This document shows, in pieces, positions 1 to 64,000 of a DNA stretch of 64,000 bases. Both the position numbers and the translations under genes were made by a program. The stretch comes from Alphaproteobacteria bacterium (GTDB taxonomy: Bacteria > Pseudomonadota > Alphaproteobacteria > Reyranellales > Reyranellaceae). Within the stretch, counting starts at the first letter, position 1; every line of letters starts with the position of its first letter. The stretch is from assembly GCA_016870115.1 (NCBI GenBank), contig VGCH01000008.1, positions 62,001 through 126,000 on the forward strand, written 5' to 3'. The notes beneath the pieces are model-generated. The model had not been told where the DNA came from. It saw only the letters and a list, made by a program, of their open reading frames with translations, and made no database searches.

Positions 1-369
1 GACATGACCAAGGAGCAGGCCTACATCCATGCCCGCGAGACCGGGCTCAGCCTGATCTCGGTGATGAAGGCGGAGCTGGGCGATCTCGATCGCGTGAAAC
101 GGATCGTGAAGCTGCTCGGCATGGTGAATGCGGTGCCCGAGTTCGGCGATCATCCCGAGGTGATCAACGGCTGCTCGGATCTCTTCGTGCAGGTGTTCGG
201 CGATCGCGGGCGACACGCCCGCTCGGCCGTCGGCATGGGCTCGCTGCCCCGCGGCATTCCAGTCGAGATCGAGGCGATCGTCGAGATCGAGCCGGACCCG
301 CCCGCGAAAGCGCGCCGCATCAAGCCGATCGGAAAGACCAAAGCGGCGAAGAAGAAAAAGAAGCGCTGA
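1..369 (+). CDS. RidA/YjgF-family protein, 5' end outside window
   Basis: C-terminal part of a RidA (YjgF/YER057c/UK114) protein. RidA proteins hydrolyse reactive enamine/imine intermediates made by PLP enzymes; this variant may differ. The reading frame is open to the window edge, and the visible 121 residues match the second two thirds of a roughly 155-residue bacterial RidA, so the ATG at 4 is probably internal. Family marks are the LGDLDRVKRIVKLLG helix, the VINGCSDLF segment and GRHARSAVG with its conserved arginine, followed by the strand VEIEAIVEI. A lysine-rich tail (last 20 residues) extends beyond the usual end of the family. The stop codon abuts the stop of the convergent dehalogenase gene with no spacer: TGATCA serves both strands. 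Confidence 0.85.
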   Translation, partial: DMTKEQAYIHARETGLSLISVMKAELGDLDRVKRIVKLLGMVNAVPEFGDHPEVINGCSDLFVQVFGDRGRHARSAVGMGSLPRGIPVEIEAIVEIEPDPPAKARRIKPIGKTKAAKKKKKR

Positions 370-1089
370 TCAGCAGCCGAGCTTCGTCGCGACATCCTCG
401 ATCGTCTGGCCGACGACGTCCCAATCGCCGTCGGGCGCGAAGTCGAGCTTCTGGTGCGGGCCATACTCGGTCGGCCGATGCACGAACGCGGTCTTCAGGC
501 CGCACTTCTGCGCGGCACGCAGATCGTTGTTGTGGGCGGCCACCAGCATCACCTGGGCGGGCTCGAGATACATGCTGCGCACGACGCCGAGGTAGGAGTC
601 GGGATCGGGCTTGTAGTGCCGGAACGTCTCGCCCGAGAAGCAGTGATCCCACGGGATGCCGGCGTTCTTGGCCATATTGATCAGCAGCGCCACATTGCCG
701 TTGCTGAGCGTCGCCACCACGAACTTCTTCTTGAGCCGGCCGATGCCCCCGACCGAGTCGGGCCAGGGCCGCAGTTTGTGCCAGAGCCGCGTGAACTCCC
801 AGGCCGCCGCCTCGCCGGGATGATCGAGGCCACGCTTCGCGAGCAGCATCGCGAACGCCTCCTTGTGCAGCTCGTCGATGTTGGTCCAGGGCAACTCGCC
901 CGACCGCACCCGCGCCATCTGCGGCTGGTAGAGCCCCCGCCATTCGTCGGCGAAGCTAGTCCAGTCGGTGGCGAGCCCGTGGCGGCGGCCAAGCGCCGGC
1001 AGATCCTCGATGAGACTGCCGCGCCAGTCGACCACCGTGCCGAACACATCGAAGATGCAGACCTTGAGGTTGGCGAACGCGGCGGTCAT
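370..1089 (-). CDS. (S)-2-haloacid dehalogenase type II (HAD superfamily)
   Basis: Predicted cytosolic 239-residue L-2-haloacid dehalogenase, which hydrolyses 2-haloalkanoates to 2-hydroxyacids through an aspartyl ester. The HAD nucleophile is Asp14 in FDVFGTVVDWRG. Motif II is the LSNGN stretch, motif III the lysine of HYKPDPDSY, and motif IV the VAAHNNDLRAAQ segment typical of this subfamily. The frame stays open upstream to 1230, but the extra residues resemble nothing and overlap tag, so the ATG at 1089 in front of the conserved beta strand was chosen. Only 15 nt separate it from the divergent tag gene. The physiological substrate cannot be read from sequence; many such proteins are annotated only by homology. 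Confidence 0.88.
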   Translation of the reverse strand: MTAAFANLKVCIFDVFGTVVDWRGSLIEDLPALGRRHGLATDWTSFADEWRGLYQPQMARVRSGELPWTNIDELHKEAFAMLLAKRGLDHPGEAAAWEFTRLWHKLRPWPDSVGGIGRLKKKFVVATLSNGNVALLINMAKNAGIPWDHCFSGETFRHYKPDPDSYLGVVRSMYLEPAQVMLVAAHNNDLRAAQKCGLKTAFVHRPTEYGPHQKLDFAPDGDWDVVGQTIEDVATKLGC

Positions 1090-1104
1090 CGATAGCCTCT
1101 CCGG

Positions 1105-1698
1105 ATGGCGACGCGGCAAGATACGTTGGTCTTCGACGACGGCAAGGCCCGATGTGGCTGGGTGAGCGACGATCCGCTCTACCGCCTCTACCACGACACC
1201 GAGTGGGGACGACCGGTGCGCGATCCGCACGGGCTATTTGAACTGCTGATCCTGGAAGGCTGCCAGGCCGGCCTCAGCTGGATCACGGTGCTGCGCAAGC
1301 GCGAGCGCTATCGTACGGTCTATGACGGTTTCGATCCCCACAAGATCGCGCGCTACCGACCGGCGAAGCTCGCCAAGCTGTTGGCCGATCCCGGCATCGT
1401 GCGCCACCGCGGCAAGATCGAGGCCAGCGTCACCAACGCCCGCGCCTGGCTCGAGCTTGAGGCGCGTGAGGGTTCGGCAGTGCGATGGCTCTGGGGCTTC
1501 GTGGATGGGGCGCCGCGGCGCAACCGCCCGGCGACGCTGAAGCAGGTGCCGGCGCGTACGCCCGAGAGCGACGCGATGTCGAAGGCGCTGAAGAAGGCCG
1601 GCTTCAAGTTCGTCGGTTCGACCATCTGCTATGCGTTCATGCAGGCGAGCGGCATGGTCGACGATCATGTGGCGGGCTGCCACTGCGCGCGGGAGTAG
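1105..1698 (+). CDS. tag: DNA-3-methyladenine glycosylase I
   Basis: Cytosolic 197-residue base-excision repair enzyme that removes 3-methyladenine from alkylated DNA. The Tag zinc-site pattern is complete: Cys17 in RCGW, His30 in LYHDTEWG, and His188 and Cys192 in the C-terminal DDHVAGCHC. The segment LILEGCQAGLSWITVLRKR is characteristic of the family's helix-hairpin-helix fold. Length is normal. It is followed 4 nt later by the M81 peptidase gene, so the two are probably co-transcribed. The very short gap to the divergent dehalogenase means its promoter must lie partly inside that gene. Confidence 0.95.
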   Translation: MATRQDTLVFDDGKARCGWVSDDPLYRLYHDTEWGRPVRDPHGLFELLILEGCQAGLSWITVLRKRERYRTVYDGFDPHKIARYRPAKLAKLLADPGIVRHRGKIEASVTNARAWLELEAREGSAVRWLWGFVDGAPRRNRPATLKQVPARTPESDAMSKALKKAGFKFVGSTICYAFMQASGMVDDHVAGCHCARE

Positions 1699-1702
1699 GA
1701 TC

Positions 1703-3163
1703 ATGTCGAAGCGGGTGTTCATCGCGGCACTGGGAACGGAGACCAACCAGTTCGTGCCCTTCCCCACCGACCTCGCCGCCTTCGCCGAGTACGGCATCTG
1801 GCGGGGCGACGCCACGCGCCATCCGCCGACCTCGTTCACGGGTCCGCTGCATGTCTGGCGCCGCGAAGCCGAGGCGCGCGGCTGGACCGTGATCGAGGGA
1901 CTCGCCACCTTCGCGTCGCCCTCGGGCACCACGGTGCGCGCCGTCTACGAAGGCTTCCGCGAGGAGATCCTGGCCGGCATTCGCGCGGCGATGCCGCTCG
2001 ATGCCGTCCTGCTGAACGTTCACGGCGCGATGGTGGCCGACGGCTACGACGACTGCGAAGGCGATCTCTTGAGCCACGTGCGCGCCATCGTGGGGCCGAC
2101 GGTGGCGGTGGGTGCCGAGTTCGACCTGCATTGCCACCTCACCCAGCTGATGCTCGACAGCGCCGACGTGCTGGTCGGCTACAAGGAATACCCGCACACC
2201 GATCCCATGGAGCGGGCCGCCGAGCTGTTTGCGATCGTGGCCGACACCGTCATGGGCAAGGTGCGGCCCGTGATGGTCCGGCACGATTGCCGCATGATCG
2301 CGCAATACCGGACCTCGGTGCCGCCGATCGACGAGTTCGTGCGGCGCATGAAATCCTTCGAGGGGCGCGATGGCATCCTGTCGGTGTCGCTCAGTCACGG
2401 CTTCGCCTTCGCCGATGTCGAGGATGTCGGCACCCGAACGCTGGTGGTGGCCGACGGCGACCGCACCAAGGCCGAGGCGCTGGCGCGTCAACTGGGCCGC
2501 GAGCTGTGGGACAATCGCGAGCGCTACGCCACGCGTTATCTCACGGTCGAGCAGGCGATGGAGGCCGCGGGCCGGCACAACCAGGGCACGCTGGTGCTGG
2601 CCGATCGCGCCGACAATCCCGGCTCCGGCGCGCCCGGCGACTCGACCTTCCTCCTGCAGGCGCTGATCCAGCGACGGCTGGGCCCGACGCTGTTCGGCGT
2701 GATGTGGGACCCGCAGGCGCTCAAGGTGGCGCAGGCCGCGGGCGAGGGCGCGACGCTCACCATGCGCCTGGGCGGCAAGGCGGGCGCGGTGAGCGGCATG
2801 CCGGTCGATCTCGAGGTCACCGTGCATCGGCTCGCGCGCGACGTGCGCCAGCCCTACGGCCCGGTGATGGCGCCGCTGGGCGACATGGCGCTGCTCAAGA
2901 GCGAGCATGTCGATATCGCGATCAATGGCCTGCGCACCCAGACCTTCCACGCTGACGCCTTCCGCGCGGTCGGCGCGGAGCCCACCGACTACCGCACCGT
3001 GGTGGTGAAGTCCGCGCAGCATTTCTACAACGGCTTCGCCGGACTCGCCCGCGAGGTGCTCTACGTGGCCTCGCCCGGCGCCGCCGACCCCGACGTCACC
3101 CGCCTGCCCTACCGCAAGCGCCGCACCCCGTTTTGGCCCAAGGTCGCCGACCCGTGGGCGTGA
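1703..3163 (+). CDS. M81 family metallopeptidase (MlrC-like)
   Basis: 486-residue member of the MlrC/M81 family, named after the sphingomonad protein that degrades linearised microcystin. Most members occur in organisms that never meet microcystin and have unknown peptide-like substrates. Family signatures are the start RVFIAALGTETNQF, the AVLLNVHGAMVADG strand, EFDLHCHLT with candidate metal ligands, the GYKEYPHTDPMERA segment, and the C-terminal domain including LADRADNPGSGAPGDSTF. The ATG at 1703 follows a GGAG-like ribosome site overlapping the tag stop; an upstream in-frame start at 1631 would run through tag. No signal peptide is seen, so a cytosolic location is inferred. Confidence 0.9.
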   Translation: MSKRVFIAALGTETNQFVPFPTDLAAFAEYGIWRGDATRHPPTSFTGPLHVWRREAEARGWTVIEGLATFASPSGTTVRAVYEGFREEILAGIRAAMPLDAVLLNVHGAMVADGYDDCEGDLLSHVRAIVGPTVAVGAEFDLHCHLTQLMLDSADVLVGYKEYPHTDPMERAAELFAIVADTVMGKVRPVMVRHDCRMIAQYRTSVPPIDEFVRRMKSFEGRDGILSVSLSHGFAFADVEDVGTRTLVVADGDRTKAEALARQLGRELWDNRERYATRYLTVEQAMEAAGRHNQGTLVLADRADNPGSGAPGDSTFLLQALIQRRLGPTLFGVMWDPQALKVAQAAGEGATLTMRLGGKAGAVSGMPVDLEVTVHRLARDVRQPYGPVMAPLGDMALLKSEHVDIAINGLRTQTFHADAFRAVGAEPTDYRTVVVKSAQHFYNGFAGLAREVLYVASPGAADPDVTRLPYRKRRTPFWPKVADPWA

Positions 3164-3210
3164 GGTCGGGCGCGCGCTAGACTGGCCTCCAAGAATGAAA
3201 GGAACGACAC

Positions 3211-4008
3211 ATGAAAATCGCCGTGGTTGGCGCCGGCGGGCGCATGGGGCGGATGCTGGTGCGGGAGCTGGGGCGGCGCGCGGGTGCTGAGCTGGCGGCG
3301 GCCTGCGAGGGGCCGGGCTCGAGCTGGGCCGGCCGCGATTCGGGCGAGCTCGCGGGGCTGGAGCCCAACGGGGTGAAGATCGGCACCGACGCGGGCGCGG
3401 CGATCGGCGCGGCCGACGCGCTGATCGACTTCACGGTGCCGGCGGCGACGGCGGCGCACGCGGCACTCGCGGCCGAGCGCGGGCGCGCGATGGTGATCGG
3501 CACCACGGGGCTCGACGCGGCGCAGACCGCGGCCGTCCACGCGGCGGCCAAGCGCGTGCCGGTCCTGTGGGCGGCCAACATGGCGCTCGGCGTCAATGTG
3601 CTGCTGGCGCTGGTCGAGAAGACGGCCGCGATGCTGGCCGCGGACTACGACATCGAGGTGCTGGAGATGCACCATCGCCACAAGATCGACGCGCCCTCGG
3701 GCACGGCGCTGGCCCTCGGTCGCGCGGCGGCGGCGGGCCGCGGGGTCGCGCTGGAGAAGGTCTGGCGCAAGACGCGCGATGGCCACACCGGCGCGCGGCC
3801 GTCGGGCGAGATCGGCTTCGCCACGCTGCGCGGCGGCGAGGAGGTCGGCGTGCACACCGTGATGTTCGCCGCCGCAGGCGAGCGGCTGGAACTCGGCCAT
3901 CGCAGCTTCAGTCGCGAGACCTACGCCGCCGGCGCGGTGACGGCGGCGCTCTGGCTCAGGGGCAAACCGGCCGGCCTCTACGGCATGAAGGACGTGCTGG
4001 GATTGTAG
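3211..4008 (+). CDS. dapB: 4-hydroxy-tetrahydrodipicolinate reductase
   Basis: Cytosolic 265-residue enzyme of the diaminopimelate/lysine pathway, reducing 4-hydroxy-tetrahydrodipicolinate with NAD(P)H. The N-terminal Rossmann motif is AVVGAGGRMGR. The active site is the conserved HHRHKIDAPSGTA stretch carrying the catalytic His and Lys. The GTTGL and MALGVNVLL segments, the latter after AAN, are also canonical. The ATG lies behind a GAAAGGA ribosome site, 47 nt after the M81 gene. Other lysine-pathway genes are absent from the window. Its 3' end faces the convergent flavin reductase gene across a diverged repeat. Confidence 0.96.
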   Translation: MKIAVVGAGGRMGRMLVRELGRRAGAELAAACEGPGSSWAGRDSGELAGLEPNGVKIGTDAGAAIGAADALIDFTVPAATAAHAALAAERGRAMVIGTTGLDAAQTAAVHAAAKRVPVLWAANMALGVNVLLALVEKTAAMLAADYDIEVLEMHHRHKIDAPSGTALALGRAAAAGRGVALEKVWRKTRDGHTGARPSGEIGFATLRGGEEVGVHTVMFAAAGERLELGHRSFSRETYAAGAVTAALWLRGKPAGLYGMKDVLGL

Positions 4009-4033
4009 CGCACCGCCGATGGCGCGGGCACCG

Positions 4034-4102
4034 CGTCATCCCGAGCGCATGCGGGGGATCTTTCGGGTCCAGGAGAGACCCTTCCCTCCGCCCGAGCGTC
4101 AG
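4034..4102. repeat. Short palindromic-type dispersed repeat, copy 1
   Basis: Intergenic element between convergent genes, related to the copy at 50896-50963. Both begin with CGTC, share the core AGACCCTTC preceded by a TCGGG-rich part, and end in an imperfect complement of the start. This copy runs into the last codon of the flavin reductase gene. It resembles the REP-like palindromes common in high-GC bacteria. It could act as a bidirectional transcript end or simply be a non-autonomous element. Confidence 0.45.
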
Positions 4103-4599
4103 CCCGCGAGCACGTCGCCCGCGATGAAGCGGCCGTCGGCATAGAGCAGCGGTCGGGCGGTGGGGTCGAGCGCCAGCTCGACGATTTCGCCGACATAGAT
4201 CGTGTGCGTGCCGGCGGCCAGCCGCGCGACCAGCCGGCAGTCGAACGAGACGGGGCAGCCCGCGAGCGCCGGCGCGCCGGTGACGAGCGTGCTCCAACTG
4301 CCCATGCCTTCGAAGCGCGCGTCGCCCTCGATGCCATCCATGCCGGCGAAGCGCTCGGCGATCCGGCGATGTGCGGGCGCGAGGATGTTGACGCAGAAGA
4401 TGCCGGCTTCACCCAAAGGATCGTGCGCCGACGCGCTCTTGTTCACGCAGGCGAGGATCTGCGGCGGGTCGGCCGAGACCGAACAGACCGCCGTCGCGGT
4501 GAGGCCGCCGCGCTGGCCCGCGTGCCGGGTCGTGACCAACGCCACGCTCGCCGCCAGATGCCGCATGCCCGCCTTGAACCGCGCCGGATCGATCGCCAT
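4099..4599 (-). CDS. Flavin reductase family protein
   Basis: 166-residue protein of the flavin reductase/DIM6-NTAB domain family, which typically reduces FMN or FAD with NAD(P)H to feed a partner monooxygenase. Visible family features are the N-terminal FKAGMRHLAASVALVTT, the GLTATAVCSVSADPPQILACVN flavin-binding region (taken as a whole from residues 31 to 53), FCVNIL, and the late HTIYVGEIVEL strand. Length is typical. No monooxygenase lies next to it, so its partner is unknown. The leader holds a small GCCCC-GCGA-GGGGC hairpin at 4615-4628 just before the start. Confidence 0.85.
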   Translation of the reverse strand: MAIDPARFKAGMRHLAASVALVTTRHAGQRGGLTATAVCSVSADPPQILACVNKSASAHDPLGEAGIFCVNILAPAHRRIAERFAGMDGIEGDARFEGMGSWSTLVTGAPALAGCPVSFDCRLVARLAAGTHTIYVGEIVELALDPTARPLLYADGRFIAGDVLAG

Positions 4600-4732
4600 G
4601 CCGCTCCTCTACAGGCCCCGCGAGGGGCGGAAAACCTTGTCACAAAACGGCAGTATTGACGCAACGCAAATGTCACCCGGATGGCCGCGCTTTCGCGTTG
4701 CGCCGCGCGCATGAGCGGGCTGGGATGGGACG

Positions 4733-5623
4733 ATGGCCTACTCCGATCCCCCGCCCCCTTCGCCGCCCACAGCCGACGTGGCGTGGCGCAGCGAGGTCGC
4801 GCGCTGTCGTGCCGATCTCGCCCGCCATCGCGCGTCGGTCCTGGCGCATGCCCGGCCGGCGGGAATTCATGGCGTGCGGGTCAGCCTGCGGCGTCTGCGC
4901 GGTGCGGCGCGCCTGTTCGCTGATGCCTGGCCGGACGCAGGGACCGACGCGCTGGCGGCCGAGGCCGCACGCATCGCGCGCGCCTGCGGTCCGGCACGCG
5001 ACATCGAGGTGTTTCTCGGCGAGACACTGCCCGACGCCGGCAAGGCGGGTGCGGTCTCCGCCGAGGATCTGGCGGCGCTGCGGCGGGTCGGCCTGAAGCT
5101 GAAGCGCGTCAGACGCGCGGCGGCGCGGGCGGCGCTACAGGGGGAGCAATTCACCGCTTTCGAGGCGATGCTGGCGGCGGCCGAGGCGGCACCTGCGGAC
5201 GGGGCGCCGCCGTTGCGGGAGTTCGCGCAAGCCGCGCTCGCCAAGGCCGATCAGCGGGTGCGCAAGCGCGGGCGCGGTCTGGCGCGCCTGAAGGACGCCG
5301 GGCGGCACCGGCTGCGGCTCGCGGTCAAGAAGGCGCGCTACGCCGCGCAGACGCTCGCGGCCTCGTTCGAGCCGGCGGCGGCGGCGTCCTACGCCGAGGC
5401 GACGGCGCGGCTGCAAGGAGCGCTGGGTGCCGTCACCGATGCCGCGACGGCCCGCGCCGTGCTGGACGATATCGCGGGCGCGGCGCGCCCGGCCGACAGT
5501 GCGCGCATCGCGCAGGCGGGACGGGCGATCCTGCGCTTCGTCACCCGCGAGGGCCGCCGGCGCGAACGCAAGCTCGACCGGGCCTGGAGGGTGTTTCGGG
5601 CGGCGCCGCCCTTGTGGCGCTGA
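4733..5623 (+). CDS. CHAD domain-containing protein
   Basis: 296-residue arginine- and alanine-rich alpha-helical protein. CHAD domains (conserved histidine alpha-helical domain) bind inorganic polyphosphate and often target polyphosphate granules. The two diagnostic repeats are visible: [18 protein letters not shown] near residue 43 and [18 protein letters not shown] near residue 186, each with the conserved His and basic residues. No CYTH phosphatase domain is fused or adjacent, so this is a stand-alone CHAD protein. It is followed 43 nt later by the COG0523 GTPase. Function beyond polyphosphate binding is not inferable. Confidence 0.85.
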
Positions 5624-5666
5624 CGGCCGGGTTCCGGCGCCCGCCCGGCTGGGCTATAAGGCCGTC

Positions 5667-6827
5667 ATGACCCAGACCGCCCCGGCGCCGGAAGAGCGCA
5701 TTCCCGTGACCGTGCTGACCGGCTTTCTTGGCAGCGGCAAAACCACGCTGTTGAACCGACTGCTGCGCCGGCCGGAGCTTTCCGACACTGCCGTCATCAT
5801 CAACGAGTTCGGCGAGATCGGGCTCGACCATCTGCTGGTCGAGAAGAGCGATGACGAAGGCATGGTGACGCTGAATTCGGGCTGCCTCTGCTGCACCGTG
5901 CGCGGCGACCTCGTGCGCACCATGAGCGAGCTGTTCCTGAAGCGCGCACGCGGCGAGATCTCGTCCTTCAAGCGCATGGTGGTGGAGACCACGGGTCTCG
6001 CCGATCCCGCGCCCATCCTGCACACTCTGATGAGCGATCCGCTGCTGGCCTCGCGCTATCGCCTCGATGGCGTGGTGACGACGGTCGACGGCGTGAACGG
6101 CGCGGGCACGCTCGACAGCCATCAGGAGGCGATAAAGCAGGCCGCCGTCGCCGACCGGCTCCTGTTGACCAAGACCGATATCGCCGACGCGCCGGCGCTG
6201 GCCGCGCTGCGCGGTCGGCTGCACACGCTGAACCCCGGCGCGCCGCTCGAGACGGTGGCGGCGGGCGAGGTCGATCCCGCGCGCATCCTCAATGCCGGCC
6301 TCTACAATCCCGACACCAAGACCGCCGACGTCCGGCGCTGGCTTCAGGCCGAGGCCTACGACCACGCCCATGACGGGCACAGCCATCATCACCACGAGCA
6401 CGGGCACGGGCATGGGCATGGGCATGACCATCACCACGACCACGCGCATGGCGCCGGCGACGGCCAGGACCCGCACGACAAGAACCGCCACGACGACCGA
6501 ATCCGGGCGTTCTGCATGACCTTCGACGAGCCGATGAGCTGGTCGACGGTGGCGGCGGCATTCGACGCGCTGGTGACCTATCGCGGGCCCGACCTTCTGC
6601 GCATCAAGGGCATCCTGAACGTCAAGGACACGCCCAAGCCGGTCGTGGTTCATGGCGTGCAGCACGTGTTCCATCCGCCAGCGACGCTTGAGGCTTGGCC
6701 GGAGGGCGACGATCGGCGCAGCCGCGTGGTGTTCATCACGCGCGACATCGGCGAGAGCACGATCCGCAAGGTGTTCAATTCGTTCTTCGACGCCGAGAAG
6801 AAGGGCTGGGCCGCACCCACTGGCTGA
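5667..6827 (+). CDS. CobW/COG0523 family GTPase, probable metallochaperone
   Basis: 386-residue G3E-family GTPase. The P-loop is GFLGSGKTT near residue 19, and the metal-binding GCLCC motif is near residue 74. A histidine-rich stretch at about residues 231-270, with many His-Gly, His-Asp and His-His pairs, precedes the CobW C-terminal domain. Members insert zinc, cobalt or iron into client proteins or allocate metal under starvation. No cobalamin genes are adjacent, which favours a zinc-type chaperone over CobW itself, but that is inference. The ATG at 5667 was chosen because the upstream part of the frame overlaps the CHAD gene. No Zur-like operator was recognised upstream. Confidence 0.88.
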
Positions 6828-6839
6828 CGTGCTGGAGCG

Positions 6840-6885
6840 GAACAGGATCAGGTGGAACCGCATGGGGTCCCACCCGGTCCCATTC
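6840..6885. repeat. Long imperfect hairpin between COG0523 gene and polA
   Basis: A 20-nt arm (6840-6859) and a 22-nt arm (6864-6885) around a GCAT loop pair imperfectly, with several changes that would be G-U pairs in RNA. The block starts at GCTGGAGCGGAAC (6831). A similar start, GCTAGAGCGGAAC, occurs at 43469, which suggests a dispersed element rather than a simple terminator. No T-run follows. It could still block read-through from the GTPase gene into polA. Confidence 0.5.
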
Positions 6886-6924
6886 GCGCGCACCATCGGT
6901 GTGTGTTGCAGGGGGCACCATGAC

Positions 6925-6944
6925 TTCAGCTGATTCCAGCTGAA
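6925..6944. promoter_or_regulatory. Perfect 8-bp hairpin upstream of polA
   Basis: TTCAGCTG and CAGCTGAA flank the tetraloop ATTC, ending 23 nt before the polA ATG. It would form in the polA leader if transcription begins upstream. It may be a protein operator or RNA hairpin; no regulator match is recognised. Confidence 0.35.
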
Positions 6945-6967
6945 CGCAGAGTGCGCTAGGGTCGGAC

Positions 6968-9874
6968 ATGGCCAAGTCCAAGACCGCGCCCGCCGTCGTC
7001 GACAAGCCGATGCGGCACCTCTTCCTGATCGACGGGTCGGGCTACATTTTCCGTGCCTATTTCGCGCTGCCGCCGATGAACCGGCCGGACGGCACGCCGG
7101 TCAACGCCGTGCTGGGCTTCGCGCGTATGCTGACCCAGCTGCTGGAAGTTCCCGAGGTCGATCACGTGGCGGTGATCCTCGATGCCGGCCGCACCACTTT
7201 CCGCAACGAGATCTATCCCGAATACAAGGCGCACCGGCCGGAGCCCCCGGAGGATCTGCGACCGCAGTTTCCGCTGATCCGCGAGGCCGCCACCGCGTTC
7301 GGCATGCCCTCGATCGAGCTGCCGGGATTCGAGGCCGACGATCTGATCGCGACCTATGCGCGGCTGGCGCTGGCGGCGGGAGCCCGCTGCACCATCGTGT
7401 CCTCCGACAAGGACCTGATGCAGCTGGTGCGGCCGGGCGTCGAGCTGATGGACCCGATGAAGCAGCGGCGCATCGGGCCAGCCGAAGTGATCGAGAAGTT
7501 CGGCGTCCCGCCGGAGCGCGTGGTCGATGTCCAGGCGCTGGCGGGCGATTCCACCGACAATGTGCCGGGCGTCTCCGGCATCGGGCTGAAGACGGCGGCG
7601 CAGCTCATCACCGAGTATGGCGATCTCGAAACGCTGCTGGCGCGGGCGGGCGAGATCAAACAGCCCAAGCGCCGCGAGGCCCTGCTCACCAACGCCGGCC
7701 TCGCGCGCATTTCGCGCGATCTGGTGCGGCTGCGCGACGACGTCCCGCCGCCGGTCGATCCCGAGACCTTCGACAAGCGCCGGCCCGATCCCAACGTGCT
7801 GCTGCCCTGGCTGGAGACGCAGGGCTTCAACAGCCTGATCCCGCGCTTCACCCGCGAACTGGGGCCCGCCACGGCGCCGGTCGCGGTCGGCAACCCGGCC
7901 GTGACGTCGAGCGCCGAGGCGGCGACCACTGACGCAGCGGCCAGCGCGGAGACACCGGCCGACACGGCGGCCTTCGTGCCCGCCAGCTACGAGCTGATCC
8001 AGGACTTGCCGGCGCTCGAGGCCTTCGTCGCCGAGGCGACGCGGGCCGGCACCGTGGCCTTCGACTGCGAAACCGACGCGCTCGATGCGCTGGGCGCGGG
8101 GCTGGTCGGTGTCTCGATGGCGCTGCTCGATGGGCCCTGGGGCAATGTCGATTCACCCCGTCGGCGCGCGGTCTATGTGCCCCTCGCCCATCGCGCGCCG
8201 GGCGGCGCCCAGGGTGCGCTCGATCTGGGCGGCGGTGGCGAAGCCGCGGGCGATGGCGCCCTGCTGGCGGGTCAGATTCCGATTGCCGAGGCGATCGCGC
8301 GGCTGAAGCCGCTTCTGGAAGATCCCGCCGTGCTGAAGGTTGGCCAGAACATCAAGTACGACATGGCGGTGCTGCGCCGGCACGGCGTCACCATCGCGCC
8401 GGTCGACGACACGATGCTGATCTCCTTCGTGCTCGACGCTGGCTCGCACGGCCACGGCATGGACGAGCTCTCCGAACGGCATCTCGGCCACAGCACCATC
8501 AAGTTCGCCGACGTGGCCGGCTCGGGCCGCAACCAGACGAGCTTCGACCGGGTGGCGCTGGAGCGGGCTCGCGACTACGCCGCCGAAGACGCCGACGTCA
8601 CCATGCAGCTCTGGAAGCGACTGAAGCCCCGGCTCGCGCGCGACCGACTCACGACGCTCTACGAGACCGTCGAACGGCCGCTGATCCCCGTGCTGGCCGA
8701 TATGGAACGCGCCGGCATCAAGGTCGATGTGGCGAAACTGGCCGGCCTCAGCGCCGACTTCGAACGGCGACTGGTCGATCTCGAGCGCGAGGCGCACGCG
8801 ATCGCGGGCCGCGAGTTCAACGTCAATTCGCCGCGCCAGCTGGGCGAGATCCTGTTCGATGAACAAAAGCTGCCGGGGGGCAGGCGCAACAAGACGGGTG
8901 CCTGGTCGACCGACGCCTCGGTGCTGGACGATCTCGCCGCGCAAGGCCACGCGCTGCCGGTGAAGGTGCTGGAGTATCGCCAGCTCGCGAAGCTCAAGAG
9001 CACCTACACCGACGCGCTGGTGCGCGAAGTGAGACCCGCCACGGGCCGCGTCCACACCTCGTACCACATGACCGGCGCCGCGACCGGCCGGCTCGCCTCG
9101 ACCGACCCGAACCTGCAGAACATCCCGGTCCGCACCGAGGAAGGTCGCAAGATCCGCGAGGCGTTCGTCGCCGAACCGGGCCATGCACTGCTGTCGGCCG
9201 ACTACTCGCAGATCGAACTCCGGCTTCTGGCGCATGTGGCGGAGATCGACACGCTCAAGGCCGCGTTCGCGCGCGGCGACGATATCCACGCCATCACCGC
9301 CTCGGAAATGTTCGGCGTGCCCGTGAAGGGCATGGACCCGCTGGTGCGTCGCCGCGCCAAGGCGATCAATTTCGGCATCATCTACGGCATCTCGGCGTTC
9401 GGTCTTGCCGCCCAGCTCGGCATCCCCCAACCCGAGGCGCGCGACTACATCGCGGCCTACTTCAAGCGCTATCCCGGCATCCGCGACTACATGGAACGGA
9501 CCAAGGAGTTCGCCCGCAAGAACGGCTGGGTGGCCACGCCCTTCGGGCGACGCATCCATCTGCGCGGCATCAACGAGAAGAACGCCGGCATGCGCGGCTT
9601 CGCCGAGCGCGCCGCCATCAACGCGCCGCTGCAGGGTGGCGCGGCCGACGTGATCAAGCGGGCGATGATCCGCCTGCCCGGAGTGCTCGCCCGCGAAGGC
9701 TTGGCCGCGCGGATGCTGCTGCAGGTACACGACGAGTTGCTGTTCGAGGTGCCCGAGGCGGAACTCGCGCGCACCGCCGAGGTCGCGCGGCGCACCATGG
9801 AGACTGCCGCGACGCTCTCGGTGCCGCTGACCGTCGAGACCGGTCACGGCGCAACCTGGGCAGCCGCGCATTGA
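6968..9874 (+). CDS. polA: DNA polymerase I
   Basis: Cytosolic 968-residue repair and Okazaki-fragment polymerase with all three domains. The 5'-3' exonuclease covers about residues 16-300 (FLIDGSGYIFRAYFALPP; GFEADDLIATYA). The 3'-5' proofreading domain looks active: FDCETDALD near 364, KVGQNIKYD, and YAAEDADVT with the Tyr-x3-Asp. The polymerase domain has motif A DYSQIELRLLAH near 744, motif B RRRAKAINFGIIYG near 794 and motif C QVHDELLFE near 918. A low-complexity Ala/Thr linker lies at about 300-335. The ATG has an AGGG site upstream. The GST gene follows after 19 nt. Confidence 0.98.
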   Translation: MAKSKTAPAVVDKPMRHLFLIDGSGYIFRAYFALPPMNRPDGTPVNAVLGFARMLTQLLEVPEVDHVAVILDAGRTTFRNEIYPEYKAHRPEPPEDLRPQFPLIREAATAFGMPSIELPGFEADDLIATYARLALAAGARCTIVSSDKDLMQLVRPGVELMDPMKQRRIGPAEVIEKFGVPPERVVDVQALAGDSTDNVPGVSGIGLKTAAQLITEYGDLETLLARAGEIKQPKRREALLTNAGLARISRDLVRLRDDVPPPVDPETFDKRRPDPNVLLPWLETQGFNSLIPRFTRELGPATAPVAVGNPAVTSSAEAATTDAAASAETPADTAAFVPASYELIQDLPALEAFVAEATRAGTVAFDCETDALDALGAGLVGVSMALLDGPWGNVDSPRRRAVYVPLAHRAPGGAQGALDLGGGGEAAGDGALLAGQIPIAEAIARLKPLLEDPAVLKVGQNIKYDMAVLRRHGVTIAPVDDTMLISFVLDAGSHGHGMDELSERHLGHSTIKFADVAGSGRNQTSFDRVALERARDYAAEDADVTMQLWKRLKPRLARDRLTTLYETVERPLIPVLADMERAGIKVDVAKLAGLSADFERRLVDLEREAHAIAGREFNVNSPRQLGEILFDEQKLPGGRRNKTGAWSTDASVLDDLAAQGHALPVKVLEYRQLAKLKSTYTDALVREVRPATGRVHTSYHMTGAATGRLASTDPNLQNIPVRTEEGRKIREAFVAEPGHALLSADYSQIELRLLAHVAEIDTLKAAFARGDDIHAITASEMFGVPVKGMDPLVRRRAKAINFGIIYGISAFGLAAQLGIPQPEARDYIAAYFKRYPGIRDYMERTKEFARKNGWVATPFGRRIHLRGINEKNAGMRGFAERAAINAPLQGGAADVIKRAMIRLPGVLAREGLAARMLLQVHDELLFEVPEAELARTAEVARRTMETAATLSVPLTVETGHGATWAAAH

Positions 9875-9893
9875 GGGAACGGAAGGACACGCG

Positions 9894-10511
9894 ATGAAGA
9901 TCTGGGGTCGGGCGAACTCGATCAACGTGCAGAAGGTGTTGTGGGCAGCCGATGAATGCGGCCTCTCCGTCGAGCGCGTCGATGTCGGCGGCGCTTTCGG
10001 GGGCAACGACCAGAAATGGTACCTCGACATGAATCCCAACGGCGTCGTGCCGACCATCGACGATGGCGGCCGCACGATCTGGGAGAGCAACAGCGCGGTC
10101 CGCTATCTCGCCACCCGCTACGCTCGCGGCTCGCTGTGGTCCGAGGATCCCGGCGAACGGTCGGAGGCCGATCGCTGGATGGATTGGCAGCTCTCGACCG
10201 TGTCGGAGTGCATGCGAGTGATCTTCTGGGGCCTCGTCCGCACGCCGCCGGAGAAGCGCGACATGGCGGCGATCGGTGCCGCCGCGCGCGACGCCGGTAA
10301 GCTCTACGGCCGGCTCGACGCGCATCTCGCGACGCACCGCTACGTGGCGGGCGAACGCTTCACGATGGGTGACATTCCCGTCGGCTGCTTTGCCTATCGT
10401 TACTTCGCGCTCGATGTTGAGCGGCCCGCCCTGCCGCACTTGCGCGCCTGGTACGAACGGCTGATGACGCGGCCCGCCTATGCGCGGCACGTCGCAATCA
10501 AGATGACCTGA
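9894..10511 (+). CDS. Glutathione S-transferase family protein
   Basis: 205-residue cytosolic GST-fold protein. The N-terminal thioredoxin-like domain begins IWGRANSINVQKVLWAADE and includes NPNGVVPTIDD and the glutathione-contact IWESNSAVRYLA. The C-terminal helical domain contains AGERFTMGDIPVG, the conserved N-capping motif of GSTs. Its chemical substrate is unknown. Its last 14 nt overlap the 3' end of the convergent shikimate dehydrogenase-like gene. It is close enough to polA (19 nt) to be co-transcribed. Confidence 0.9.
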   Translation: MKIWGRANSINVQKVLWAADECGLSVERVDVGGAFGGNDQKWYLDMNPNGVVPTIDDGGRTIWESNSAVRYLATRYARGSLWSEDPGERSEADRWMDWQLSTVSECMRVIFWGLVRTPPEKRDMAAIGAAARDAGKLYGRLDAHLATHRYVAGERFTMGDIPVGCFAYRYFALDVERPALPHLRAWYERLMTRPAYARHVAIKMT

Positions 10512-11379
10512 TGTTCCCGTCGCGGCGGGCCTGCGCCTCGAGAAAGGTGGCGCGCATGCTTGCCAGATCGACCTCAAGCCCAGTGAAGAGCCAGAACGCG
10601 TCGGCCGCCTGGTGCACGCACATGCCGCCGCCATCGAGCGTGCGGGCGCCGCGACCAGCCGCTTCGATCAGAAACGCCGTCCGGATGGGCGTGTAGATCG
10701 CGTCGGCGGCCCACTGGTCGGCGCGCAGGACACCCTCGGGCACCGGATTGCCGGCGATCCCCGTCATACCAATAGGTGTTGCGTTCGCGACGCCGGAGGC
10801 GCGGCTGATTTCGGCGGCGAGGTCGTCGGCGACCCGTGCCGCTGCAGGGCCAAATCGCCGTCGAAGATCGGCCATCAGCCCGTCGCGGCGCGCGACGTCG
10901 GTGTCATGCACAACCACTTCCGCAGCACCGAGATCCTTCAGGGCGAAGGCGATAGCGCGGCCGGCGCCGCCTGCGCCCACCACCACGGCGCCGCGTCCTG
11001 CAACAGCCGCCTCTCCCAACCCGTCACGAAAGCTCGCGCGAAACCCCAGACGATCTGTGTTGTAGCCGGTGGCGCGGCCCGCGCCATCGAACACCACCGT
11101 GTTGAACGCTCCGGTCTCAGCGGCGTCGGCCGACAAATCGTCGAGCAGCGGGATCACGGCCTGCTTGCAGGGGAAGGTGATGTTGAGTCCGGCGAATCCT
11201 GCTGTTCGCGCCGCTTCGAAGAGCGCGCGCAAATCGCGACCGACCAGCACATCGAGATCCATCAAGTGGTACAGCCCGCGACGGCCGGCCGCCGCCAGTG
11301 CCGTCTCATGCAGCGCCGGACTCAGCGACTTGCCGATGTTGGCACCAATCAGGCCGATCAATGTGTCGTTGCCGCTCAT
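10498..11379 (-). CDS. Shikimate/quinate 5-dehydrogenase family protein
   Basis: 293-residue NAD(P)-dependent dehydrogenase of the AroE family. The substrate loop is IGKSLSPALHE, with Gly where classic AroE usually has Ser. The catalytic lysine lies in NITFPCKQAVIP, and GYNTDRLGF carries the conserved Asp. The Rossmann motif is VVGAGGAGRAIAFAL, and HQAADAFWLFTG closes the protein. At 293 residues it is slightly longer than biosynthetic AroE (about 270) and resembles the quinate/shikimate-using subgroup. No aro or quinate genes are nearby, so whether it is biosynthetic or catabolic is undecided. Confidence 0.88.
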   Translation of the reverse strand: MSGNDTLIGLIGANIGKSLSPALHETALAAAGRRGLYHLMDLDVLVGRDLRALFEAARTAGFAGLNITFPCKQAVIPLLDDLSADAAETGAFNTVVFDGAGRATGYNTDRLGFRASFRDGLGEAAVAGRGAVVVGAGGAGRAIAFALKDLGAAEVVVHDTDVARRDGLMADLRRRFGPAAARVADDLAAEISRASGVANATPIGMTGIAGNPVPEGVLRADQWAADAIYTPIRTAFLIEAAGRGARTLDGGGMCVHQAADAFWLFTGLEVDLASMRATFLEAQARRDGNIRSS

Positions 11380-11443
11380 CGCTGAGGCGCGACCGCCAGC
11401 GCCTTCCCGAATCCGTAGAGCGTCATGGCAGCGCCTCGCCCAG

Positions 11444-13294
11444 TCACACCAGCCGGTAGACCTCGACCGGCTGGTCGCGTCCCTTCACGTGGCGCATGAC
11501 CGGATCCGGCAGCCGGCCGAGCGCGGACCGATCGGTCGTCGCCTCGATCGTGTCGCCGCTCACCAGCAGCACGACCTCGTCGGTCTCGGACATGAATTCC
11601 TTGCCCATCTGCTCGAAACGCTGCGCCACATTCACGGTGTCGCCCACGACGGTGTAGTTCACCCGCCCCGGTGCCCCGATATTGCCGACGATGGCGCGGC
11701 CCGAGTGCAGCCCGATGCGCAGCCGCACCGGCGCCAGCCCACGCGCGCGGCGCGCGGCATTGTCGTGTCGGACCACCTCGGCAATCACGCGCGCGGCCCG
11801 GATCGCGGCATCGGCATGATCGTTCATTCGGCTTATGCCGCCCCAGACGGCCATCACGCAATCGCCGATGTACTTGTCGATCATGCCCTGTTCCTGCTCG
11901 ATGCAGGCGCCCAGCAGGGCGAAATGGTGGTTGAGGAGGTCGGCCGTCTCCTGCTCCGGCAGATCCTCCGCCTGCGGCGTGAAGGCCACGATGTCGGTGA
12001 ACATCACCGTGACGTCGCGCCGCCGCGAGGCGAGCCCATCCTCGCCCGCCGCCATGAGACGGAACACCAGCCGGCGCGGCACATAGGCACCGAACCACTT
12101 GAGCGCAGCGCGGGCTTTCTCGAGGCTGAGGCCCGCGTCGTCGATCTCCCGCAGGCGCGAGCGATGATCGAGCGGCCGATCGAACTCCAGCCGCTCGATC
12201 GCCTCGGCGGCATCGGTCAACACGCGGATCGAGCGCGCCATGCGCAGGCCGATCAGGAGCGCCAGCAAGGCGGCAATCAGCAGCGACGCGGCACCCACGA
12301 TCGCCCCGTTGGTCAGCCGGTCGAGATCGTCGGTGGCATCCTCGATCGGGAAGTAGCGGCCCACGATCCACGGCTCCGGTCCGTATCCGACCAGCGGGCG
12401 ATAGACGAAAATCCATCGCCGACCCGCGACCTCGATCACGTGCCCGAGATCCCTGAGCGCGCCATCGACGCGAGCGGAACCGGCCCGGGGTCCCCAGATT
12501 CCGGCGAGAACCGGATCGTCGACCTCCGAGAGGCCGGGCAGCGGCTTCTCCTCCGACAGCGCGAGCCCGCGCGGATCGACCAGCCGCCGATGCGCCAGCA
12601 CCTTGTCGCGGCCAGCGAGGATAAAGTAGCGCTCGTCACCACCGCGCGCGGGATCGACGATCAGGCGGGACAGATCACCCACCGCGACGGTGGCCACGAT
12701 GCCGCCGATGAAGGCGTTGTCGATCCGCCGCACCGGCGTTCGCACATTGATGACGGGCTGCAAGAGCAGTGTGTTCCAGAACAGCGCACCCCAGAATGTC
12801 TCGCTGCTCCCCTGAAGCTGGCGGAACCGCTCCAGCCCCTGCGGCATCTCGGCGAGCTCGACAGTATCGCGGATCACCTCCCCCTGCGGATCGCGCGACA
12901 CGCGGTGCAGCTTGAGGTCGAGCGTTCCGAAGGCCGCCGCCGAAACCGCCGGTGCTCGGGTCATCATGACCGCCAGCGCCTCGCGCACGGCGACCGCCGA
13001 CTCGATGTCGATCCGCCCGGCCGCCGCGAGCGCGGCGATCAGCTCGATCTGCTCGGTGACCGGATCGAGCCGGCTGCGCACGAGCTGGATCTCGGCCTCG
13101 ACGCCGCGCCGCGTGCGATCGACCAGCAGCAGCTCGGTGGTTCCGGCAGCGCCAGCAAGGACGGCGATGTAGGCGATACCGGAGATCAGCGAGAGCGCCA
13201 GGAACGCGATCGCGAGCGCCACGATCACCCGCACCCGCCAGTACGGGCGCGATGCGTTCGCGGCAATCGGAACGGAGGCGGCGCGGTCGCTCAC
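11444..13294 (-). CDS. Membrane-bound class III adenylate/guanylate cyclase
   Basis: 616-residue predicted inner-membrane receptor cyclase. An N-terminal membrane segment at about 23-45, a large periplasmic sensor region (about 46-320) and a second membrane segment at about 325-348 are followed by a HAMP-like linker and a class III catalytic domain. Metal-binding aspartates appear in VMFTDIVAFTP and YIGDCVMAVWGG, and the GDTVNVAQRFE motif is present. Such enzymes make cAMP (less often cGMP) in response to external signals. The purine-selecting residues were not firmly assigned, so nucleotide specificity is open. The start is GTG at 13294, 49 nt after the pckA stop, so it may be expressed with pckA. 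Confidence 0.92.
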   Translation of the reverse strand: MSDRAASVPIAANASRPYWRVRVIVALAIAFLALSLISGIAYIAVLAGAAGTTELLLVDRTRRGVEAEIQLVRSRLDPVTEQIELIAALAAAGRIDIESAVAVREALAVMMTRAPAVSAAAFGTLDLKLHRVSRDPQGEVIRDTVELAEMPQGLERFRQLQGSSETFWGALFWNTLLLQPVINVRTPVRRIDNAFIGGIVATVAVGDLSRLIVDPARGGDERYFILAGRDKVLAHRRLVDPRGLALSEEKPLPGLSEVDDPVLAGIWGPRAGSARVDGALRDLGHVIEVAGRRWIFVYRPLVGYGPEPWIVGRYFPIEDATDDLDRLTNGAIVGAASLLIAALLALLIGLRMARSIRVLTDAAEAIERLEFDRPLDHRSRLREIDDAGLSLEKARAALKWFGAYVPRRLVFRLMAAGEDGLASRRRDVTVMFTDIVAFTPQAEDLPEQETADLLNHHFALLGACIEQEQGMIDKYIGDCVMAVWGGISRMNDHADAAIRAARVIAEVVRHDNAARRARGLAPVRLRIGLHSGRAIVGNIGAPGRVNYTVVGDTVNVAQRFEQMGKEFMSETDEVVLLVSGDTIEATTDRSALGRLPDPVMRHVKGRDQPVEVYRLV

Positions 13295-13343
13295 TAGCCC
13301 GTCTTACGGTGCGGCTGTGACGCTGTCACGCCGCGCGGTGGGA

Positions 13344-14978
13344 TCAGGCGGCCGCGCGGATGGCGGCCTGATTGACCTTGCCGTCGACGTGCTTCTCGAA
13401 CTGGCGGAAATTGACCTCGAAGCGCTTCGCGACATCGCGCGCCGCATTGTCGTAGGCCTTCTTGTCCTTCCAGGTGTTCTTGGGGTTCAGCACGTCGCCC
13501 GGCACATCGGGGCACGCGGCCGGTACACGCACGCCGAAATTGGGATCGGCGACCGAGCTGGCCTGGGCCAGACGACCATCGAGCGCGGCGCGCAGCATGG
13601 CGCGGGTGTGCTTGATCGACATGCGCTGGCCGACGCCAAAGCCGCCACCGGACCAGCCGGTGTTCACCAGCCAGCACTTCACATTCTGGCGGGCCATCTT
13701 CTCGCCCAGCATCTTGGCATAGACGGTCGGATGGCGCGGCATGAACGGAGCGCCGAAGCAGGTCGAGAACGTCGCCTGCGGCTCGGTCACGCCCTTCTCG
13801 GTGCCGGCGACGCGCGCTGTGTAGCCCGACAGGAAGTGATACATCGCCTGCTCGGGCGAGAGCTGGCTGATCGGCGGCAACACGCCAAAGGCATCGGCCG
13901 TCAGCATCACGATGTTCTCAGGCGTGCCGGCGATGCCGGTGGCCGAGGTGTTCGGAATGAAGTCGACCGGGTAGCAGGCCCGCGTGTTCTCGGTGTAGCG
14001 ACCATCGTCGAGATCGAGCGCGCCAGTGGCCGGATCGATCACCACGTTCTCCAGCACCGTGCCGAAGCGGCCGGTCGTGGCGTAAATCTCGGGCTCGGAC
14101 TCGGCGCTGAGCTTGATCACCTTGGCGTAGCAGCCACCCTCGAAATTGAAGACCGAGTTCTCGGCCCAGCCATGCTCGTCATCGCCGACCAGTGTGCGCG
14201 ACGGATCGGCCGACAGCGTCGTCTTGCCGGTGCCGGACAGGCCGAAGAAGATCGCGACATCGCCGCGCGCGCCATGATTGGCCGAGGCGTGCATGGGCAG
14301 CACGTTCTTGTCGGGCAGGAGATAGTTCAGGATCGTGAAGACCGACTTCTTGATCTCACCGGCATACCAGGTCCCGCAGATCGCGACGACGCGATCGGTG
14401 AAGTTCACGACCACGGCGCAGTCCGACGCCGTGCCGTCGATCGCCGGATCGGCCTGGAACCCCGGCAGATGGAGGATGGTGAAATCGGGCGTGAAGCCGG
14501 CGAGGTCCCCGACGACCGGCCGCAGGAACATGTTGCGGGCGAAGAGATTGTGCCAGGCGGTCTCGTTGATCACCCGCACACCGATGCGGTGCGCGGGATC
14601 CGCGCCGGCCCAGCAGTCGCGCACGAAGAGATCGCGCCGCTGGGCGTAGGCCATCATGCGATTGTAGAGACCGCGATAGCGGTCGGCCGAGATCGGTTTG
14701 TTGGTCTTGCCCCAGTCGACACGCGGCTTGGTGCCCTCGTCCTCGACGAAGAACTTGTCGTTGGGCGAACGGCCGGTGTGGATGCCGGTGCGCACCACCA
14801 GCGCGCCGCCGTCCGCGACCTGGCCTTCGCCCCGCCGCACCGCCTGCTCGTAGAGCGCGGGCACGGACAGGTTCCAGTAGACGTTGCTGGCGTGTTTGAG
14901 GCCGAGCGCCTCGATACCGGACTTGGGAACGACGAGACCCGCCTGATGCACGGCGACTACTCCCGGATGGTTTTCCAT
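13344..14978 (-). CDS. pckA: Phosphoenolpyruvate carboxykinase (ATP)
   Basis: 544-residue gluconeogenic enzyme converting oxaloacetate and ATP to PEP, CO2 and ADP. The ATP-type signature is complete: RTGIHTGRSPNDKF, WYAGEIKKS, the kinase-1a P-loop FFGLSGTGKTTLS, the metal site LVGDDEHGW, and FGAPFMPRHP. The ATG at 14978 is used. A TTG at 14987 is also in frame, and which is used is unclear because the ribosome site is weak. A 7-bp GC hairpin sits just upstream. The nucleotide cyclase gene lies 49 nt downstream on the same strand. In relatives pckA is often near chvI-chvG, which also holds here. Confidence 0.97.
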   Translation of the reverse strand: MENHPGVVAVHQAGLVVPKSGIEALGLKHASNVYWNLSVPALYEQAVRRGEGQVADGGALVVRTGIHTGRSPNDKFFVEDEGTKPRVDWGKTNKPISADRYRGLYNRMMAYAQRRDLFVRDCWAGADPAHRIGVRVINETAWHNLFARNMFLRPVVGDLAGFTPDFTILHLPGFQADPAIDGTASDCAVVVNFTDRVVAICGTWYAGEIKKSVFTILNYLLPDKNVLPMHASANHGARGDVAIFFGLSGTGKTTLSADPSRTLVGDDEHGWAENSVFNFEGGCYAKVIKLSAESEPEIYATTGRFGTVLENVVIDPATGALDLDDGRYTENTRACYPVDFIPNTSATGIAGTPENIVMLTADAFGVLPPISQLSPEQAMYHFLSGYTARVAGTEKGVTEPQATFSTCFGAPFMPRHPTVYAKMLGEKMARQNVKCWLVNTGWSGGGFGVGQRMSIKHTRAMLRAALDGRLAQASSVADPNFGVRVPAACPDVPGDVLNPKNTWKDKKAYDNAARDVAKRFEVNFRQFEKHVDGKVNQAAIRAAA

Positions 14979-14988
14979 GAACGACAAA

Positions 14989-15005
14989 GGCGGGGGTTCC
15001 CCGCC
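14989..15005. promoter_or_regulatory. GC-rich hairpin immediately upstream of pckA
   Basis: A perfect 7-bp stem (GGCGGGG / CCCCGCC) with a 3-nt loop ends about 10 nt before the pckA ATG, where a ribosome site would be expected. It could dampen translation initiation. The rest of 14979-15126 shows nothing else that is clear. Confidence 0.4.
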
Positions 15006-15126
15006 ACGGCCGCCTTATGCGCCAAGATTTGGGGCTTTTACAGGGCCGGCAATGGTCCGCGACACATAGACTTGAGTATCATGTGGATCAGCCTTCGCAG
15101 GCGCGAAGCCATGTCGCGCTGCAAAA

Positions 15127-15861
15127 TCAGCCGGCGCGGGCGCGGGCAACCAGTGAAATCAGGGCTTTGCGCGCCTGATCGGGGTCTTCCACCGGCTGAT
15201 CAAAGGCCAGGCGAGCGACCGTCCCCTCCCGGCGCAGATCCAGGCCCTCACTGTCTATTCCGGTCATGCGCCAGCCGGTTCCCGGACGGCCGAGTAGCCG
15301 CCCGGCATAGAGATCGAGGGCGGCGGCGTGGTCCTCGTTCATGTGTCCGACAATGTCGGCTTCCGCCTCGACCAGAGCCGGCGGCGGTGGCGCCGGCACG
15401 AGTTCGTCCGCCGCAAGCCAGCGAATGCGGCCAAAGCCGCCCACCAGGTGGGCGCGTTCGAGGTTCACGCGCCAGAACGCGAAGTCACCAAAGTCGGCGT
15501 AGAGGGCCGCGTCCGGGTGACGCGCGAGAAAGCGCGCACGCAGCCGCGGAGTGGGGTCGGGCGCGGCGCGGCCGAGCAGCGTGACGCGCGGGCCGGTGAG
15601 CGGCTGGGCGAGCCCCGCGGTGCCATCGACCAGCAACGAGACACGGCCGTCCGACGCCATCGCGCGTGTGTGCTCGGCGAGCCGGCTGACCAGCAGGATC
15701 GGCGACAGATCGTGATCGACGGCCATCAGCACGAGCGAGGCATAGGGCCAGGCGGCGGCACTCTCAGCCGGCAAGGCACTGGCGAGCGACGCGCGATCGG
15801 CGCCGCGCACCAGCGCGCGCACTTCGCGGACCATCGACTCATTGGTCCCCGACGCGGTCAC
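15127..15861 (-). CDS. HugZ-family haem-utilisation protein (PNPOx-like fold)
   Basis: 244-residue protein with an N-terminal split-barrel flavin-reductase-like domain (ALASALPAESAAAWPYASLVLMA onward, within residues 25-150) and a C-terminal DUF2470-type domain marked by HMNEDHAAALDLYA. Members include HugZ/HutZ haem oxygenases, while others bind flavin or haem without proven activity. It starts at a GTG 6 nt after the HPr stop, so it ends the chvI-chvG-hprK-rapZ-EIIA-HPr operon. That placement is unexpected for a haem enzyme and may indicate a regulatory or redox role. An internal ATG at 15834 is an alternative start. Confidence 0.82.
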   Translation of the reverse strand: MTASGTNESMVREVRALVRGADRASLASALPAESAAAWPYASLVLMAVDHDLSPILLVSRLAEHTRAMASDGRVSLLVDGTAGLAQPLTGPRVTLLGRAAPDPTPRLRARFLARHPDAALYADFGDFAFWRVNLERAHLVGGFGRIRWLAADELVPAPPPPALVEAEADIVGHMNEDHAAALDLYAGRLLGRPGTGWRMTGIDSEGLDLRREGTVARLAFDQPVEDPDQARKALISLVARARAG

Positions 15862-15867
15862 GACAGC

Positions 15868-16155
15868 TCAATCCTCGCCGAACTTGCCCTCGACCAGGGC
15901 GGAGACGGCGGCCATGGCCTCGGCGGCCTGGCGGCCGGAGCAGACAACCTCGATCTCGGTGCCGATGCCGGCGGTCAGCATCATCAGCCCCATGATGGAG
16001 AGGCCCGATACTTCCTGGCCCTTGCACGCGACGCGTACTGTGGCGTCGAACTGGCCGGCGGTACGCACGAACTTGGCGGCGGCGCGGGCGTGTAGGCCGC
16101 GTTTGTTTGCGATCGGCAGCGTGCGGCGCAGGCCGGCAATCGCGGCGTCGGTCAC
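15868..16155 (-). CDS. ptsH: HPr phosphocarrier protein
   Basis: 95-residue HPr of a regulatory phosphotransferase chain. His22 in the KRGLHARAAAKF motif is the EI phosphorylation site. The serine in SGLSIMGLMML (about residue 53) matches the HPr-kinase site, consistent with hprK three genes upstream. There is no sugar permease nearby, so the role is regulatory, as in alphaproteobacterial PTS-Ntr-like systems. The gene starts with GTG overlapping the EIIA stop by 4 nt. EI (ptsP) is not in the window. Confidence 0.94.
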   Translation of the reverse strand: MTDAAIAGLRRTLPIANKRGLHARAAAKFVRTAGQFDATVRVACKGQEVSGLSIMGLMMLTAGIGTEIEVVCSGRQAAEAMAAVSALVEGKFGED

Positions 16156-16556
16156 GACGCCTCCTTGGCGAGCACGCGCGAGGCGACGGCGATGTACTTG
16201 CGGCCGGCTTCCTGGGCGGCACGGACCGCCTCGGCCAGCGGTCGCTCGCGCATGCTGGCGAGCTTGACCAGCATCGGCAGGTTCATGCCGGCCAGCACCT
16301 CGACGCGCGCGTGGTCCATGATCGAAATGGCGAGATTGGACGGCGTGCCGCCGAACATGTCGGTCAGCACGATGGTGCCCTCGCCCGTGTCGCAGGCCCG
16401 CACGCAGGCGAGGATCTCGGCCCGGCGTTTTTCCATGTCGTCCTCGGGGCCGATGCAGACGGCCGAGACGCTCTCCTGCTTGCCGACCACATGCTCAAGC
16501 GCCAACGAGAATTCCCGCGCGAGATTGCCGTGCGTCACGAGGACGATCCCGATCAT
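16152..16556 (-). CDS. PTS EIIA component, mannose family
   Basis: 134-residue single-domain EIIA-Man protein. The phosphorylatable histidine is His9 in IGIVLVTHGN, and the FGGTPSNLA stretch after VLTDM is diagnostic for the ManX-type fold. No EIIB, EIIC or EIID partner is present, which is normal for alphaproteobacterial regulatory EIIA-Man proteins encoded with HPr and short HprK. It overlaps rapZ upstream and HPr downstream by 4 nt each, so translation is probably coupled. Confidence 0.92.
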   Translation of the reverse strand: MIGIVLVTHGNLAREFSLALEHVVGKQESVSAVCIGPEDDMEKRRAEILACVRACDTGEGTIVLTDMFGGTPSNLAISIMDHARVEVLAGMNLPMLVKLASMRERPLAEAVRAAQEAGRKYIAVASRVLAKEAS

Positions 16557-17485
16557 CGATCGACTCCCGCTCCGCCCGGGGGCGGCGCGTCATTGCCGGT
16601 TTCCAGCGTCGCAGACCCACCAGAAGGAGGCCCCGCGTCGCGGTGGGTGAGACTGACCGAGCGGCCGGTTGCGCGCAACCAGCTTGCCAGCAGTTCGGCG
16701 ACCGCCACCGAGCGGTGCCGCCCGCCGGTGCAGCCGACGGCCAGCGTGAGATAGCTGCGCCCCTCGGCGTCGAAGCGCGGCAATTGCGGCGCGAGCCATG
16801 CCTGGAGGCCGGAGATATAGGTCTCGAAATCCGGATCGGACGCCACATGCGCGGCGACCGCCGGGTCGCGCCCGGTGAGCGGCCGCAGCTCGGGCACATA
16901 GTGTGGATTCCGCAGGAAGCGAACATCGAAGACGAGATCCGCCTCGCGCGGCAGGCCGCGCGGGTAGGAGAACGACAGCACCGCAATCGCGAGCCCGGCC
17001 GCGCGCGGTGCGAATTCGGCCGAGAGCCTACGGCGCAGGTCGTGCGGCGCGAGCGCCGAGGTATCGATCACCAAGTCGGCCTGGTCGCGGATGTCGCGCA
17101 TCAACCGGCGCTCGGCGGCGATCCCGTCAGCCACCGGTCGATCCGGTGCGAGAGGGTGAGGCCGTTTGGTGCCGGAATAACGCTGGCGCAGGACCTCGTC
17201 GTCACAGTCCAAAAAAAGCAGACGACACTCGATGTCGTCGCGGGCTCGCAGCTCGCCAGCCTGCCGCACCAGTTCGCGCGGATCGAAGTTCCAGGTGCGG
17301 GTATCGACACCGAAGGCAAGCGGCGGCGTCTCGCCAGCGGCGGCGCCCAGCAGGCTGCCGAGCAGCGGCAGCGGCATGTTGTCGACGGAGACGTGGCCGA
17401 GATCCTTCAGGATCTGAAGCGCGGTCACACGGCCCGCCCCCGACATTCCGGTGACCAGCACGACGGCACGGCGCGGCGCGGTCAT
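16553..17485 (-). CDS. rapZ: RapZ/YvcJ family nucleotide-binding protein
   Basis: 310-residue P-loop protein of the RapZ family. In E. coli RapZ binds small RNAs and directs RNase E; in Bacillus YvcJ is a GTPase. Family landmarks are VDNMPLPLL, the FLDCDDEVLRQRYSGTKRPHPL segment (residues 90-115), IDTSALAPHDLRRRL, FSYPRGLPREADLVFDVRFL and the C-terminal GCTGGRHRSV. The Walker A equivalent reads GMSGAGRV, with Arg where Lys is usual, so nucleotide hydrolysis may be weak. Four-base overlaps link it to hprK and the EIIA gene. Whether it controls GlmS here is unknown. Confidence 0.92.
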   Translation of the reverse strand: MTAPRRAVVLVTGMSGAGRVTALQILKDLGHVSVDNMPLPLLGSLLGAAAGETPPLAFGVDTRTWNFDPRELVRQAGELRARDDIECRLLFLDCDDEVLRQRYSGTKRPHPLAPDRPVADGIAAERRLMRDIRDQADLVIDTSALAPHDLRRRLSAEFAPRAAGLAIAVLSFSYPRGLPREADLVFDVRFLRNPHYVPELRPLTGRDPAVAAHVASDPDFETYISGLQAWLAPQLPRFDAEGRSYLTLAVGCTGGRHRSVAVAELLASWLRATGRSVSLTHRDAGPPSGGSATLETGNDAPPPGGAGVDR

Positions 17486-17943
17486 GCCGCGACCTGGTCG
17501 GCAAGCGCCAGACGCAGCTTGACGGGAGTGGAAGCGTCGAACGCATGCAGGCGCAGGCGTGGCAGACTCACCCCCGCCACCGTCTCGCTCGCGCGCTCGG
17601 GCAAACGCGGCACACGCGCCCGCGTCACCAGATCGACCAGGAGCACCACCGGCGCCAGCGCCAGCAGCTGCGATGGCAGGAGTCGCACGATGCCGAGACC
17701 GCGCACTTCAAGGAGCCCCAGCAGTTCCCGCGGTGCCGACGCGACCAGCGCGCGGCCCTGCCGGGCGAGGTGCACACGGTCGTCCGCGACCAGCCGGCCG
17801 CCGGCCTCGATCATCCGCAGGGCCAGATCGGACTTGCCGGCGCCCGAGGGTCCGCGCAGCAGGATAGCCCGCCACGACGCCGGGCCGCGGCCCCGCAGGG
17901 CCACTGCTGTCGCGTGAACGGTGGGAACTGGCGGTCCCGTCAT
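17482..17943 (-). CDS. hprK: Short HPr kinase/phosphorylase
   Basis: 153-residue protein containing only the catalytic domain of HPr kinase, about half the length of the Firmicutes enzyme, as is usual in alphaproteobacteria. The P-loop is LRGPSGAGKSDLALR at about residues 28-42, followed by LVADDRVHL and the HprK signature region LEVRGLGIV. It should phosphorylate a serine of the HPr encoded downstream. It overlaps chvG and rapZ by 4 nt, tying the PTS branch to the ChvIG sensor in one transcript. Confidence 0.92.
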   Translation of the reverse strand: MTGPPVPTVHATAVALRGRGPASWRAILLRGPSGAGKSDLALRMIEAGGRLVADDRVHLARQGRALVASAPRELLGLLEVRGLGIVRLLPSQLLALAPVVLLVDLVTRARVPRLPERASETVAGVSLPRLRLHAFDASTPVKLRLALADQVAA

Positions 17944-19733
17944 CCTCTGGCCTTTTGCGCCGCCGGAACACGGATCGAGAAACGCGCGCCCCGGATCGCG
18001 CCATCGGGATCGCGCCGGTTGGCGGCGGCGATCGAGCCGCCATAGGTTTCCACGATCTGTCGGCAGATCGACAGGCCGAGGCCGGAATGCTTGCCGAAAT
18101 GTTCCGACGGGCGCTCGGAGTAGAAGCGGTTGAATATCGACTCGAGATTGTCCTCGGGGATGCCCGGCCCCTCGTCGTCGACGGTCACGAGAAATCCGTC
18201 ACCCGCCGGATCACGCGCCAGCTCCACCACAACGCGCGCGCCGGGCGGGCTGAAGGACAGCGCATTGTCGATCACGTTGCGGAAGACCTGGCTGTAGCGG
18301 CCATCGTGGCCGTGAGCCGGACAGGGCGCCGCCACGTTGACCCGCAGCTCCACCGTCGCCCCCGACTTGCCCTCAAGCGTGGCCGTGTAGTTGCGAACCA
18401 TTTCCTCGAGCAGGCTCGCGAGTTCGACCGGCTGCACGGCGCCGCGCATCAGCTCGGCGTCCAGGCGGGAGGCGTCCGAGATATCGGAGATGAGCCGGTT
18501 CAGACGGTCGATGTCCGACATCACGATCGACATCAGCGTTTCGCGCCGGTCCGCCGGAAGGTCCGGCCGCGCGACCAGCTCCAGCGCTGAGCGCAGCGAC
18601 GTGAGCGGGTTCTTGAGTTCGTGCGCCACATCGGCCGCAAAGCTCTCGATAGCGTCAATGCGCAGGCCCAGCGCCTCGGTCATGGCCGTGAGCGAGTCGT
18701 TCAGGTCGCCGATCTCGTCGCCGCGCCGGCCGAGATCGGGGATCGGTTCGTGGACGCCGCGCGCCAGTCGCACCGCGTCGGCGGCACGGGCGAGCCGCAC
18801 CACCGGCTGGGTAATGGTGCCCGCGATGTAGAGCGAGAACAGGACGGTGATCCCCAGCGCCGCGACCGCGATGATCATCAGGTCGTAGCGCACCTCGCGC
18901 AGCGACGCGGCGATCGAGCGATTGTCGCGGGTCAGCACCAGCGCGCCCAGCACCTGCTTGTAGCGCTGCACCGGCACCGCCGCCGACAGAATGAGTGACC
19001 CGTCCGGCACCACGCGTACCGCCGAGGCGTTGAAGCCGCGCAGCGCGCTCTGCGCCTCCGGGAAGTCGCGCGCCGAGGGCAGAACCCTCTCAACGTGGTC
19101 CGGGAAACGTTGCGACCGCGACAGCCGGCGCGCGATCCATTCGCTCAGCCGGTCGAGCGGGTTGTCGAGCATGCCGGGCCCGGCGTCGGGCGGCGGCAGC
19201 GGCCGTACATGGATCCGGCCGGCTTCCATCAACTGCGCGCTGTCGCCCAGCAGCTCGCCGGTCTCGCCGAACAGCCGCGCCCGCACCCCGGTGGGCCGCA
19301 CCAGCCGGATCAGAAGCTGGCGCGCGGACTCGGCATCGAGACGGTTGATGGTGGTCTCGCCGCCGATCACTGCAACCTCGCCGATGCCCGCGGCCACCAT
19401 CTCGCCCTGCACCAGGAGCGAGGCGAGTTCGGCGTCGATCAGTTCGTCCTCATAGTCCGACAGGAACACCGCGCCGATGCCGAGGAGCACCACCGGCACG
19501 ATATTGAGCAGCATGAGACGACGCGTGAGCGGCGAGAACCGGCGGCGCGGTCGTGCTCGCCGCAGGAGCGAGGATTGCTCGCGCGGCGCCGTCCCGGTCG
19601 ACGGATCGGCGGCGGTCGCGCCGTCGCGGCGGAAACGCGCGAGGACGCCGCGCAGCCGCGCACCCAGGCTTCCGAGGAACGTGCCCAGGCGCCGCGCGGG
19701 ATCAGCCGTCGCGGTACCGGTATCCAATGCCAT
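17940..19733 (-). CDS. chvG: Sensor histidine kinase ChvG
   Basis: 597-residue inner-membrane sensor kinase. A basic cytosolic N-terminus (about 70 residues) precedes membrane segment 1 at about 73-93. A periplasmic sensing domain runs to membrane segment 2 at about 281-305, followed by HAMP, the H-box [17 protein letters not shown] with the phospho-His near 369, and an ATPase domain ([30 protein letters not shown]). ChvG-type kinases respond to acidity or envelope stress and phosphorylate ChvI. The start overlaps the chvI 3' end by 32 nt. The unusually long N-terminal extension before the first membrane segment could mean the true start is internal. Confidence 0.94.
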
Positions 19734-20397
19734 AGAGGGTTTCGATGTGGTCGAATTCGGTGTCGACTTCGCGGAACTTGCGGCGGATGCGCTTGATGTG
19801 GCTGTCGATGGTGCGATCGTCGACGTAGATCGTCTCGCCGTAGGCCGAGTCCATCAGCTGATCGCGGTTCTTCACATGGCCGGGCCGCTCGGCCAGCGAC
19901 TTCAGGAGCAGGAACTCGGTCACCGTGAGGTGAACCTCCTTGCCCTTCCAGCTGCAGAGGTGCCGGCCGGGGTCGAGCACCAGTTCGCCGCGCACCACGC
20001 GCTCGGCCTGGCCCTCGGTCTTGGGCGTTCCGGTATCGTTGCGCCGCAGAACCGCGCGCACGCGCTCCAGCAGCAGACGCTGGGAGAACGGCTTGCGGAT
20101 GAAGTCGTCGGCGCCCATGCGCAGGCCCAGCACCTCGTCGATCTCCTCATCCTTGGAGGTGAGGAAGATGACCGGGAAGGTCTGGGTCTTGCGGATGCGG
20201 TTCAGCAGCTCCATGCCGTCCATGCGCGGCATCTTGATGTCGAAGATCGCAAGATCGGGCGGAGCCTGGTTCAGGCCGTCGAGCGCCGAGGCGCCGTCGT
20301 TATAGGTCTTGATCTGGAAGCCCTCGGTTTCCAGCAACATCGAGACCGACGTGAGGATGTTGCGGTCGTCGTCGACGAGGGCGATGGTCTTGCGCAC
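19702..20397 (-). CDS. chvI: Response regulator ChvI
   Basis: 231-residue OmpR/PhoB-type regulator. The receiver domain has the acidic cluster VDDDRN, phospho-acceptor Asp53 in [11 protein letters not shown], the conserved Thr/Lys of FLTSKDEE and [10 protein letters not shown]. The winged-helix DNA-binding domain ends [20 protein letters not shown] and [10 protein letters not shown]. It is the first gene of the seven-gene operon and partners the adjacent kinase. It starts with GTG at 20397, 9 nt behind an AGGAG ribosome site. The 82-nt gap upstream must hold the operon promoter, but no box could be assigned. Confidence 0.95.
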
Positions 20398-20479
20398 GGC
20401 GGGCTTCTCCTGGCGGGCTCCGGCGGATGGGAGCGCACTGTACCACGGCGCGGCGGCGGCTTCTGCCCCGCTGGAACGA

Positions 20480-21421
20480 TCAGTCCACCCCGCCCTCGCG
20501 CGCGACGCGAAAGCCGGTGTTGATCGAGGCGCTGCGGGTCACGGCGCCGAAACGCTGCGCAGCACGGATCAGGGCCGGCGGAGAGGACCAGCCGCCGCCC
20601 CGGGCGGCGCGGCGAATGCAGCTGAAAGGATTGTCCTGGATCGGTCGGTAGGCGCCATCCCGCGGCACACCAACCAGATCCTCCTTCCAGCAATCGCCCG
20701 TCCACTCCCACACATTGCCCAACATGTCGTGCAGGCCGAAGGCGTTGGCCGCGAACGAGCCGACCGGCGCGGAACGCGGGTAGCCGTCAACACAGGCGAA
20801 GTAGCGCTCCACCATCCGGGTCGCGTCTGACTCGGCGGCCAGCGATGCGTCCGCGACATTGGCGAAAGCACAGGGCGACGCATCGCCCCAATAGCGCTGC
20901 TCCGGCGATCCCGCCCGGGCGCCATACTCCCACTCCGACTCGCTCGGCAGCCGATAGCGCCGGCCGGTGAGCTGCGACAGCCATCGCGTGTAGGCCAACG
21001 CATCCTCGGCCGAGACGCAGATCACCGGGTCCTCGTCGGTTTGCTCGAACCCCGGTTTGTCCCAACTCGCGCCATGCCGATCCGCCCAGATGCCGCCGGC
21101 GGTGAGCACGCGGCAGGAACTGACCGGCATGTAGCCGCTCGCCTCGACGAAGGCGCGAAACTCACCGCGTGTGACCTCGAACCGCCCCATGGAGAAGGGC
21201 TGACGGAAGGTCACGGGAACCTGCGGGACCGACCAGCCGCGGAATTCCTCCGGCGCGTCCTCTTCTTCGCTGGCGGGCGCGCCCATGACGAACGATCCCG
21301 CCGGCAGCACGACCATTTCCGGGCAAGTCGGGCAGTCGCGGAAGGTCAGCGCCGGCTGCGCCCAAGCGACCGTCGACGCACTGATCGCAAGCCCCAAAAT
21401 GGTCAGCCAGAGCGCTCGCAT
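20480..21421 (-). CDS. Secreted SUMF1/FGE-fold protein lacking FGE cysteines
   Basis: 313-residue protein with an N-terminal signal peptide (about residues 1-21, ending AWAQ) and a formylglycine-generating-enzyme-like domain: [67 protein letters not shown] and NTGFRVAR. The site where true FGE has two catalytic cysteines reads [19 protein letters not shown], without Cys, so sulfatase activation is unlikely. Related exported proteins include C-lectin-like scaffold or PvdO-type enzymes. The ATG at 21421 was chosen because it begins the signal peptide; the longer frame to 21583 runs into the ahcY promoter region. It is divergent from ahcY. Confidence 0.85.
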
Positions 21422-21471
21422 CCCGGAAGTGTGACTGAGAAGTGCCCGCGCATAAAGGCCTCTGAATGTGA

Positions 21472-21491
21472 ACATAAAGAATTGCTTATAT
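21472..21491. promoter_or_regulatory. Palindromic candidate operator upstream of ahcY
   Basis: An AT-rich palindrome ATAAAGAATTGCTTAT (12 of 16 positions paired) lies about 85 nt before the ahcY ATG and overlaps a TATATA box at 21487-21492. It resembles the ATAAAG-n-CTTTAT type sites of ArsR-family repressors of methylation-cycle genes (SahR type); that match is from memory and unverified. A second CATAAAG occurs 22 nt upstream (21451-21457). Downstream, TTGAGC-AG-GCTCAA (21506-21519) is a second inverted repeat in the probable leader. Confidence 0.5.
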
Positions 21492-21575
21492 ACGCATGTA
21501 ATCGATTGAGCAGGCTCAAAGCCCCTGATATAGCGGCCCGCCAACGAACATCCGCCAACCCGCAGGAGCGCCGCC

Positions 21576-22970
21576 ATGGCCAAGGATTACGTCGTCAAGG
21601 ATATCGGCCTGGCCGATTGGGGTCGCAAGGAAATCGACATGGCCGAGACCGAGATGCCCGGCCTGATGGCGATCCGCGCCGAGTACGGCAAGCGCCAGCC
21701 GCTCAAGGGTGCGCGAGTCGCGGGCTCGCTGCACATGACGATCCAGACTGCGGTGCTGATCGAGACGCTGAAGGCGCTGGGCGCCGATGTGCGCTGGGCC
21801 TCGTGCAACATCTACTCGACCCAGGACCACGCTGCGTCGGCGATCGCGGCCGCCGGTACGCCGGTCTTCGCCATCAAGGGCGAGTCGCTGAAGGAATACT
21901 GGGACTACACCCACCGCATCTTCGAGTGGGCCGATGGCGGCACACCGAACATGATCCTGGACGATGGCGGCGACGCCACCCTGCTGGTCCATCTCGGCAT
22001 GCGCGCCGAGAAGGATCCGTCCCTGGTCGCCAAGCCGACCAACGAAGAGGAAGAGGTGCTCTACGCCTCGATCCTGCGCACCAACAAGGAACGGCCCGGC
22101 TGGTACGCCTCGCTCGGCAAGAACATCCGCGGCGTCACCGAGGAGACGACCACAGGCGTGCACCGCCTCTACCAGATGGAGAAGGAAGGCAAGCTCCTCT
22201 GGCCGGCGATCAACGTGAACGATTCGGTCACCAAGTCGAAGTTCGACAACCTCTACGGTTGCCGTGAGTCGCTGGTCGACGGCATCCGTCGCGGCACCGA
22301 CGTCATGATGTCGGGCAAGGTGGCGATGGTCGCGGGCTACGGCGACGTCGGCAAGGGTTCGGCCGCCTCGCTGCGTCAGGCCGGCTGCCGCGTGATGGTC
22401 TCGGAAGTCGATCCGATCTGCGCGCTGCAGGCCGCGATGGAGGGCTACGAGGTCGTGACCATGGAGGACGCCGCGCCGCGTGCCGACATTTTCGTCACCG
22501 CCACTGGCAACGTAGACGTCATCACCGTCGATCACATGCGCCAGATGAAGCACCGCGCCGTGGTCTGCAACATCGGCCACTTCGACAGCGAGATCCAAGT
22601 CAACGCGCTGAAGAACTTCAAGTGGCACAACGTCAAGCCGCAGGTCGACGAGATCGAGTTCCCCGGCGGCAAGCGCATCATCCTGCTGAGCGAGGGCCGG
22701 CTCGTGAATCTGGGCAATGCCACGGGCCATCCCAGCTTCGTGATGTCCTCGTCCTTCGCGAACCAAACGCTGGCGCAGATCGAGATCTTCACCAACCCGG
22801 GCAAGTACGAGCGCAAGGTGTACACGCTGCCCAAGCACCTCGATGAGAAGGTCGCGGCGCTGCATCTCGAGAAGGTCGGCGCCAAGCTGACCAAGCTCAG
22901 CCCCGCCCAGGCGAGCTACATCGGCGTTGGCGAGGCCGGCCCGTTCAAGGCCGACACCTACCGCTACTGA
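21576..22970 (+). CDS. ahcY: Adenosylhomocysteinase
   Basis: Cytosolic 464-residue NAD-dependent enzyme splitting S-adenosylhomocysteine into adenosine and homocysteine, which relieves product inhibition of methyltransferases. Clear landmarks are the N-terminal [30 protein letters not shown], the [11 protein letters not shown] segment, [10 protein letters not shown] for NAD binding, and the C-terminal PFKADTYRY. It carries the long-form insertion common in proteobacterial enzymes. The ribosome site is GCAGGAG, and the start is unambiguous. A structured repeat follows 21 nt after the stop. Confidence 0.98.
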
Positions 22971-22991
22971 TCGCTCGCAGCGGATCGCGCC

Positions 22992-23119
22992 AGAGCCGTT
23001 CCGATCCGGCTTGAAACAGCCGGATCGGCGGACTGACGCACGAGGCGCCGCGACGGGCGCGTTTTCGTTCACAGGGAACCGCAGGAGCGGTTCCCTCTCG
23101 GCCGAAAACACTCTAAGCC
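22992..23119 (+). repeat. 128-bp structured intergenic repeat, copy A
   Basis: A 128-nt element between ahcY and tsaE, matching copy B (36428-36555) without gaps at about 95 of 128 positions by hand count. It contains a 10-bp stem CCGATCCGGC/GCCGGATCGG (positions 10-37 of the element), a GCGCC/GGCGC stem in the middle, and a 10-bp stem AGGGAACCGC/GCGGTTCCCT around an AGGA loop (82-105). AGAG near the start can pair with CTCT near the end. tsaE starts 20 nt after it. Confidence 0.8.
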
Positions 23120-23138
23120 TCGGCGCCGGAGATCCCCG

Positions 23139-23612
23139 GTGCCGCTGCTGAGCCTGTCCCTCGCCGATGAAGGCGCCACGGCGCGCCTGGGCGCCGCCCT
23201 CGCGCACCGCGTGCGACCGGGCGACGTGATCGCGCTCAAGGGCGGCCTGGGCGCCGGCAAGACCGCGCTTGCCCGCGCCCTGCTGCGGGCCGCGAGCGGC
23301 GCGCCGGAGCTCGCGGTGCCCAGCCCCACCTTCACCCTAGTCGAGCTCTACGACACACCCACCGGACCGATCCGGCATTTCGACCTCTATCGCCTGCGCG
23401 ATGCCGACGAGGTTGCCGAACTCGGCTGGGACGAGGCCCGCGCCGAAGGCGCGATCCTGGTTGAGTGGCCCGAGCGCTTGGGTGCCACCCTGCCTGCTAA
23501 CACGCTCACCATAGAACTTGCGCAGGGCGCCTCGGCCGACGCGCGGGTCGCGACCCTCGACCTCGCCGGCGACTGGGCCGCGCGCCTTGCCGACCTCGCC
23601 GCCCATGTCTGA
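23139..23612 (+). CDS. tsaE: tRNA threonylcarbamoyladenosine biosynthesis protein TsaE
   Basis: 157-residue P-loop ATPase that supports formation of t6A37 in ANN-decoding tRNAs with TsaB and TsaD. Walker A is LKGGLGAGKTALARALLR, followed by VPSPTFTLVELYD, IRHFDLYRL and ILVEWPERLG, all characteristic of TsaE. The start is a GTG. It is the first gene of an overlapping chain with amgK, murU, addB and addA, an arrangement found in other alphaproteobacteria. It overlaps amgK by 8 nt. Confidence 0.95.
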   Translation: MPLLSLSLADEGATARLGAALAHRVRPGDVIALKGGLGAGKTALARALLRAASGAPELAVPSPTFTLVELYDTPTGPIRHFDLYRLRDADEVAELGWDEARAEGAILVEWPERLGATLPANTLTIELAQGASADARVATLDLAGDWAARLADLAAHV

Positions 23613-24612
23613 CGCTCGGGCGCGGCGCGCCGAAGCACGTCATGCCTTCGCGGCGGCGCACCGCTGGGACGTGCCGCAGACGTTGCTCGCCGGCGACGCG
23701 TCGTTCCGCACCTACTACCGGCTGCGGCGCGGCGAGCGGACGATGGTGCTGATGGATGCGCCGCCGCCGCAGGAGGACGTCCGTCCATTCGTCCGCATCG
23801 CGCGCCACCTGCGGCGCGTCGGTCTCAGCGCCCCCGCCATCGAGGCCGTCGACGAGGAGGCGGGCTTCCTGTTGCTGGAGGATCTCGGCGACAACACCTA
23901 CGCCCGCGCGCTGGCCGCAGGCGGCGACGAAGCGGCGCTCTATCGCTTGGCAAGCGATGTGCTGGTGCGCCTCAGCGAGGTCTCGCACGCCGCCGTGCTG
24001 CGCAAGGTGTCGGCCTATGAGGGCGAGGCGCTGATCGAAGCCACGATGCTGCTGCCCGAATGGTATTTGCCGGCAGCCAGTGGCGCGCCCTGCCCGTCCG
24101 AACTCATGGATTCCTGGCGCGTGGCCTGGCGCGAGACGCTGCGGCGGATGCCGGAGCACCCGCCGACGCTGGTTCTGCGCGACTACCACATCGACAATCT
24201 GATCCATCTGCCGGCGCGGCGCGGCGTGCGCGCCTGCGGCCTGCTCGACTTCCAGGACGCGCAGTCCGGCCATCCCGCCTACGATCTTGTGTCGCTGATC
24301 GAGGATGCGCGCCGCGACATCGCGCCGGCGCTGCGTGATGGCATCCTGCGACGCTTCACCATCGAGGCGGGCGTGACCGACACAAGGTCGTTCCTCGCCG
24401 CCGCGGCCATCCTGGCGGCCCAGCGGCATGCCCGGGTGATCGGCGTCTTCGTGCGGCTTTGGAGGCGCGATGGCAAACCAGTCTATCTACCGCACCTGCC
24501 GCGCGTCTGGCGCCTGTTCGAGCGCGCGCTCACGCACCCGGCGACACGACCCCTCGCCGAGTGGATCGAGACCCATGTGCCGCCTGCGTTGCGCCAACTG
24601 AGGGCCCCATGA
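23605..24612 (+). CDS. amgK: Anomeric MurNAc/GlcNAc kinase (aminoglycoside phosphotransferase fold)
   Basis: 335-residue kinase of the APH/choline-kinase fold. The nucleotide loop GDASFRTYYRL at the N-terminus, the Brenner-type catalytic motif LRDYHIDNLI and the metal motif GLLDFQDAQSG are visible. In Caulobacter and Pseudomonas AmgK phosphorylates cell-wall sugars at C1 for the MurU recycling route; the murU-like gene directly downstream makes this reading much more likely than antibiotic resistance. The ATG at 23605 overlaps the tsaE stop. It overlaps murU as ATGA. Confidence 0.88.
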   Translation: MSDARARRAEARHAFAAAHRWDVPQTLLAGDASFRTYYRLRRGERTMVLMDAPPPQEDVRPFVRIARHLRRVGLSAPAIEAVDEEAGFLLLEDLGDNTYARALAAGGDEAALYRLASDVLVRLSEVSHAAVLRKVSAYEGEALIEATMLLPEWYLPAASGAPCPSELMDSWRVAWRETLRRMPEHPPTLVLRDYHIDNLIHLPARRGVRACGLLDFQDAQSGHPAYDLVSLIEDARRDIAPALRDGILRRFTIEAGVTDTRSFLAAAAILAAQRHARVIGVFVRLWRRDGKPVYLPHLPRVWRLFERALTHPATRPLAEWIETHVPPALRQLRAP

Positions 24613-25328
24613 CCGCGATCCGCCGCGCCATGGTGCTGGCTGCCGGACGCGGCGAGCGTATGCGACCGCTCACCGACCGGCTGCCCAAGCCGTTGATCGC
24701 GGTCGCAGGACGCTCGCTGCTCGATCGCGCGCTCGATCGACTCGAAGACCACGGCATCGAAGAGGTGGTGGTGAACGCCCATTACCTCGCGCCGGCGCTG
24801 GAGACCCATGCCGCGAACCGGCCTTGGCCGACGATCCGACTGGTGCGCGAGGCCGCGCTGCTCGACACCGGCGGCGGCGTCGCCAACGCGCTGCCACTTC
24901 TGGGCGCCGGCCCGTTCTTCGTGGCCAACGGCGACGGGCTGTGGCTCGATGGCGACCGACCGATGTTGCGCCGCCTCGAGGAGGCCTGGGACCCCACCCG
25001 CATGGATGCACTCCTGCTGCTGCACCCGCTGGACCGCGCGATCGGCCGCGAAGCCGCGGATCGGGGTGACTACTTCCACGACTCAGACGGACGGCTACGC
25101 CATCGGGGCGACGCGGCCGGCGCACCCTACCTTTTCGCCAGCGTCTCCATCGCGACCGCGCGTCTGTTCGACGACGCGCCGACCGGTGCCTTCTCGCTGG
25201 TGAAGCTCTGGCACCGCGCCCAGGCGGCCGGTCGTCTCTTCGGTCTGGTGCATGACGGCGCGTGGTTCCATGTCGGCTCGCCGGCGGCACTCGCCGAGGC
25301 CGAGCGCGTGCTGGACAACGCGCGGTGA
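24609..25328 (+). CDS. murU: N-acetylmuramate alpha-1-phosphate uridylyltransferase
   Basis: 239-residue nucleotidyltransferase of the sugar-1-phosphate type. The N-terminal signature is AMVLAAGRGERMRPLTDRLPKPLI, given here as residues 7-30, with the substrate segment DTGGGVANALPLLG and the metal motif FFVANGDGLW. Beside amgK it should convert MurNAc-1-phosphate to UDP-MurNAc, a recycling bypass that reduces dependence on MurA and is linked to fosfomycin tolerance in Pseudomonas. It shares ATGA with amgK and GTGA with addB. Confidence 0.88.
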   Translation: MTAIRRAMVLAAGRGERMRPLTDRLPKPLIAVAGRSLLDRALDRLEDHGIEEVVVNAHYLAPALETHAANRPWPTIRLVREAALLDTGGGVANALPLLGAGPFFVANGDGLWLDGDRPMLRRLEEAWDPTRMDALLLLHPLDRAIGREAADRGDYFHDSDGRLRHRGDAAGAPYLFASVSIATARLFDDAPTGAFSLVKLWHRAQAAGRLFGLVHDGAWFHVGSPAALAEAERVLDNAR

Positions 25329-28300
25329 GGGGCGTTTTCACCATCGGGCTGAACCGGCGCTTCGCCGACGAGATCGCGCGCACCCTCCTGGCCGGCGCCG
25401 GTGAAGATCCACTCGCTCTCGCCGACACGCTGGTGCTGGTGCCGACGCGGCGGGCGACGCGGACACTGGCCGACGCTTTCCTGCGTGCCGCCGAGGGCCG
25501 GCCCACGATCCTGCCCCGGCTTGCGGCGTTGGGAGACATCGACGCCGCCGAGCTCGATGCGGCGGAGGCGCTCGCCGGCGGCATCGCTGCCGATTTGCCG
25601 CCCGCCATATCGACCGCCGAACGCGAGGCGCTGCTCGCCCGTCTCGTCGCGGCCTTCACCGACGGCGCGACCGGCCAGCCCGTTGCCGGAGCGCCAGCTC
25701 ATGCGCTGAAACTCGCGCGCGAGCTTGCGCGGCTGCTCGACGACCTGCTGATTGAGGGTGTGCCCTTCGAGCGGTTGGGCAAACTGGTTCCCGACATCTA
25801 CGCCAGCCACTGGCAGCGGGTGATCGACTTTCTCGGCATCGTCGGCGCGCAATGGCCCGCGCTGCTGGCTGAGCGTGGGCGGATCGACGCCGCCGACCGG
25901 CGCAACCGGCTGATCCGCGGCCTCGCGGAGCGCTGGCGCGCGGCGCCGCCGTCAACACCGGTGATCGCCGCCGGCTCCACCGGCTCGCAACCGGCCACGC
26001 GCGAGTTGTTGGCGACGATCGCGGCTCTCCCGCGCGGCGCCGTGGTCTTGCCGGCGCTCGACCGCGGCATGGACGACGCCAGTTGGGCCGCCCTGGACCA
26101 GAGCCATCCGCAGCTCGGCTTGCGCGAATTGCTGGACGCGCTTGGCACCGCACGCCGCGACGTCGCGGATTGGCCCGGCTCGCCGCCGGCCGAGGATCGC
26201 CGGCTTGCGTTCCTGTCGGAGGTCATGCGGCCGGCCGACACCACGCATCTGTGGCGCGCCGGTGACCCGGTCGAGCTTCAGGGAATCGAGCGGGTCGATC
26301 TTGCGACGCCACGCCACGAGGCGCTCGCCATCGCGCTGGCGTTGCGCGAGACGCTGGAGGACCAGGGACGCACGGCGATGCTGATCACGCCCGATCGCGA
26401 ACTCGCGCGACGGGTGCGCGCCGAACTCGCACGCTGGGATATCGAGATCGACGATTCGGCGGGCCAGCCGCTGTCGGAGACTCCACCGGCAACGCTGTTG
26501 CGCCTGGTCGCGCGCGCCTTGGAGGCCGGCTTCGCGCCGATCGAACTGCTCGCGCTGCTGAAGCACCCGCTCTGCCGGCTGGGGCTGCCGCGCGCCGATC
26601 TGCTGGAGCGAACCCGACGCCTCGACGCGCGGTTCCTGCGCGGCCTGAAGCCCGCCCCGGGACTGGAACCGATCCGCTTGCGACTGATGCGGGACGACGA
26701 CGACGCACCCGCCGAGAAGAACGCGCCGCTCCTCGACCTGCTCACGCGCCTGGAGACGGCGCTGACCCCGTTGACGACCAGCCTGCCGGACACTGCGACG
26801 CGAACCGCACCCGCCCACGCGTTGCACGCCCTGATCGCCGCGAGCGAGGCCTGCGCGGCCGCCGATCCCGCCGACGAGAGCGCCCGCGAGTCGCTGTGGT
26901 CGGGCGAAGCCGGCGAGGCCTTGTTCACGGCCCTGGGCGAGGCGGTCGAGGGTTGGAGTGAGGGCCCTCCAATCCGACGCGGCGAACTCGCCGCCTGGCT
27001 CGACACGCTCCTCACCGGTGCGGTGCTGCGCCCGCGCCGCGATGCGCATCCCAGGCTCGCGATCCGCGGGCCACTCGAAGCGCGTTTGCAGCGGGCCGAT
27101 CTCGTGGTGCTGGGCGGTCTGAACGAGGGCAGCTGGCCGCCCGAGGGCGATACTGGGCCGTGGCTGAGCCGTCCGATGCGTGCGGCGCTGGGCCTCGCCG
27201 CACCGGAGCGGCGCGTCGGTCTGGCGGCGCACGACTTCACGGCCGCCTTCGCCGCGACCCGTGTCTTGCTGACGCGATCCGAGCGCGTCGACGGCAGCCC
27301 GACGGTCGCCTCGCGCTGGCTGGTACGGCTCGACGCACTGCTCGGCACCAAGGCCGCGGCGACCTGGCGAGGCGGCGAGAGCGCGCACAAGCGGCTCGAC
27401 GCCGTCGAGGCACTCGATCGGCCGACCGGGTTCCGCCCGCGCCCACGCCCCGCGCCGCGACCGCCGCCCGAGGCGCGTCCGACCCGGCTCAGCGTCTCGC
27501 GCATCGAGACATGGCGGCGCGATCCCTACGGTCTCTACGCCCGCGCGGTCCTCGACTTACGGAAGCTCGACGATCTCGAGGCGCCGCTCACCAACGCCGA
27601 CCGCGGCAGCGCCGTGCACGATGTGCTGGATCAGTTTCTGACCCGGCACCGCACCGGCCCGCTCCCCGCCGACGCCGAACAGGCCCTTCTCACGCTCGGG
27701 CAGCGGACGCTGGGCGAGCTTCTCACCGCGCCGGCCGAGCGTGTTTTCTGGCTGCCGCGTTTCGAGCGGCTGGCCGCATGGTTTGTGCGCGAGGAGAACC
27801 GACGGCGACTGAACGGCCGCTTTCCGCTGGACACCGAGGTTCCCGGTGAGTTCAAGGTCGGCCCGCTCACCATCACCGCGCGCGCCGATCGCATCGACCG
27901 CGCCGGCGCCCGCGGCTGGGAAATCCTCGACTACAAGAGCGGCCGGGTTCCCTCGAAGAAGGAAGTCGAGGAGCTCTATTCGCCTCAGCTGCTGCTGGAA
28001 GCGGCGATGGCGTTGGCCGGCGGTTTCGCGCGAGCCGGCGCCACGCCCGAACATGTCGAGCTGGCCTACTGGCAGGTGAACGGCCTCGGCGAGGGCGGCA
28101 AGATCCGCGAGATCGAGAATCCCGGCGATCTGGTTGCGAAGATGCTGGAGCGGCTGGGGCGCCTGGTTGAACAATACGCGCGCCCCGAGACGCCCTACAT
28201 CCCGGTGCCGCTGCGCGAGTTCGCGCCCGCCTTCAACGACTATGCCCATCTCGAGCGTGCGCTCGAATGGTCGAGCGGCGACGACGAGGCGGCAAGATGA
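25325..28300 (+). CDS. addB: Double-strand break repair protein AddB
   Basis: 991-residue subunit of the AddAB helicase-nuclease, which processes DNA ends for RecA loading. The central region has the helicase-like LGGLNEGSWPPEGDTG near 598 and the C-terminal nuclease is PD-(D/E)XK type: SVSRIETWRRDPYGLYA and GWEILDYKSGRVP near 868. No Walker A motif is visible near the N-terminus (start VRGVFTIGLNRRF), consistent with a non-motor helicase half. The GTG at 25325, overlapping the murU stop, was chosen over the upstream in-frame start at 25262. Four bases overlap addA. Confidence 0.94.
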   Translation: MRGVFTIGLNRRFADEIARTLLAGAGEDPLALADTLVLVPTRRATRTLADAFLRAAEGRPTILPRLAALGDIDAAELDAAEALAGGIAADLPPAISTAEREALLARLVAAFTDGATGQPVAGAPAHALKLARELARLLDDLLIEGVPFERLGKLVPDIYASHWQRVIDFLGIVGAQWPALLAERGRIDAADRRNRLIRGLAERWRAAPPSTPVIAAGSTGSQPATRELLATIAALPRGAVVLPALDRGMDDASWAALDQSHPQLGLRELLDALGTARRDVADWPGSPPAEDRRLAFLSEVMRPADTTHLWRAGDPVELQGIERVDLATPRHEALAIALALRETLEDQGRTAMLITPDRELARRVRAELARWDIEIDDSAGQPLSETPPATLLRLVARALEAGFAPIELLALLKHPLCRLGLPRADLLERTRRLDARFLRGLKPAPGLEPIRLRLMRDDDDAPAEKNAPLLDLLTRLETALTPLTTSLPDTATRTAPAHALHALIAASEACAAADPADESARESLWSGEAGEALFTALGEAVEGWSEGPPIRRGELAAWLDTLLTGAVLRPRRDAHPRLAIRGPLEARLQRADLVVLGGLNEGSWPPEGDTGPWLSRPMRAALGLAAPERRVGLAAHDFTAAFAATRVLLTRSERVDGSPTVASRWLVRLDALLGTKAAATWRGGESAHKRLDAVEALDRPTGFRPRPRPAPRPPPEARPTRLSVSRIETWRRDPYGLYARAVLDLRKLDDLEAPLTNADRGSAVHDVLDQFLTRHRTGPLPADAEQALLTLGQRTLGELLTAPAERVFWLPRFERLAAWFVREENRRRLNGRFPLDTEVPGEFKVGPLTITARADRIDRAGARGWEILDYKSGRVPSKKEVEELYSPQLLLEAAMALAGGFARAGATPEHVELAYWQVNGLGEGGKIREIENPGDLVAKMLERLGRLVEQYARPETPYIPVPLREFAPAFNDYAHLERALEWSSGDDEAAR

Positions 28301-31300
28301 GTCCCGCCGCCCGGCAGCTGGCCAGCCAGGACCAGCGGCGCGCCACCGCGCCCAATGTCTCCGCCTGGGTCGAGGCCAATGCCGGCACCGGCAAGACCAA
28401 GGTGCTGATCGACCGTGTCTGCCGCCTGCTGTTGGCAGGTGCGCGGCCCGAGCGCATCCTTTGCCTCACCTTCACCAAGGCGGCGGCTTCCGAGATGCGC
28501 GTGCGCCTGGCCGAGACGCTCGGCAAGTGGGCGCTGGCCGACGACGCGGCGCTCGCCGCGATGCTGGAGGAGCTTTCGGGTGGCGCGGTCGATCAAGACG
28601 ACTTCCCGCGCGCGCGCCGGCTCTTCGCGCAGGTGCTCGATGCGCCGGGCGGCATCTCGATCCAGACCTTGCACTCTTTCTGCCAGGCGCTCCTCAAACG
28701 CTTTCCGCTGGAGGCCGGCGTGCCGCCGGGCTTCGAGGTGCTGGACGAGGCGGCGGCCGAAACCCTGCTGCTGCGCGCCCGCGACGCGCAGCTCGCCGCC
28801 CCCGACGCGCCCTCGCTCGCCGCCATCGCGCGTCGTGTGTCGATGAAGGAGTACGGCGAACAGCTCGACGCGGTGCTGAAGGAGCGGAGCTGGCTTGCCG
28901 CGCATGGCGAAGACGCCATGGCCGGCCGGCTGGGCCCGGCGCTCCGTCGAATGCTGCGAGCGCCCGAAACCGGCAGCCACGACGAGATCATCGCCGCGGC
29001 GTGCGAAGAGACCGCGTTCGATAGCGGAAACCTGCGGCAGGCCGCCGCTGCGTTCGCGCGAGGAAGCAAGTCGGAACGCGAGAAGACGGCGACCAAGCTC
29101 GCGGACTGGCTGAATGCCGCGCCCGACGAGCGCCACAGGGGTTGGCCCGACTATCGAAAACTGTACTTCACCGTTGAAGGCGAGGTTCGGAACAAGTTTG
29201 GCACCAAGGAGTCCATCAAGGCGATGGCCACCCTGCCAGACGTCATGCGCTGCGAGGCCGAGCGGATCGGCGCCGCCGAGGAGGCCGCGCGCGGCGCGGA
29301 CCTCGCCGACATGACCAGCGCCCTGGTCGCGGCGGCGGCCGATATCTTGAACCGCTACGGGACACTCAAGCTGCGGCGCGCGGCGTTGGACTACGACGAC
29401 TTGATCGTGGCGGCGCGCGGCCTCCTTGAGAGCGCCGATGGCGCGGCCTGGGTGCTCTACAAGCTGGATGGCGGCATCGAGCATGTGCTGGTCGACGAGG
29501 CGCAGGACACCAACCCCGACCAGTGGGAAGTCGTCCGCCATCTCACCGGCGAGTTCTTTATCGACGCCGGTCTCGGCGCGCGTCAGCGCACGATTTTCGC
29601 GGTCGGCGACACCAAGCAGTCGATCTACGGGTTTCAGCGTGCCGATCCCGCGAAACTCGCCGATATGCGCGACTACTTCGTCGCCCAGACTGAGCGCATC
29701 GAGGCACCGTTGCGTCGCGTACCGCTCAACGTCTCGTTCCGCTCGACGCAGGCGGTGCTCGACGCCGTGGACTGGGTGTTCGATCGGCCCGACGCGTCCC
29801 AGGGCCTCGGACGACCCGGCGACGTAAGCCACGATGCCGTGCGCGAGGACCAGTACGGTCGCGTCGAGGTCTGGCCTCTGATCCACAGCGAGGGAGAAGA
29901 CAGCCCGGCCGACCCGGAGTCGGATCCCGCCGATCAGCTCGCCCCGCCGCGTGAGCGACTGGCACGGCAGATCGCGCGGCACGCCCGCACGCTGGTCGAG
30001 ACCGGCCGTCGACCGGACGGGCGCCGGCTCGACGCTGGCGATCTGATGATCCTGGTGCGCCGGCGCAACGCGCTGCAGATCGCGATGGTGCGCGAGCTGA
30101 AGCGTGTCGGACTGGAGGTGGCCGGCGTCGATCGCATCACGCTCGGCAACGAACTCGCGGTGATGGACCTGCTGGCGCTCGCGCGTTTCGCGCTCTTGCC
30201 GGCCGACGATCTGACGCTCGCCTCGCTCCTGAAATCGCCGCTGGTCGGCTTCGACGAGGAGACGCTGTTCGATCTTGCGTGGCGGCGCCAGGACTCGCTG
30301 TGGGCGGAGCTGTCGCGCCGGCGCGCCGAGCGACCCGACTTCACGGCGGCCCATGCGTTCCTGGCCGCGGCGCTCGCGCGGGCCGATCGGGCGCCGCCCT
30401 TCGAGTTCTTCGCCCGTGTGTTGGGCCCCGGGCAGGGCCGTCGCAGGCTGCTGGAGCGGCTGGGTCGCGAGGCCGACGATCCGATCGACGAATTGCTGCA
30501 ACGCGCCTTGCACTACCAGCGCGCCGACGCGCCGTCGCTTCAGGGCTTCCTGCGATGGATCGAGACCGGCGGCCAAGACGTAAAGCGCGAGCTCGATACA
30601 GGCCTGCGCCGCGAGGTCCGCATCCTCACCGTGCACGGCGCCAAGGGCCTGCAGGCGCCTGTCGTCTATCTGCCCGATACCTGTCGCGTGCCCCAGGCCC
30701 GCGACGCGCTGCTGTGGCCCGAGGACCGCGCGCTGCCGGTCTGGCTGCCGCGCGTCGGCGATGTCAATCCCGCCGCGCGCGCACTGAAGGACGCCTTCAA
30801 GCGCAAGCAGGAGGAGGAGCAGAACCGCCTGCTCTATGTCGCCATGACCCGCGCCGAGGATCGGCTCTATGTCTGCGGTTCCTACGACAAGCAGAGACCG
30901 AGCGCGGGCTGCTGGTACGAGCGCGTCGTCGCGGGTCTCGAGGCGAGCGCCAACGCCGACCCCGAGGAGACACCGCGCACCCGCGCGACGCCGACTGGCT
31001 TCGATTTCACCGGCGAACTGGGCGCCGACGGCTGGGAGGGCGACGGATACGTGCTAGAAAGCGGCGCGGAGGCTCCGCCGGAGCCGCAGGGAGAGCTGGC
31101 AGCCCCGCGCACGCCGGTCGCACCGGCCTGGGCCCTGGTGCCGCCCGAGAAGGAGCCCGATCCGCCGCGTCCTCTGCAGCCGTCGCGGCCGCTCGCCGAT
31201 GAGGCGATCACTCTGCCGGTGCCGGTGCTGCCCGGTGGCGCGGCGGCGCGACGGGCCGCGCGACGCGGCGCGCTGATCCATCGACTGCTCGAACTCCTGC

Positions 31301-31767
31301 CCGCGCTGCCGCCTGTGGATCGCGCGGCGGCGGCTCGACGCTTCCTCGCCCAGCCCGCCCACGCACTGGCCGGGGACGATATCGAGCGGTGGAGTGCGGA
31401 GGCGCTGTCGGTGCTCGAGGCGCCCGAGCATGCCGCCCTGTTCGCAGCGGACGCACGCGCCGAAGTGGGGCTGATCGGCACGGTCGAGACGCCGGCGGGG
31501 CGCTTCACGGTGAGCGGTCAGGTCGATCGCCTCGCCGTCACCGCCGGCGAGGTGCTGATCGTCGATTACAAGACCGGCGCGCCGGCGGATGGCGTGGCGG
31601 AGATGCCGCTCGCCTACCGCCGCCAGCTCGCGCTTTATCGCGCGCTGCTGGCGCATTGCTATCCGGACCGGCGGATCCGGGCGGCCATCCTGTGGACACA
31701 GGCGCCCCGGTTGGACGAGATACCGGCTGAAACGTTGGAGAATTCCCTGCCCGGCGCCGCGCCTTGA
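28297..31767 (+). CDS. addA: Double-strand break repair helicase AddA
   Basis: 1156-residue UvrD-type helicase with a C-terminal nuclease. Motif I is [17 protein letters not shown] near residue 30, Ia [15 protein letters not shown], motif [15 protein letters not shown] near 398, motif [18 protein letters not shown] near 435, and motifs [16 protein letters not shown] and [16 protein letters not shown]. The nuclease core is [12 protein letters not shown] near 1089. With AddB it forms the alphaproteobacterial counterpart of RecBCD. It overlaps addB as ATGA. The gene ends 85 nt before trxA. Confidence 0.96.
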
Positions 31768-31852
31768 CGCTCGGGGGCCCCGTTCTTACGTTGAACCCAT
31801 GGGCGGCACCCGGGCCATTCACCGGGGAAACGGCGCTTTCAGGAGAGATTGC

Positions 31853-32176
31853 ATGTCCACAGTCAAAGCCACCGACACCACCTTCGAGACCGAAGTTCTG
31901 AAGTCCGATACGCCCGTGCTGGTCGATTTCTGGGCCGAATGGTGCGGCCCCTGCCGCATGATCGGCCCCTCGCTCGAGGACATTGCCAAGGACATGGGCG
32001 GCAAGCTCAAGGTCGTGAAGGTGAACATCGACGAGAACCCGATGTCGCCGTCCAAGTATGGCGTTCGCTCGATTCCCACGCTGCTGCTGTTCAAGAACGG
32101 CCAGGTCGCCGCCACCAAGATCGGCGCCGAGCCCAAGCAGAAGCTGGTGAACTGGATCGAGAGCCACGTCGCCTAA
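31853..32176 (+). CDS. trxA: Thioredoxin
   Basis: 107-residue cytosolic thioredoxin with the WCGPC redox centre in [17 protein letters not shown] and the cis-proline segment [11 protein letters not shown]. It reduces protein disulfides using thioredoxin reductase. The ATG follows an AGGAGA ribosome site. An upstream in-frame extension to 31589 lies inside addA and is not plausible. In related genomes trxA commonly follows addA, as here. A hairpin downstream probably ends the transcript. Confidence 0.97.
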
Positions 32177-32211
32177 GGGCTCTTCGATAGAGCTCAGAAT
32201 AGTCTGATCGG

Positions 32212-32234
32212 CCCACCCGCGATCGACGGGTGGG
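32212..32234. terminator. Probable bidirectional hairpin between trxA and folC
   Basis: CCCACCCG and CGGGTGGG form a perfect 8-bp stem around a 7-nt loop between convergent genes. A smaller hairpin GCTCT-TCGAT-AGAGC lies at 32179-32193. No T-run follows on either strand, so termination may need Rho or other factors. Confidence 0.5.
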
Positions 32235-32257
32235 GTCGCAGGCGGCGTGCCGCTCGA

Positions 32258-33547
32258 TCAGCCGTTCTTCGCCAGCACCGTGCCGGCGAGATAGAGCGAC
32301 CCGCAGATCAGGACGCGGAACGGCGGGGTCTGCCCGGCGATCAGATCCTCAAGCGCATTGGAAACATCAGGCGCCGGCGCGCAATCGAGCCCGACCTCGG
32401 TTGCCCGTGCGGTCGCTTGCTCCGGCGTGTACGCGGCGTGACCCTCGATCGGCACCGCGCGCGCCGAGCGCGCGTGACGCGCCAGCGGCCGCAGGAAGCC
32501 CGAGGCATCCTTGGTGGTCAGCATGCCGAAGATCAGGTGCAGCGGCAGCGCCGCGGGCTCACCCGCCCAGTCGCGCGCCATGTTGCCCAGCACGATCCCG
32601 CAATCCTCATTGTGGCCACCATCGAGCCAAAGCTCGCAGCCTGACGGCAGGGCATCGACCAGCGGTCCGCGCGTGAGGCGCTGCAGGCGTGCCGGCCACT
32701 CGACCGTGGCGAGACCGCGGCGGATCGCGGTCTCGTCCAGCGCGAAGCCCGCGGCCTGCAGCCGCTCGGCGCAGGCGACAGCGGTCGCGGCGTTGTCCAG
32801 CTGGTGCGCGCCGGCCAGCGCGGGTCGCGGCAGATCGAAGGTCGCGAGATCGCTTTCGTAGCGAAAGCCAAGCGCGCCGGGTGTCACCTGCCATTCGCGA
32901 CCCATGCGGAACAACGGCACGCCCAGTTCGCGGGCCCGGGCCTCGATCGCGCGCGCGCTCTCCTCGCGCTGGCGGCCAATCACCCCCGGCGCGCCGCGTT
33001 TCAGGATGCCGGCCTTCTCGCCCGCGATCTTGGTCAAGGTATCGCCCAAGAACTGGGTGTGGTCGAAACCCACCGGCGTGATGGCGGTGAGGCCGGGGCG
33101 AACCACGTTGGTGGTGTCCAACCGGCCGCCCATGCCGACCTCGATCAGCGCGAGATCGGCGGGCGTGCGGGCGAATGCGAGGAACGCCGCGACCGTGGTG
33201 ATCTCGAAGAACGTGATGGGTTGGTCCGCGTTGGCGCGCTCGCACTCGGTCAGCACCTCATCGAGCAGCTCGTCGGCGATCGGCGTGCCGGCCACACGGA
33301 TGCGTTCATTGAAGCGCACCAGATGTGGCGAGGTATAGACATGGACGCGGTAGCCGGCCGCCTCGGCCATGGCGCGGAGATACGCCACCAGCGAGCCCTT
33401 GCCGTTGGTGCCCGCGACATGAACCACGGGCGGCAGCGCGAATTGCGGATCGCCCATCGCGCGCAGCAGTCGTTCGATGCGCTCCAGTCCCAGATCGATC
33501 AGCTTGGGGTGGAGGCGGGTCAGGCGCTCGAGGACGGGATCGTCCAC
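32258..33547 (-). CDS. folC: Dihydrofolate/folylpolyglutamate synthase
   Basis: 429-residue Mur-ligase-fold enzyme that adds glutamate to dihydropteroate and to folates. The P-loop is VHVAGTNGKGSLVAYL, followed by VYTSPHLVRFNERI, FFEITTVAAFLAFA and EVGMGGRLDTTNVV, all diagnostic of FolC. It starts with GTG at 33547, 10 nt after the accD stop, so accD-folC is an operon. In many alphaproteobacteria this pair directly follows trpA; here two other genes and a repeat lie between. Confidence 0.96.
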   Translation of the reverse strand: MDDPVLERLTRLHPKLIDLGLERIERLLRAMGDPQFALPPVVHVAGTNGKGSLVAYLRAMAEAAGYRVHVYTSPHLVRFNERIRVAGTPIADELLDEVLTECERANADQPITFFEITTVAAFLAFARTPADLALIEVGMGGRLDTTNVVRPGLTAITPVGFDHTQFLGDTLTKIAGEKAGILKRGAPGVIGRQREESARAIEARARELGVPLFRMGREWQVTPGALGFRYESDLATFDLPRPALAGAHQLDNAATAVACAERLQAAGFALDETAIRRGLATVEWPARLQRLTRGPLVDALPSGCELWLDGGHNEDCGIVLGNMARDWAGEPAALPLHLIFGMLTTKDASGFLRPLARHARSARAVPIEGHAAYTPEQATARATEVGLDCAPAPDVSNALEDLIAGQTPPFRVLICGSLYLAGTVLAKNG

Positions 33548-33557
33548 GGCGCGCGCC

Positions 33558-34448
33558 TCAGCGGGACGGGGCCGCCAGCGCGCGCGACTCGGCGCCCGCG
33601 GGGCCGGACAGAAGGGCGGTCAGCCGCATCAGCGTCTCGCGCAGCTTGTGGCGATGGACGACCAGATCGACCATGCCGTGCTCGAGCAGGTACTCCGAGC
33701 GCTGGAAGCCTTCGGGGAGTTCCTGGCGGATCGTGCTTTCGATCACGCGCGGTCCGGCGAAGCCGATGATCGCATCAGGCTCGGCAATGTGAATGTCACC
33801 CAGCATCGCGAAAGAGGCCGACACGCCGCCGGTGGTCGGATCGGTCAGGACCGAGATGTAGGGAAGCCCCGCTTCCTTCACCATGCCGACGGCAATCGTG
33901 GTTCGCGTGAGCTGCATCAGGGAGAGAATTCCCTCCTGCATGCGCGCGCCGCCCGAGGCCGAGATCGCGATCAGCGGCGCCTTTCGGGCGACCGCCATCT
34001 CGGCGGCCATCACCAGCCCCTCGCCCACGGCGGTCCCCATCGATCCGCCGATGAAGCCGAAATCCATCGCCGCCACGATCGCGAGCCGACCGCCCATGGT
34101 GCCGCTCGCGACCACCAGCGCCTCGGTCGCGCCATCGCCCTTGGCCTGCGCCTTCTTGAGGCGGGCATCGTAGCGCTCCATGTCGCGGAACTTCAGCGGA
34201 TCGACCGGCACCTTGGGCAACGGGTGGAGCTCATACTTGCCCTCATCGAACAGGTGCGGCAGGCGCTGCAGGGGCCGCACGCGCATGTGGTGGCCGCAAT
34301 GCGTGCAGACCGACTGGTTCGCCTCGAGGTCCTTGGTGAACAGCATCTGTTCGCACTTCGGACACTTGGTCCACAGATTCTCCGGTGCCTCCTTGCGCGC
34401 CACCAGCGCGCGGAGCTTCGGCCGGACGAAATTCGTGAGCCAGTTCAT
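33558..34448 (-). CDS. accD: Acetyl-CoA carboxylase carboxyltransferase subunit beta
   Basis: 296-residue subunit of acetyl-CoA carboxylase, which makes malonyl-CoA for fatty acid synthesis together with AccA, AccB and AccC. The N-terminal four-cysteine zinc ribbon (KCPKCEQ ... VCTHCGHH) is intact, and the crotonase-fold core includes ASGGARMQEGILSLMQ and the PTTGGVSASFAMLGD loop. The C-terminus carries FAGPRVIESTIRQELPEGFQR, quoted here by its residues 210-230. It is paired with folC and preceded by the carboxypeptidase gene after 48 nt. Confidence 0.97.
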   Translation of the reverse strand: MNWLTNFVRPKLRALVARKEAPENLWTKCPKCEQMLFTKDLEANQSVCTHCGHHMRVRPLQRLPHLFDEGKYELHPLPKVPVDPLKFRDMERYDARLKKAQAKGDGATEALVVASGTMGGRLAIVAAMDFGFIGGSMGTAVGEGLVMAAEMAVARKAPLIAISASGGARMQEGILSLMQLTRTTIAVGMVKEAGLPYISVLTDPTTGGVSASFAMLGDIHIAEPDAIIGFAGPRVIESTIRQELPEGFQRSEYLLEHGMVDLVVHRHKLRETLMRLTALLSGPAGAESRALAAPSR

Positions 34449-34496
34449 GTCCGGCGGTATCGCACGGATGGCCGGCGCGGAAAAGCCGTCGGCCCG

Positions 34497-35705
34497 TCAG
34501 CGCCAGAAGGCGCCGAACGGCGCCGAGAAATCCTGGGGCTTGCGGACCTGGCAGAAGAGCCCCCGCGCGCGATAGTCGGCGCAGAGCTTTTGCGCGGCAT
34601 CGCTCTCCATGTCGGCGAGAATGGCGGCCTGACGTGTCGACTTCTCGACGGTGACCGGCAGGATGTACTCCTTGCCCAGCCGCGAAACGCCCAGCGCCGC
34701 GAGCCGCGCCTGGGCGAGGTCGAACTGCGTCCGCGCCGTGCGCCAGTCGCCGTAGGTGCCGACCCAGACCGCATCGCCCGGCATGTCGTAGCGGATGCGT
34801 CCGCACTCCTCCATCGGCAGCACCCAGGCCGGGCTGCCACCGGAATTGGCGATCTGCCAGATCCGGGGGCGGGCGCCGCCGGTGCGCAGCGCAAAGGCCT
34901 CGTCGAACAGCCGAACGGTGAATTCGTCGCGAAGATCCCCGCGGCGGAAGCCCAGCGCCACCGCGACCAGGCGGCGGCCATCCCGCACTGCGCTCGCCAC
35001 GATGTTGAAACCCGATGAGCAGATGAAGCCGGTCTTGAGGCCATCGGCGAAGGGCGAATAGAGATCGAGCAGCTTCATGCCCGGCCCGATGCGCTGACCG
35101 TTCAGCACGAACTCCTGGGTCCGGAAATAGGCGTACTGGTCGGGAAAGTCCGACATGAGCCGCAGCCCCAGCATCGCCATGTCGCGCGCGGTCGTGGTCT
35201 GCTGCGGGTCGGGCAATCCATGGGCGTTGGCGAAGCGCGTCCAGGTCATGCCGAGCCGGCCGGCGGTCGCGGTCATGCGCTCGGCGAAAGCCGGCTCCGA
35301 CCCCGAGATGCGCTCGGCGAAGGCGGTCGCGACATCGTTGGCCGAGCGCGCGACCAGTGCCTGCAGCCCCTGCTCGACGCTCACCACGCCGCCCGGCGGC
35401 AGCACCAGCTTCGATGGCGGCCGCGCGCGCGCGAACTCGGAGAACCGCAGCGCCTCACCCGGCGAGAGGCGCCCCGCCCGGATTTCCTCGAAGACGATGT
35501 ACATGGTCATCATCTTGGTGAGCGAGGCCGGATACCAGGGCGCGCCGGCGTCGCGCTGAAGCAGCGTCTCGCCGGTCACCGCATCGACCACAAGATAGGG
35601 CCCGGCGATCACAGGCCCGGTCGGGCTGGCGACCGGCTGGAGTTGCGCGACGGCCGGCCGGGCCACGAGCAACAGCGCGACAAGAAGGGCGGAAAGAATA
35701 CGCAT
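34497..35705 (-). CDS. D-alanyl-D-alanine carboxypeptidase (PBP5-like), SPOR-like C-terminus
   Basis: 402-residue periplasmic serine-type peptidase trimming peptidoglycan stem peptides. A signal peptide at about 1-20 (ending ARPAVAQ) precedes the penicilloyl-serine transferase motifs: SxxK as ASLTKMM, SxN as RSANDVAT, and KTG as DGLKTGF. The C-terminal region (about 300-402) has repeated wide-spaced aromatic and Cys-containing elements, ending CADYRARGLFCQV, which looks SPOR-like and could bind denuded glycan strands. The ATG at 35705 starts the signal peptide; the longer frame runs into the divergent hydrolase gene. It lies just upstream of accD. Confidence 0.9.
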   Translation of the reverse strand: MRILSALLVALLLVARPAVAQLQPVASPTGPVIAGPYLVVDAVTGETLLQRDAGAPWYPASLTKMMTMYIVFEEIRAGRLSPGEALRFSEFARARPPSKLVLPPGGVVSVEQGLQALVARSANDVATAFAERISGSEPAFAERMTATAGRLGMTWTRFANAHGLPDPQQTTTARDMAMLGLRLMSDFPDQYAYFRTQEFVLNGQRIGPGMKLLDLYSPFADGLKTGFICSSGFNIVASAVRDGRRLVAVALGFRRGDLRDEFTVRLFDEAFALRTGGARPRIWQIANSGGSPAWVLPMEECGRIRYDMPGDAVWVGTYGDWRTARTQFDLAQARLAALGVSRLGKEYILPVTVEKSTRQAAILADMESDAAQKLCADYRARGLFCQVRKPQDFSAPFGAFWR

Positions 35706-35762
35706 GGAGCCAGGTGAGCTTAGGGCCTTTCGCGACGGCGCGGGAGCCTCTACATCGGGGAC

Positions 35763-36413
35763 ATGCTCAAGGTCCTGATCGCGCCCGTCACCCCTTTCCA
35801 GCAGAACTGCTCGATCGTCTGGTGCGAAGAGACCATGGAAGGCACCGCGGTCGACCCCGGCGGCAATTTCGACATGCTGCGTGAGGCGATCGCCGAGCAG
35901 GGCATCAAGATCACCAAGGTGCTGCTGACCCACGGCCATGTCGACCACGCCTCGGCCGCCGGCACCATGGCGGCGCACTACGGCGTGAAGATCGAGGGGC
36001 CGCACCGCGACGACCAGTTTCTGATCGAGGGTCTGCCCGAGTCGGGTGCCAAGTATGGCTTCCCGCGCTACGCCCCCTTCCTGCCCGACCGCTGGCTGGA
36101 GCACGGCGAGACGGTGTCGCTCGGAAAGCTCACGCTCGATGTGGTGCATTGCCCCGGCCACACGCCGGGACATGTCGTGTTCGTGCACAAGCCCTCGAAG
36201 CTCGCCTTCGTCGGCGACGTGCTGTTCCGGGGCTCGATCGGCCGCACCGATTTTCCGCGCGGCAACCACGAGCAGCTTCTGAACTCGATCCGCGGTCGGC
36301 TCTGGCCGCTCGGCGACGACATGCAGTTCGTCCCCGGCCACGGCCAGACCTCGACCTTCGGCTGGGAACGCAAGACCAATTCGTTCGTGGCGGATCTGCT
36401 GTTCGACGACTGA
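35763..36413 (+). CDS. Metallo-beta-lactamase-fold hydrolase, glyoxalase II-like
   Basis: 216-residue cytosolic hydrolase. Metal ligands are visible in LLTHGHVDHASAAG (HxHxDH), HCPGHTPGHVVF and FVGDVLFRGSIGRTDFPRGNH (taken as residues 145-165). The C-terminal FVPGHGQTSTFGWERKTN matches the compact YcbL/glyoxalase-II-like group, which hydrolyses S-glutathionyl thioesters or related compounds. Classic glyoxalase II is about 40 residues longer, so the exact substrate is uncertain. It is divergent from the carboxypeptidase gene and convergent with trpA across repeat B. Confidence 0.88.
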   Translation: MLKVLIAPVTPFQQNCSIVWCEETMEGTAVDPGGNFDMLREAIAEQGIKITKVLLTHGHVDHASAAGTMAAHYGVKIEGPHRDDQFLIEGLPESGAKYGFPRYAPFLPDRWLEHGETVSLGKLTLDVVHCPGHTPGHVVFVHKPSKLAFVGDVLFRGSIGRTDFPRGNHEQLLNSIRGRLWPLGDDMQFVPGHGQTSTFGWERKTNSFVADLLFDD

Positions 36414-36427
36414 CAGCGCGGAGCCGT

Positions 36428-36555
36428 AGAGCCTTCTCGATCCGGATGGAGTCAGGCGGATCGGAAAGCCGACGAACGAGGCATCGCGCAGGGCGCGCTT
36501 CCGTTCAAATGGAGCCGCCTGAGCGGTTCCATCTGAGCCGAAGGCACCCTAGCCC
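36428..36555 (+). repeat. 128-bp structured intergenic repeat, copy B
   Basis: Same length as copy A and aligned to it without gaps at about 74 percent identity by hand count. The 3' stem reads ATGGAGCCGC/GCGGTTCCAT: one pair is changed on both sides (G-C in A, T-A in B) and one becomes G-T, so pairing is conserved. The last 7 nt overlap the stop codon of trpA (36549-36551), which shows how close to a coding end the element sits. Confidence 0.8.
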
Positions 36556-37382
36556 TTGCGGACTCCGCGCACGCCGTCGGAGAGCGCCTTCACGTAAGCC
36601 AGCACGCCCGGCACCAGATCGGGTTTGGCGCGGCCCTGCTCGTCGAGGCCCGCCTTCACGCGATCGACGATGGCGGAGCCCACGACGGCGGCGTCGGCGT
36701 GGCGCGCCACGGCGGCGGCCTGGTCCGGCGTCTTGATGCCGAAGCCGACGCCCAGCGGCAGGCTGGTGTGGCGGCGCAGTCGGGCGACATGGTTGCGCAC
36801 CGCATCCTCGCTCGCCGACGCGGTGCCGGTGATGCCGAGGATCGACACGAAATAGACGAAGCCCGAGGCGTAGCGCAGCACCGCCGGCAGGCGGGCGTCG
36901 TCAGTGGTGGGCGCCGTCAGCAGGACGGTGTCGATGCCGGCCTTCACCGCGTGCGGCTTCAGCTCGTCGGCTTCCTCGGGCGGCAGGTCGACCAGGATGA
37001 AGCCGTCGATGCCCGCTTCCTGGGCCTCGCGGCAGAAGCGCTCGGCGCCGCGGCGATACACGAGATTGTAGTAGCCCATCAGCAGGATCGGCGTGTCGCG
37101 ATCGCCAGTCTCGCGGCGGAAGCGGCGCACCATGTCGAAGGTGGCATCGACCGTGATGCCCGCCTTGAGCGCGCGCTGGCCCGCGAGCTGGATCGAGGGT
37201 CCGTCGGCCATCGGATCGGTGAAGGGCATGCCGAGCTCGATCAGGTCGGCGCCGGCGGCGGGCAGCCCCTTCAGGATCTCGTAGCTGACCGCGATATCCG
37301 GGTCGCCCGCGGTGACATAGGTGACGAGGCCCGCGCGCTTGTCGGCGGCGAGGGTGGCGAAGCGCCTGGCGATGCGGCTCAC
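36549..37382 (-). CDS. trpA: Tryptophan synthase alpha subunit
   Basis: 277-residue subunit that cleaves indole-3-glycerol phosphate to indole for the beta subunit. The catalytic Glu lies in LIELGMPFTDPMADGPSIQ, and the family segments LLMGYYNLVYRRG, FILVDLPPEEADEL and GFGIKTPDQAAAVA are present. It starts with GTG 4 nt after the trpB stop, as expected for coupled synthesis of the alpha2-beta2 complex. Its stop codon lies inside repeat B. accD, the usual next gene in relatives, is displaced by about 2 kb. Confidence 0.97.
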   Translation of the reverse strand: MSRIARRFATLAADKRAGLVTYVTAGDPDIAVSYEILKGLPAAGADLIELGMPFTDPMADGPSIQLAGQRALKAGITVDATFDMVRRFRRETGDRDTPILLMGYYNLVYRRGAERFCREAQEAGIDGFILVDLPPEEADELKPHAVKAGIDTVLLTAPTTDDARLPAVLRYASGFVYFVSILGITGTASASEDAVRNHVARLRRHTSLPLGVGFGIKTPDQAAAVARHADAAVVGSAIVDRVKAGLDEQGRAKPDLVPGVLAYVKALSDGVRGVRKG

Positions 37383-37386
37383 GGGA

Positions 37387-38601
37387 TCAGACCTTCATGC
37401 CAAGGCGCTCGGCGACGGCGAACACGTCCTTGTCGCCGCGGCCGCAGAGATTCATCACCAGCAGATTGTCGGCCGGCAGAGTCGGCGCCAGCTTGGTGAC
37501 GTGGGCGAGCGCATGGGCCGGCTCCAGAGCGGGAATGATGCCCTCGAGCTTGCAGAGCAACTGGAACGCCGCCAGCGCCTCGTCGTCGGTCGCCGAGACA
37601 TACTCAACGCGGCCCAGCTCCTTCAGCCAGGAATGCTCGGGCCCGATGCCGGGATAGTCGAGGCCGGCGGAGATCGAGTGCGCCTCGATGATCTGGCCTT
37701 CCTTGTCCTGCAACAGGTAGGTGCGGTTGCCGTGCAGCACGCCCGGCATGCCGCCGCTCAGCGACGCGGCATGCTCGCCCGTCTCGATGCCGCGACCGCC
37801 GGCCTCCACGCCCACGATGCGCACCGACTTGTCGTCGAGGAAAGGATGGAACAGGCCCATCGCGTTCGATCCGCCGCCGATGCAGGCGACCAGCGTGTCG
37901 GGCAGCCGGCCTTCAGCATCCATCATCTGCTTGCGCGTCTCCTGGCCGATCACCGACTGGAAATCGCGCACCATCGCCGGATAGGGGTGCGGCCCCGCCA
38001 CCGTGCCGATGCAGTAGAACGTCGTCTCACAGGTCGCGACCCAGTCGCGCAGCGCCTCGTTCATCGCATCCTTGAGGGTCGCGGACCCGGCCGTAACGGG
38101 CCGAACCTCGGCGCCCAGCATCTTCATGCGCACGACGTTGGGCGACTGGCGCGACACGTCGACCGCGCCCATGAACACCACGCAGGGAATGTCGAACAGC
38201 GCGCAGGCCGTCGCGGTGGCGACGCCGTGCTGGCCCGCGCCGGTCTCCGCGATCACCCGCGTCTTGCCCATGCGCTTGGCGAGCAGCACCTGGCCCAGCA
38301 CGTTGTTGATCTTGTGGCTGCCGGTGTGATTGAGCTCGTCGCGCTTGAAGTAGATCTTGGCGCCGCCCAGATGGCGCGTCAGGCGTTCGGCGAAATAGAG
38401 CGGGCTCGGCCGACCGGCATAATGCAGCGACAGGCGCTGCAGCTCGCCCTGGAAGGCGGGGTCCGCCTTGGCCGTGTTGTAGGCCTTCTCCAGATCGAGG
38501 ATCAGCGGCATCAGGGTTTCGGCGACATAGCGTCCGCCGAAAATGCCGAAATGGCCGCGCTCATCGGGGCCGGTGCGAAACGAATTGGGCGTGACGTTCA
38601 T
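37387..38601 (-). CDS. trpB: Tryptophan synthase beta subunit
   Basis: 404-residue PLP enzyme joining indole and serine to tryptophan. The N-terminal [15 protein letters not shown], the PLP lysine in [26 protein letters not shown], the phosphate-binding [10 protein letters not shown] and the C-terminal [11 protein letters not shown] are all intact. The ATG at 38601 was chosen; an upstream extension of the frame is unrelated low-complexity sequence. trpF, which usually precedes trpB in alphaproteobacteria, is absent. Upstream lies the tenA-like gene, 49 nt away on the same strand. Confidence 0.98.
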
Positions 38602-38650
38602 CTGTGATCCTGCGGTCGGCACGGGACTTAGCAGCCCCGGACCGCCCGGG

Positions 38651-39262
38651 TCAAAGGCAGGCGTCGAAGAAGCCGTACTCCAGCGCCATCGCGCGGCGAT
38701 AGTGTGCGCGTGCCCGCGTCGGATCGACCGGCGCGCGGTCCAGCAACTCCTCAAGCCGCAGCGCCAGCCCCTCGAAACCGGGATCGGCGTAGGTGCGGAC
38801 CCATTCTGCATAAGCCGGCGCCACCGGGCCGCGGGCGAGTTCCTGCCCGAGGAACGCGTAGAGCCGCATGCAGGGCGCCATCGCCGCCGCGGTCTCGCCG
38901 ATATCGCCTCCGCGCGCGATGCCGAGCAGGAAATCGACATAGGCGCGCGTGGCGGGCTGAGTCACGACGCCCGCAAGCGACACGCCCCAGCGCTTGGCGT
39001 AGCCCGCATGCAGACGAAGCTCGTCGACCACGCCCGCGATCAGAGAGGCGAAGCCATCGAGTCCCGCCCGGTCGGTCGTATGGGCGAGACAGAAGGCATA
39101 AGCCCGCGCGAAGCCTTCGAGAAAGAACGCGTCCTGGGCGACGTAGGTCCGGAACGACGCGAGCGGCAGACCGCCGTTGCCCAGCCCCTGCACGAACGGA
39201 TGGGCGAGGATGCGCCCGGCCTCTCCGGCGCTTTCGCGCCATAGCTGAGCCGCGAGCGACAT
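38651..39262 (-). CDS. TenA-family (thiaminase II-like) protein
   Basis: 203-residue all-helical protein of the TenA/PqqC-like superfamily. TenA enzymes hydrolyse thiamine breakdown products (aminopyrimidines) in thiamine salvage; some members have other roles. Matching features are the N-terminal [19 protein letters not shown] region, [20 protein letters not shown] (residues 38-57), the active-site-like cysteine in [15 protein letters not shown], and the terminal acidic/aromatic ALEYGFFDA. It begins 4 nt after the metZ stop and is therefore under the same SAM-II riboswitch. The ATG at 39262 fits the family start; a longer frame overlaps metZ. Confidence 0.82.
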
Positions 39263-39266
39263 CGCC

Positions 39267-40475
39267 CTAGCCCAACGCCTGAACCAGATCGGCGACGATA
39301 TCGTCGGCATCCTCGAGGCCGACCGAAATCCGCACAGTGCCCTCGCCGATTCCGAGCTTGGCGCGTTCGGCGGCACCAATGCGCATGTGCGTCGTGGTCG
39401 CGGGATGGGTGATCAGGCTCTTGGCATCCCCGAGATTGTTGGAGATGTCGACCAGACGCAGCCGGTTCAACATGGCGAAGGTCTCGGTCTTGCCGCCCTT
39501 GAGATCGAACGTGACCACCCCGCCGCCACCCGACATCTGGCGCATCGCGAGTGCGTGCTGCGGATGGTCGGGCCGCGCCGGATACAGGGCGCGCGCGATC
39601 TTCGGATGGCCGCTCAACGCCTCGGCGAGTCGCGCGGCATTGGCGCAATGCCGCTCCATGCGCAGCGACAGCGTCTCCATGCCCTTCAACAGCACCCAGG
39701 CATTGAACGGCGAGAGCGCCGGGCCCGTGTTGCGGATGATCGGCTGCAGCTTGTCGAGGATGAAGGCGCGCGTGCCCAGCACCGCGCCGCCCAGCATCCG
39801 GCCCTGCCCGTCGATGTACTTGGTGGCCGAGTGCACCACCACGTCGGCGCCCCATTCCAGCGGACGCTGCAGGATCGGCGTGGCGAAGGCATTGTCGAGC
39901 ACCACGGTGGCGCCCGCGCGATGCGCGAGATCGCAGACAGCGCGGATGTCGACAATGTCGAGCATCGGGTTGGAGGGCGATTCAAACAGCACGGCTTGCG
40001 CGGGGCGGGACAGCGCCTTCTCCCACGCCACGAGATCGCCGCCATCCACCAGCTCGCTCTCGATGCCATAGCGCGGCAGCAGCTCCGCCACGATGTAGTG
40101 GCAGGAACCGAAGAGCTGGCGCGCCGCCACGACGCGGTCGCCCGCCTTCAGGAGCGCGAGCAGGGCGAAGAACACGGCGGCCATGCCGGTCGCGGTGCCA
40201 CGACAGGCCTCCGCGCCCTCAAGAGCCGCGAGCCGGTTCTCGAACATCGTGACGGTGGGATTGCCGAAGCGCGAATACTGGTAGTGCGCACTCTCGCCCT
40301 TGAAGGTCGCCTCCGCCTCCTCGGCGCTGGGATAGGCGTAGCCCGACGTCAGGAACAGCGCCTCCGAGGTCTCGTCGTAGTCCGTGCGCAGCTGGCCAGC
40401 CCGCACGGCGCGCGTCTGCGGCTTCCAGTTGCGCGCATCCGGAGCCGCCTTCGGCTGGGGGGGAACGCCCGTCAT
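39267..40475 (-). CDS. metZ: O-succinylhomoserine sulfhydrylase
   Basis: 402-residue PLP enzyme of the Cys/Met metabolism family, making homocysteine directly from O-succinylhomoserine and sulfide. Landmarks are GQLRTDYDETSEALFLTSGY (residues 26-45, with the SGYAY segment), YSRFGNPTV, the PLP lysine in VHSATKYIDGQGR, and the C-terminal ISVGLEDADDIVADL. The ATG at 40475 has a GGAGA site 8 nt upstream. An in-frame start at 40529 would lie inside the leader terminator and is rejected. Expression should fall when S-adenosylmethionine is high, through the leader described separately. Confidence 0.93.
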   Translation of the reverse strand: MTGVPPQPKAAPDARNWKPQTRAVRAGQLRTDYDETSEALFLTSGYAYPSAEEAEATFKGESAHYQYSRFGNPTVTMFENRLAALEGAEACRGTATGMAAVFFALLALLKAGDRVVAARQLFGSCHYIVAELLPRYGIESELVDGGDLVAWEKALSRPAQAVLFESPSNPMLDIVDIRAVCDLAHRAGATVVLDNAFATPILQRPLEWGADVVVHSATKYIDGQGRMLGGAVLGTRAFILDKLQPIIRNTGPALSPFNAWVLLKGMETLSLRMERHCANAARLAEALSGHPKIARALYPARPDHPQHALAMRQMSGGGGVVTFDLKGGKTETFAMLNRLRLVDISNNLGDAKSLITHPATTTHMRIGAAERAKLGIGEGTVRISVGLEDADDIVADLVQALG

Positions 40476-40490
40476 CACCGTCTCCACAAC

Positions 40491-40519
40491 AAAAAACCCC
40501 CGACCGGACGGACGGGGGT
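40491..40519 (-). terminator. Intrinsic terminator in the metZ leader
   Basis: Read on the minus strand, ACCCCCG and CGGGGGT (7 bp) enclose a 10-nt loop and are followed by six T residues within the downstream arm's tail. It lies between the SAM-II aptamer and the metZ ATG. Its 5' arm CCCCCG (40518-40513) is also the 3' arm of a competing hairpin, CGGAGGTGC/GCACCCCCG (40534-40513, one A-C mismatch), which would act as antiterminator. Confidence 0.85.
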
Positions 40520-40531
40520 GCCAAAGCACCT

Positions 40532-40587
40532 CCGACCTTTTAGCGATGATTAACGTGGTCGCAAGCCGGTCGGCTCAAATCCCCACG
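40532..40587 (-). ncRNA. SAM-II riboswitch upstream of metZ
   Basis: Minus-strand RNA with the SAM-II (metA-motif) signature: P1 CGTGG (40587-40583) with CCACG (40558-40554), the conserved GATTTG after P1, CGGCTTGC, CACGTTAA and the tail CGCTAAAAGG. The pseudoknot helix is CCGACC (40573-40568) with GGTCGG (40537-40532), six perfect pairs. SAM-II elements bind S-adenosylmethionine and repress methionine genes in alphaproteobacteria. Here the tail also feeds an antiterminator/terminator pair, suggesting transcriptional control of metZ and the tenA-like gene. Confidence 0.95.
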
Positions 40588-40653
40588 AAGCGCATTCTCT
40601 TTGGCGGGAAGCGCGCGCCAAGGCAAGCGCATTGAGATTCCATCAAGTGCTAT

Positions 40654-40663
40654 GTTAGCTAAC
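40654..40663. promoter_or_regulatory. Palindrome upstream of the VapBC-type pair
   Basis: GTTAGCTAAC is a perfect 10-bp palindrome ending 1 nt before the antitoxin ATG. Antitoxin-toxin complexes usually bind such sites to repress their own operon. No Shine-Dalgarno is seen between it and the ATG, so the message may be leaderless. Confidence 0.5.
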
Positions 40664-40664
40664 C

Positions 40665-40916
40665 ATGAGGCGCGTGAACACCCACGAGGCCAAGACGCAA
40701 CTCTCGCGCTTGATTGACGCCGTACAGGGTGGCGAGGAGATCGAGATCTGCCGCGCCGGCAAGCCGGTCGCGCGTCTCGTTCCACCACCCCGCCAGCGCC
40801 GGGCGCCGGAGGTCGGATTCTGGGAAGGGCAGGTCACGCTCCACCCGGGCTGGGAGGCCGACGCCGAGATCGAGGCGATGTTCGAGCCGTCGTTGAACGA
40901 GCGCGACCCAAAGTGA
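40665..40916 (+). CDS. Phd/YefM-type antitoxin
   Basis: 83-residue antitoxin. The N-terminal Phd/YefM DNA-binding fold is recognisable in VNTHEAKTQLSRLIDAVQGGEEIEI (by its first 20 residues) and RAGKPVARLVP. The acidic C-terminal tail (EADAEIEAMFEPSLNERD) should wrap and neutralise the PIN toxin. It overlaps the toxin gene by 4 nt (GTGA), the usual arrangement for coupled translation. A palindrome before the start is a plausible self-regulatory operator. Confidence 0.9.
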   Translation: MRRVNTHEAKTQLSRLIDAVQGGEEIEICRAGKPVARLVPPPRQRRAPEVGFWEGQVTLHPGWEADAEIEAMFEPSLNERDPK

Positions 40917-41290
40917 GACTGCTGCTCGACACCCACGCGATGATCTGGATGGTCGGCGAGCCGGCGATGCTCGCGCGACCCGCGCTGGCGGCGCTGGCGG
41001 ACCCCGACAACGACCGATGGGTGAGCATCGCCACGATCTGGGAAATCGCCACCCTGTCAGCGAACGGCAGGCTGAGCTTCCCGCCGAGCTACACCGAAGC
41101 GCTGCAGCGGACTCTCACGACGCTGCTGCCGATCCCGTTGGCGCATGTCGAGCGTGCGGCGTCACTGCCGTTCCACCACCGCAATCCGTTCGATCGACTG
41201 CTGATCGCGCAGGCGATGGAGGAAAGCCTCACCGTGGTGACGCGCGACCGGCGCTTCGCCGCTTACGGCGTGGCGGTGCTGCCCGCGTAG
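40913..41290 (+). CDS. PIN-domain toxin, VapC type
   Basis: 125-residue PIN-domain ribonuclease toxin. The first catalytic Asp is in LLLDTHAMIWMVGEP, further acidic residues follow in STIWEIATLS-like sequence (seen as IATIWEIATL), and the last acid cluster is NPFDRLLIAQAMEE with the closing LTVVTRDRRFAAYGV. VapC toxins cleave tRNA or rRNA; the target here is unknown. It starts with GTG inside the antitoxin stop. The pair sits beside the metZ riboswitch and may be a small horizontally acquired module. Confidence 0.9.
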   Translation: MRLLLDTHAMIWMVGEPAMLARPALAALADPDNDRWVSIATIWEIATLSANGRLSFPPSYTEALQRTLTTLLPIPLAHVERAASLPFHHRNPFDRLLIAQAMEESLTVVTRDRRFAAYGVAVLPA

Positions 41291-41293
41291 GCA

Positions 41294-42982
41294 TCAGCCT
41301 CGCTGCGCAGCGAGTGACTGCTCGCGCAGTTTGGTCAGCGTGATGCGCGAGGTGATCGCTTCGGGATCGGTCTTCAGATGGATGATCGCGGGCTTGCCCG
41401 CCGCGAAAGCGCGCTCGAATGCCGGCGCGAAGTCCGCGGTGCGTTCCACCGTCTCGCCGTGCCCGCCGAAAGCGCGCGCATAGGCGGCGAAATCCGGGTT
41501 GGTGAGATTGGTGCCATGGACGCGCGTGGGGTAGTCGCGCTCCTGATGCATGCGGATCGTGCCGTACATGCCGTTGTCCACGACCACGACGACGATATTG
41601 GCGCCGTGCTGGACGGCGGTCGCGAATTCCTGGCCGTTCATCAAGAAACAGCCATCGCCCGCGAACGACACCACCGGCCGGGAGGGCTCGGCGATCTTGG
41701 CCGCCACCGCCGCCGGCACGCCATAGCCCATGGCGCCGCTGGTGGGCGCGAGTTGGGTCTTGAAGCCGCGATACTGGAAGAAGCGATGCAGGAACGCGGC
41801 GTAGTTGCCCGCGCCGTTGGTCACGATCGCATCGTCCGGCAGACGCTTGTTCAACCAGCCGACAATGGCGGCGAGGTCGGCGGCGCCCGGCTGCGGCGCA
41901 GGCTCGATATTGGCGAGATACTGCGCCCGCGCCTCGGCGACCTGCGCCTTCCATCGCGTACCATCGACCGGCTTCATCGCGCGCGCCGCCGCGGCGAAGT
42001 TCGCCATGCCGCTGTTGATCGGCAGAATGGTCTGGTAGACGCGGCCCAGTTCCTCGGCGCTGGCATGCACGTGCACCAGCGGCTGCTTGGGAACGGGCAC
42101 CTCGAACATGGTGTAGGCGCCGGTCGTCGCCTCGCCCAACCGCGGCCCGATCGCGATCACAAGATCGCTCTCACGGATGCGTTTGCCGAGCGGCGGGTTC
42201 ACGCCGATGCCGAGATCGCCGACATAGTTGGGATGGCGATTGTCGAGCAGGTCCTGGTTGCGGAACGCCGCCGTCGCCGGCAGGCCGTTCGCCTCGATGA
42301 AGGCGCGAATGTCGGCACACGCCTCGGCGGTCCAGCCGCCCCCACCCAACACGACCATCGGCCGCTCGGCCTGGTCGAGAAGCGCGCGCAGGCGAGCCAT
42401 GTCGTCCGTCGATGGCGCGCCGCGGGCCACGCGGAAGGGTCCGGCATCGGCGACGTCGACCTCGTCGGCCAGCATGTCCTCGGGCAGTGACAGCACGACC
42501 GGGCCGGGACGACCGTTCATCGCGCGATGAAAGGCCTGACTCACCAGCTCGGGAATACGGCGCGCGTCCTCGATCTGGGCGACCCACTTGGCCATCTGGC
42601 CGAACATGCGGCGGTAGTCGATCTCCTGGAACGCCTCACGCTCGGCCTGCTCGCGGCCGACCTGGCCCACCAGCAGGATCATGGGGGTGGAGTCCTGGAA
42701 GCCCGTGTGCAGGCCGATGCTGGCGTTGGTGGCGCCGGGTCCGCGCGTCACGAAACAGATGCCCGGCTTGCCCATCAGCTTGCCATAGGCCTCCGCCATG
42801 TTGGCAGCGCCGCCTTCCTGGCGGCAGATCACGTAGCGGATGGAATTGCGCTGGGCATAGAGCGCGTCGAGCGCCGCGAGGTAGCTCTCGCCCGGCACGC
42901 CGAAGATCGTGTCCACGCCGTGGATGCGCAGCTGGTCGATCAGGACCTGGGCGCCGCTGCGGCGCGGAGTGGAAGCGGTCAT
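41294..42982 (-). CDS. Thiamine pyrophosphate-dependent enzyme, acetolactate synthase-like
   Basis: 562-residue ThDP enzyme. The N-terminal FGVPGESYLAALDAL, the ThDP-activating Glu in ICRQEGGAANMAEAYG, the central FAD/ADP-like domain (VVLGGGGWT) and the C-terminal ThDP motif GDGCFLMNGQEFATAVQHG extending to NGMYG are complete. It differs from biosynthetic IlvB in lacking an adjacent small subunit and may be a catabolic synthase or decarboxylase for an oxo-acid. It follows the NIPSNAP gene after 13 nt on the same strand. The substrate cannot be assigned. Confidence 0.87.
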   Translation of the reverse strand: MTASTPRRSGAQVLIDQLRIHGVDTIFGVPGESYLAALDALYAQRNSIRYVICRQEGGAANMAEAYGKLMGKPGICFVTRGPGATNASIGLHTGFQDSTPMILLVGQVGREQAEREAFQEIDYRRMFGQMAKWVAQIEDARRIPELVSQAFHRAMNGRPGPVVLSLPEDMLADEVDVADAGPFRVARGAPSTDDMARLRALLDQAERPMVVLGGGGWTAEACADIRAFIEANGLPATAAFRNQDLLDNRHPNYVGDLGIGVNPPLGKRIRESDLVIAIGPRLGEATTGAYTMFEVPVPKQPLVHVHASAEELGRVYQTILPINSGMANFAAAARAMKPVDGTRWKAQVAEARAQYLANIEPAPQPGAADLAAIVGWLNKRLPDDAIVTNGAGNYAAFLHRFFQYRGFKTQLAPTSGAMGYGVPAAVAAKIAEPSRPVVSFAGDGCFLMNGQEFATAVQHGANIVVVVVDNGMYGTIRMHQERDYPTRVHGTNLTNPDFAAYARAFGGHGETVERTADFAPAFERAFAAGKPAIIHLKTDPEAITSRITLTKLREQSLAAQRG

Positions 42983-42995
42983 TAGCGGGCATCCC

Positions 42996-43310
42996 TCAGT
43001 TGGTGGGCGAGAACGAGGTCGGCACCAATATCTTGTTGTTCATCGTCTTGAAGAACCCGCTCACCTTGCCGAGATAGACCTGCCAGGCTGGGTCGGCGGC
43101 CATCGCGGCGCGGCGGCGCGTGCGATCCGCAAGGTCTTCGTAGCCCCAAATGTGAACGATCTCGTTCACGTTCCCCACTTCGGTGGTGTAGTAGCCGACC
43201 AGCCGACCGAGGTGCTTCACCTGAACGGCCAGCCCCTCTTTCTCGTAGATCCCGAGAAACTCGCGCAGCTTGCCGGGATGCAGTTCGTAGGTGCGGTGGT
43301 CGACGATCAT
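42996..43310 (-). CDS. NIPSNAP family protein
   Basis: 104-residue protein of the NIPSNAP ferredoxin-like (dimeric alpha/beta barrel) family: IVDHRTYELHPGKLREFLGIY (residues 2-22), GYYTTEVGNVNEIVHIWGYED (by residues 47-67) and DPAWQVYLGKV. Function of bacterial members is unknown; similar small barrels act as monooxygenases or isomerases. The ATG at 43310 has an AGGAG site 5 nt upstream. Co-transcription with the ThDP enzyme suggests a shared, probably catabolic, task. Confidence 0.85.
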   Translation of the reverse strand: MIVDHRTYELHPGKLREFLGIYEKEGLAVQVKHLGRLVGYYTTEVGNVNEIVHIWGYEDLADRTRRRAAMAADPAWQVYLGKVSGFFKTMNNKILVPTSFSPTN

Positions 43311-43595
43311 GGGAGCTCCTGTTGCGGCGGGTCGCGATAATGTGACTGTGTCCGTCGCGCCACAACCCTCGGCCTTCCGCAGCGAGGGTGGACTCACGCC
43401 GCAATTCGGCGCATAAGTGCGGCATAGCGCCGCCGTATCGTGTCCAGTGTCAGTCTCTCTTCGGCGCCGCTAGAGCGGAACCCGGTCAAGGCCTCAAGTG
43501 AACGTCGTCTCCCGTCGAGTGTCGAAGCAACGCCTGGAACGCCTCCAGCGAGCGCACGCCGGACTCCGCCCCCGTCCTCCAGCACAGAGCTTTTA
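43311..43595. other. Long divergent leader region, no gene
   Basis: 285 nt between the divergent NIPSNAP and RRM-protein genes. It contains a GCTAGAGCGGAAC block at 43469 resembling the start of the element before polA. Several GC-rich inverted repeats are possible but none is decisive. A long 5' untranslated region for the RNA-binding protein, as in cold-shock genes, would fit; no promoter could be assigned. Confidence 0.4.
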
Positions 43596-44300
43596 ATGAG
43601 TCGCAAGTTGTTTGTGGGCAATCTGCCCTACTCGGTCACGTCCGAGCGTCTTCAGGAAGCGTTCTCGCAATTCGGCAACGTCACCACGTCCAAGGTGATC
43701 GTCGACCGCGAGACAGGCCGCAGCCGCGGCTTCGCCTTCCTCGAAATGGAAACCGATGAGCAAGGCGCATCGGCCATGCAGGCCATGAACGGCGCCCTGC
43801 TGGACGGCCGTTCTATCGCGGTGCGTGAAGCGGTTGATCGCCAGCCTGGCGGCGGCGGTGGTGGCGGTGGCTACGGCGGCGGTGGCCGCGACGGTGGCGG
43901 CTTCCGGCCGCGCGGCCCGCGTCCGCCCTATGGCGGTGGTGGTGGTGGCGGCTACGGCGGTGGCGGCGGCTATGGCGGCGGTGGCCGCGATGGTGGCGGC
44001 GGCTATGGCGGTGGTGGCCGCGACGGTGGCGGCGGCGGTTATCGCGGTGGACCGCGCGAGGGCGGCGATGGCGGCCCGATGCTCGACCGACGGGCCGACT
44101 TCTCCGGCGGCGGCGGTGGTGGTGGCGGCTATCGCCCGCGGCCGCCCGGCGGCGGATATGAAGGCGGCGGTGGCGGTCCGGGCGGCGCACCGGGCGGCGG
44201 GTTCGATCAGGGACGCCCGCCCCGGCGCCGGGAAGGCGGCCCACCGCGGCGCGAGCGGGACTACGAACCGCGCAAGCGCGGCTTCGCCGACGACGAATAG
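43596..44300 (+). CDS. RRM RNA-binding protein with Gly-rich tail
   Basis: 234-residue protein with one N-terminal RNA recognition motif (residues 1-80): RNP2 is KLFVGNLPYS and RNP1 is RSRGFAFLEM. The remainder is a low-complexity Gly/Arg/Tyr tail of GGGGGYGG-like and GGGGRDGGG repeats, ending in a basic patch with PPRRERDYEPRKRGF. Such proteins in bacteria act in cold response and RNA chaperoning, and the tail could support condensation. The ATG at 43596 begins the RRM; upstream in-frame sequence is unrelated. A strong terminator follows. Confidence 0.92.
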   Translation: MSRKLFVGNLPYSVTSERLQEAFSQFGNVTTSKVIVDRETGRSRGFAFLEMETDEQGASAMQAMNGALLDGRSIAVREAVDRQPGGGGGGGGYGGGGRDGGGFRPRGPRPPYGGGGGGGYGGGGGYGGGGRDGGGGYGGGGRDGGGGGYRGGPREGGDGGPMLDRRADFSGGGGGGGGYRPRPPGGGYEGGGGGPGGAPGGGFDQGRPPRRREGGPPRRERDYEPRKRGFADDE

Positions 44301-44322
44301 ACCGATCCGCAGTGATCGATGG

Positions 44323-44358
44323 GAACGCCGGGGGGAAACCCCCGGCGTTCTTTCTTTT
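44323..44358 (+). terminator. Intrinsic terminator of the RRM gene
   Basis: A perfect 12-bp stem, GAACGCCGGGGG with CCCCCGGCGTTC, closes on a GAAA tetraloop and is followed by TTTCTTTT. It begins 23 nt after the stop codon. It is the clearest stand-alone terminator in the window. Confidence 0.93.
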
Positions 44359-44372
44359 GCGGGCTCGGGCGG

Positions 44373-44390
44373 TAGAGTGTCTTCGACTGA
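44373..44390 (-). repeat. Possible fragment of the 128-bp repeat end
   Basis: TAGAGTGTCTTCGACTGA matches the reverse complement of the 3' end of repeat copy A at about 15 of 18 positions. The similarity fades beyond it, so it may be a decayed or truncated copy lying between the terminator and the DUF1194 pseudogene. Confidence 0.35.
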
Positions 44391-44439
44391 TACCACCCGG
44401 CTCGGGAAGGCTCCAGGCTTCGCGCGGGGGATAGCCGCC

Positions 44440-45171
44440 ATGAAACGACGCGCCGCACTCGCCGGATCGCTCGCCACGCTGGCGGCGGCACCCCGGGGTG
44501 CGCGCAGCCAGACGCTGGCGGTCGACCTGCAGCTGGTCCTGGCCGTCGACGTGTCGCGGTCCATCGACGAGGTCGAAGCTGAGCTGCAACGGCGCGGCTA
44601 CATCGACGCGCTCTCAAGCGATCGCGTGGTCGACGCGCTGACCTCCGGCGAGCACAAGCGCATCGGCCTTTGCTAGGCCGAGTGGGCCGGCTCGCACTAT
44701 CGCGTGGTCGTCATCGACTGGACGGTGATCGACAGCCGTGACGCCGCGCACCGTTTCGCCGACAAACTCTCAGAAGCGCCGCGGGTGGCCGAGCGCTGGA
44801 CCGCGGTCGGCGCCGCGCTCGAACATGCCGCCGCGCAGTTCGCCCGTTCGGGCATGACATCGCGCCGCCGCGTGATCGACATTTCGGGCGACGGCCGTAC
44901 CAACGAGGGGCCGCCGGCGGAGATGGTTCGCGACCGGCTGGTCCGCGAGGGAGTCGTCATCAACGGCCTGCCGGTGATGATGAATCGCACCAATTTCGGC
45001 CGCCCGCCGGACCGCGAACTGGATCGCTACTACGAGGAGAACGTCATCGGCGGGCCGGGATCGTTCATGATCGTGGCGCGCGACTTCGCCGATTTCGGAC
45101 GCGCTGTGCGCACCAAGCTGGTGCGGGAAATCTCCGCGCCTGCCCTCAGCCCGACGACACGACCGACCTGA
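44440..45171 (+). pseudogene. DUF1194 (VWA-like) gene interrupted by an amber codon
   Basis: A 243-codon frame for an exported DUF1194 protein: signal peptide at about 1-23, then VDLQLVLAVDVSRSIDEVE with a von Willebrand-like metal site, RRVIDISGDGRTNEGPP, VINGLPVMMNR, and YYEENVIGGPGSFMIVARDF. Codon 79 (44674-44676) is TAG, where the family usually has a tyrosine before the conserved EWAG motif, which follows immediately as AEWAG. Both halves are in the same frame and otherwise intact. Either recent inactivation, a sequencing error or read-through explains this. The last 26 nt overlap the convergent hydrolase gene. Confidence 0.85.
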
Positions 45172-46504
45172 GTTGCCGCAGCGGCGCGGGATCGCGCAGG
45201 AGCTGGATCGGCATGCCGAGATGGCCGAGCGGATAGCGAAAGCGGTTGGCCGCGGGCAGGCGCCAGCGATCCGCCAGCGCGGCACCGCCCTCGACCGGCA
45301 GCCAGCGATCCGTATCGCCCAGAACCGACACGATGCGCTCCGCGGCAATGGCCGGCGCCGGCATCGGGTCGATCGCCGCCGCGATCCGCGCCCTCGTCGG
45401 CCGATCCCAGCCGGCCGCGACCAACGCACGGTCGACCCCCAGTCCCCGAGAAAGCGCGCCATCCAGCGCCACCTGAGCCATTGCCGCGGAGTGGCTGATC
45501 AGCAGCACCCCATCGGGGCGCGCGGCGGCCGACCATCGGCCCGCGTGGCTCGCGGCATGCTGCGCCACAAACGACGTCATCGAAATCCCGGCGAGCGCGA
45601 CAGGCCCACCGAAGGCGGCGCGGCACCAGGCGATCACCAGCGCCGACTCAAGCGCCTGCCCGGAGATCAAATCGAGCGTCGCTTCCGGCCCCCACGCGAC
45701 GAAGGGTTCGCCGCCATAGGTGCCGGGCAGGGTCCGAAGCCCGTGATAGGGCGAAACCGGCTCGACCACGCGCCAACCGGCCTCGGCCAACCGCACGGCG
45801 GCGTCGCGGCCCGCTGGCAGCAATTCAGGCTCCAGCCCCAGCCCGTTGCCGAGGATCAGCGTGGCTTGCGGTGGGTTGCGCGTGGATTCGACGACACGCG
45901 CATAGAACCGTTCGCTGCCCGCGCGACCGGCGAGCCCGGCCGCCGGACTCGCGGCCCGCAACCAGCATTGTCGGACTCCCGGACCATCGAACCACGCGGA
46001 GCGTTCCAGCGTGCCGGGGTCGATCGCGACGGCCTGCGCGCGCCCGGGATCGTCGAGCAGCGGCGCCAGCCGGACGAGAGTCTCGTCGGGCGATGGCACT
46101 CGGAAGCACGCGGGCGGCGCACCCAGTCGACGCGCCATGCCGCCGAGCCTCAGCCGGATCGCGAGATGCGAGGTCGCTGCCGCACGCCGGCTGCGATCGA
46201 GCCGCGCGGCGGTATCCGAATCCGCGCCGCCGAAGAGCCCGTCGTCCCAGGCCGCGCGCGCGGCGCGGGCGGCGGTTTGGCGGGCCGCCACGGCACCAAG
46301 CATCGCCGTCGCGCCGCGCGGAGGGATTGCGCGCGTGCCCCCGACGCCGGCCACGAATCGCGCGACATCGCCCTCAGCCGCCCCGGCCGCAGCCCAGACG
46401 CGCGCCACCGGGAGGAACCAGCGGCGCAAAATCGCGACGCCCACCGGATCGACCCAGGAGCGTGCGAAGAGGGCGCCAAGAGGTGATGTCAGGAGATCGG
46501 GCAT
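45146..46504 (-). CDS. Alpha/beta hydrolase, DUF2048/ABHD18-like
   Basis: 452-residue protein whose C-terminal half has an alpha/beta hydrolase core: LILGNGLGLEPELLPAGRDA (residues 202-221), the nucleophile elbow GISMTSFVAQHAA, VLLISHSAAMAQVAL, and late DTDRWLPVEGG and HLGMPIQLL with possible Asp and His of the triad. The N-terminal half is Ala/Arg-rich and helical. It resembles DUF2048 (ABHD18) hydrolases of unknown substrate. The start at 46504 was chosen by the loss of sensible composition upstream; longer versions overlap the aldolase gene. Confidence 0.65.
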   Translation of the reverse strand: MPDLLTSPLGALFARSWVDPVGVAILRRWFLPVARVWAAAGAAEGDVARFVAGVGGTRAIPPRGATAMLGAVAARQTAARAARAAWDDGLFGGADSDTAARLDRSRRAAATSHLAIRLRLGGMARRLGAPPACFRVPSPDETLVRLAPLLDDPGRAQAVAIDPGTLERSAWFDGPGVRQCWLRAASPAAGLAGRAGSERFYARVVESTRNPPQATLILGNGLGLEPELLPAGRDAAVRLAEAGWRVVEPVSPYHGLRTLPGTYGGEPFVAWGPEATLDLISGQALESALVIAWCRAAFGGPVALAGISMTSFVAQHAASHAGRWSAAARPDGVLLISHSAAMAQVALDGALSRGLGVDRALVAAGWDRPTRARIAAAIDPMPAPAIAAERIVSVLGDTDRWLPVEGGAALADRWRLPAANRFRYPLGHLGMPIQLLRDPAPLRQLRSVVSSG

Positions 46505-46607
46505 CGGGGATCGCACGGCGGCCCGGCAGGCGATTTCACTTGGCCCGGCCGGGAGCTTGGCCGCATCATCGCCCGCCTTGCACCACGCTGACAATGGAGT
46601 GCGTTCC

Positions 46608-47351
46608 ATGCTCGCAAACGACCCGGTTACCCAGGCCCGGATCGACCTCACCGCGGCCCTGCGTTCAGCGGCGCGGCATGGCCTGAATGAGGGCGTGTGC
46701 AACCATTTCAGCATGACGGTGCCCGGGCGGCCCGACCTGTTTCTGGTCAACCCGCAGGGTCTGCACTGGTCGGAGATCCGGCCGGGCGATCTCGTGATGG
46801 CCGATTTCGACGGCAAGGTGATCGAGGGCAAGTACAGCGTCGAGCCGACGGCGTTCTTCATCCATGCCCGTATCCACGCGGGAAATCCGCGCGCGGCGGT
46901 CGTGCTCCATACTCACATGCCGTACGCCACCGCGCTCACCTCGATCCGCGACGGACGGATCGAGATGTGCACCCAGAACGCGTTCCGCTACTGGGATCGC
47001 ATCGCCTATGACGACGAGTATGCCGGTGTCGCATTGTCCAACGACGAGGGCGAGCGCATGTGCCGGGCGATGGCCGGCAAGCCCATCCTCTTCCTGCGCA
47101 ATCACGGCGTGATCGTATCGGGCCCGACCGTGGCGCAGACCTACGACGATCTCTACTACCTCGAGCGCGCCGCCATGGTGCAGGTGCTGGCGATGCAGAC
47201 CGGACGGCCGCTGCACAACATCGATGACGGGCTCGCCGCCTTCACGGCAAAGCAGATCGAGGGCGAGGCGCAGCAGGCGATGCTCCATTTCGACTCGCTG
47301 AAGCGCATGCTCGACCGCGACGCACCGGGCTGGCAACGCCTCGCGGCCTGA
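46608..47351 (+). CDS. Class II aldolase/adducin family protein
   Basis: 247-residue zinc-dependent aldolase-fold protein. Metal ligands are VVLHTHMPYATAL and FLRNHGVIVSG, and the substrate region is LNEGVCNHFSMTVPG with LVNPQGLHWSEI. Relatives act on sugar phosphates, on 3-oxo-tetronate phosphates, or are decarboxylases; the substrate is unknown. The ATG at 46608 has GGAG 9 nt upstream. A carboxymuconolactone decarboxylase-like gene follows after 34 nt, suggesting a small catabolic operon. Confidence 0.88.
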   Translation: MLANDPVTQARIDLTAALRSAARHGLNEGVCNHFSMTVPGRPDLFLVNPQGLHWSEIRPGDLVMADFDGKVIEGKYSVEPTAFFIHARIHAGNPRAAVVLHTHMPYATALTSIRDGRIEMCTQNAFRYWDRIAYDDEYAGVALSNDEGERMCRAMAGKPILFLRNHGVIVSGPTVAQTYDDLYYLERAAMVQVLAMQTGRPLHNIDDGLAAFTAKQIEGEAQQAMLHFDSLKRMLDRDAPGWQRLAA

Positions 47352-47385
47352 TCCCTTCCCGCACCCGATCCGCACTGGAGTTCCG

Positions 47386-47934
47386 ATGTCCCGCCTCGCG
47401 CCCCTCGATCCCGCCCGTCTCGACCCCGAGCAGAAGAAGGTGGCGGACGCGATCGTCTCGGGCCCGCGAGGGGGACTGCGCGGGCCGTTCGAACCGTGGC
47501 TGCGCAGCCCCGTGCTGGCCGATCGGGCCCAGAAGCTCGGCGAATATTGTCGCTTCAACAATTCGCTGCCCAAAGATCTCAGCGAGCTCGCAATCTGCCT
47601 GGTGGGCCGGCATTTCAAGGCGCAGTTCGAGTTCTACGCCCACGCCCGAATGGCGCGCGAGGCGGGTCTCTCTGCCGAGATCATCGAGGCGGTCCGCACC
47701 CGCCGCACCCCGCCGTTCGGCCGCGAGGTCGAACGCGTGATCTACGATTTCGTGACCGAGTACCTTGAGACCAACCGCGTCGCCGAACCGAACTACCGCC
47801 GCGCCATCGAGGCGTTCGGCGAGAAGGGCGTGGTCGATCTGGTCGGTGTCTGCGGCTACTACATGCTGGTGTCGATGACACTGAACGTGTTCGACGTGAA
47901 GCTGCCGCCCGGCGAACCCGACCCGCTGGCGTAG
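47386..47934 (+). CDS. Carboxymuconolactone decarboxylase family protein
   Basis: 182-residue helical protein of the CMD/AhpD-like superfamily: the segments GPFEPWLRSPVLADRAQKLGEY (residues 29-50), LSELAICLVGRHFKAQFEFYAHARMAREAG (by residues 63-92) and VVDLVGVCGYYMLVS are typical. The CxxC of AhpD peroxidases is absent, favouring the decarboxylase-like or uncharacterised branch. It follows the aldolase-like gene and is convergent with the cyclase-family gene. Confidence 0.85.
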   Translation: MSRLAPLDPARLDPEQKKVADAIVSGPRGGLRGPFEPWLRSPVLADRAQKLGEYCRFNNSLPKDLSELAICLVGRHFKAQFEFYAHARMAREAGLSAEIIEAVRTRRTPPFGREVERVIYDFVTEYLETNRVAEPNYRRAIEAFGEKGVVDLVGVCGYYMLVSMTLNVFDVKLPPGEPDPLA

Positions 47935-47959
47935 CGTACGCGGAGATTTCCGCGCCGCC

Positions 47960-48736
47960 TCACGACTCGAAAATCGCCACCGCGCGGGTCCAGCCGGCCG
48001 AGGCGCCTCGGATCTTGTGCGGGAAGCAAGCGATGGTGAAGCCATCGCCCGGCAGCGCCTCAAGATTGTGCAGCTTTTCGAGGTGGCAATAGCCGATGTG
48101 CCGTCCCGCCTTGTGGCCCTCCCAGATGATCGACGGGTCGCGATCGCGGGCGAACTTCTGCGCTGTGAAGTAGAACGGCGCGTCCCAGCTCCAGGCGTCG
48201 GTACCGGTGAGCCGAATGCCCTGCTCCAGCAGAAACATGGTGGCGTCGTAGCCCATGCCGCAGCCCGAGTTCACATAGTCGGCGTTGCCGTAGCGCGAAC
48301 CCGCGCGTGTGTTCACGACCACGATCTCAAGCGGCTTCAGCGCGTGGCCGATCCGGTCGAGTTCGGCCTTCACCTCATCGGCGGTGATGACGTGCCCGTC
48401 CGGCTTGGCGCGAAAATCGAGCTTCACGCCGGGCTGGAAGCACCAGTCCAGCGGCACCTCGTCGATGGTGATGGCGCGCTCGCCCCGATTCATGGTGGGG
48501 TGGAAATGGTACGGCGCGTCGAGATGCGTGCCGTTGTGCGTCGAGAGCGAGACGTTCTCCACCGCCCAGCCTTGGCCGTCGGGGAGGTCCTCTTTCTTGA
48601 GGCCGGGAAAGAAGCCCGCGATCTGGCCCGCCGTGTCCTGGTGCTTGTGGTACTGGATCTTCGGCCCGAACGGGACCGGATCGGAGATGACGTCGTTCTC
48701 CAGATAGATCGACAGATCGACGAAGCGACGCGGCAT
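47960..48736 (-). CDS. Cyclase family protein (kynurenine formamidase-like)
   Basis: 258-residue metal-dependent hydrolase. The signature STHNGTHLDAPYHFHP supplies the metal-binding His and Asp residues, and the terminal region has ETG-like DAWSWDAPF and AGRHIGYCHLEKL. The family includes kynurenine formamidase and isatin hydrolase. No tryptophan-degradation genes are adjacent, so the substrate is unassigned. The 160 nt upstream (48737-48896) hold no recognisable gene. Confidence 0.88.
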   Translation of the reverse strand: MPRRFVDLSIYLENDVISDPVPFGPKIQYHKHQDTAGQIAGFFPGLKKEDLPDGQGWAVENVSLSTHNGTHLDAPYHFHPTMNRGERAITIDEVPLDWCFQPGVKLDFRAKPDGHVITADEVKAELDRIGHALKPLEIVVVNTRAGSRYGNADYVNSGCGMGYDATMFLLEQGIRLTGTDAWSWDAPFYFTAQKFARDRDPSIIWEGHKAGRHIGYCHLEKLHNLEALPGDGFTIACFPHKIRGASAGWTRAVAIFES

Positions 48737-48896
48737 GGATCCTCCCGAAGAGCGACCTTGCGAGCCTGCCGCCGCCTCAGGGGCGGGTCAACGTCGTCAA
48801 GACGGCGCGGGTGACGCGACGCCCGATGCAGCGCTGGCCAAAATCGTCAACGTGAAGGCCGTCGAGTGGGAGGCGGGATCGGGGCGCGGGCTCCGT

Positions 48897-49754
48897 TCAA
48901 CGGCCGCCGACAATCAGCAACACCGCAACGAGCGCGAGCGCCAGCCCGCCGGCCTGAATGCGGTTGGGTCGCTCACCCAGCACGGCAGCCGCCAGCACGA
49001 CAGTGCTGGCAGGATAGAGCGAGGTCAGCATGGCGATCACCGCCAACTGTCCTTCGCGGCTTGCAAGCAGGTAAAGCGCGTTGGCGGCGGCATCGCAGGC
49101 CCCCGCACCCGAGATCAGCATCCACAGCCCGGCGCCAGTTGGCCGCCGCACCCAGCCGCGTCGCAGAACGAGCGGAATCGCGAGCAGGACCAGCGCCACC
49201 GAGGCGCTCCGCGCCGCGACCAGCGGCCACAGACCGGCCGCCGGCTCGGTATGGGCGATCAGGACATAGAACCAGCCGATCCCAAGACCGGCCGCGATGG
49301 CGATCCAGAACGCCGCGCGGGCGTTTGCCGGTGCCGGCCCCCGATCGCTCTCGCGCGACACCGCGAGGATCGCGAGGGCGGCGAGCGCGAGCCCGGCTGC
49401 GACGATGGGGCTGGGCCAGGCCGCAAAGATGAGCCCCCAGACGACGGGCACCGCCACCGAGAACAGGGCCGTCACCGGCGCCACCACGGACATGCGGCCG
49501 AGCGCGAGCGCGAGATAGAGCAGCGGAATGCCGATCAGCGTCGATAGGCCTGCGGCGGCCCCCCAGGCGAGGTCCGCGATCCGGACCTCGCCGGCCCCCA
49601 GCGTCGGCGCCGCGACCAGCATCAGCAGCAGCCCGACCACCTGGCCGATCGCGACCACGGTGAAGGCGTGCAGGCGCCGGACCGCAAGCCCGCCCAGAAA
49701 ATCGCCGGCGCCGTACACCGCGGCCGCCAGCAACGCCAATCCAGCGCCCATCAT
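48897..49754 (-). CDS. EamA/DMT-family transporter
   Basis: 285-residue inner-membrane protein with about ten hydrophobic segments in two homologous halves, as in the drug/metabolite transporter superfamily. The N-terminal half includes AGDFLGGLAVRRL and YLALALGRMSVVAPVTALFS (residues 81-100); the second half ends TSLYPASTVVLAAAVLGERPN and LALALVAVLLIVGG (the EamA repeat signature near residue 250). Substrate unknown. It is divergent from the small secreted-protein cluster. Confidence 0.9.
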   Translation of the reverse strand: MMGAGLALLAAAVYGAGDFLGGLAVRRLHAFTVVAIGQVVGLLLMLVAAPTLGAGEVRIADLAWGAAAGLSTLIGIPLLYLALALGRMSVVAPVTALFSVAVPVVWGLIFAAWPSPIVAAGLALAALAILAVSRESDRGPAPANARAAFWIAIAAGLGIGWFYVLIAHTEPAAGLWPLVAARSASVALVLLAIPLVLRRGWVRRPTGAGLWMLISGAGACDAAANALYLLASREGQLAVIAMLTSLYPASTVVLAAAVLGERPNRIQAGGLALALVAVLLIVGGR

Positions 49755-49817
49755 GCCCGGATTCTAGCCGTCGACGGGGCTATCGCGAAACCGACGCAAC
49801 ATGATCGCGGACGGCGC

Positions 49818-49862
49818 GACATCGCGGCGACACGAAGCGCCGGCATAGTCGCCCCATCGAAA
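49818..49862 (+). promoter_or_regulatory. Shared 45-nt leader block, copy 1
   Basis: An ungapped 45-nt block 24 nt before a small secreted-protein gene, matching 51024-51068 at 33 of 45 positions by hand count. Best-conserved parts are ACATCGC, CGACAC and CCCCATCGAAA. A CGAAACC word also precedes both blocks. It is probably a common promoter or 5' untranslated region. Confidence 0.55.
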
Positions 49863-49886
49863 TCAACCCGCCCGCCGGAGGCCGCC

Positions 49887-50072
49887 ATGTTCAAGACCCT
49901 GACCCTCACCGTCGCACTGCTCGCCGCCACCCTGGCCGCGCCCGCCCACGCCAAAGTCTGCCCGACCTGCCTGGTCGCCAGTGAGGCGGCGGCGACCTTT
50001 GCCCGCACGGCGGCGCCCCTCGTCCCGATGCTCACGACCGACGCGCTCGAACACTCCTTCGTCGCGCGCTAA
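49887..50072 (+). CDS. Small secreted protein with CxxC
   Basis: 61-residue protein. A signal peptide at 1-22 (MFKTLTLTVALLAATLAAPA then HA) leaves a mature peptide of about 39 residues starting KVCPTCLVASEAA. The CPTC motif could bind metal or form a disulfide; no known family was recognised. The ATG follows CCGGAGG. The next gene begins 10 nt later, so both are likely co-transcribed. Its leader and signal peptide resemble those of the gene at 51082, pointing to a local duplication of the expression signals. Confidence 0.65.
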   Translation: MFKTLTLTVALLAATLAAPAHAKVCPTCLVASEAAATFARTAAPLVPMLTTDALEHSFVAR

Positions 50073-50082
50073 GGTGGCCTCG

Positions 50083-50859
50083 ATGACCCGCCGCCTTCTC
50101 GCGCCGCTCGCCGCGCTCGCGCTTGCCTCGACCCCGGCCAACGCCCAGGTCGCCGGCCCCCAGGTCACCTCAATCGGGGTGGAGGGCACGGAAATCGTGG
50201 TCAAGCTCTCCGACGGGCGCAATCTGCGCAGCAAGGAGCTGGTCGGCGCCGTGCTCGATGTGCGCTTCGAGGGCCAGGCTGCCAAGATGCGGATCGCCGC
50301 CGTCGAGCCCGATCCCGAGGACAAGACCGGCTCGGTCTGGCTGCACACCATGGAAACCCGCGGCCCCGACGGGCAATGGGCCAACGCCTGCTCGCCCGGC
50401 CCCGATGGCCGTCGGCAGGGCTTTCCGATCCATACCGCGAACGGCCTCGAGTTCACCTGCTCGGCGGGCGCGCTCGGCAAGTGCGTGCGCTTCGGCTTCC
50501 GGCCCTGGGCCAAGGCGCCCGATGGCCGCGACTATGCGCCGATCTATCAGGCCTGCGTGCGGATGGTGCGCGCCGACTATGGCGGCGACGGCCATGGCTG
50601 GACCAAGGACGGCACGCGCATCGACCTCTACGATGTCACCGAAACCCAGAAGCCGGACAACGATCCGACCGATGCCTTCGAGGCCGGCTGGACCGAGGCT
50701 GGCGCGGTCTGCGTGCACCACATCCGGGTCAAAGAGAACGTGACGCTGGCCGAGCTCGAGCAGCGCTATCCGCGACTAAAGGGCCGCACCGGCGCGGTGT
50801 GCACCGAGGAATTCGCCCGCGCCCACGGCGCCATCCTGTTCAACCGTTCGCCGAACTGA
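50083..50859 (+). CDS. Secreted ADYC-domain-like protein
   Basis: 258-residue exported protein with a signal peptide at about 1-22 (ending STPANAQ). A C-terminal region rich in Cys and Trp includes CVRFGFRPWAKAP, the CVRMVRADYGGDGHGWTKDG segment (residues 161-180) and AVCVHHIRVKEN. The ADYGGDG motif and Cys pattern resemble ADYC-domain proteins, best known from myxobacteria, whose function is unknown. At least seven cysteines in the mature part suggest disulfides in the periplasm. It follows the small CxxC protein after 10 nt. Confidence 0.75.
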   Translation: MTRRLLAPLAALALASTPANAQVAGPQVTSIGVEGTEIVVKLSDGRNLRSKELVGAVLDVRFEGQAAKMRIAAVEPDPEDKTGSVWLHTMETRGPDGQWANACSPGPDGRRQGFPIHTANGLEFTCSAGALGKCVRFGFRPWAKAPDGRDYAPIYQACVRMVRADYGGDGHGWTKDGTRIDLYDVTETQKPDNDPTDAFEAGWTEAGAVCVHHIRVKENVTLAELEQRYPRLKGRTGAVCTEEFARAHGAILFNRSPN

Positions 50860-50895
50860 ACAACGCCCGAGCGCGGCACGCGACGCCCGTCCCAC

Positions 50896-50963
50896 CGTCC
50901 TGACGCGCAGCCGAAGGACCGATCGGGGATCAGGAAAGACCCTTCGTTGACGCTCCGGGTGAC
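50896..50963. repeat. Short palindromic-type dispersed repeat, copy 2
   Basis: Related to 4034-4102, sharing the AGACCCTTC core and the overall inverted-repeat plan; its ends (CGTCCTGACGCGCAGCCGAAGG at the start, by positions 50896-50917, and CCTTCG ... GGGTGAC at the end) are partly complementary. It lies between two secreted-protein genes. Confidence 0.5.
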
Positions 50964-51023
50964 CGGCAGGGTGTCACGCACACCGCGCGCCGCGTAACAC
51001 ACGAAACCAAATCGCGCCGCTGC

Positions 51024-51068
51024 AACATCGCCACGACACAGGCCACGGGCACACTCTCCCCATCGAAA
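51024..51068 (+). promoter_or_regulatory. Shared 45-nt leader block, copy 2
   Basis: Matches 49818-49862 without gaps and ends 13 nt before the ATG of the secreted protein at 51082. The spacing to the start codon differs by 11 nt between the copies, so the conserved unit is the block itself. Confidence 0.55.
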
Positions 51069-51081
51069 CCGGGGAAACGCC

Positions 51082-51519
51082 ATGTTCCGCACTTTGATCG
51101 CCGCCCTCACCGCCCTCTGCCTCGCTGGCCCCGCACTCGCTGCTGGCCCCGATGGCCAGATCCAGCTCAGCCGCGATGGGTTGCTCGGTTTCAAGGGGTT
51201 CGCCCCGATCGTCGAGATGGCCCGCGAAAGCGAGGCCAGCCCGTTCGGTGCCCTCACCGAGGAGGTGACCCGGGTGGGCTTCAAGGCCGAGATCCAGGGT
51301 TTCCGCATGTCCGCGACGGCCGGCGTCTTCGCGTTCAACTACGGACTCGCCGGCGAAGGCGAGGGCCGGATCGCCACGCTCAGCGTCGGATACACCGCGC
51401 GCGACATCGCGGGTGGCGCGCTGAGCCTCGATGTCCGGCGCGACTTCGTCTACGCGATCGGTGCCGAGGAAGCGGCGGTCCAGACCCAGTTCCGCGCCCG
51501 CTGGGCGATGAAGTTCTGA
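51082..51519 (+). CDS. Secreted protein of unknown function
   Basis: 145-residue protein with a clear signal peptide (about 1-21, MFRTLIAALTALCLAGPALA). The mature part begins AGPDGQIQLSRDGLLGFKGF and contains alternating hydrophobic strands (GFKAEIQGFRMSATAGVFAF by residues 72-91; ATLSVGYTARDI; GALSLDVRRDFVYAI), ending RWAMKF. The beta-rich pattern with a terminal Phe suggests an outer-membrane or periplasmic beta protein, but it is short for a barrel. No family was recognised. Its leader is shared with the gene at 49887. Confidence 0.7.
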   Translation: MFRTLIAALTALCLAGPALAAGPDGQIQLSRDGLLGFKGFAPIVEMARESEASPFGALTEEVTRVGFKAEIQGFRMSATAGVFAFNYGLAGEGEGRIATLSVGYTARDIAGGALSLDVRRDFVYAIGAEEAAVQTQFRARWAMKF

Positions 51520-51534
51520 CCGCCGGCGAGTTCC

Positions 51535-52704
51535 CTACCGCAGCGGCTCGAGAACGCTCACGTAGTTGGCGACCGCGGTGCCGCCCATGTTGAAGACGGC
51601 GCCGAGCTTGGCGTCCTTCCTCTGCATGCCGCCGGCCGAGCCGTCGAGCTGCATGGCCGCCATCACGTGCATCGAGACGCCCGTGGCGCCCACCGGATGG
51701 CCCTTGGACTTGAGCCCGCCCGACAGGTTCACCGGCAGCTTGCCGTCGGGCAGCGTCCAGCCTTCCAGGATCGCCTTTTCGCCCTGTCCTTCCGGCGTCA
51801 GGCCCATCGCCTCGTACTGCATCAACTCGGCCGAGGTGAAGCAATCGTGGGTCTCGACGAAGGAGAGATCGAGAAGATCGAGGCGCGCCTGCTGCAACGC
51901 CCGCTTCCAGGCGAGCGCCGGCCCCTCGAACTTCACCACGTCGCGGCGCGACATCGGCAGGAAGTCGTTCACATGCTCGGTGGCGCGAAAGGCGATCGCG
52001 CGCTTCATGCCGAGCGCGGTTTGCACATCGGTCAGGATCACCGCGGCCGCGCCATCGCTCACCGGCGAGCAGTCGGTGCGCTTCAGCGGACCCGCCACGA
52101 ACGGATTCTTGGCCGACGGCGTGCGGCAGAAGTCGTAGTCGAACTCGCGCTGGAAATGGGCGAACGGGTTCTTGGTGCCGTTGCGGTGGTTCTTGACCGA
52201 GATGTGGGCCAGCGCTTCCGACTTGTCGCCGTGGCGCTGGAAATAGGCCGAGGCGATCTTGCCGAAGATGCCGGCGAAGCCCGCGTCGATGCCGGCCTCT
52301 TCCTGGGCGTAGGAGGCCTTGAGCAGGATCTCGCCCACGGTCGGGCCATCGACGTCGCTCATCTTCTCGACGCCCACGACCAGCACGAAGCGCGCCTTCT
52401 TCGCCGCGAGGCTGTTCATGCCCATATGGATGGCGGCGGTGCCGGTGGCGCAGGCGTTCTCCACCCGGGTCGACGGCTTGAAGCGCAGATCGGGGTGCGC
52501 CTGAAGCGGCAGCGAGGAATGGAACTCCTGGCGGGAGAAGCCGCCATTCATGTTGCCGATGTAGATGACGTCGATGTCCTTGGGCTCGATGCCGGCATGG
52601 GCCATCGCCTCGTTGGCCGCCTCGACCACGAGCGTCTCGTTGGTCGTCTGGGCGTCATACTTGCCGAACTTGCTGTGCGACCAGCCGACGATACATGCCG
52701 TCAT
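51535..52704 (-). CDS. Thiolase family protein (acetyl-CoA acetyltransferase/SCPx-like)
   Basis: 389-residue thiolase-fold enzyme. The nucleophilic Cys is in RVENACATGTAAIH, and the C-terminal histidine and second active-site regions are VETHDCFTSAEL and SGGLKSKGHPVGATG, a pattern of the SCP-x/archaeal-type thiolases rather than classical PhaA or FadA. It may cleave or form acyl-CoA bonds in lipid or steroid-like degradation, often with a DUF35/OB-fold partner that is absent here. The ATG at 52704 begins the core; a 10-residue extension is possible. Confidence 0.9.
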   Translation of the reverse strand: MTACIVGWSHSKFGKYDAQTTNETLVVEAANEAMAHAGIEPKDIDVIYIGNMNGGFSRQEFHSSLPLQAHPDLRFKPSTRVENACATGTAAIHMGMNSLAAKKARFVLVVGVEKMSDVDGPTVGEILLKASYAQEEAGIDAGFAGIFGKIASAYFQRHGDKSEALAHISVKNHRNGTKNPFAHFQREFDYDFCRTPSAKNPFVAGPLKRTDCSPVSDGAAAVILTDVQTALGMKRAIAFRATEHVNDFLPMSRRDVVKFEGPALAWKRALQQARLDLLDLSFVETHDCFTSAELMQYEAMGLTPEGQGEKAILEGWTLPDGKLPVNLSGGLKSKGHPVGATGVSMHVMAAMQLDGSAGGMQRKDAKLGAVFNMGGTAVANYVSVLEPLR

Positions 52705-52838
52705 GCGGAAATCCCCTCGCTTTGGCCGCACCATACATCGGGGATTCTCCCGAACAAGATCGTTTTCCCAGCACCGGACTGCCCTATTCTTGCCGTGCGG
52801 GACCGCTTGTATGGTCAGTGAAGTCCCCAGGAGCCGCC

Positions 52839-53216
52839 ATGGCCGAGCCGATCCCGCCTTCCGCCCCCCAAGAACCCGCCCAGCCGCGCTGGCCGCTGAT
52901 CCTGGGTGCGCTCACGGGCGGCTTCTTTCTGGTGGCGCTGGGGCTGGGGCTGGGCTGGTACCTCTTCTATCGGCCCGTGGTGAATGTGGCGGTCCAGCTG
53001 CCGCCCCCTCCCGCTCCGCCGGCGCCGGCCGGCCCCGATGCCGCCCAGATCAAGGCGCTGGAAGACCAGATCGAGAAGGCCAAGGCCGCCAACCGCGATG
53101 TCGAGGCCCAGATCGCGGCGTTGAAGGAGCGGCTGCGTGCGGATGTCTGCACCGCGCGCAATCCCAGCGGCGCACCGCCCGCGCCCGGCGCCCCGAGCGG
53201 CGGCCAGAAGATCTGA
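52839..53216 (+). CDS. Single-pass membrane protein with coiled coil, unknown
   Basis: 125-residue protein. A proline-rich cytosolic N-terminus (about 1-20) leads to one membrane segment at about 22-46 (LILGALTGGFFLVALGLGLGW), a Pro/Ala linker, and a predicted coiled coil at about 70-100 (IKALEDQIEKAKAANRDVEAQ and following). A single Cys follows, then a Pro/Gly-rich end. Similar small proteins tether envelope complexes, but no family was recognised. The ATG at 52839 has a CAGGAG site. It is divergent from the thiolase gene. Confidence 0.65.
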   Translation: MAEPIPPSAPQEPAQPRWPLILGALTGGFFLVALGLGLGWYLFYRPVVNVAVQLPPPPAPPAPAGPDAAQIKALEDQIEKAKAANRDVEAQIAALKERLRADVCTARNPSGAPPAPGAPSGGQKI

Positions 53217-53292
53217 TCGCGCCGCCGACGCTGTCCCGTTCGGCGGGTCGGCGGCAAATGGACTTCCGGCGGGTGCGGTGCAAGCATCGCCC

Positions 53293-54546
53293 ATGATGTC
53301 GGACTCCGATGCGGACCCAAACCGGCAAGGCGTCTGGTCGGCCAAATTCCTGAGGCTTTGGATCGGCAGCACGGCGTCCGGCCTTGCGACGTGGGCCTTG
53401 CCGTTCGTCCTCGGCCTCGCGGTGCTCGGCGGATCGCTGTCGGCCGTCGATCTGGGACTCGTTCTCGCGGCACGCACCGCCGGTTTCCTGGTTGCGATTC
53501 CGATCAGCGGCGTTCTGGCCGACCGATCCGGGCGACGTCGGGTGGTTCTGGCGGCAAGTCTTGTCGCCGCCGCCGGAGTCCCCGTCATCATGGTCGGGAT
53601 GGCGGTCGGCGGTGCTTCGGGGCTCGCGATGGTGATCGCGGGTGCGGCGATCGCCGGTGTCGGTCAGGGCGCATGCCGGCCGGCCTACCAAGCCCTTGTC
53701 CCGATGCTGATCGCCGGCGGCGCGCTTCAGGCAGCAAACGCCGCGATGAGCATCTCCGTCCGGGTCACCAATCTGCTGGGGCCTGCGGCGGCGACCGGAT
53801 TGGCCCTGTTGTCCGGCGTTCCGGTCACGCTGGCGGCGATCGCGGCGCTTTGGTTCATCAGCGCGTTCGTGCCGCCATGGGTCGCGGAGGGTTCGGGGAC
53901 CAAGTCGGCCGAGCCGGCACGGCGCCTGACCCCGGCGCGGTTCATCCATGAGTTGCTTGAGGGCTTCCAGGAGGCCCGCCGTCATCCGTGGTTCATCGCC
54001 GGCCTCTGCGCGCTGACCGCGGTCATTGCGACGGGCTATTCCGTCACGGCGGTCATGCTGCCTCTCATCAGTCGCGACACGGTCGGAGGTGCGGCCCTTC
54101 TGGCGGGCTCGGCGACGGCCTACGTGCTCGGGGCGCTCTTGGGCGCCGTCGTCATCGCGCGGTGGCGGCCGCGCGATCGCGGATGGTGGTCGCTGGGCGG
54201 TCTCGCGCTCTATGGGCTCGTGCCCTTCAGCCTGCTGTTTCCGCAGTACTTGCTGGTTCCGCTCACCGCGTTCTTCTTGGCAGGCGTCGGCATCGAGCTG
54301 TTCAACGTGCCGTGGTTCACCGCGACCCAGACCGAAGTGGCACCCGACAAGCTCGCACGCGTGTCGTCTCTCGATTTCGTCATGTCCTACGGATTGGCGC
54401 CGCTGGGCCTCGCGGTGCTTGCACCGCTGGCTGGAGGATTCGGCAGCCCGCCGGTGCTGATCGTCTGCGGGTTGATCTGTCTCGCGGCACCCCTCCTCGC
54501 CATGACGGTGCCCTCCAGCCGACGCTACTCCCGCCAGCCGGGTTGA
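53293..54546 (+). CDS. MFS transporter
   Basis: 417-residue inner-membrane protein with about 10-12 hydrophobic segments. The N-terminal [20 protein letters not shown], the loop motif [17 protein letters not shown] between segments 2 and 3, and the second-half [15 protein letters not shown] are typical of the major facilitator superfamily, close to the MFS_3/enterobactin exporter-like group. The substrate is unknown. Start: MMSD, ATG at 53293. It is convergent with the GMC oxidoreductase gene, 15 nt apart. Confidence 0.9.
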
Positions 54547-54561
54547 GCCACGCCGCGACGA

Positions 54562-56172
54562 TCACGCCGCCAGGGCGGCGCGAGCGTCTTCCTTCAGGAG
54601 ATCGGCGCCCTTCTCAGCGATCATGATCGTTGGCGCGTTGGTATTGCCCGACGGGACGGTCGGCATCACCGAGGCGTCGATCACCCGCAGGCCAGCGATC
54701 CCCCGCACCCGCAGCCGATCGTCGACCACAGCCATCGGGTCCTGGCCCATCTTGCAGGTGCCGATCACGTGGTAGGTGGTCTGGCCGGTGCGGCGGGCAT
54801 AGTCGAGCCACTCGTCGTAGCTCTGCACCTTGTCGCCGGGATTGTTCTCGTAGGCGATGTACTTCGAGATCGCGGGATGCTGCAGGATGCGGCGGGCGAG
54901 CTGCATGCCCGCCACCGTGCAATCGCGATCGGTCTGCGCCGAGAGGAAGTTGGGCCGGATCGCTGGCGCCGCGCCCGGCGCCTTCGACTTGAGGTGGATG
55001 GAGCCGCGCGAGTCGGGGCGGCACTGCCCGATCACCACCGTCATGCCGGGCTCGCGCTCGAGATCGCGCTTCTGCGCGGTGCCGTAGCTGGCATGCGCCA
55101 TGTGGTACTGCATGTCCGGCGTCTCGAGGCCGGGCCGGGTCCGCACGAAGCCGTAGATCACGCCCGCGGTCAGGCTGAGCACGCCGCGCCCGCCGGCGAA
55201 GTACTTGATGACCTCCCGCACCAGCGACAGCCCGCGGGTCTGTTCGTTGAGCGTGATCGGCTGGTTCACCCGCCAGTTCATGCGCGGCGCGAAATGATCG
55301 CCGTAGTTCTCGCCAACGCCCTTCAGCGCGTGGCGCACCTCGATGCCGAGCGATTGCAGAAGTTCAGGCTGCCCAATGCCCGAACGCTCCAGGACGCCGG
55401 GCGACTGCACCGCGCCACAGGCCACCACGACCTCGCGGCCTGCCCGCGCCTCGCGCGTCTGGCCGTCGACACTGTAGGCCACACCCACCGCGCGCCGCCC
55501 GTCGAGCAGCACCCGATCGACCAGCGCGCCGGTCTCGATCGTGAGGTTGGGCCGGCTGCGAACGGGATCGAGGAAGGCGCGGGCCGCCGACTGGCGCTTG
55601 CCGTCTTTCATCGTGACCTGGAAGTAGCCGAAGCCTTCCTGGTCGCCGTTGTTGTAGTCCTTGTTGCGCGGGAAGCCCGAGCCTTCGGCGGCGTCGAGGA
55701 AGGCATCGCAAAGCTCGGCGCGCTCACGCGAGTGTGCCACGTTCAGCGGTCCACCCTTGCCGCGGCTCGCGTCGCCGTCGCCCTCGAAATTCTCCGACTT
55801 GCGGAAGTACGGCAACACCTGCTCGTAGGACCAGCCGCGATTGCCGAGCTGCGCCCAGGTATCGTAGTCGAGCGGCTGGCCGCGCACATAGAGCATGCCG
55901 TTGATCGAGGAGGAGCCGCCCAGCGTCCGCCCGCGCGGACACGGGATCGAGCGGCCGGCCATGCCCTCTTCCGGCTCCATCGCGAAGTTCCAGTTGTAGT
56001 CCTTGTGGTTCAGGAGCTTGGTGAAGCCCGCCGGAATGTCGATCCACATCGAGCGGTCGGGCGGCCCGGCCTCAAGCAACAGCACCTTGACCGTCGCATC
56101 CTCGGTCAGCCGGTTGGCCAGCACGCAGCCCGCCGAGCCCGCGCCCACGATGATGTAGTCGAAATCGGCCAT
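54562..56172 (-). CDS. GMC family FAD oxidoreductase, choline dehydrogenase-like
   Basis: 536-residue FAD enzyme of the glucose-methanol-choline family. The N-terminal dinucleotide motif is [20 protein letters not shown] signature 1 is [15 protein letters not shown], signature 2 is [15 protein letters not shown], and the active-site His and Asn lie in [10 protein letters not shown] and PSGNTNAPT. Members oxidise alcohols to aldehydes. It starts at ATG 56172 (GTG at 56175 also possible), 29 nt after the dipeptide-type ABC ATPase gene, so it is probably the last gene of the transporter operon and may act on the imported compound. Confidence 0.93.
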
Positions 56173-56201
56173 CACACTCCCCCCATCCGGTTGGGGGGAC
56201 T

Positions 56202-57188
56202 TTACCGCAGATGGCAGGCGACGCGATGCCCCGGTGAAATTTCGCGCAGCGGCGGCGCTTCGACTTTGCAGCGCGCCTCAGCGTAGGGGCAGCGCGTGTG
56301 GAAGTGGCAGCCGGACGGCGGCTTGACCGGGCTCGGCACGTCGCCCTGCAGCACGCGCCGGCGGCGCTTGATCGCGGGATCCGGCACCGGCACGGCCGAC
56401 AGCAACGCTTCGGTATAGGGATGCTGCGGGCGAGTGAAGATCGTGCGCGTGTCGGCATACTCGACGATCCGGCCGAGATACATCACCGCGATGCGGTGGC
56501 TGATGTGCTCGACCACCGCGAGATTGTGCGAGATGAAAAGGTAGGAGAGCTTGCGCTCGCGCTGCAGGTCTTTCAGCAGGTTGATCACCTGCGCCTGGAT
56601 CGACACGTCGAGCGCCGACACCGGCTCGTCGCCTACGATCAGCTTGGGTCCAAGCGCCAGCGCGCGCGCGATGCCGATACGCTGGCGCTGACCGCCCGAA
56701 AACTGGTGCGGGAAGTTCTCCATCTGGGCGGCGCGCAAGCCCACGCGCTCGAACAGCGCCGCCACCATGTCCCGGCGCTCGCGGCCGCGCGCCACGCCAT
56801 GGACCGACAGCGGCTCGCCCACGATGTCACCGGCCACCATGCGCGGATTGAGCGAGGAGAACGGGTCCTGGAACACGATCTGCATCTGCCGCCGGTAGGG
56901 CCGCATCTCCGCCTTGGAGAGGCCCACGATCTCCTGACCCATCACCTTGATGGAACCCGAGCTGGGCTCGATCAGGCGCAGTACGGCGCGCCCCGCCGTG
57001 GTCTTGCCGCAGCCGCTCTCGCCCACCAGTCCGACCGTCTCGCCTTCGCCAATCGCGAAGGAGATGCCATCGACCGCCCGCACATGACCGACCGTGCGGC
57101 GCAACAGGCCCTTGCGCACAGGGAAGTGCTTCTTGAGGTCGTGCACCTCGAGCACAGGGACCGGCGCCGCGGTGGACGGCGTCGTCAT
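56202..57188 (-). CDS. ABC transporter ATP-binding protein, DppF/OppF-like
   Basis: 328-residue ATPase subunit. Walker A is [18 protein letters not shown], the Q-loop lies in [15 protein letters not shown], the signature is [17 protein letters not shown], and Walker B is [14 protein letters not shown]. The oligopeptide-type C-terminal extension has Cys residues in [14 protein letters not shown], a 4Fe-4S-like motif seen in Dpp/Opp ATPases. It works with the DppD-like partner encoded upstream, overlapping it by 4 nt. A much longer frame reaching 58220 is an out-of-frame shadow over the neighbour. Confidence 0.95.
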
Positions 57189-58180
57189 GCGTCGCCCCCG
57201 CCCGCCTTCCAGCACGCGGCCCAGTGTCCGGGACGGTGCTCGCGATAGGGCGGATACTCGGCGCGGCAACGCTCGTCGGCATGGGAACAGCGCGGGGCGA
57301 AGGCACAGCCCACGGGCAGATCGAACAGCAGCGGCACGATGCCTGGGATTTCCTGGAGACGTTCGACCTTCGCCTCGACGCCGCGCATCGTGTCGAGCCG
57401 TGGGATCGATCCCATCAGACCCGTCGTGTAGGGGTGCAAGGGCCGCGCGAACAGCTCCTCGACGGTCGCTTCCTCTACCTTGCGGCCGGCATACATCACG
57501 ATCACCCGACGTGCGGTCTCCGCCACCACGCCGAGATCGTGGGTGATCAGGATCACCGCCGCGCCGAACTCGCGCTGCAGCTCCAGGATCAACTCCAGGA
57601 TCTGCGCCTGGATCGTGACATCGAGCGCGGTCGTCGGCTCGTCGGCGATCAGGACCTTCGGATTGCAGGCGAGTGCCATCGCGATCATGGCGCGCTGGCG
57701 CATCCCGCCCGAGAGCTGGTGGGGATACTCGCGCGCACGCTGCTGAGGCTCGGGAATCCGCACCATCGCCAGCATCTCGACGGAGCGGGCGAGTGCTGCC
57801 CTGCGGTCGAGGCCGCGATGCAGGACCAGCGCCTCGGAAATCTGCGCGCCGATGGTCATCACCGGATTGAGCGACGTCATCGGCTCCTGGAAGATCATCG
57901 AGATCTCGTTGCCGCGGACCTGCCGCATCTCCTCCTCGGAGAGTTGCGTGAGGTCGCGCCCCGCCAGCCGCACCGCGCCGGCGACAATGCGGCCCGGCGG
58001 ATCGGGGATCAACCGCATCAGCGACAGCGCCGTCATGCTCTTGCCGCAGCCCGACTCGCCCACAATGGCAAGCGTCTCGCCGGCGGCGACGCTGAAATTG
58101 AGCTCGTCGACCGCCTTCACGATGCCCTGGCTGGTGAAAAACCAGGTCGAGAGCGTCTCGACCTCGAGCAGCGCGCTCAT
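57185..58180 (-). CDS. ABC transporter ATP-binding protein, DppD/OppD-like
   Basis: 331-residue ATPase with Walker [20 protein letters not shown]-loop [14 protein letters not shown], signature [17 protein letters not shown] and Walker [15 protein letters not shown]. The C-terminal extension contains [14 protein letters not shown], again the Cys pattern of peptide/nickel importers. It overlaps the permease gene and the second ATPase gene by 4 nt each. Together the two ATPases would energise import through the two permeases below. Confidence 0.95.
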
Positions 58181-59070
58181 GTGCGCTCCCGAGGATCGAA
58201 AATGTCGCGCACCGCGTCACCCAACAGGTTGGTGCCGAACACGGTGAGGCTGATCGCGATTCCGGGGAAGATCACGAGCCAGGGCGCGGTGCGCACGTAC
58301 TCCGCCGCCGATTCCGACAGCATGCGGCCCCAGGAGGGATGCGGCTCGGGAACGCCCAGGCCCAGGAACGACAGCGACGCCTCAGTGAGGATCGCCGAGC
58401 CGAGCTGGGCGGTCGCCAGCACGATCAGTGGCGCCATGGTGTTGGGCAGCACGTGGCGGACCGCGATGCGCAGCTCGCTGAGGCCCGCCGCGCGGGCGGC
58501 CTCGACAAAAGGCTGTTCGCGCAGCGACAGGGTGCTCGACCGCACGACGCGCGCGACGTTGGGCACTAGCGCAATCGCGATCGCGATGATGGTGTTCTGC
58601 AGCGACGGCCCCAGCGAGGCGGCCATCACCAGCGCCATGACCAGAAGCGGCAGCGCCTGCATGATGTCCATGACGCGCTGGGTCGCGAGATCCAGCCAGC
58701 CGCCCAGGTAGCCGCCGGCGAGCCCGATCGCGATGCCGATGGCGAACCCGAGAACGGTGGCGCCGGCCGCGACGGCGAGCGAGATGCGCGCGCCGTAGAC
58801 GATGCGACTGAACATGTCGCGGCCCATGAAGTCGGCGCCGAGCCAGTAGCCGCCCCCGGGTCCGGCCAGCGAGGCCCGCGCGTTTGTGGTGAAGGGATCG
58901 CGGTTCGCGATCCACGGCGCGAAGACCGCGGTCACGACGAACAGCACCACCAGAAGGAGCCCGGCGGCGCCCAGCGGATAGCGCCGTGCGAGGAAGGCGG
59001 CGCGGCCCCAGAAGCCCGAGACATTGGCACCGGCGCGGGCCAGGGCCGCGTCATGATCGAAGGTGGCCAT
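58177..59070 (-). CDS. ABC transporter permease, DppC-like
   Basis: 297-residue inner-membrane permease with a first hydrophobic segment at about 30-55 and the binding-protein-dependent transport domain after residue 90. The EAA loop reads [21 protein letters not shown], quoted at about residues 190-210, with the downstream [16 protein letters not shown] that is characteristic of DppC/OppC. It pairs with the DppB-like permease encoded 3 nt upstream. Confidence 0.94.
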
Positions 59071-59073
59071 GGC

Positions 59074-60021
59074 TCAGTCCGCGTACTTGATGCGGGGATC
59101 GAGGACCATGTAGGCCATGTCGACCACAAAATTCACAAGCACCGTGATGAAGGCGATCAGCATCACGATGTTCTGCACGATCGGGTAGTCGCGCCACAGG
59201 ATCGCCTCGACGAGGAAGCGCGCGACGCCCGGAATGTTGAACACGGTCTCGGTGACGATCAGACCGCCGATCAGGAACGCCGCCTCAATGCCGATGATGG
59301 TGACCACGGGCAGGAGTGCGTTGCGCAGCGCGTGATTGTAGTTGACCGAGGTCGCCGTGGCGCCCTTGGAGCGGGCGGTGCGGATGTAGTCCTGGCGCAT
59401 CACCTCCAGCATGGAGGATCGCGTAAGTCGCATGATCAGCGCCGACGAGCGGAAGCCCACGGCCAGCGCGGGGACACTGAGCAGCAGGAATTCGTCCCAG
59501 ATGCTGCGCGGCTCCACCTTGTAGATCGGGATCGTGCCGAACCACTGGACCGACGCCATCAGGATCAGGAGCGCGAGCCAGAACGAGGGCAGCGACAGGC
59601 CCGAGAGGCTCACCACGCGCAGACCGTAGTCCAGCGCGGTATTCTGGCGGACCGCGCTGATCACACCAAGCGGCACGCCCAACACGACCGAATAGATCAA
59701 CGCCAGCAGCGCGAGGTTGGCGCTGACCGGAATGCGCGGCGCGATCTCCTCCAGCGCCGGCCGCTCGGACACGTAGGCGAAGCCGAGATCGCCGCGGGCG
59801 AGGCCGGAGATCCAGCCGAAGTATTGTTCGTGGATCGGCTTGTCGAGACCGAGCTCGCGCACGATCTTGGCCTTCTCGGCGGCGTCGACGATGCCGGCGG
59901 AGTCCACCAGGATGTCGGCGATGTCGCCCGGCACCAGCCGCAGCATGACGAAGATCAGCACCGACATGCCGAACAGCGTCAGCGCCATCAGCAGCACGCG
60001 CCGCGTCAGATAGGCGCCCAT
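59074..60021 (-). CDS. ABC transporter permease, DppB-like
   Basis: 315-residue inner-membrane permease. N-terminal membrane segment LLMALTLFGMSVLIFVMLRLVPGD (residues 10-33) is followed by a periplasmic loop and five further segments; the EAA loop is RTARSKGATATSVNYNHALRN (by residues 212-232). The order B-C-D-F after the binding protein matches dipeptide/oligopeptide importers. It starts 32 nt after the binding-protein gene. Confidence 0.94.
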   Translation of the reverse strand: MGAYLTRRVLLMALTLFGMSVLIFVMLRLVPGDIADILVDSAGIVDAAEKAKIVRELGLDKPIHEQYFGWISGLARGDLGFAYVSERPALEEIAPRIPVSANLALLALIYSVVLGVPLGVISAVRQNTALDYGLRVVSLSGLSLPSFWLALLILMASVQWFGTIPIYKVEPRSIWDEFLLLSVPALAVGFRSSALIMRLTRSSMLEVMRQDYIRTARSKGATATSVNYNHALRNALLPVVTIIGIEAAFLIGGLIVTETVFNIPGVARFLVEAILWRDYPIVQNIVMLIAFITVLVNFVVDMAYMVLDPRIKYAD

Positions 60022-60053
60022 CCACCGCCCCCGCTAGACCGGACCGGCCGCGC

Positions 60054-61655
60054 TCAGCGGTCGATCCAGACGTCCTCGAACCGCCAGCCGTTGTAGATGC
60101 TGTTGTGCTGCAGCACGAGGCCCTTCACGAAGGGCTGCCAGCAGGTGTTGGCGACATTGTGGTTGATCGGCGGGCGCGCGGCGTCGCGCACCAGGATCGT
60201 CTCGAGCTCGCGGACGAGCGCCTTGCGCTTTTCGACGTTGCGCTCGGAGGACTGCGCGTCGATCAGCTTGTCGACCTCCGGGTTCTTGTAGGCCGTGTAA
60301 TTGCGGTCCGAAGTCGAGTGGAAGTTCTCGTAGAACACCACGTCGGGATCGTCGACGCCGGCGCCGGTCAGGTTGAGCCCGACCTGGTAGGCCTTCTGCT
60401 GGACCTTGGTGTGCCAGACCGTCGTGTCGATCGGCTCCAGCTCGGCCTCGATGTGGATCGCCTTGAGCTGGTCGATCAGGATCACCGCCGGGTCGCGGTA
60501 GATCGCGATATTGCGGGTGGCGATCTTGATCTTGAGCGGCTTGGAGGGCCCGTAGCCCAGGCCCACCATGATCTTCCGCGCCTCGGCCCGGTTCTTCTCC
60601 AGATCGGGTCCGTAGCCGGGCAACTTCTCCATCTCGGTGCGCGGCATGCCCCAGACGCCGGCGGGCGGCGGCAGCAGCGTGGCGCCGGGGATCTCGTTGC
60701 CCTGCGAGAGGATGTCGCTGAACGTCTTGCGATCGAGCGCCAGGACCAGCGCCTCGCGCAGCTTCGGATTGTCGAACGGCGGGGAGTCGCGGTTCACAAT
60801 CAGGTTGGAGTGCACGTTGGTCGGCCGCGCCTCGCAGACGGCGTCGGGTTTCTGCGACTTCACGTCCTTCAGCAGCGGGAAGGTGATGTCGCTGTCGAAG
60901 GTAAGGTCGAACTCGCCCGCGACGAAGCCCAGCACGCGCGTGCTGCGGTTGGACACGATCTTGAAGTCGAGCCCGTCCAGGTGCGGCTTGCCCTTCTTGA
61001 AATAGTCGGGGTTGCGCACGAGCTTGATCGACTCGTTGCGCTTGAACTCCACGACCTTGAACGGTCCGGTGCCGATCGGCTTGGAGCGCATGTCGCGGCC
61101 CGAGACATGGCAGGCGTAGACCGGTGTGTAGCCCGAGGCCAGCATGCCAAGGAACGAAGGCTGCGGCCGGCCGAGCACGAAGGTCACCTCATGCGGCCCG
61201 GAGGTCGTCACTTCCTTGAGGTTGATGTACCAGACCTTGCGCGGGTTCTTGCGGATCAGGTCGGAGTCGGCGGGTGCCCGTCCGGCCAGCGCGTCCCAGG
61301 TGCATTTGACGTCGGCCGAGGTGAACGGCTTGCCGTCGTGCCACTTCACGCCCTCGTGCAGCTTGAAGGTGAGCTTCGTTTCGGTGGCGTCGTAGGACCA
61401 GCTCTTCGCCAGGTCGCCCACGATCTTGTCCGGGCTGTTCCGCTTCTCCTTCGGATCGAAGATCACCAGATTGTTGAAGGCCGGCATGAAGGCGAAGACC
61501 GTCGAGATCGTCGCTTCCTCGTGGATCGAGGCGCTGGGCGGATTGTCCCGGTGCGTGACCTTCAGAACGCCGCCCTGCTTCTGCGCGAGAGCGGGCAGCG
61601 CGGCCGTGGACAGCGCGAAGGCAACGGTTGCGGCAAGGCCGGCGGAATGGCGCAT
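60054..61655 (-). CDS. ABC transporter substrate-binding protein, family 5 (DppA-like)
   Basis: 533-residue periplasmic binding protein with a signal peptide at about 1-24 (ending PALAQ). The SBP_bac_5 features are the N-terminal lobe ending KLTFKLHEGVKWHDGKPFTS (residues 94-113), DVKCTWDAL, and the second lobe with ALVLALDRKTFSDILSQG. It should select peptides or other small solutes for the adjacent permeases; alternatives such as opines or aromatic-peptide ligands are equally possible. The ribosome site AGGGAGG is strong, as expected for the most abundant component. Confidence 0.94.
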   Translation of the reverse strand: MRHSAGLAATVAFALSTAALPALAQKQGGVLKVTHRDNPPSASIHEEATISTVFAFMPAFNNLVIFDPKEKRNSPDKIVGDLAKSWSYDATETKLTFKLHEGVKWHDGKPFTSADVKCTWDALAGRAPADSDLIRKNPRKVWYINLKEVTTSGPHEVTFVLGRPQPSFLGMLASGYTPVYACHVSGRDMRSKPIGTGPFKVVEFKRNESIKLVRNPDYFKKGKPHLDGLDFKIVSNRSTRVLGFVAGEFDLTFDSDITFPLLKDVKSQKPDAVCEARPTNVHSNLIVNRDSPPFDNPKLREALVLALDRKTFSDILSQGNEIPGATLLPPPAGVWGMPRTEMEKLPGYGPDLEKNRAEARKIMVGLGYGPSKPLKIKIATRNIAIYRDPAVILIDQLKAIHIEAELEPIDTTVWHTKVQQKAYQVGLNLTGAGVDDPDVVFYENFHSTSDRNYTAYKNPEVDKLIDAQSSERNVEKRKALVRELETILVRDAARPPINHNVANTCWQPFVKGLVLQHNSIYNGWRFEDVWIDR

Positions 61656-61739
61656 CTTGATCCTCCCTGTAATCGACCGGCGGCCTTGGCGGCTCTTCGC
61701 GGCGGACAGAAGCTAGCACACCTCGTGCGCCCGCCAAGC

Positions 61740-62120
61740 CTAAAGCGGCGGGCCCTTGAGCTCGATTGTATTCCCTTCCGGATCGGTGAAATACACCGAC
61801 AGCCCGTTGCCCTCCGCCCCGCAACGCTCGACCGCCTCGCCCACCGAAACGCCGAGCGGCTTGAGGGTCGCGCGGATCGCGGCGGGATCGAACGGCTCGA
61901 TGCGAAAGCACAGATGATCCATGTTGCGACCCGGCCCGCGCTCCGCCGGCGCCGGCACCAGATCGAGCATCGAGGCGCCGGCCCGCATCTGCACCAGACC
62001 CAGCCGCTCCAGCCGCCGCTCGACGGTGAAGCCGAGCGCGGCGGTATAGAAGCGTTCCATCGCCGCGACGTCGCGCACGGCGAGAACCACATGGTCGATG
62101 CGTTCGACTCGGAAGCCCAT
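61740..62120 (-). CDS. VOC superfamily protein (glyoxalase/dioxygenase fold)
   Basis: 126-residue paired beta-alpha-beta-beta-beta protein. Likely metal ligands are the His of ERIDHVVLAVRDV, the His of NMDHLCFRIEPF and the late Glu of YFTDPEGNTIELKG, the usual VOC pattern. Members include glyoxalase I, fosfomycin-resistance enzymes and ring-cleavage dioxygenases; nothing here decides among them. It lies 84 nt upstream of the binding-protein gene on the same strand and could be part of the operon. It is divergent from the aldolase gene. Confidence 0.88.
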   Translation of the reverse strand: MGFRVERIDHVVLAVRDVAAMERFYTAALGFTVERRLERLGLVQMRAGASMLDLVPAPAERGPGRNMDHLCFRIEPFDPAAIRATLKPLGVSVGEAVERCGAEGNGLSVYFTDPEGNTIELKGPPL

Positions 62121-62158
62121 GCCCGTTAGCCTATCGCGGCAAGGACACGGGGGAAACC

Positions 62159-62941
62159 ATGGCGCTCGCGGTCAATCGCGCGAAAGAACGGCTGCAGAAG
62201 GGCGAGCTCGCGATCGGCATCGGCACGCGGTTGGTGCGCAACGTCGACATCGTGAAGGTGATGAAGGCGGCGGGCTACGACTGGCTGTTCATCGATTGCG
62301 AACACGGCTCGATGTCGGTCGAGACCGCCTGCGAGATCTCGGTGGCGGCCCAGGATTCCGGCATCGCGCCGATCGTGCGCGTGCCGGCCGGCGAACTCAC
62401 ACTCGCCACGCGCTGCCTCGATGGTGGCGCGCTCGGAATCGTGGTGCCGCACGTCGACACCGAGGCCCAGGCGCGCGAGATCGCCGACCGGCTGCGCTAT
62501 CCGCCGCGCGGCCATCGCTCGGTGGGCGGCGGGCAGGCCCAGCTCGACTACGCGCCGATGCCGCTCGGCGAACTGACGGCCGCGATCGATGGCAACACCC
62601 TGGTCGTGGTGATGATCGAGACGCCCGAGGCCGTGGCCAACGCCGACGCCATCGCTGCGGTGCCCGGCATCGATATCCTGCTGATCGGCGCCAACGATCT
62701 GTCGATGGAGCTCGGCATCCCGGGCGACACCAAGCATCCCAAGATCCAGGCGGCGGCGGACGCGGTCGTCGCGGCCTGCCGCAAGCACGGCAAATGGCCG
62801 GGCATGGGCGGCGCCTACACCGAGGAGCTGCTGAAGATCTATACGGCCAAGGGCATGAAATTCATGCTCGCCGGCAACGACCTGCCGATGCTGGTGGCCG
62901 CGGCGCGCGACCACCAGAAGAAGGTGCGCAGCTTCCAGTAG
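62159..62941 (+). CDS. HpcH/HpaI family aldolase
   Basis: 260-residue metal-dependent class II pyruvate aldolase. The metal-binding Glu and Asp are expected in VMIETPEAVANAD and ILLIGANDLSMELG, with the substrate segments FIDCEHGSMSVE and CLDGGALGIVVPHVDT. Relatives cleave 4-hydroxy-2-oxo acids to pyruvate plus an aldehyde, as in aromatic or sugar-acid degradation. The aldo/keto reductase gene follows after 9 nt, so the pair probably handles the aldehyde product. Confidence 0.92.
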   Translation: MALAVNRAKERLQKGELAIGIGTRLVRNVDIVKVMKAAGYDWLFIDCEHGSMSVETACEISVAAQDSGIAPIVRVPAGELTLATRCLDGGALGIVVPHVDTEAQAREIADRLRYPPRGHRSVGGGQAQLDYAPMPLGELTAAIDGNTLVVVMIETPEAVANADAIAAVPGIDILLIGANDLSMELGIPGDTKHPKIQAAADAVVAACRKHGKWPGMGGAYTEELLKIYTAKGMKFMLAGNDLPMLVAAARDHQKKVRSFQ

Positions 62942-62950
62942 GAGATCGTG

Positions 62951-63937
62951 ATGGAACAACGCAGGCTTGGGCGCACCGGCCTTGAGGTCTCCGCGCTCGG
63001 CTTCGGGGCGGGCGCCGTCGGCGGGCTGATGACCCGGGGCGAGCCCGCCGAGCAGACCAGGGCGCTGGCCCGCGCGCTCGAGGCCGGTATCACCTACGTC
63101 GACACCGCGCCGCTCTACGGCAATGGCGCGTCGGAGCAGGCTTTGGGTCGTGCCTGGAAGGAGCTGGGTCGCGCGACCGAGGGTGTCGTGCTCGGTACCA
63201 AGGTCCGGCTGGCCGCGGCAGATCGCACCGACATCGCTGGCGCCGTGGCAAACTCGCTCGACGCCAGCCTCCGGCGGCTGGCCCGCGACAGTGTCGACCT
63301 CCTGCAGCTGCACAATCCGCTGGTCGCCGTCGACGCGGGCGACGATCTCGCGATCGATCTCGCGCTCGAGCAGGTCGCGCCGGCACTCGATGCCGCGCGC
63401 CGCAGCGGCAAGACGCGTTTCGTCGGCATCACCTGCATCGGCGAGACGCCGGCGCTGCGCCGTGCGCTCGACTCCGGCCTCTTCGACACGGGGCAGATCG
63501 TCTACAACGCGCTCAACCCCAGCGCCGGCGGCCCCGCCCCCGTCGGCATGCCCGGCCAGGACTACGGCGACCTGCTCGGCCTCGCTCGCGCCAGGGATGT
63601 CGGCACGATCGCGATTCGCGCTCTGGCGGCCGGCGCGCTCGCCGGCGCGACCGTGCGCCATCCCAATGCGATGGCGGACGTGCCGCCGATCGGCTCCGGT
63701 GCCGATCTCGGCGCCGACACCCGGCGCGCGCTGCGCCTGGCGCCGCTGGTGGCCGAGGGGCACGCGAGCTCGCTCGCCGAACTCGGCCTGCGCTACGCGC
63801 TCTCCCAGCCGGCGCTCTCGACCGTGCTGATCGGCCTCGCCTCGCTCGACCAGCTCGATCAGGCCCTCGCCGCCGCCGCCCGGGGCCCGCTCCCGCCGGC
63901 GATCGTGGCGCGCGTCGGGCAACTGCTCGCGGGCTAG
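62951..63937 (+). CDS. Aldo/keto reductase
   Basis: 328-residue NADP(H)-dependent TIM-barrel oxidoreductase. The catalytic tetrad is visible: Asp and Tyr in YVDTAPLYGNGASEQALG, Lys in VLGTKVRL, His in LLQLHNPLV. The sequence resembles the D-threo-aldose 1-dehydrogenase/fucose dehydrogenase branch, so it may oxidise a sugar or reduce the aldehyde released by the adjacent aldolase. The ATG at 62951 has a GGAG site 6 nt upstream; an in-frame GTG lies one codon earlier. The stop codon is followed by what looks like another repeat copy. Confidence 0.92.
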   Translation: MEQRRLGRTGLEVSALGFGAGAVGGLMTRGEPAEQTRALARALEAGITYVDTAPLYGNGASEQALGRAWKELGRATEGVVLGTKVRLAAADRTDIAGAVANSLDASLRRLARDSVDLLQLHNPLVAVDAGDDLAIDLALEQVAPALDAARRSGKTRFVGITCIGETPALRRALDSGLFDTGQIVYNALNPSAGGPAPVGMPGQDYGDLLGLARARDVGTIAIRALAAGALAGATVRHPNAMADVPPIGSGADLGADTRRALRLAPLVAEGHASSLAELGLRYALSQPALSTVLIGLASLDQLDQALAAAARGPLPPAIVARVGQLLAG

Positions 63938-63972
63938 ATCCTTTTCGAGCCGGGTCGGATCGCGTGTTTGTG

Positions 63973-64000
63973 ACTAGATGAAACCGCGTAAGCGGCGCCA
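63973..64000 (-). repeat. Partial repeat-like hairpin at the window edge
   Basis: The last 28 nt match the reverse complement of the 3' hairpin region of repeat copy B at about 20 of 28 positions, including AACCGC and GCGGC arms. The element continues past the window, so its extent is unknown. Confidence 0.4.

Follow-up and report, generated by a model that had tools for sequence, protein, structure and literature searches.

The metZ leader and its SAM-II aptamer

The window analysed here, a 64-kb stretch of DNA, carries on its minus strand the methionine-biosynthesis gene metZ, the closest relatives of which are found in Reyranella and in Reyranellaceae and Rhodospirillales bins, so that the DNA itself is most likely from this group. 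The gene begins 45 nt beyond a SAM-II aptamer, and an intrinsic terminator is located between the aptamer and the start codon (Table 1). The aptamer region aligns with the full length (positions 1–79) of the Rfam model SAM_alpha (RF00521) at 56.2 bits (E 6e-10, gathering score 36). It is the sole Rfam match returned by cmscan for the whole window, and no other SAM-II was found when the genome of the organism was searched. The RNA has the H-type pseudoknot of its class, in which the loop closed by P1 (CGTGG/CCACG) pairs with the 3' tail to form P2 (CCGACC/GGTCGG). All conserved segments, namely GATTTG, CGGCTTGC, GTTAA and CGCTAAA, are present in the Rfam alignment. The covariance score, the two helices and the protein-family match of the gene bear out the preliminary description of this DNA, which had named a SAM-II with this P1 and a 6-bp pseudoknot before metZ. 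Judged by its sequence, the riboswitch is an ordinary but well-preserved SAM-II, which would be expected to bind SAM in preference to SAH, as is characteristic of the class.

Table 1. Features of the metZ leader in the window.
Feature	Position	Strand	Basis
SAM-II (SAM_alpha, RF00521) aptamer	40520–40596	-	cmscan
P1, 5' strand CGTGG	40583–40587	-	sequence, Rfam alignment
Arm a, pseudoknot (P2) 5' strand CCGACC, in the P1 loop	40568–40573	-	perfect 6-bp complement to arm b
P1, 3' strand CCACG	40554–40558	-	sequence, Rfam alignment
Arm b, pseudoknot 3' strand GGTCGG, doubles as 5' part of the antiterminator	40532–40537	-	sequence, pairing
Antiterminator 5' strand GGTCGGAGGTGC	40526–40537	-	10 of 12 pairs with 40521–40510, -18.3 kcal/mol
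Antiterminator 3' strand GCACCCCCGTCC	40510–40521	-	pairing and fold energy
Arm c, terminator 5' strand ACCCCCGTCC, common to the antiterminator	40510–40519	-	pairing and fold energy
Arm d, terminator 3' strand GGTCGGGGGT, holds a second copy of arm b	40496–40505	-	pairing and fold energy
T6 (U-tract) of the intrinsic terminator	40491–40496	-	sequence
metZ, O-succinylhomoserine sulfhydrylase, ATG at 40475	39267–40475	-	TIGR01325, 570 bits (cut-off 510)

A GGAG lies just upstream of the metZ ATG, outside both the aptamer and the terminator. Two alternative starts further upstream were rejected: an in-frame GTG at 40529, which overlaps the GGAGG itself, and a TTG at 40524, which opens an out-of-frame ORF of 101 aa (40219–40524) and is not kept in relatives.

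Antiterminator and terminator helices

Three pairings of four arms make up the leader. Arms a and b form the pseudoknot, b and c together with an extension form the antiterminator, and c and d form the terminator. The antiterminator (GGUCGGAGGUGC/GCACCCCCGUCC) includes all of the GGUCGG arm and is interrupted by a U.U and an A.C mismatch; its energy corresponds to a z-score of -4.1 and was reached by none of 200 shuffles. The terminator (ACCCCCGuCC/GGuCGGGGGU, then U6) has nine pairs around a U.U mismatch and a computed energy of -17.7 kcal/mol (z -3.5), with one of 200 shuffles as good. It is a near-copy of the pseudoknot: the terminator 5' arm is similar to the loop arm, and GGUCGG recurs in the 3' arm (40505–40496).

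Both helices had been recognised beforehand at the right position, but as shorter ones: the antiterminator as 8 of 9 pairs at 40534–40513, and the terminator as the six pairs CCCCCG/CGGGGG before T6. The second copy of GGTCGG, in the terminator 3' arm, had been overlooked. Taken alone, the 8-pair antiterminator has -13.4 and the 6-bp terminator -11.8 kcal/mol. The proposal that pseudoknot, antiterminator and terminator are mutually exclusive is upheld by the antiterminator strands, which are common to the aptamer and the terminator and are kept in relatives. The three helices recur across the family and in most of the class-wide sample of SAM-II leaders.

One U of arm c has no pairing partner in either b or d. 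At this central base (window 40512), 49 of 86 family leaders have T and 13 have C; it is possibly a tuned mismatch common to the antiterminator and the terminator.

A simple pattern scan of the locus for promoters and terminators found neither. The terminator was probably missed because its internal U.U mismatch is disallowed in the scan, and the promoter probably because of a weak -10 element. Relatives have a conserved promoter, CTTGC-N17/18-TATAG, directly before P1. The corresponding stretch of the window (40594–40621, minus strand) has no TATAG box, and its best promoter candidate is TTGGCG-16-GAGAAT.

Folding of the growing and the complete leader

When the growing transcript is folded from arm b onwards, the antiterminator is complete at 40510–40509, before arm d exists, with -18.3 kcal/mol. 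With b blocked, as it would be by the pseudoknot when SAM is bound, only a 5-bp hairpin (-8.3) is left and the terminator takes over in the fold series. A local GGUGC/GCACC hairpin persists with b blocked, in competition with the terminator base. For refolding of the antiterminator into the terminator, the computed path barrier is about 9.0 kcal/mol as long as b is free and 2.6 kcal/mol once it is blocked; the means over 86 family leaders are 8.8 and 3.3 kcal/mol. With an assumed prefactor of 1e6–1e7 per second, the free arm gives a half-time of 0.15–1.5 s, as opposed to near-instant refolding when it is blocked. These energies and barriers are model numbers, and the estimates make a kinetic switch plausible.

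At equilibrium, the terminator is favoured in the complete leader whether or not b is blocked; in the fold with a free b (-23.0), this arm pairs with CUUUGGC in a hairpin not kept in the sequences of relatives. Read-through would thus depend on kinetics.

Conservation across the family and the class

SAM-II was present in all 75 Reyranellaceae genomes searched and in 190 of 385 genomes from a class-wide sample. The comparison set comprised 228 distinct SAM-II leaders, mostly alphaproteobacterial, and 211 of them carry a terminator, called where a hairpin with an energy no higher than -8 kcal/mol precedes a T-tract within 150 nt. The arms of these terminators were scored in 195 leaders, among which close relatives are over-represented, and in 264 controls, which were other terminator-like hairpins from the flanks of the same loci. 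With at most one mismatch, the complement of the leader's own arm b was found in the terminator 5' arm of 71% of leaders and 10% of controls, and a repeat of b in the 3' arm of 79% and 13%, respectively. Exact repeats in the 3' arm occurred in 60% of the scored leaders versus 1% of the controls. At the same tolerance, the class-wide subset outside the family had the complement in 48 and the repeat in 54 of 87 leaders. Among leaders from outside the family, b and c pair in register at 90% of positions, compared with 22–62% when the arms are slid by 1–3 bases, a comparison that somewhat favours in-register pairing because the register was picked on the terminator consensus.

Position-specific matching separates real from control terminators clearly, whereas the duplex energy of b with the terminator arms does so only modestly. 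When b was permuted within each locus, most loci showed above-average gains, with many ties because b consists almost entirely of G and C. Locus-specific covariation of b with c (permutation P 0.07–0.10) is not demonstrable, as arm b is nearly invariant. Relatives that keep the aptamer without the antiterminator or terminator arms had been named at the outset as evidence against the switch; the arms are kept in the family and in most leaders of the class. There is about an even chance that, in most alphaproteobacterial SAM-II riboswitches, the terminator closely copies the pseudoknot and the 6-nt tail strand toggles between SAM sensing and termination. If this holds, a pseudoknot-copying terminator would be the general rule for expression platforms of the class rather than a peculiarity of metZ.

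Several Reyranella relatives (loci L136, L138, L140, L162 and L180) carry a further SAM-II before metX, its terminator laid out in the same way. The window organism's own metX (locus L297) is without SAM-II, which possibly reflects loss or non-gain.

Relation to known SAM-II riboswitches

SAM-II was defined as the metA motif by Corbino et al., 2005 (PMC1273637; RF00521), with the same P1, P2 pseudoknot and conserved loops, and no difference in the aptamer was found between the metZ riboswitch and the family as described there. The same work reported that many SAM-II leaders have a terminator between P2 and the ORF, and Barrick and Breaker, 2007, described SAM-II as the one class that in alpha- and betaproteobacteria is most frequently linked with terminators. 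For Sinorhizobium meliloti metZ, SAM-induced termination was predicted by Scheuer et al., 2022 (PMC9373788), with supportive RNA levels. Its SAM-II yields an RNA about 100 nt long, as a terminated transcript would be, and this RNA is commoner in rich medium. This terminated sRNA, RZ, shares with the present locus the aptamer class, the target gene, the terminator platform and the OFF logic. The terminated-size RNA has been detected in S. meliloti, whereas the Reyranellaceae locus is known from its sequence. In Gluconobacter oxydans, which belongs to another family, a SAM-II likewise precedes the O-succinylhomoserine sulfhydrylase gene (PMC5756330). Coverage of that metZ leader is 20-fold above that of the gene, and the RNA-seq data indicate termination and agree with a predicted terminator/antiterminator pair.

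The preliminary description had considered an explicit transcriptional layout informative, since SAM-II switches are often described as translational. That argument is contradicted by the terminator-linked SAM-II known by 2007 and the metZ termination reported in two species. The same layout was previously known from other alphaproteobacteria; the mechanism put forward for it here is well supported by the sequence, and its claim to novelty fails. What is added is a Reyranellaceae genus to the range of a methionine-feedback mechanism already known; a search of the available literature for work joining Reyranella with riboswitches found none. An explicit count of pseudoknot copying in terminators was likewise not found in the accessible portions of the SAM-II literature searched, which covered main texts outside subscription journals. 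The widespread reuse of the pseudoknot in terminators makes a rarely measured transcriptional SAM-II mechanism testable by a few point mutations.

Proposed mechanism and alternatives

The SAM-II described here very probably switches metZ off at the level of transcription. At low SAM, GGUCGG (b) would pair with the freshly made GCACCCCCGUCC (c), and the resulting antiterminator would let RNA polymerase read through into metZ. Once SAM is bound, the pseudoknot with CCGACC (a) would hold b, at a predicted cost to the antiterminator of about 10 kcal/mol. Arm c, thus freed, would then pair with GGUCGGGGGU (d), giving the terminator. The antiterminator/terminator pair is compact and nearly isoenergetic, which suits an in vitro test.

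It is improbable that the terminator is blind to SAM and merely a constitutive attenuator behind the aptamer. The minimum free energy fold of the full-length leader does include the terminator with or without b, and the terminator downstream of the S. meliloti metA SAM-II, on which SAM is predicted to have no effect, has been proposed to be such an attenuator (PMC9373788). A SAM-blind terminator, however, leaves the strong and widely kept b:c complementarity unexplained, and the computed refolding barrier falls by about 6 kcal/mol on blocking b.

Less probable still is a translational switch, in which a ribosome-binding site (GGAGG, 40533–40529) is masked by the pseudoknot and the terminator plays a secondary part. 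The textbook mechanism of SAM-II is direct occlusion: the metX RNA of crystal structure 2QWY, which has the same aptamer fold, is read in this way (PMC10907184), and S. meliloti metA SAM-II acts via its Shine-Dalgarno sequence (PMC9373788). The end of arm b runs into the GGAGG, but relatives keep no usable start codon for this motif, the GTG overlapping it and the TTG being out of frame. Unlike that of the target gene in a translational SAM-II, the Shine-Dalgarno sequence of metZ is not inside P2; the gene has its own GGAG beyond the terminator. The wide retention of both terminator and antiterminator also speaks against occlusion. An antitermination pairing of a with d (CCGACCGG, 40573–40566, with CCGGTCGG, 40507–40500) in place of b:c is the least credible, as this perfect complement of eight pairs, the inner six of which follow from d copying b, is present in most relatives only as the 6 bp implied by the copy, and b is closer to a and transcribed earlier than d, which also pairs with c.

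Neighbourhood of metZ leaders

Divergent from the metZ leader, two overlapping ORFs of 83 and 125 aa occupy 40665–41290 on the plus strand. They read like a putative VapB-type antitoxin and a PIN-domain VapC toxin; an NCBIfam search of the second ORF, the putative VapC, gave no match. At metZ loci of Acetobacteraceae and related bacteria (L062–L082), many leaders have a tRNA gene just upstream on the opposite strand. Several of these tRNA-flanked leaders (e.g. L062 and L073) are without a SAM-II above the Rfam threshold, and several have an adjoining SAM-II.

Follow-up and report, generated by a model that had tools for sequence, protein, structure and literature searches.

Predicted exported peptide, ADYC-domain and beta-strand proteins of a Reyranellaceae genome linked by a recurrent putative promoter element

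The ADYC domain (PF20032) owes its name to the cysteine of an A-D-Y-C tetrad, a residue that its HMM does not require; a literature search for the domain or its accession returned no paper describing its function. The present locus encodes a member of this family together with two further predicted exported proteins, and several described systems resemble it in part. Pentapeptide repeat proteins (PF00805) share period-5 repeats with the usual ADYC partner peptide; the ADYC partners, in contrast, are small, exported and of the type xN[G/A][hydrophobic]x, and the peptide encoded here is repeat-less. A literature search for pentapeptide repeats of the Asn-Gly type returned nothing. Curli (CsgA/CsgG) and Fap (FapC/FapF) are functional-amyloid systems that combine a small exported Asn/Gly repeat subunit with an outer-membrane protein, and by analogy the module may be likened to them, as it too pairs a small exported Asn/Gly repeat peptide with a (predicted) outer-membrane protein. 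As in OmpR-family systems with PAS_7 kinases, a kinase (PAS_7, HisKA) and a regulator flank the module in relatives, but both are missing next to the genes studied here. The literature searched contained no OmpR/PAS_7 system that controls an exported peptide together with ADYC and a beta protein, and nothing relevant by title on Reyranella response regulators.

Three genes for predicted exported proteins

The stretch of DNA analysed (64 kb; the window) carries the three genes on its plus strand, as g1 (49887..50072), g2 (50083..50859) and g3 (51082..51519), separated by gaps of 10 bp and 222 bp. All three open reading frames have a strongly biased third-position GC content (0.88–0.92), with values by codon position of 0.67/0.57/0.92 for g1, 0.69/0.52/0.88 for the ADYC gene g2 and 0.68/0.52/0.88 for g3. 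A sequence-only reading had proposed that three genes for exported proteins lie together here, and all three frames are indeed present, each with a leader that we assigned by eye. The flanking genes, an EamA-like transporter (48897–49754, minus strand) and a thiolase-like gene (51535–52734, minus strand), look unrelated by eye. A role in anti-phage defence was rejected, with 0 PADLOC matches for all three proteins.

g1 is preceded by an RBS-like GGAGG (49877..49881) and specifies a predicted secreted peptide of 61 aa, composed of a leader of ~22 aa and, as anticipated earlier, a 39-residue mature part with a CxxC motif. This motif (CPTC within KVCPTC; 49959..49970) lies two residues past the predicted cleavage site. 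Pfam and NCBIfam searches yielded 0 families above cut-off for g1, tandem period-5 repeats are lacking, and among 61 genomes no homologue other than g1 itself was found at E<=0.001; the best other match (E 0.0028), which carries an internal stop, was rejected. Thioredoxin and cytochrome c were rejected as readings of the CxxC, the mature part having only 39 residues and no CxxCH, and a RiPP precursor was dismissed as well, given that the leaders are ordinary and Sec-like and that the stretches read showed no modifying enzyme.

g2 starts at the ATG at 50083, rather than at the upstream start of the longer listed frame, and encodes 258 aa with a leader and an ADYC domain over residues 51–216 (50233..50730; 142.8 bits against a gathering cut-off of 27, E 1.6e-41). 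What was earlier described as 'ADYC-like' is a full Pfam domain, although the tetrad reads A-D-Y-G (50572..50583) and has lost its cysteine. Six cysteines are invariant in g2 and its 67 homologues (68/68). C167, the cysteine of A-D-Y-C, and C229 occur jointly in the same 24 of the 68 sequences and are both missing in the other 44, including the window copy, although related sequences count more than once in these numbers. Joint gain or loss of C167 and its apparent partner at 229 is the pattern expected from a disulfide, and so argues for an oxidising compartment. A model built from the 68 sequences reached a pLDDT of 94.2 and a pTM of 0.86. Foldseek returned 0 PDB matches for it at E<=0.001 (best E 0.057), and the best Z of 3.9 (VIA) concerned SH3/tudor-like parts within residues 25–124 only. 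On this model, the ADYC protein would be without a matching solved fold; the absence of a PDB match does not prove a new fold.

ADYC genes were detected in 11/61 relatives (own genome counted), in 2/299 genomes drawn across the phylum (own included) and in 4/72,556 plasmid records, all from Rhizobium or Neorhizobium. On these plasmid counts, a reading of ADYC as mobile cargo was rejected.

g3 encodes a predicted exported beta protein of 145 aa with an outer-membrane-type meander and a C-terminal Phe; Pfam and NCBIfam again gave 0 families above cut-off. Its model contains six confident long strands and ends in Phe, in agreement with the 'beta-rich short protein' of the sequence-only reading, at moderate overall confidence (pLDDT 74.7, pTM 0.58). 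Most structural neighbours of the model are outer-membrane barrels, the best being OpdK (Z 10.1 over 116 residues, 3.2 A); FapF ranks 29 (Z 7.6), and Foldseek found no match at E<=0.001. In comparison with these barrels, g3 is shorter, and a closed barrel would call for at least eight amphipathic strands, two more than the six seen with confidence.

Repeat peptides accompany ADYC genes

From 79 ADYC loci in named genomes, one partial locus on the second contig of a MAG (L112) was dropped, leaving 78 for a neighbourhood survey. In 57 of these, the same-strand sequence up to 1.5 kb upstream contains a repeat-peptide frame, compared to a background of 32 in 9662 frames. Repeat peptides were defined by at least three period-5 [NQ][GAS] units in register, and 55 loci have at least four. 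The partners are small exported peptides with the pattern xN[G/A][hydrophobic]x at period 5, e.g. LNGISLNGFNLNGILLNG in Tahibacter, and often finish with a motif like IxAIELPxxxR. PF00805 scored above cut-off in two of the seven repeat peptides scanned (L080, L081).

The pairing spans alpha-, beta- and gammaproteobacteria; Pelomonas is presumably beta-, and Tahibacter, Solimonas, Panacagrimonas and Hydrocarboniphaga presumably gammaproteobacterial. On two Rhizobium plasmids, a peptide with ITANA repeats lies downstream of ADYC, so the pair is kept although its order flips. As the count of 57 reflects an upstream scan only, it excludes peptides spotted by eye that are off register or further off (L060, L061, L064, L066, L101; L075, L077; L093, downstream). 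Degenerate candidates only were seen at L106 and L107, and four loci offer less than 750 bp of upstream sequence (L039, L055, L063, L067). No peptide was found at L054, L056, L062, L068, L089, L100 and L104.

Is g1 a member of this peptide class? A profile made from 17 repeat-peptide leaders selects g1 alone among the 780 open reading frames of the window (E 0.0005; next 1.7), a match with high compositional bias. Repeat peptides of Tahibacter and Hydrocarboniphaga likewise contain a CxxC, and in some gammaproteobacterial peptides this motif follows straight after the leader, as in g1. Since g1 has neither repeats nor a sequence homologue, only its position, leader and promoter place it among these peptides, and because it lacks both period-5 repeats and a Pfam match above cut-off, we file it only as an occupant of the slot. 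It is best seen as a repeat-less holder of the position usually taken by a pentapeptide-like repeat peptide.

The third gene is less widespread. g3 was found in 5/61 genomes, two of which have no ADYC (G036, and G034 with an internal stop), and an iterated search placed g3 homologues less than 2 kb from ADYC on the same strand in 4/78 loci. The strict triple is rare and the order g1–ADYC–g3 confined to few loci; still, the refuting case of the sequence-only reading, in which the three genes would never co-occur elsewhere, did not hold. The window order peptide–ADYC–g3 recurs at L034 and L040, each time followed by a regulator gene, and g3 sits between peptide and ADYC at L035 and L038. At L004 and L005, which have no ADYC, a g3-like gene follows a small exported Pro-rich peptide and precedes a regulator, with a kinase also present. 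g3 is thus an accessory of the peptide/ADYC system in one branch.

A shared element and a candidate two-component system

Alignment of upstream DNA revealed a block of ~77 bp ahead of the peptide genes. In the window, a window-free model (nhmmer) locates one copy 5′ of g1 (49783..49859, plus strand, ~77 bp; 3.1e-12) and another 5′ of g3 (50990..51065, plus strand, ~76 bp; 1.4e-11). Across all 64 kb, the model of 21 outside sites finds exactly these two sites, with the next match at 0.14; the window sites had been present in the alignment that supplied the 21 model rows. The sequence-only reading noted that two of the proteins share leader sequences; the likeness between g1 and g3 proved stronger in this upstream element than in the leaders themselves.

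In total, 28 upstream stretches were aligned and five excluded: that of the window ADYC, the L034 peptide, g3 of L035 and L038 (close behind a peptide gene) and C39 (cut by the contig end). A further model, R1, comprises 16 of the 23 rows, three of them from the own genome, realigned without the window sites; omitted were the two window sites (deliberately), L049 (Ns), L043 and L044 (gaps), and L035 and L037 (poor). R1 scores elements 1 and 2 in their own genome at 1.1e-13 (C8:111784) and 2.7e-12. Over the whole 3.56 Mb, it calls eight sites at E<=5.3e-10, followed by matches at 9.3e-5 and 0.006. Three of the eight, two on contig C4 and one on C13, precede repeat peptides of the Asn-Gly or Asn-Ala type. 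An identical element copy is located at the C13 contig end, and a peptide of this type begins at the end of C39. The site on C2 has a weak peptide-like match behind it. The remaining strong sites are those of g1 and g3 and one on C6 ahead of a globin gene. On C6, two tandem globin genes (L165:3663–4082 and 4187–4603, both minus strand; PF00042 at 3.8e-16 and 4.8e-17) each lie behind an element copy, one strong (5.3e-10) and one weak (9.3e-5).

Among 37 genomes, 16 contain the element, corresponding to 16/23 of the same family and 0/14 outside; it also extends to some Acetobacteraceae loci. Reyranella aquatilis combines the element with both ADYC and g3. Behind 44 element sites in relatives we found ten repeat peptides, three g3-like genes, one ADYC and four PAS kinases. 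A further dozen or so genes are leaderless, two kinds of them with M23 or amidase domains, other genes make up the remainder, and no gene was called behind three of the 44. The element-led leaderless genes of related genera were found at L199, L207 and L223 (253 aa), at L206, L210, L211 and L212 (432–462 aa), and further at L215 and L233, L234, L224:211–1149 and L235, and include weak CHAP or peptidoglycan-binding matches as well as families without a clear Pfam match. Because the element also precedes a globin gene and, in relatives, cell-wall hydrolase genes, the regulon is broader than the module.

Which regulator might act on this element? In Reyranella-type genomes the genes run from sensor kinase via peptide, ADYC and, in some, g3 to an OmpR-type regulator. 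Regulator genes lie 3′ of ADYC in 16/78 loci, 14 at about 50–170 bp and two past g3, and a divergent PAS kinase gene lies upstream of ADYC in 14/78. Minus-strand element copies precede divergent kinase genes, and L004 and L005 carry copies ahead of both the peptide and the g3-like gene as well as on the opposite strand. In the window, no kinase or regulator gene is found beside g1–ADYC–g3, and the sole regulator match is at 19714–20388. The element, however, is common to the window genes and to loci that do carry kinase and regulator; as no regulator adjoins, it is this element alone that points to two-component control in the window.

In a tree (FastTree, midpoint root), the regulators of these loci group in one clade. 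The nearest relative in the own genome, a homologue on C23 (L122:2790–3338, minus strand), falls within this clade but covers just 183 of about 235 residues and lacks the end of the DNA-binding domain. A short frame of integrase-like look adjoins this truncated gene by eye. With no adjacent regulator and the nearest clade relative truncated, control of the window genes must come from elsewhere. A second homologue, on C38, has a divergent kinase beside it and is sister to the module clade; given the truncation on C23, the C38 pair would have to do the work.

A proposed envelope module and competing readings

We judge it reasonably likely that g1, ADYC and g3 constitute one envelope module under two-component control. 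The sequence-only reading had envisaged an envelope or extracellular module outside standard annotation; the lack of a standard annotation, the linkage and the shared element speak for it, but its outline has to be redrawn. The unit extends beyond these three genes and is a regulated exported peptide/ADYC system, often with kinase and regulator, of which the window holds a copy without a local regulator.

Computation established the genes, the shared element, the ADYC–peptide linkage, the recurrent linkage of g3 and of kinase and regulator, and the ADYC model; alongside these, we envisage the following course of events. A membrane PAS sensor kinase would phosphorylate the OmpR-type regulator, which in turn would bind the ~77-bp element ahead of g1 and ahead of g3. 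ADYC, 10 bp behind g1, would be read through from the g1 promoter. All three proteins would then be exported via Sec, and ADYC would acquire three disulfides (four in many relatives) as it folds in the periplasm or at the surface, and would work with the small exported peptide, a partnership suggested by gene linkage. g3 may insert into or associate with the outer membrane and serve the peptide/ADYC pair as anchor or as exit. More tentatively, and with doubts prevailing, the system might represent a previously undescribed class of surface assembly, in which a sensor/regulator pair switches on exported pentapeptide-like repeat peptides together with an obligate, disulfide-bonded ADYC of new fold, joined in one branch by a small g3 of the outer membrane, the window being a stripped-down form with a repeat-less CxxC peptide. 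ADYC hereby gains a near-constant genetic partner and a candidate sensor/regulator, and the element marks out a regulon that can be searched for in any Reyranellaceae-like genome. With a partner, co-varying cysteines, a candidate regulator and an element at hand, ADYC function becomes directly testable.

That the three are chance neighbours, i.e. unrelated genes for ordinary secreted proteins, agrees with the small number of loci holding the strict triple. This explanation is nonetheless highly improbable in view of the element, which a model made without them recovered at g1 as well as at g3, the four loci with g3 near ADYC on the same strand and the peptide–ADYC pairing in 57 of 78. A surface fibre or matrix appears rather unlikely. 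Here, the repeat peptides might fold as an extracellular beta-solenoid or amyloid-like strands, with ADYC as chaperone or cap, g3 as exit and g1 as a degenerate or capping form. The Asn ladder and hydrophobic period-5 repeats across many paralogues would fit, as would the PF00805 hits in two of seven peptides, the strong ADYC–peptide pairing even with flipped order, and the appearance of FapF (rank 29) among structures that resemble the g3 model. g1, however, has no repeats, most ADYC loci have no g3, and the parallel to curli and Fap is one of analogy.

Two further readings we regard as improbable. Were the module devoted to interbacterial antagonism, the variable exported peptides might be bacteriocin-like, ADYC might confer immunity or maturation, and the regulon might answer competitors. 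In the own genome, several variable repeat-peptide paralogues indeed share a leader, and element copies in related genera stand ahead of leaderless M23 peptidase and amidase genes and of leaderless genes with weak CHAP or peptidoglycan-binding matches. Yet these peptides outnumber ADYC in the own genome, no immunity-like or modification gene was seen, the hydrolase genes are scattered singles in the stretches read, and PADLOC gave no match. The two globin genes behind element copies in the own genome might instead suggest a regulon for oxygen, nitric oxide or redox stress, whose kinase would sense the redox or membrane state and whose ADYC and peptides would be Cys- or Asn-rich envelope protectants. 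O2-dependent fatty acid hydroxylase-like genes a few kb from ADYC in 6/78 loci, together with the CxxC of g1 and of the Tahibacter and Hydrocarboniphaga peptides, would suit such a role. The globin link, though, was seen in the own genome only, and no haem or metal motif was recognised in ADYC, peptide or g3. The two-component envelope module is the reading that we prefer.

Several minor observations at related loci are worth recording. The tandem globin genes on C6 constitute a link between bacterial globins and the regulon. Membrane fatty acid hydroxylase-like genes occur near ADYC at L036, L038, L040, L042, L071 and L075 (PF04116 shown for L038), sometimes between peptide and ADYC. HTH-like genes, recognised by eye and of the 'GIDKSVVSRW' type, accompany peptide genes at L035:4044–5042 and L038:3–863 and 2658–4247, and are duplicated in Reyranella aquatilis. 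In the own genome, two contig ends (C13:86059–86183 and C39:18224–18481) carry matching element/peptide DNA, which suggests that a repeat broke the assembly at the gene of a repeat peptide. A repeat-peptide gene of this genome adjoins what appears by eye to be a sox-like (thiosulfate-oxidation) cluster (L132:3894–7460, minus strand).
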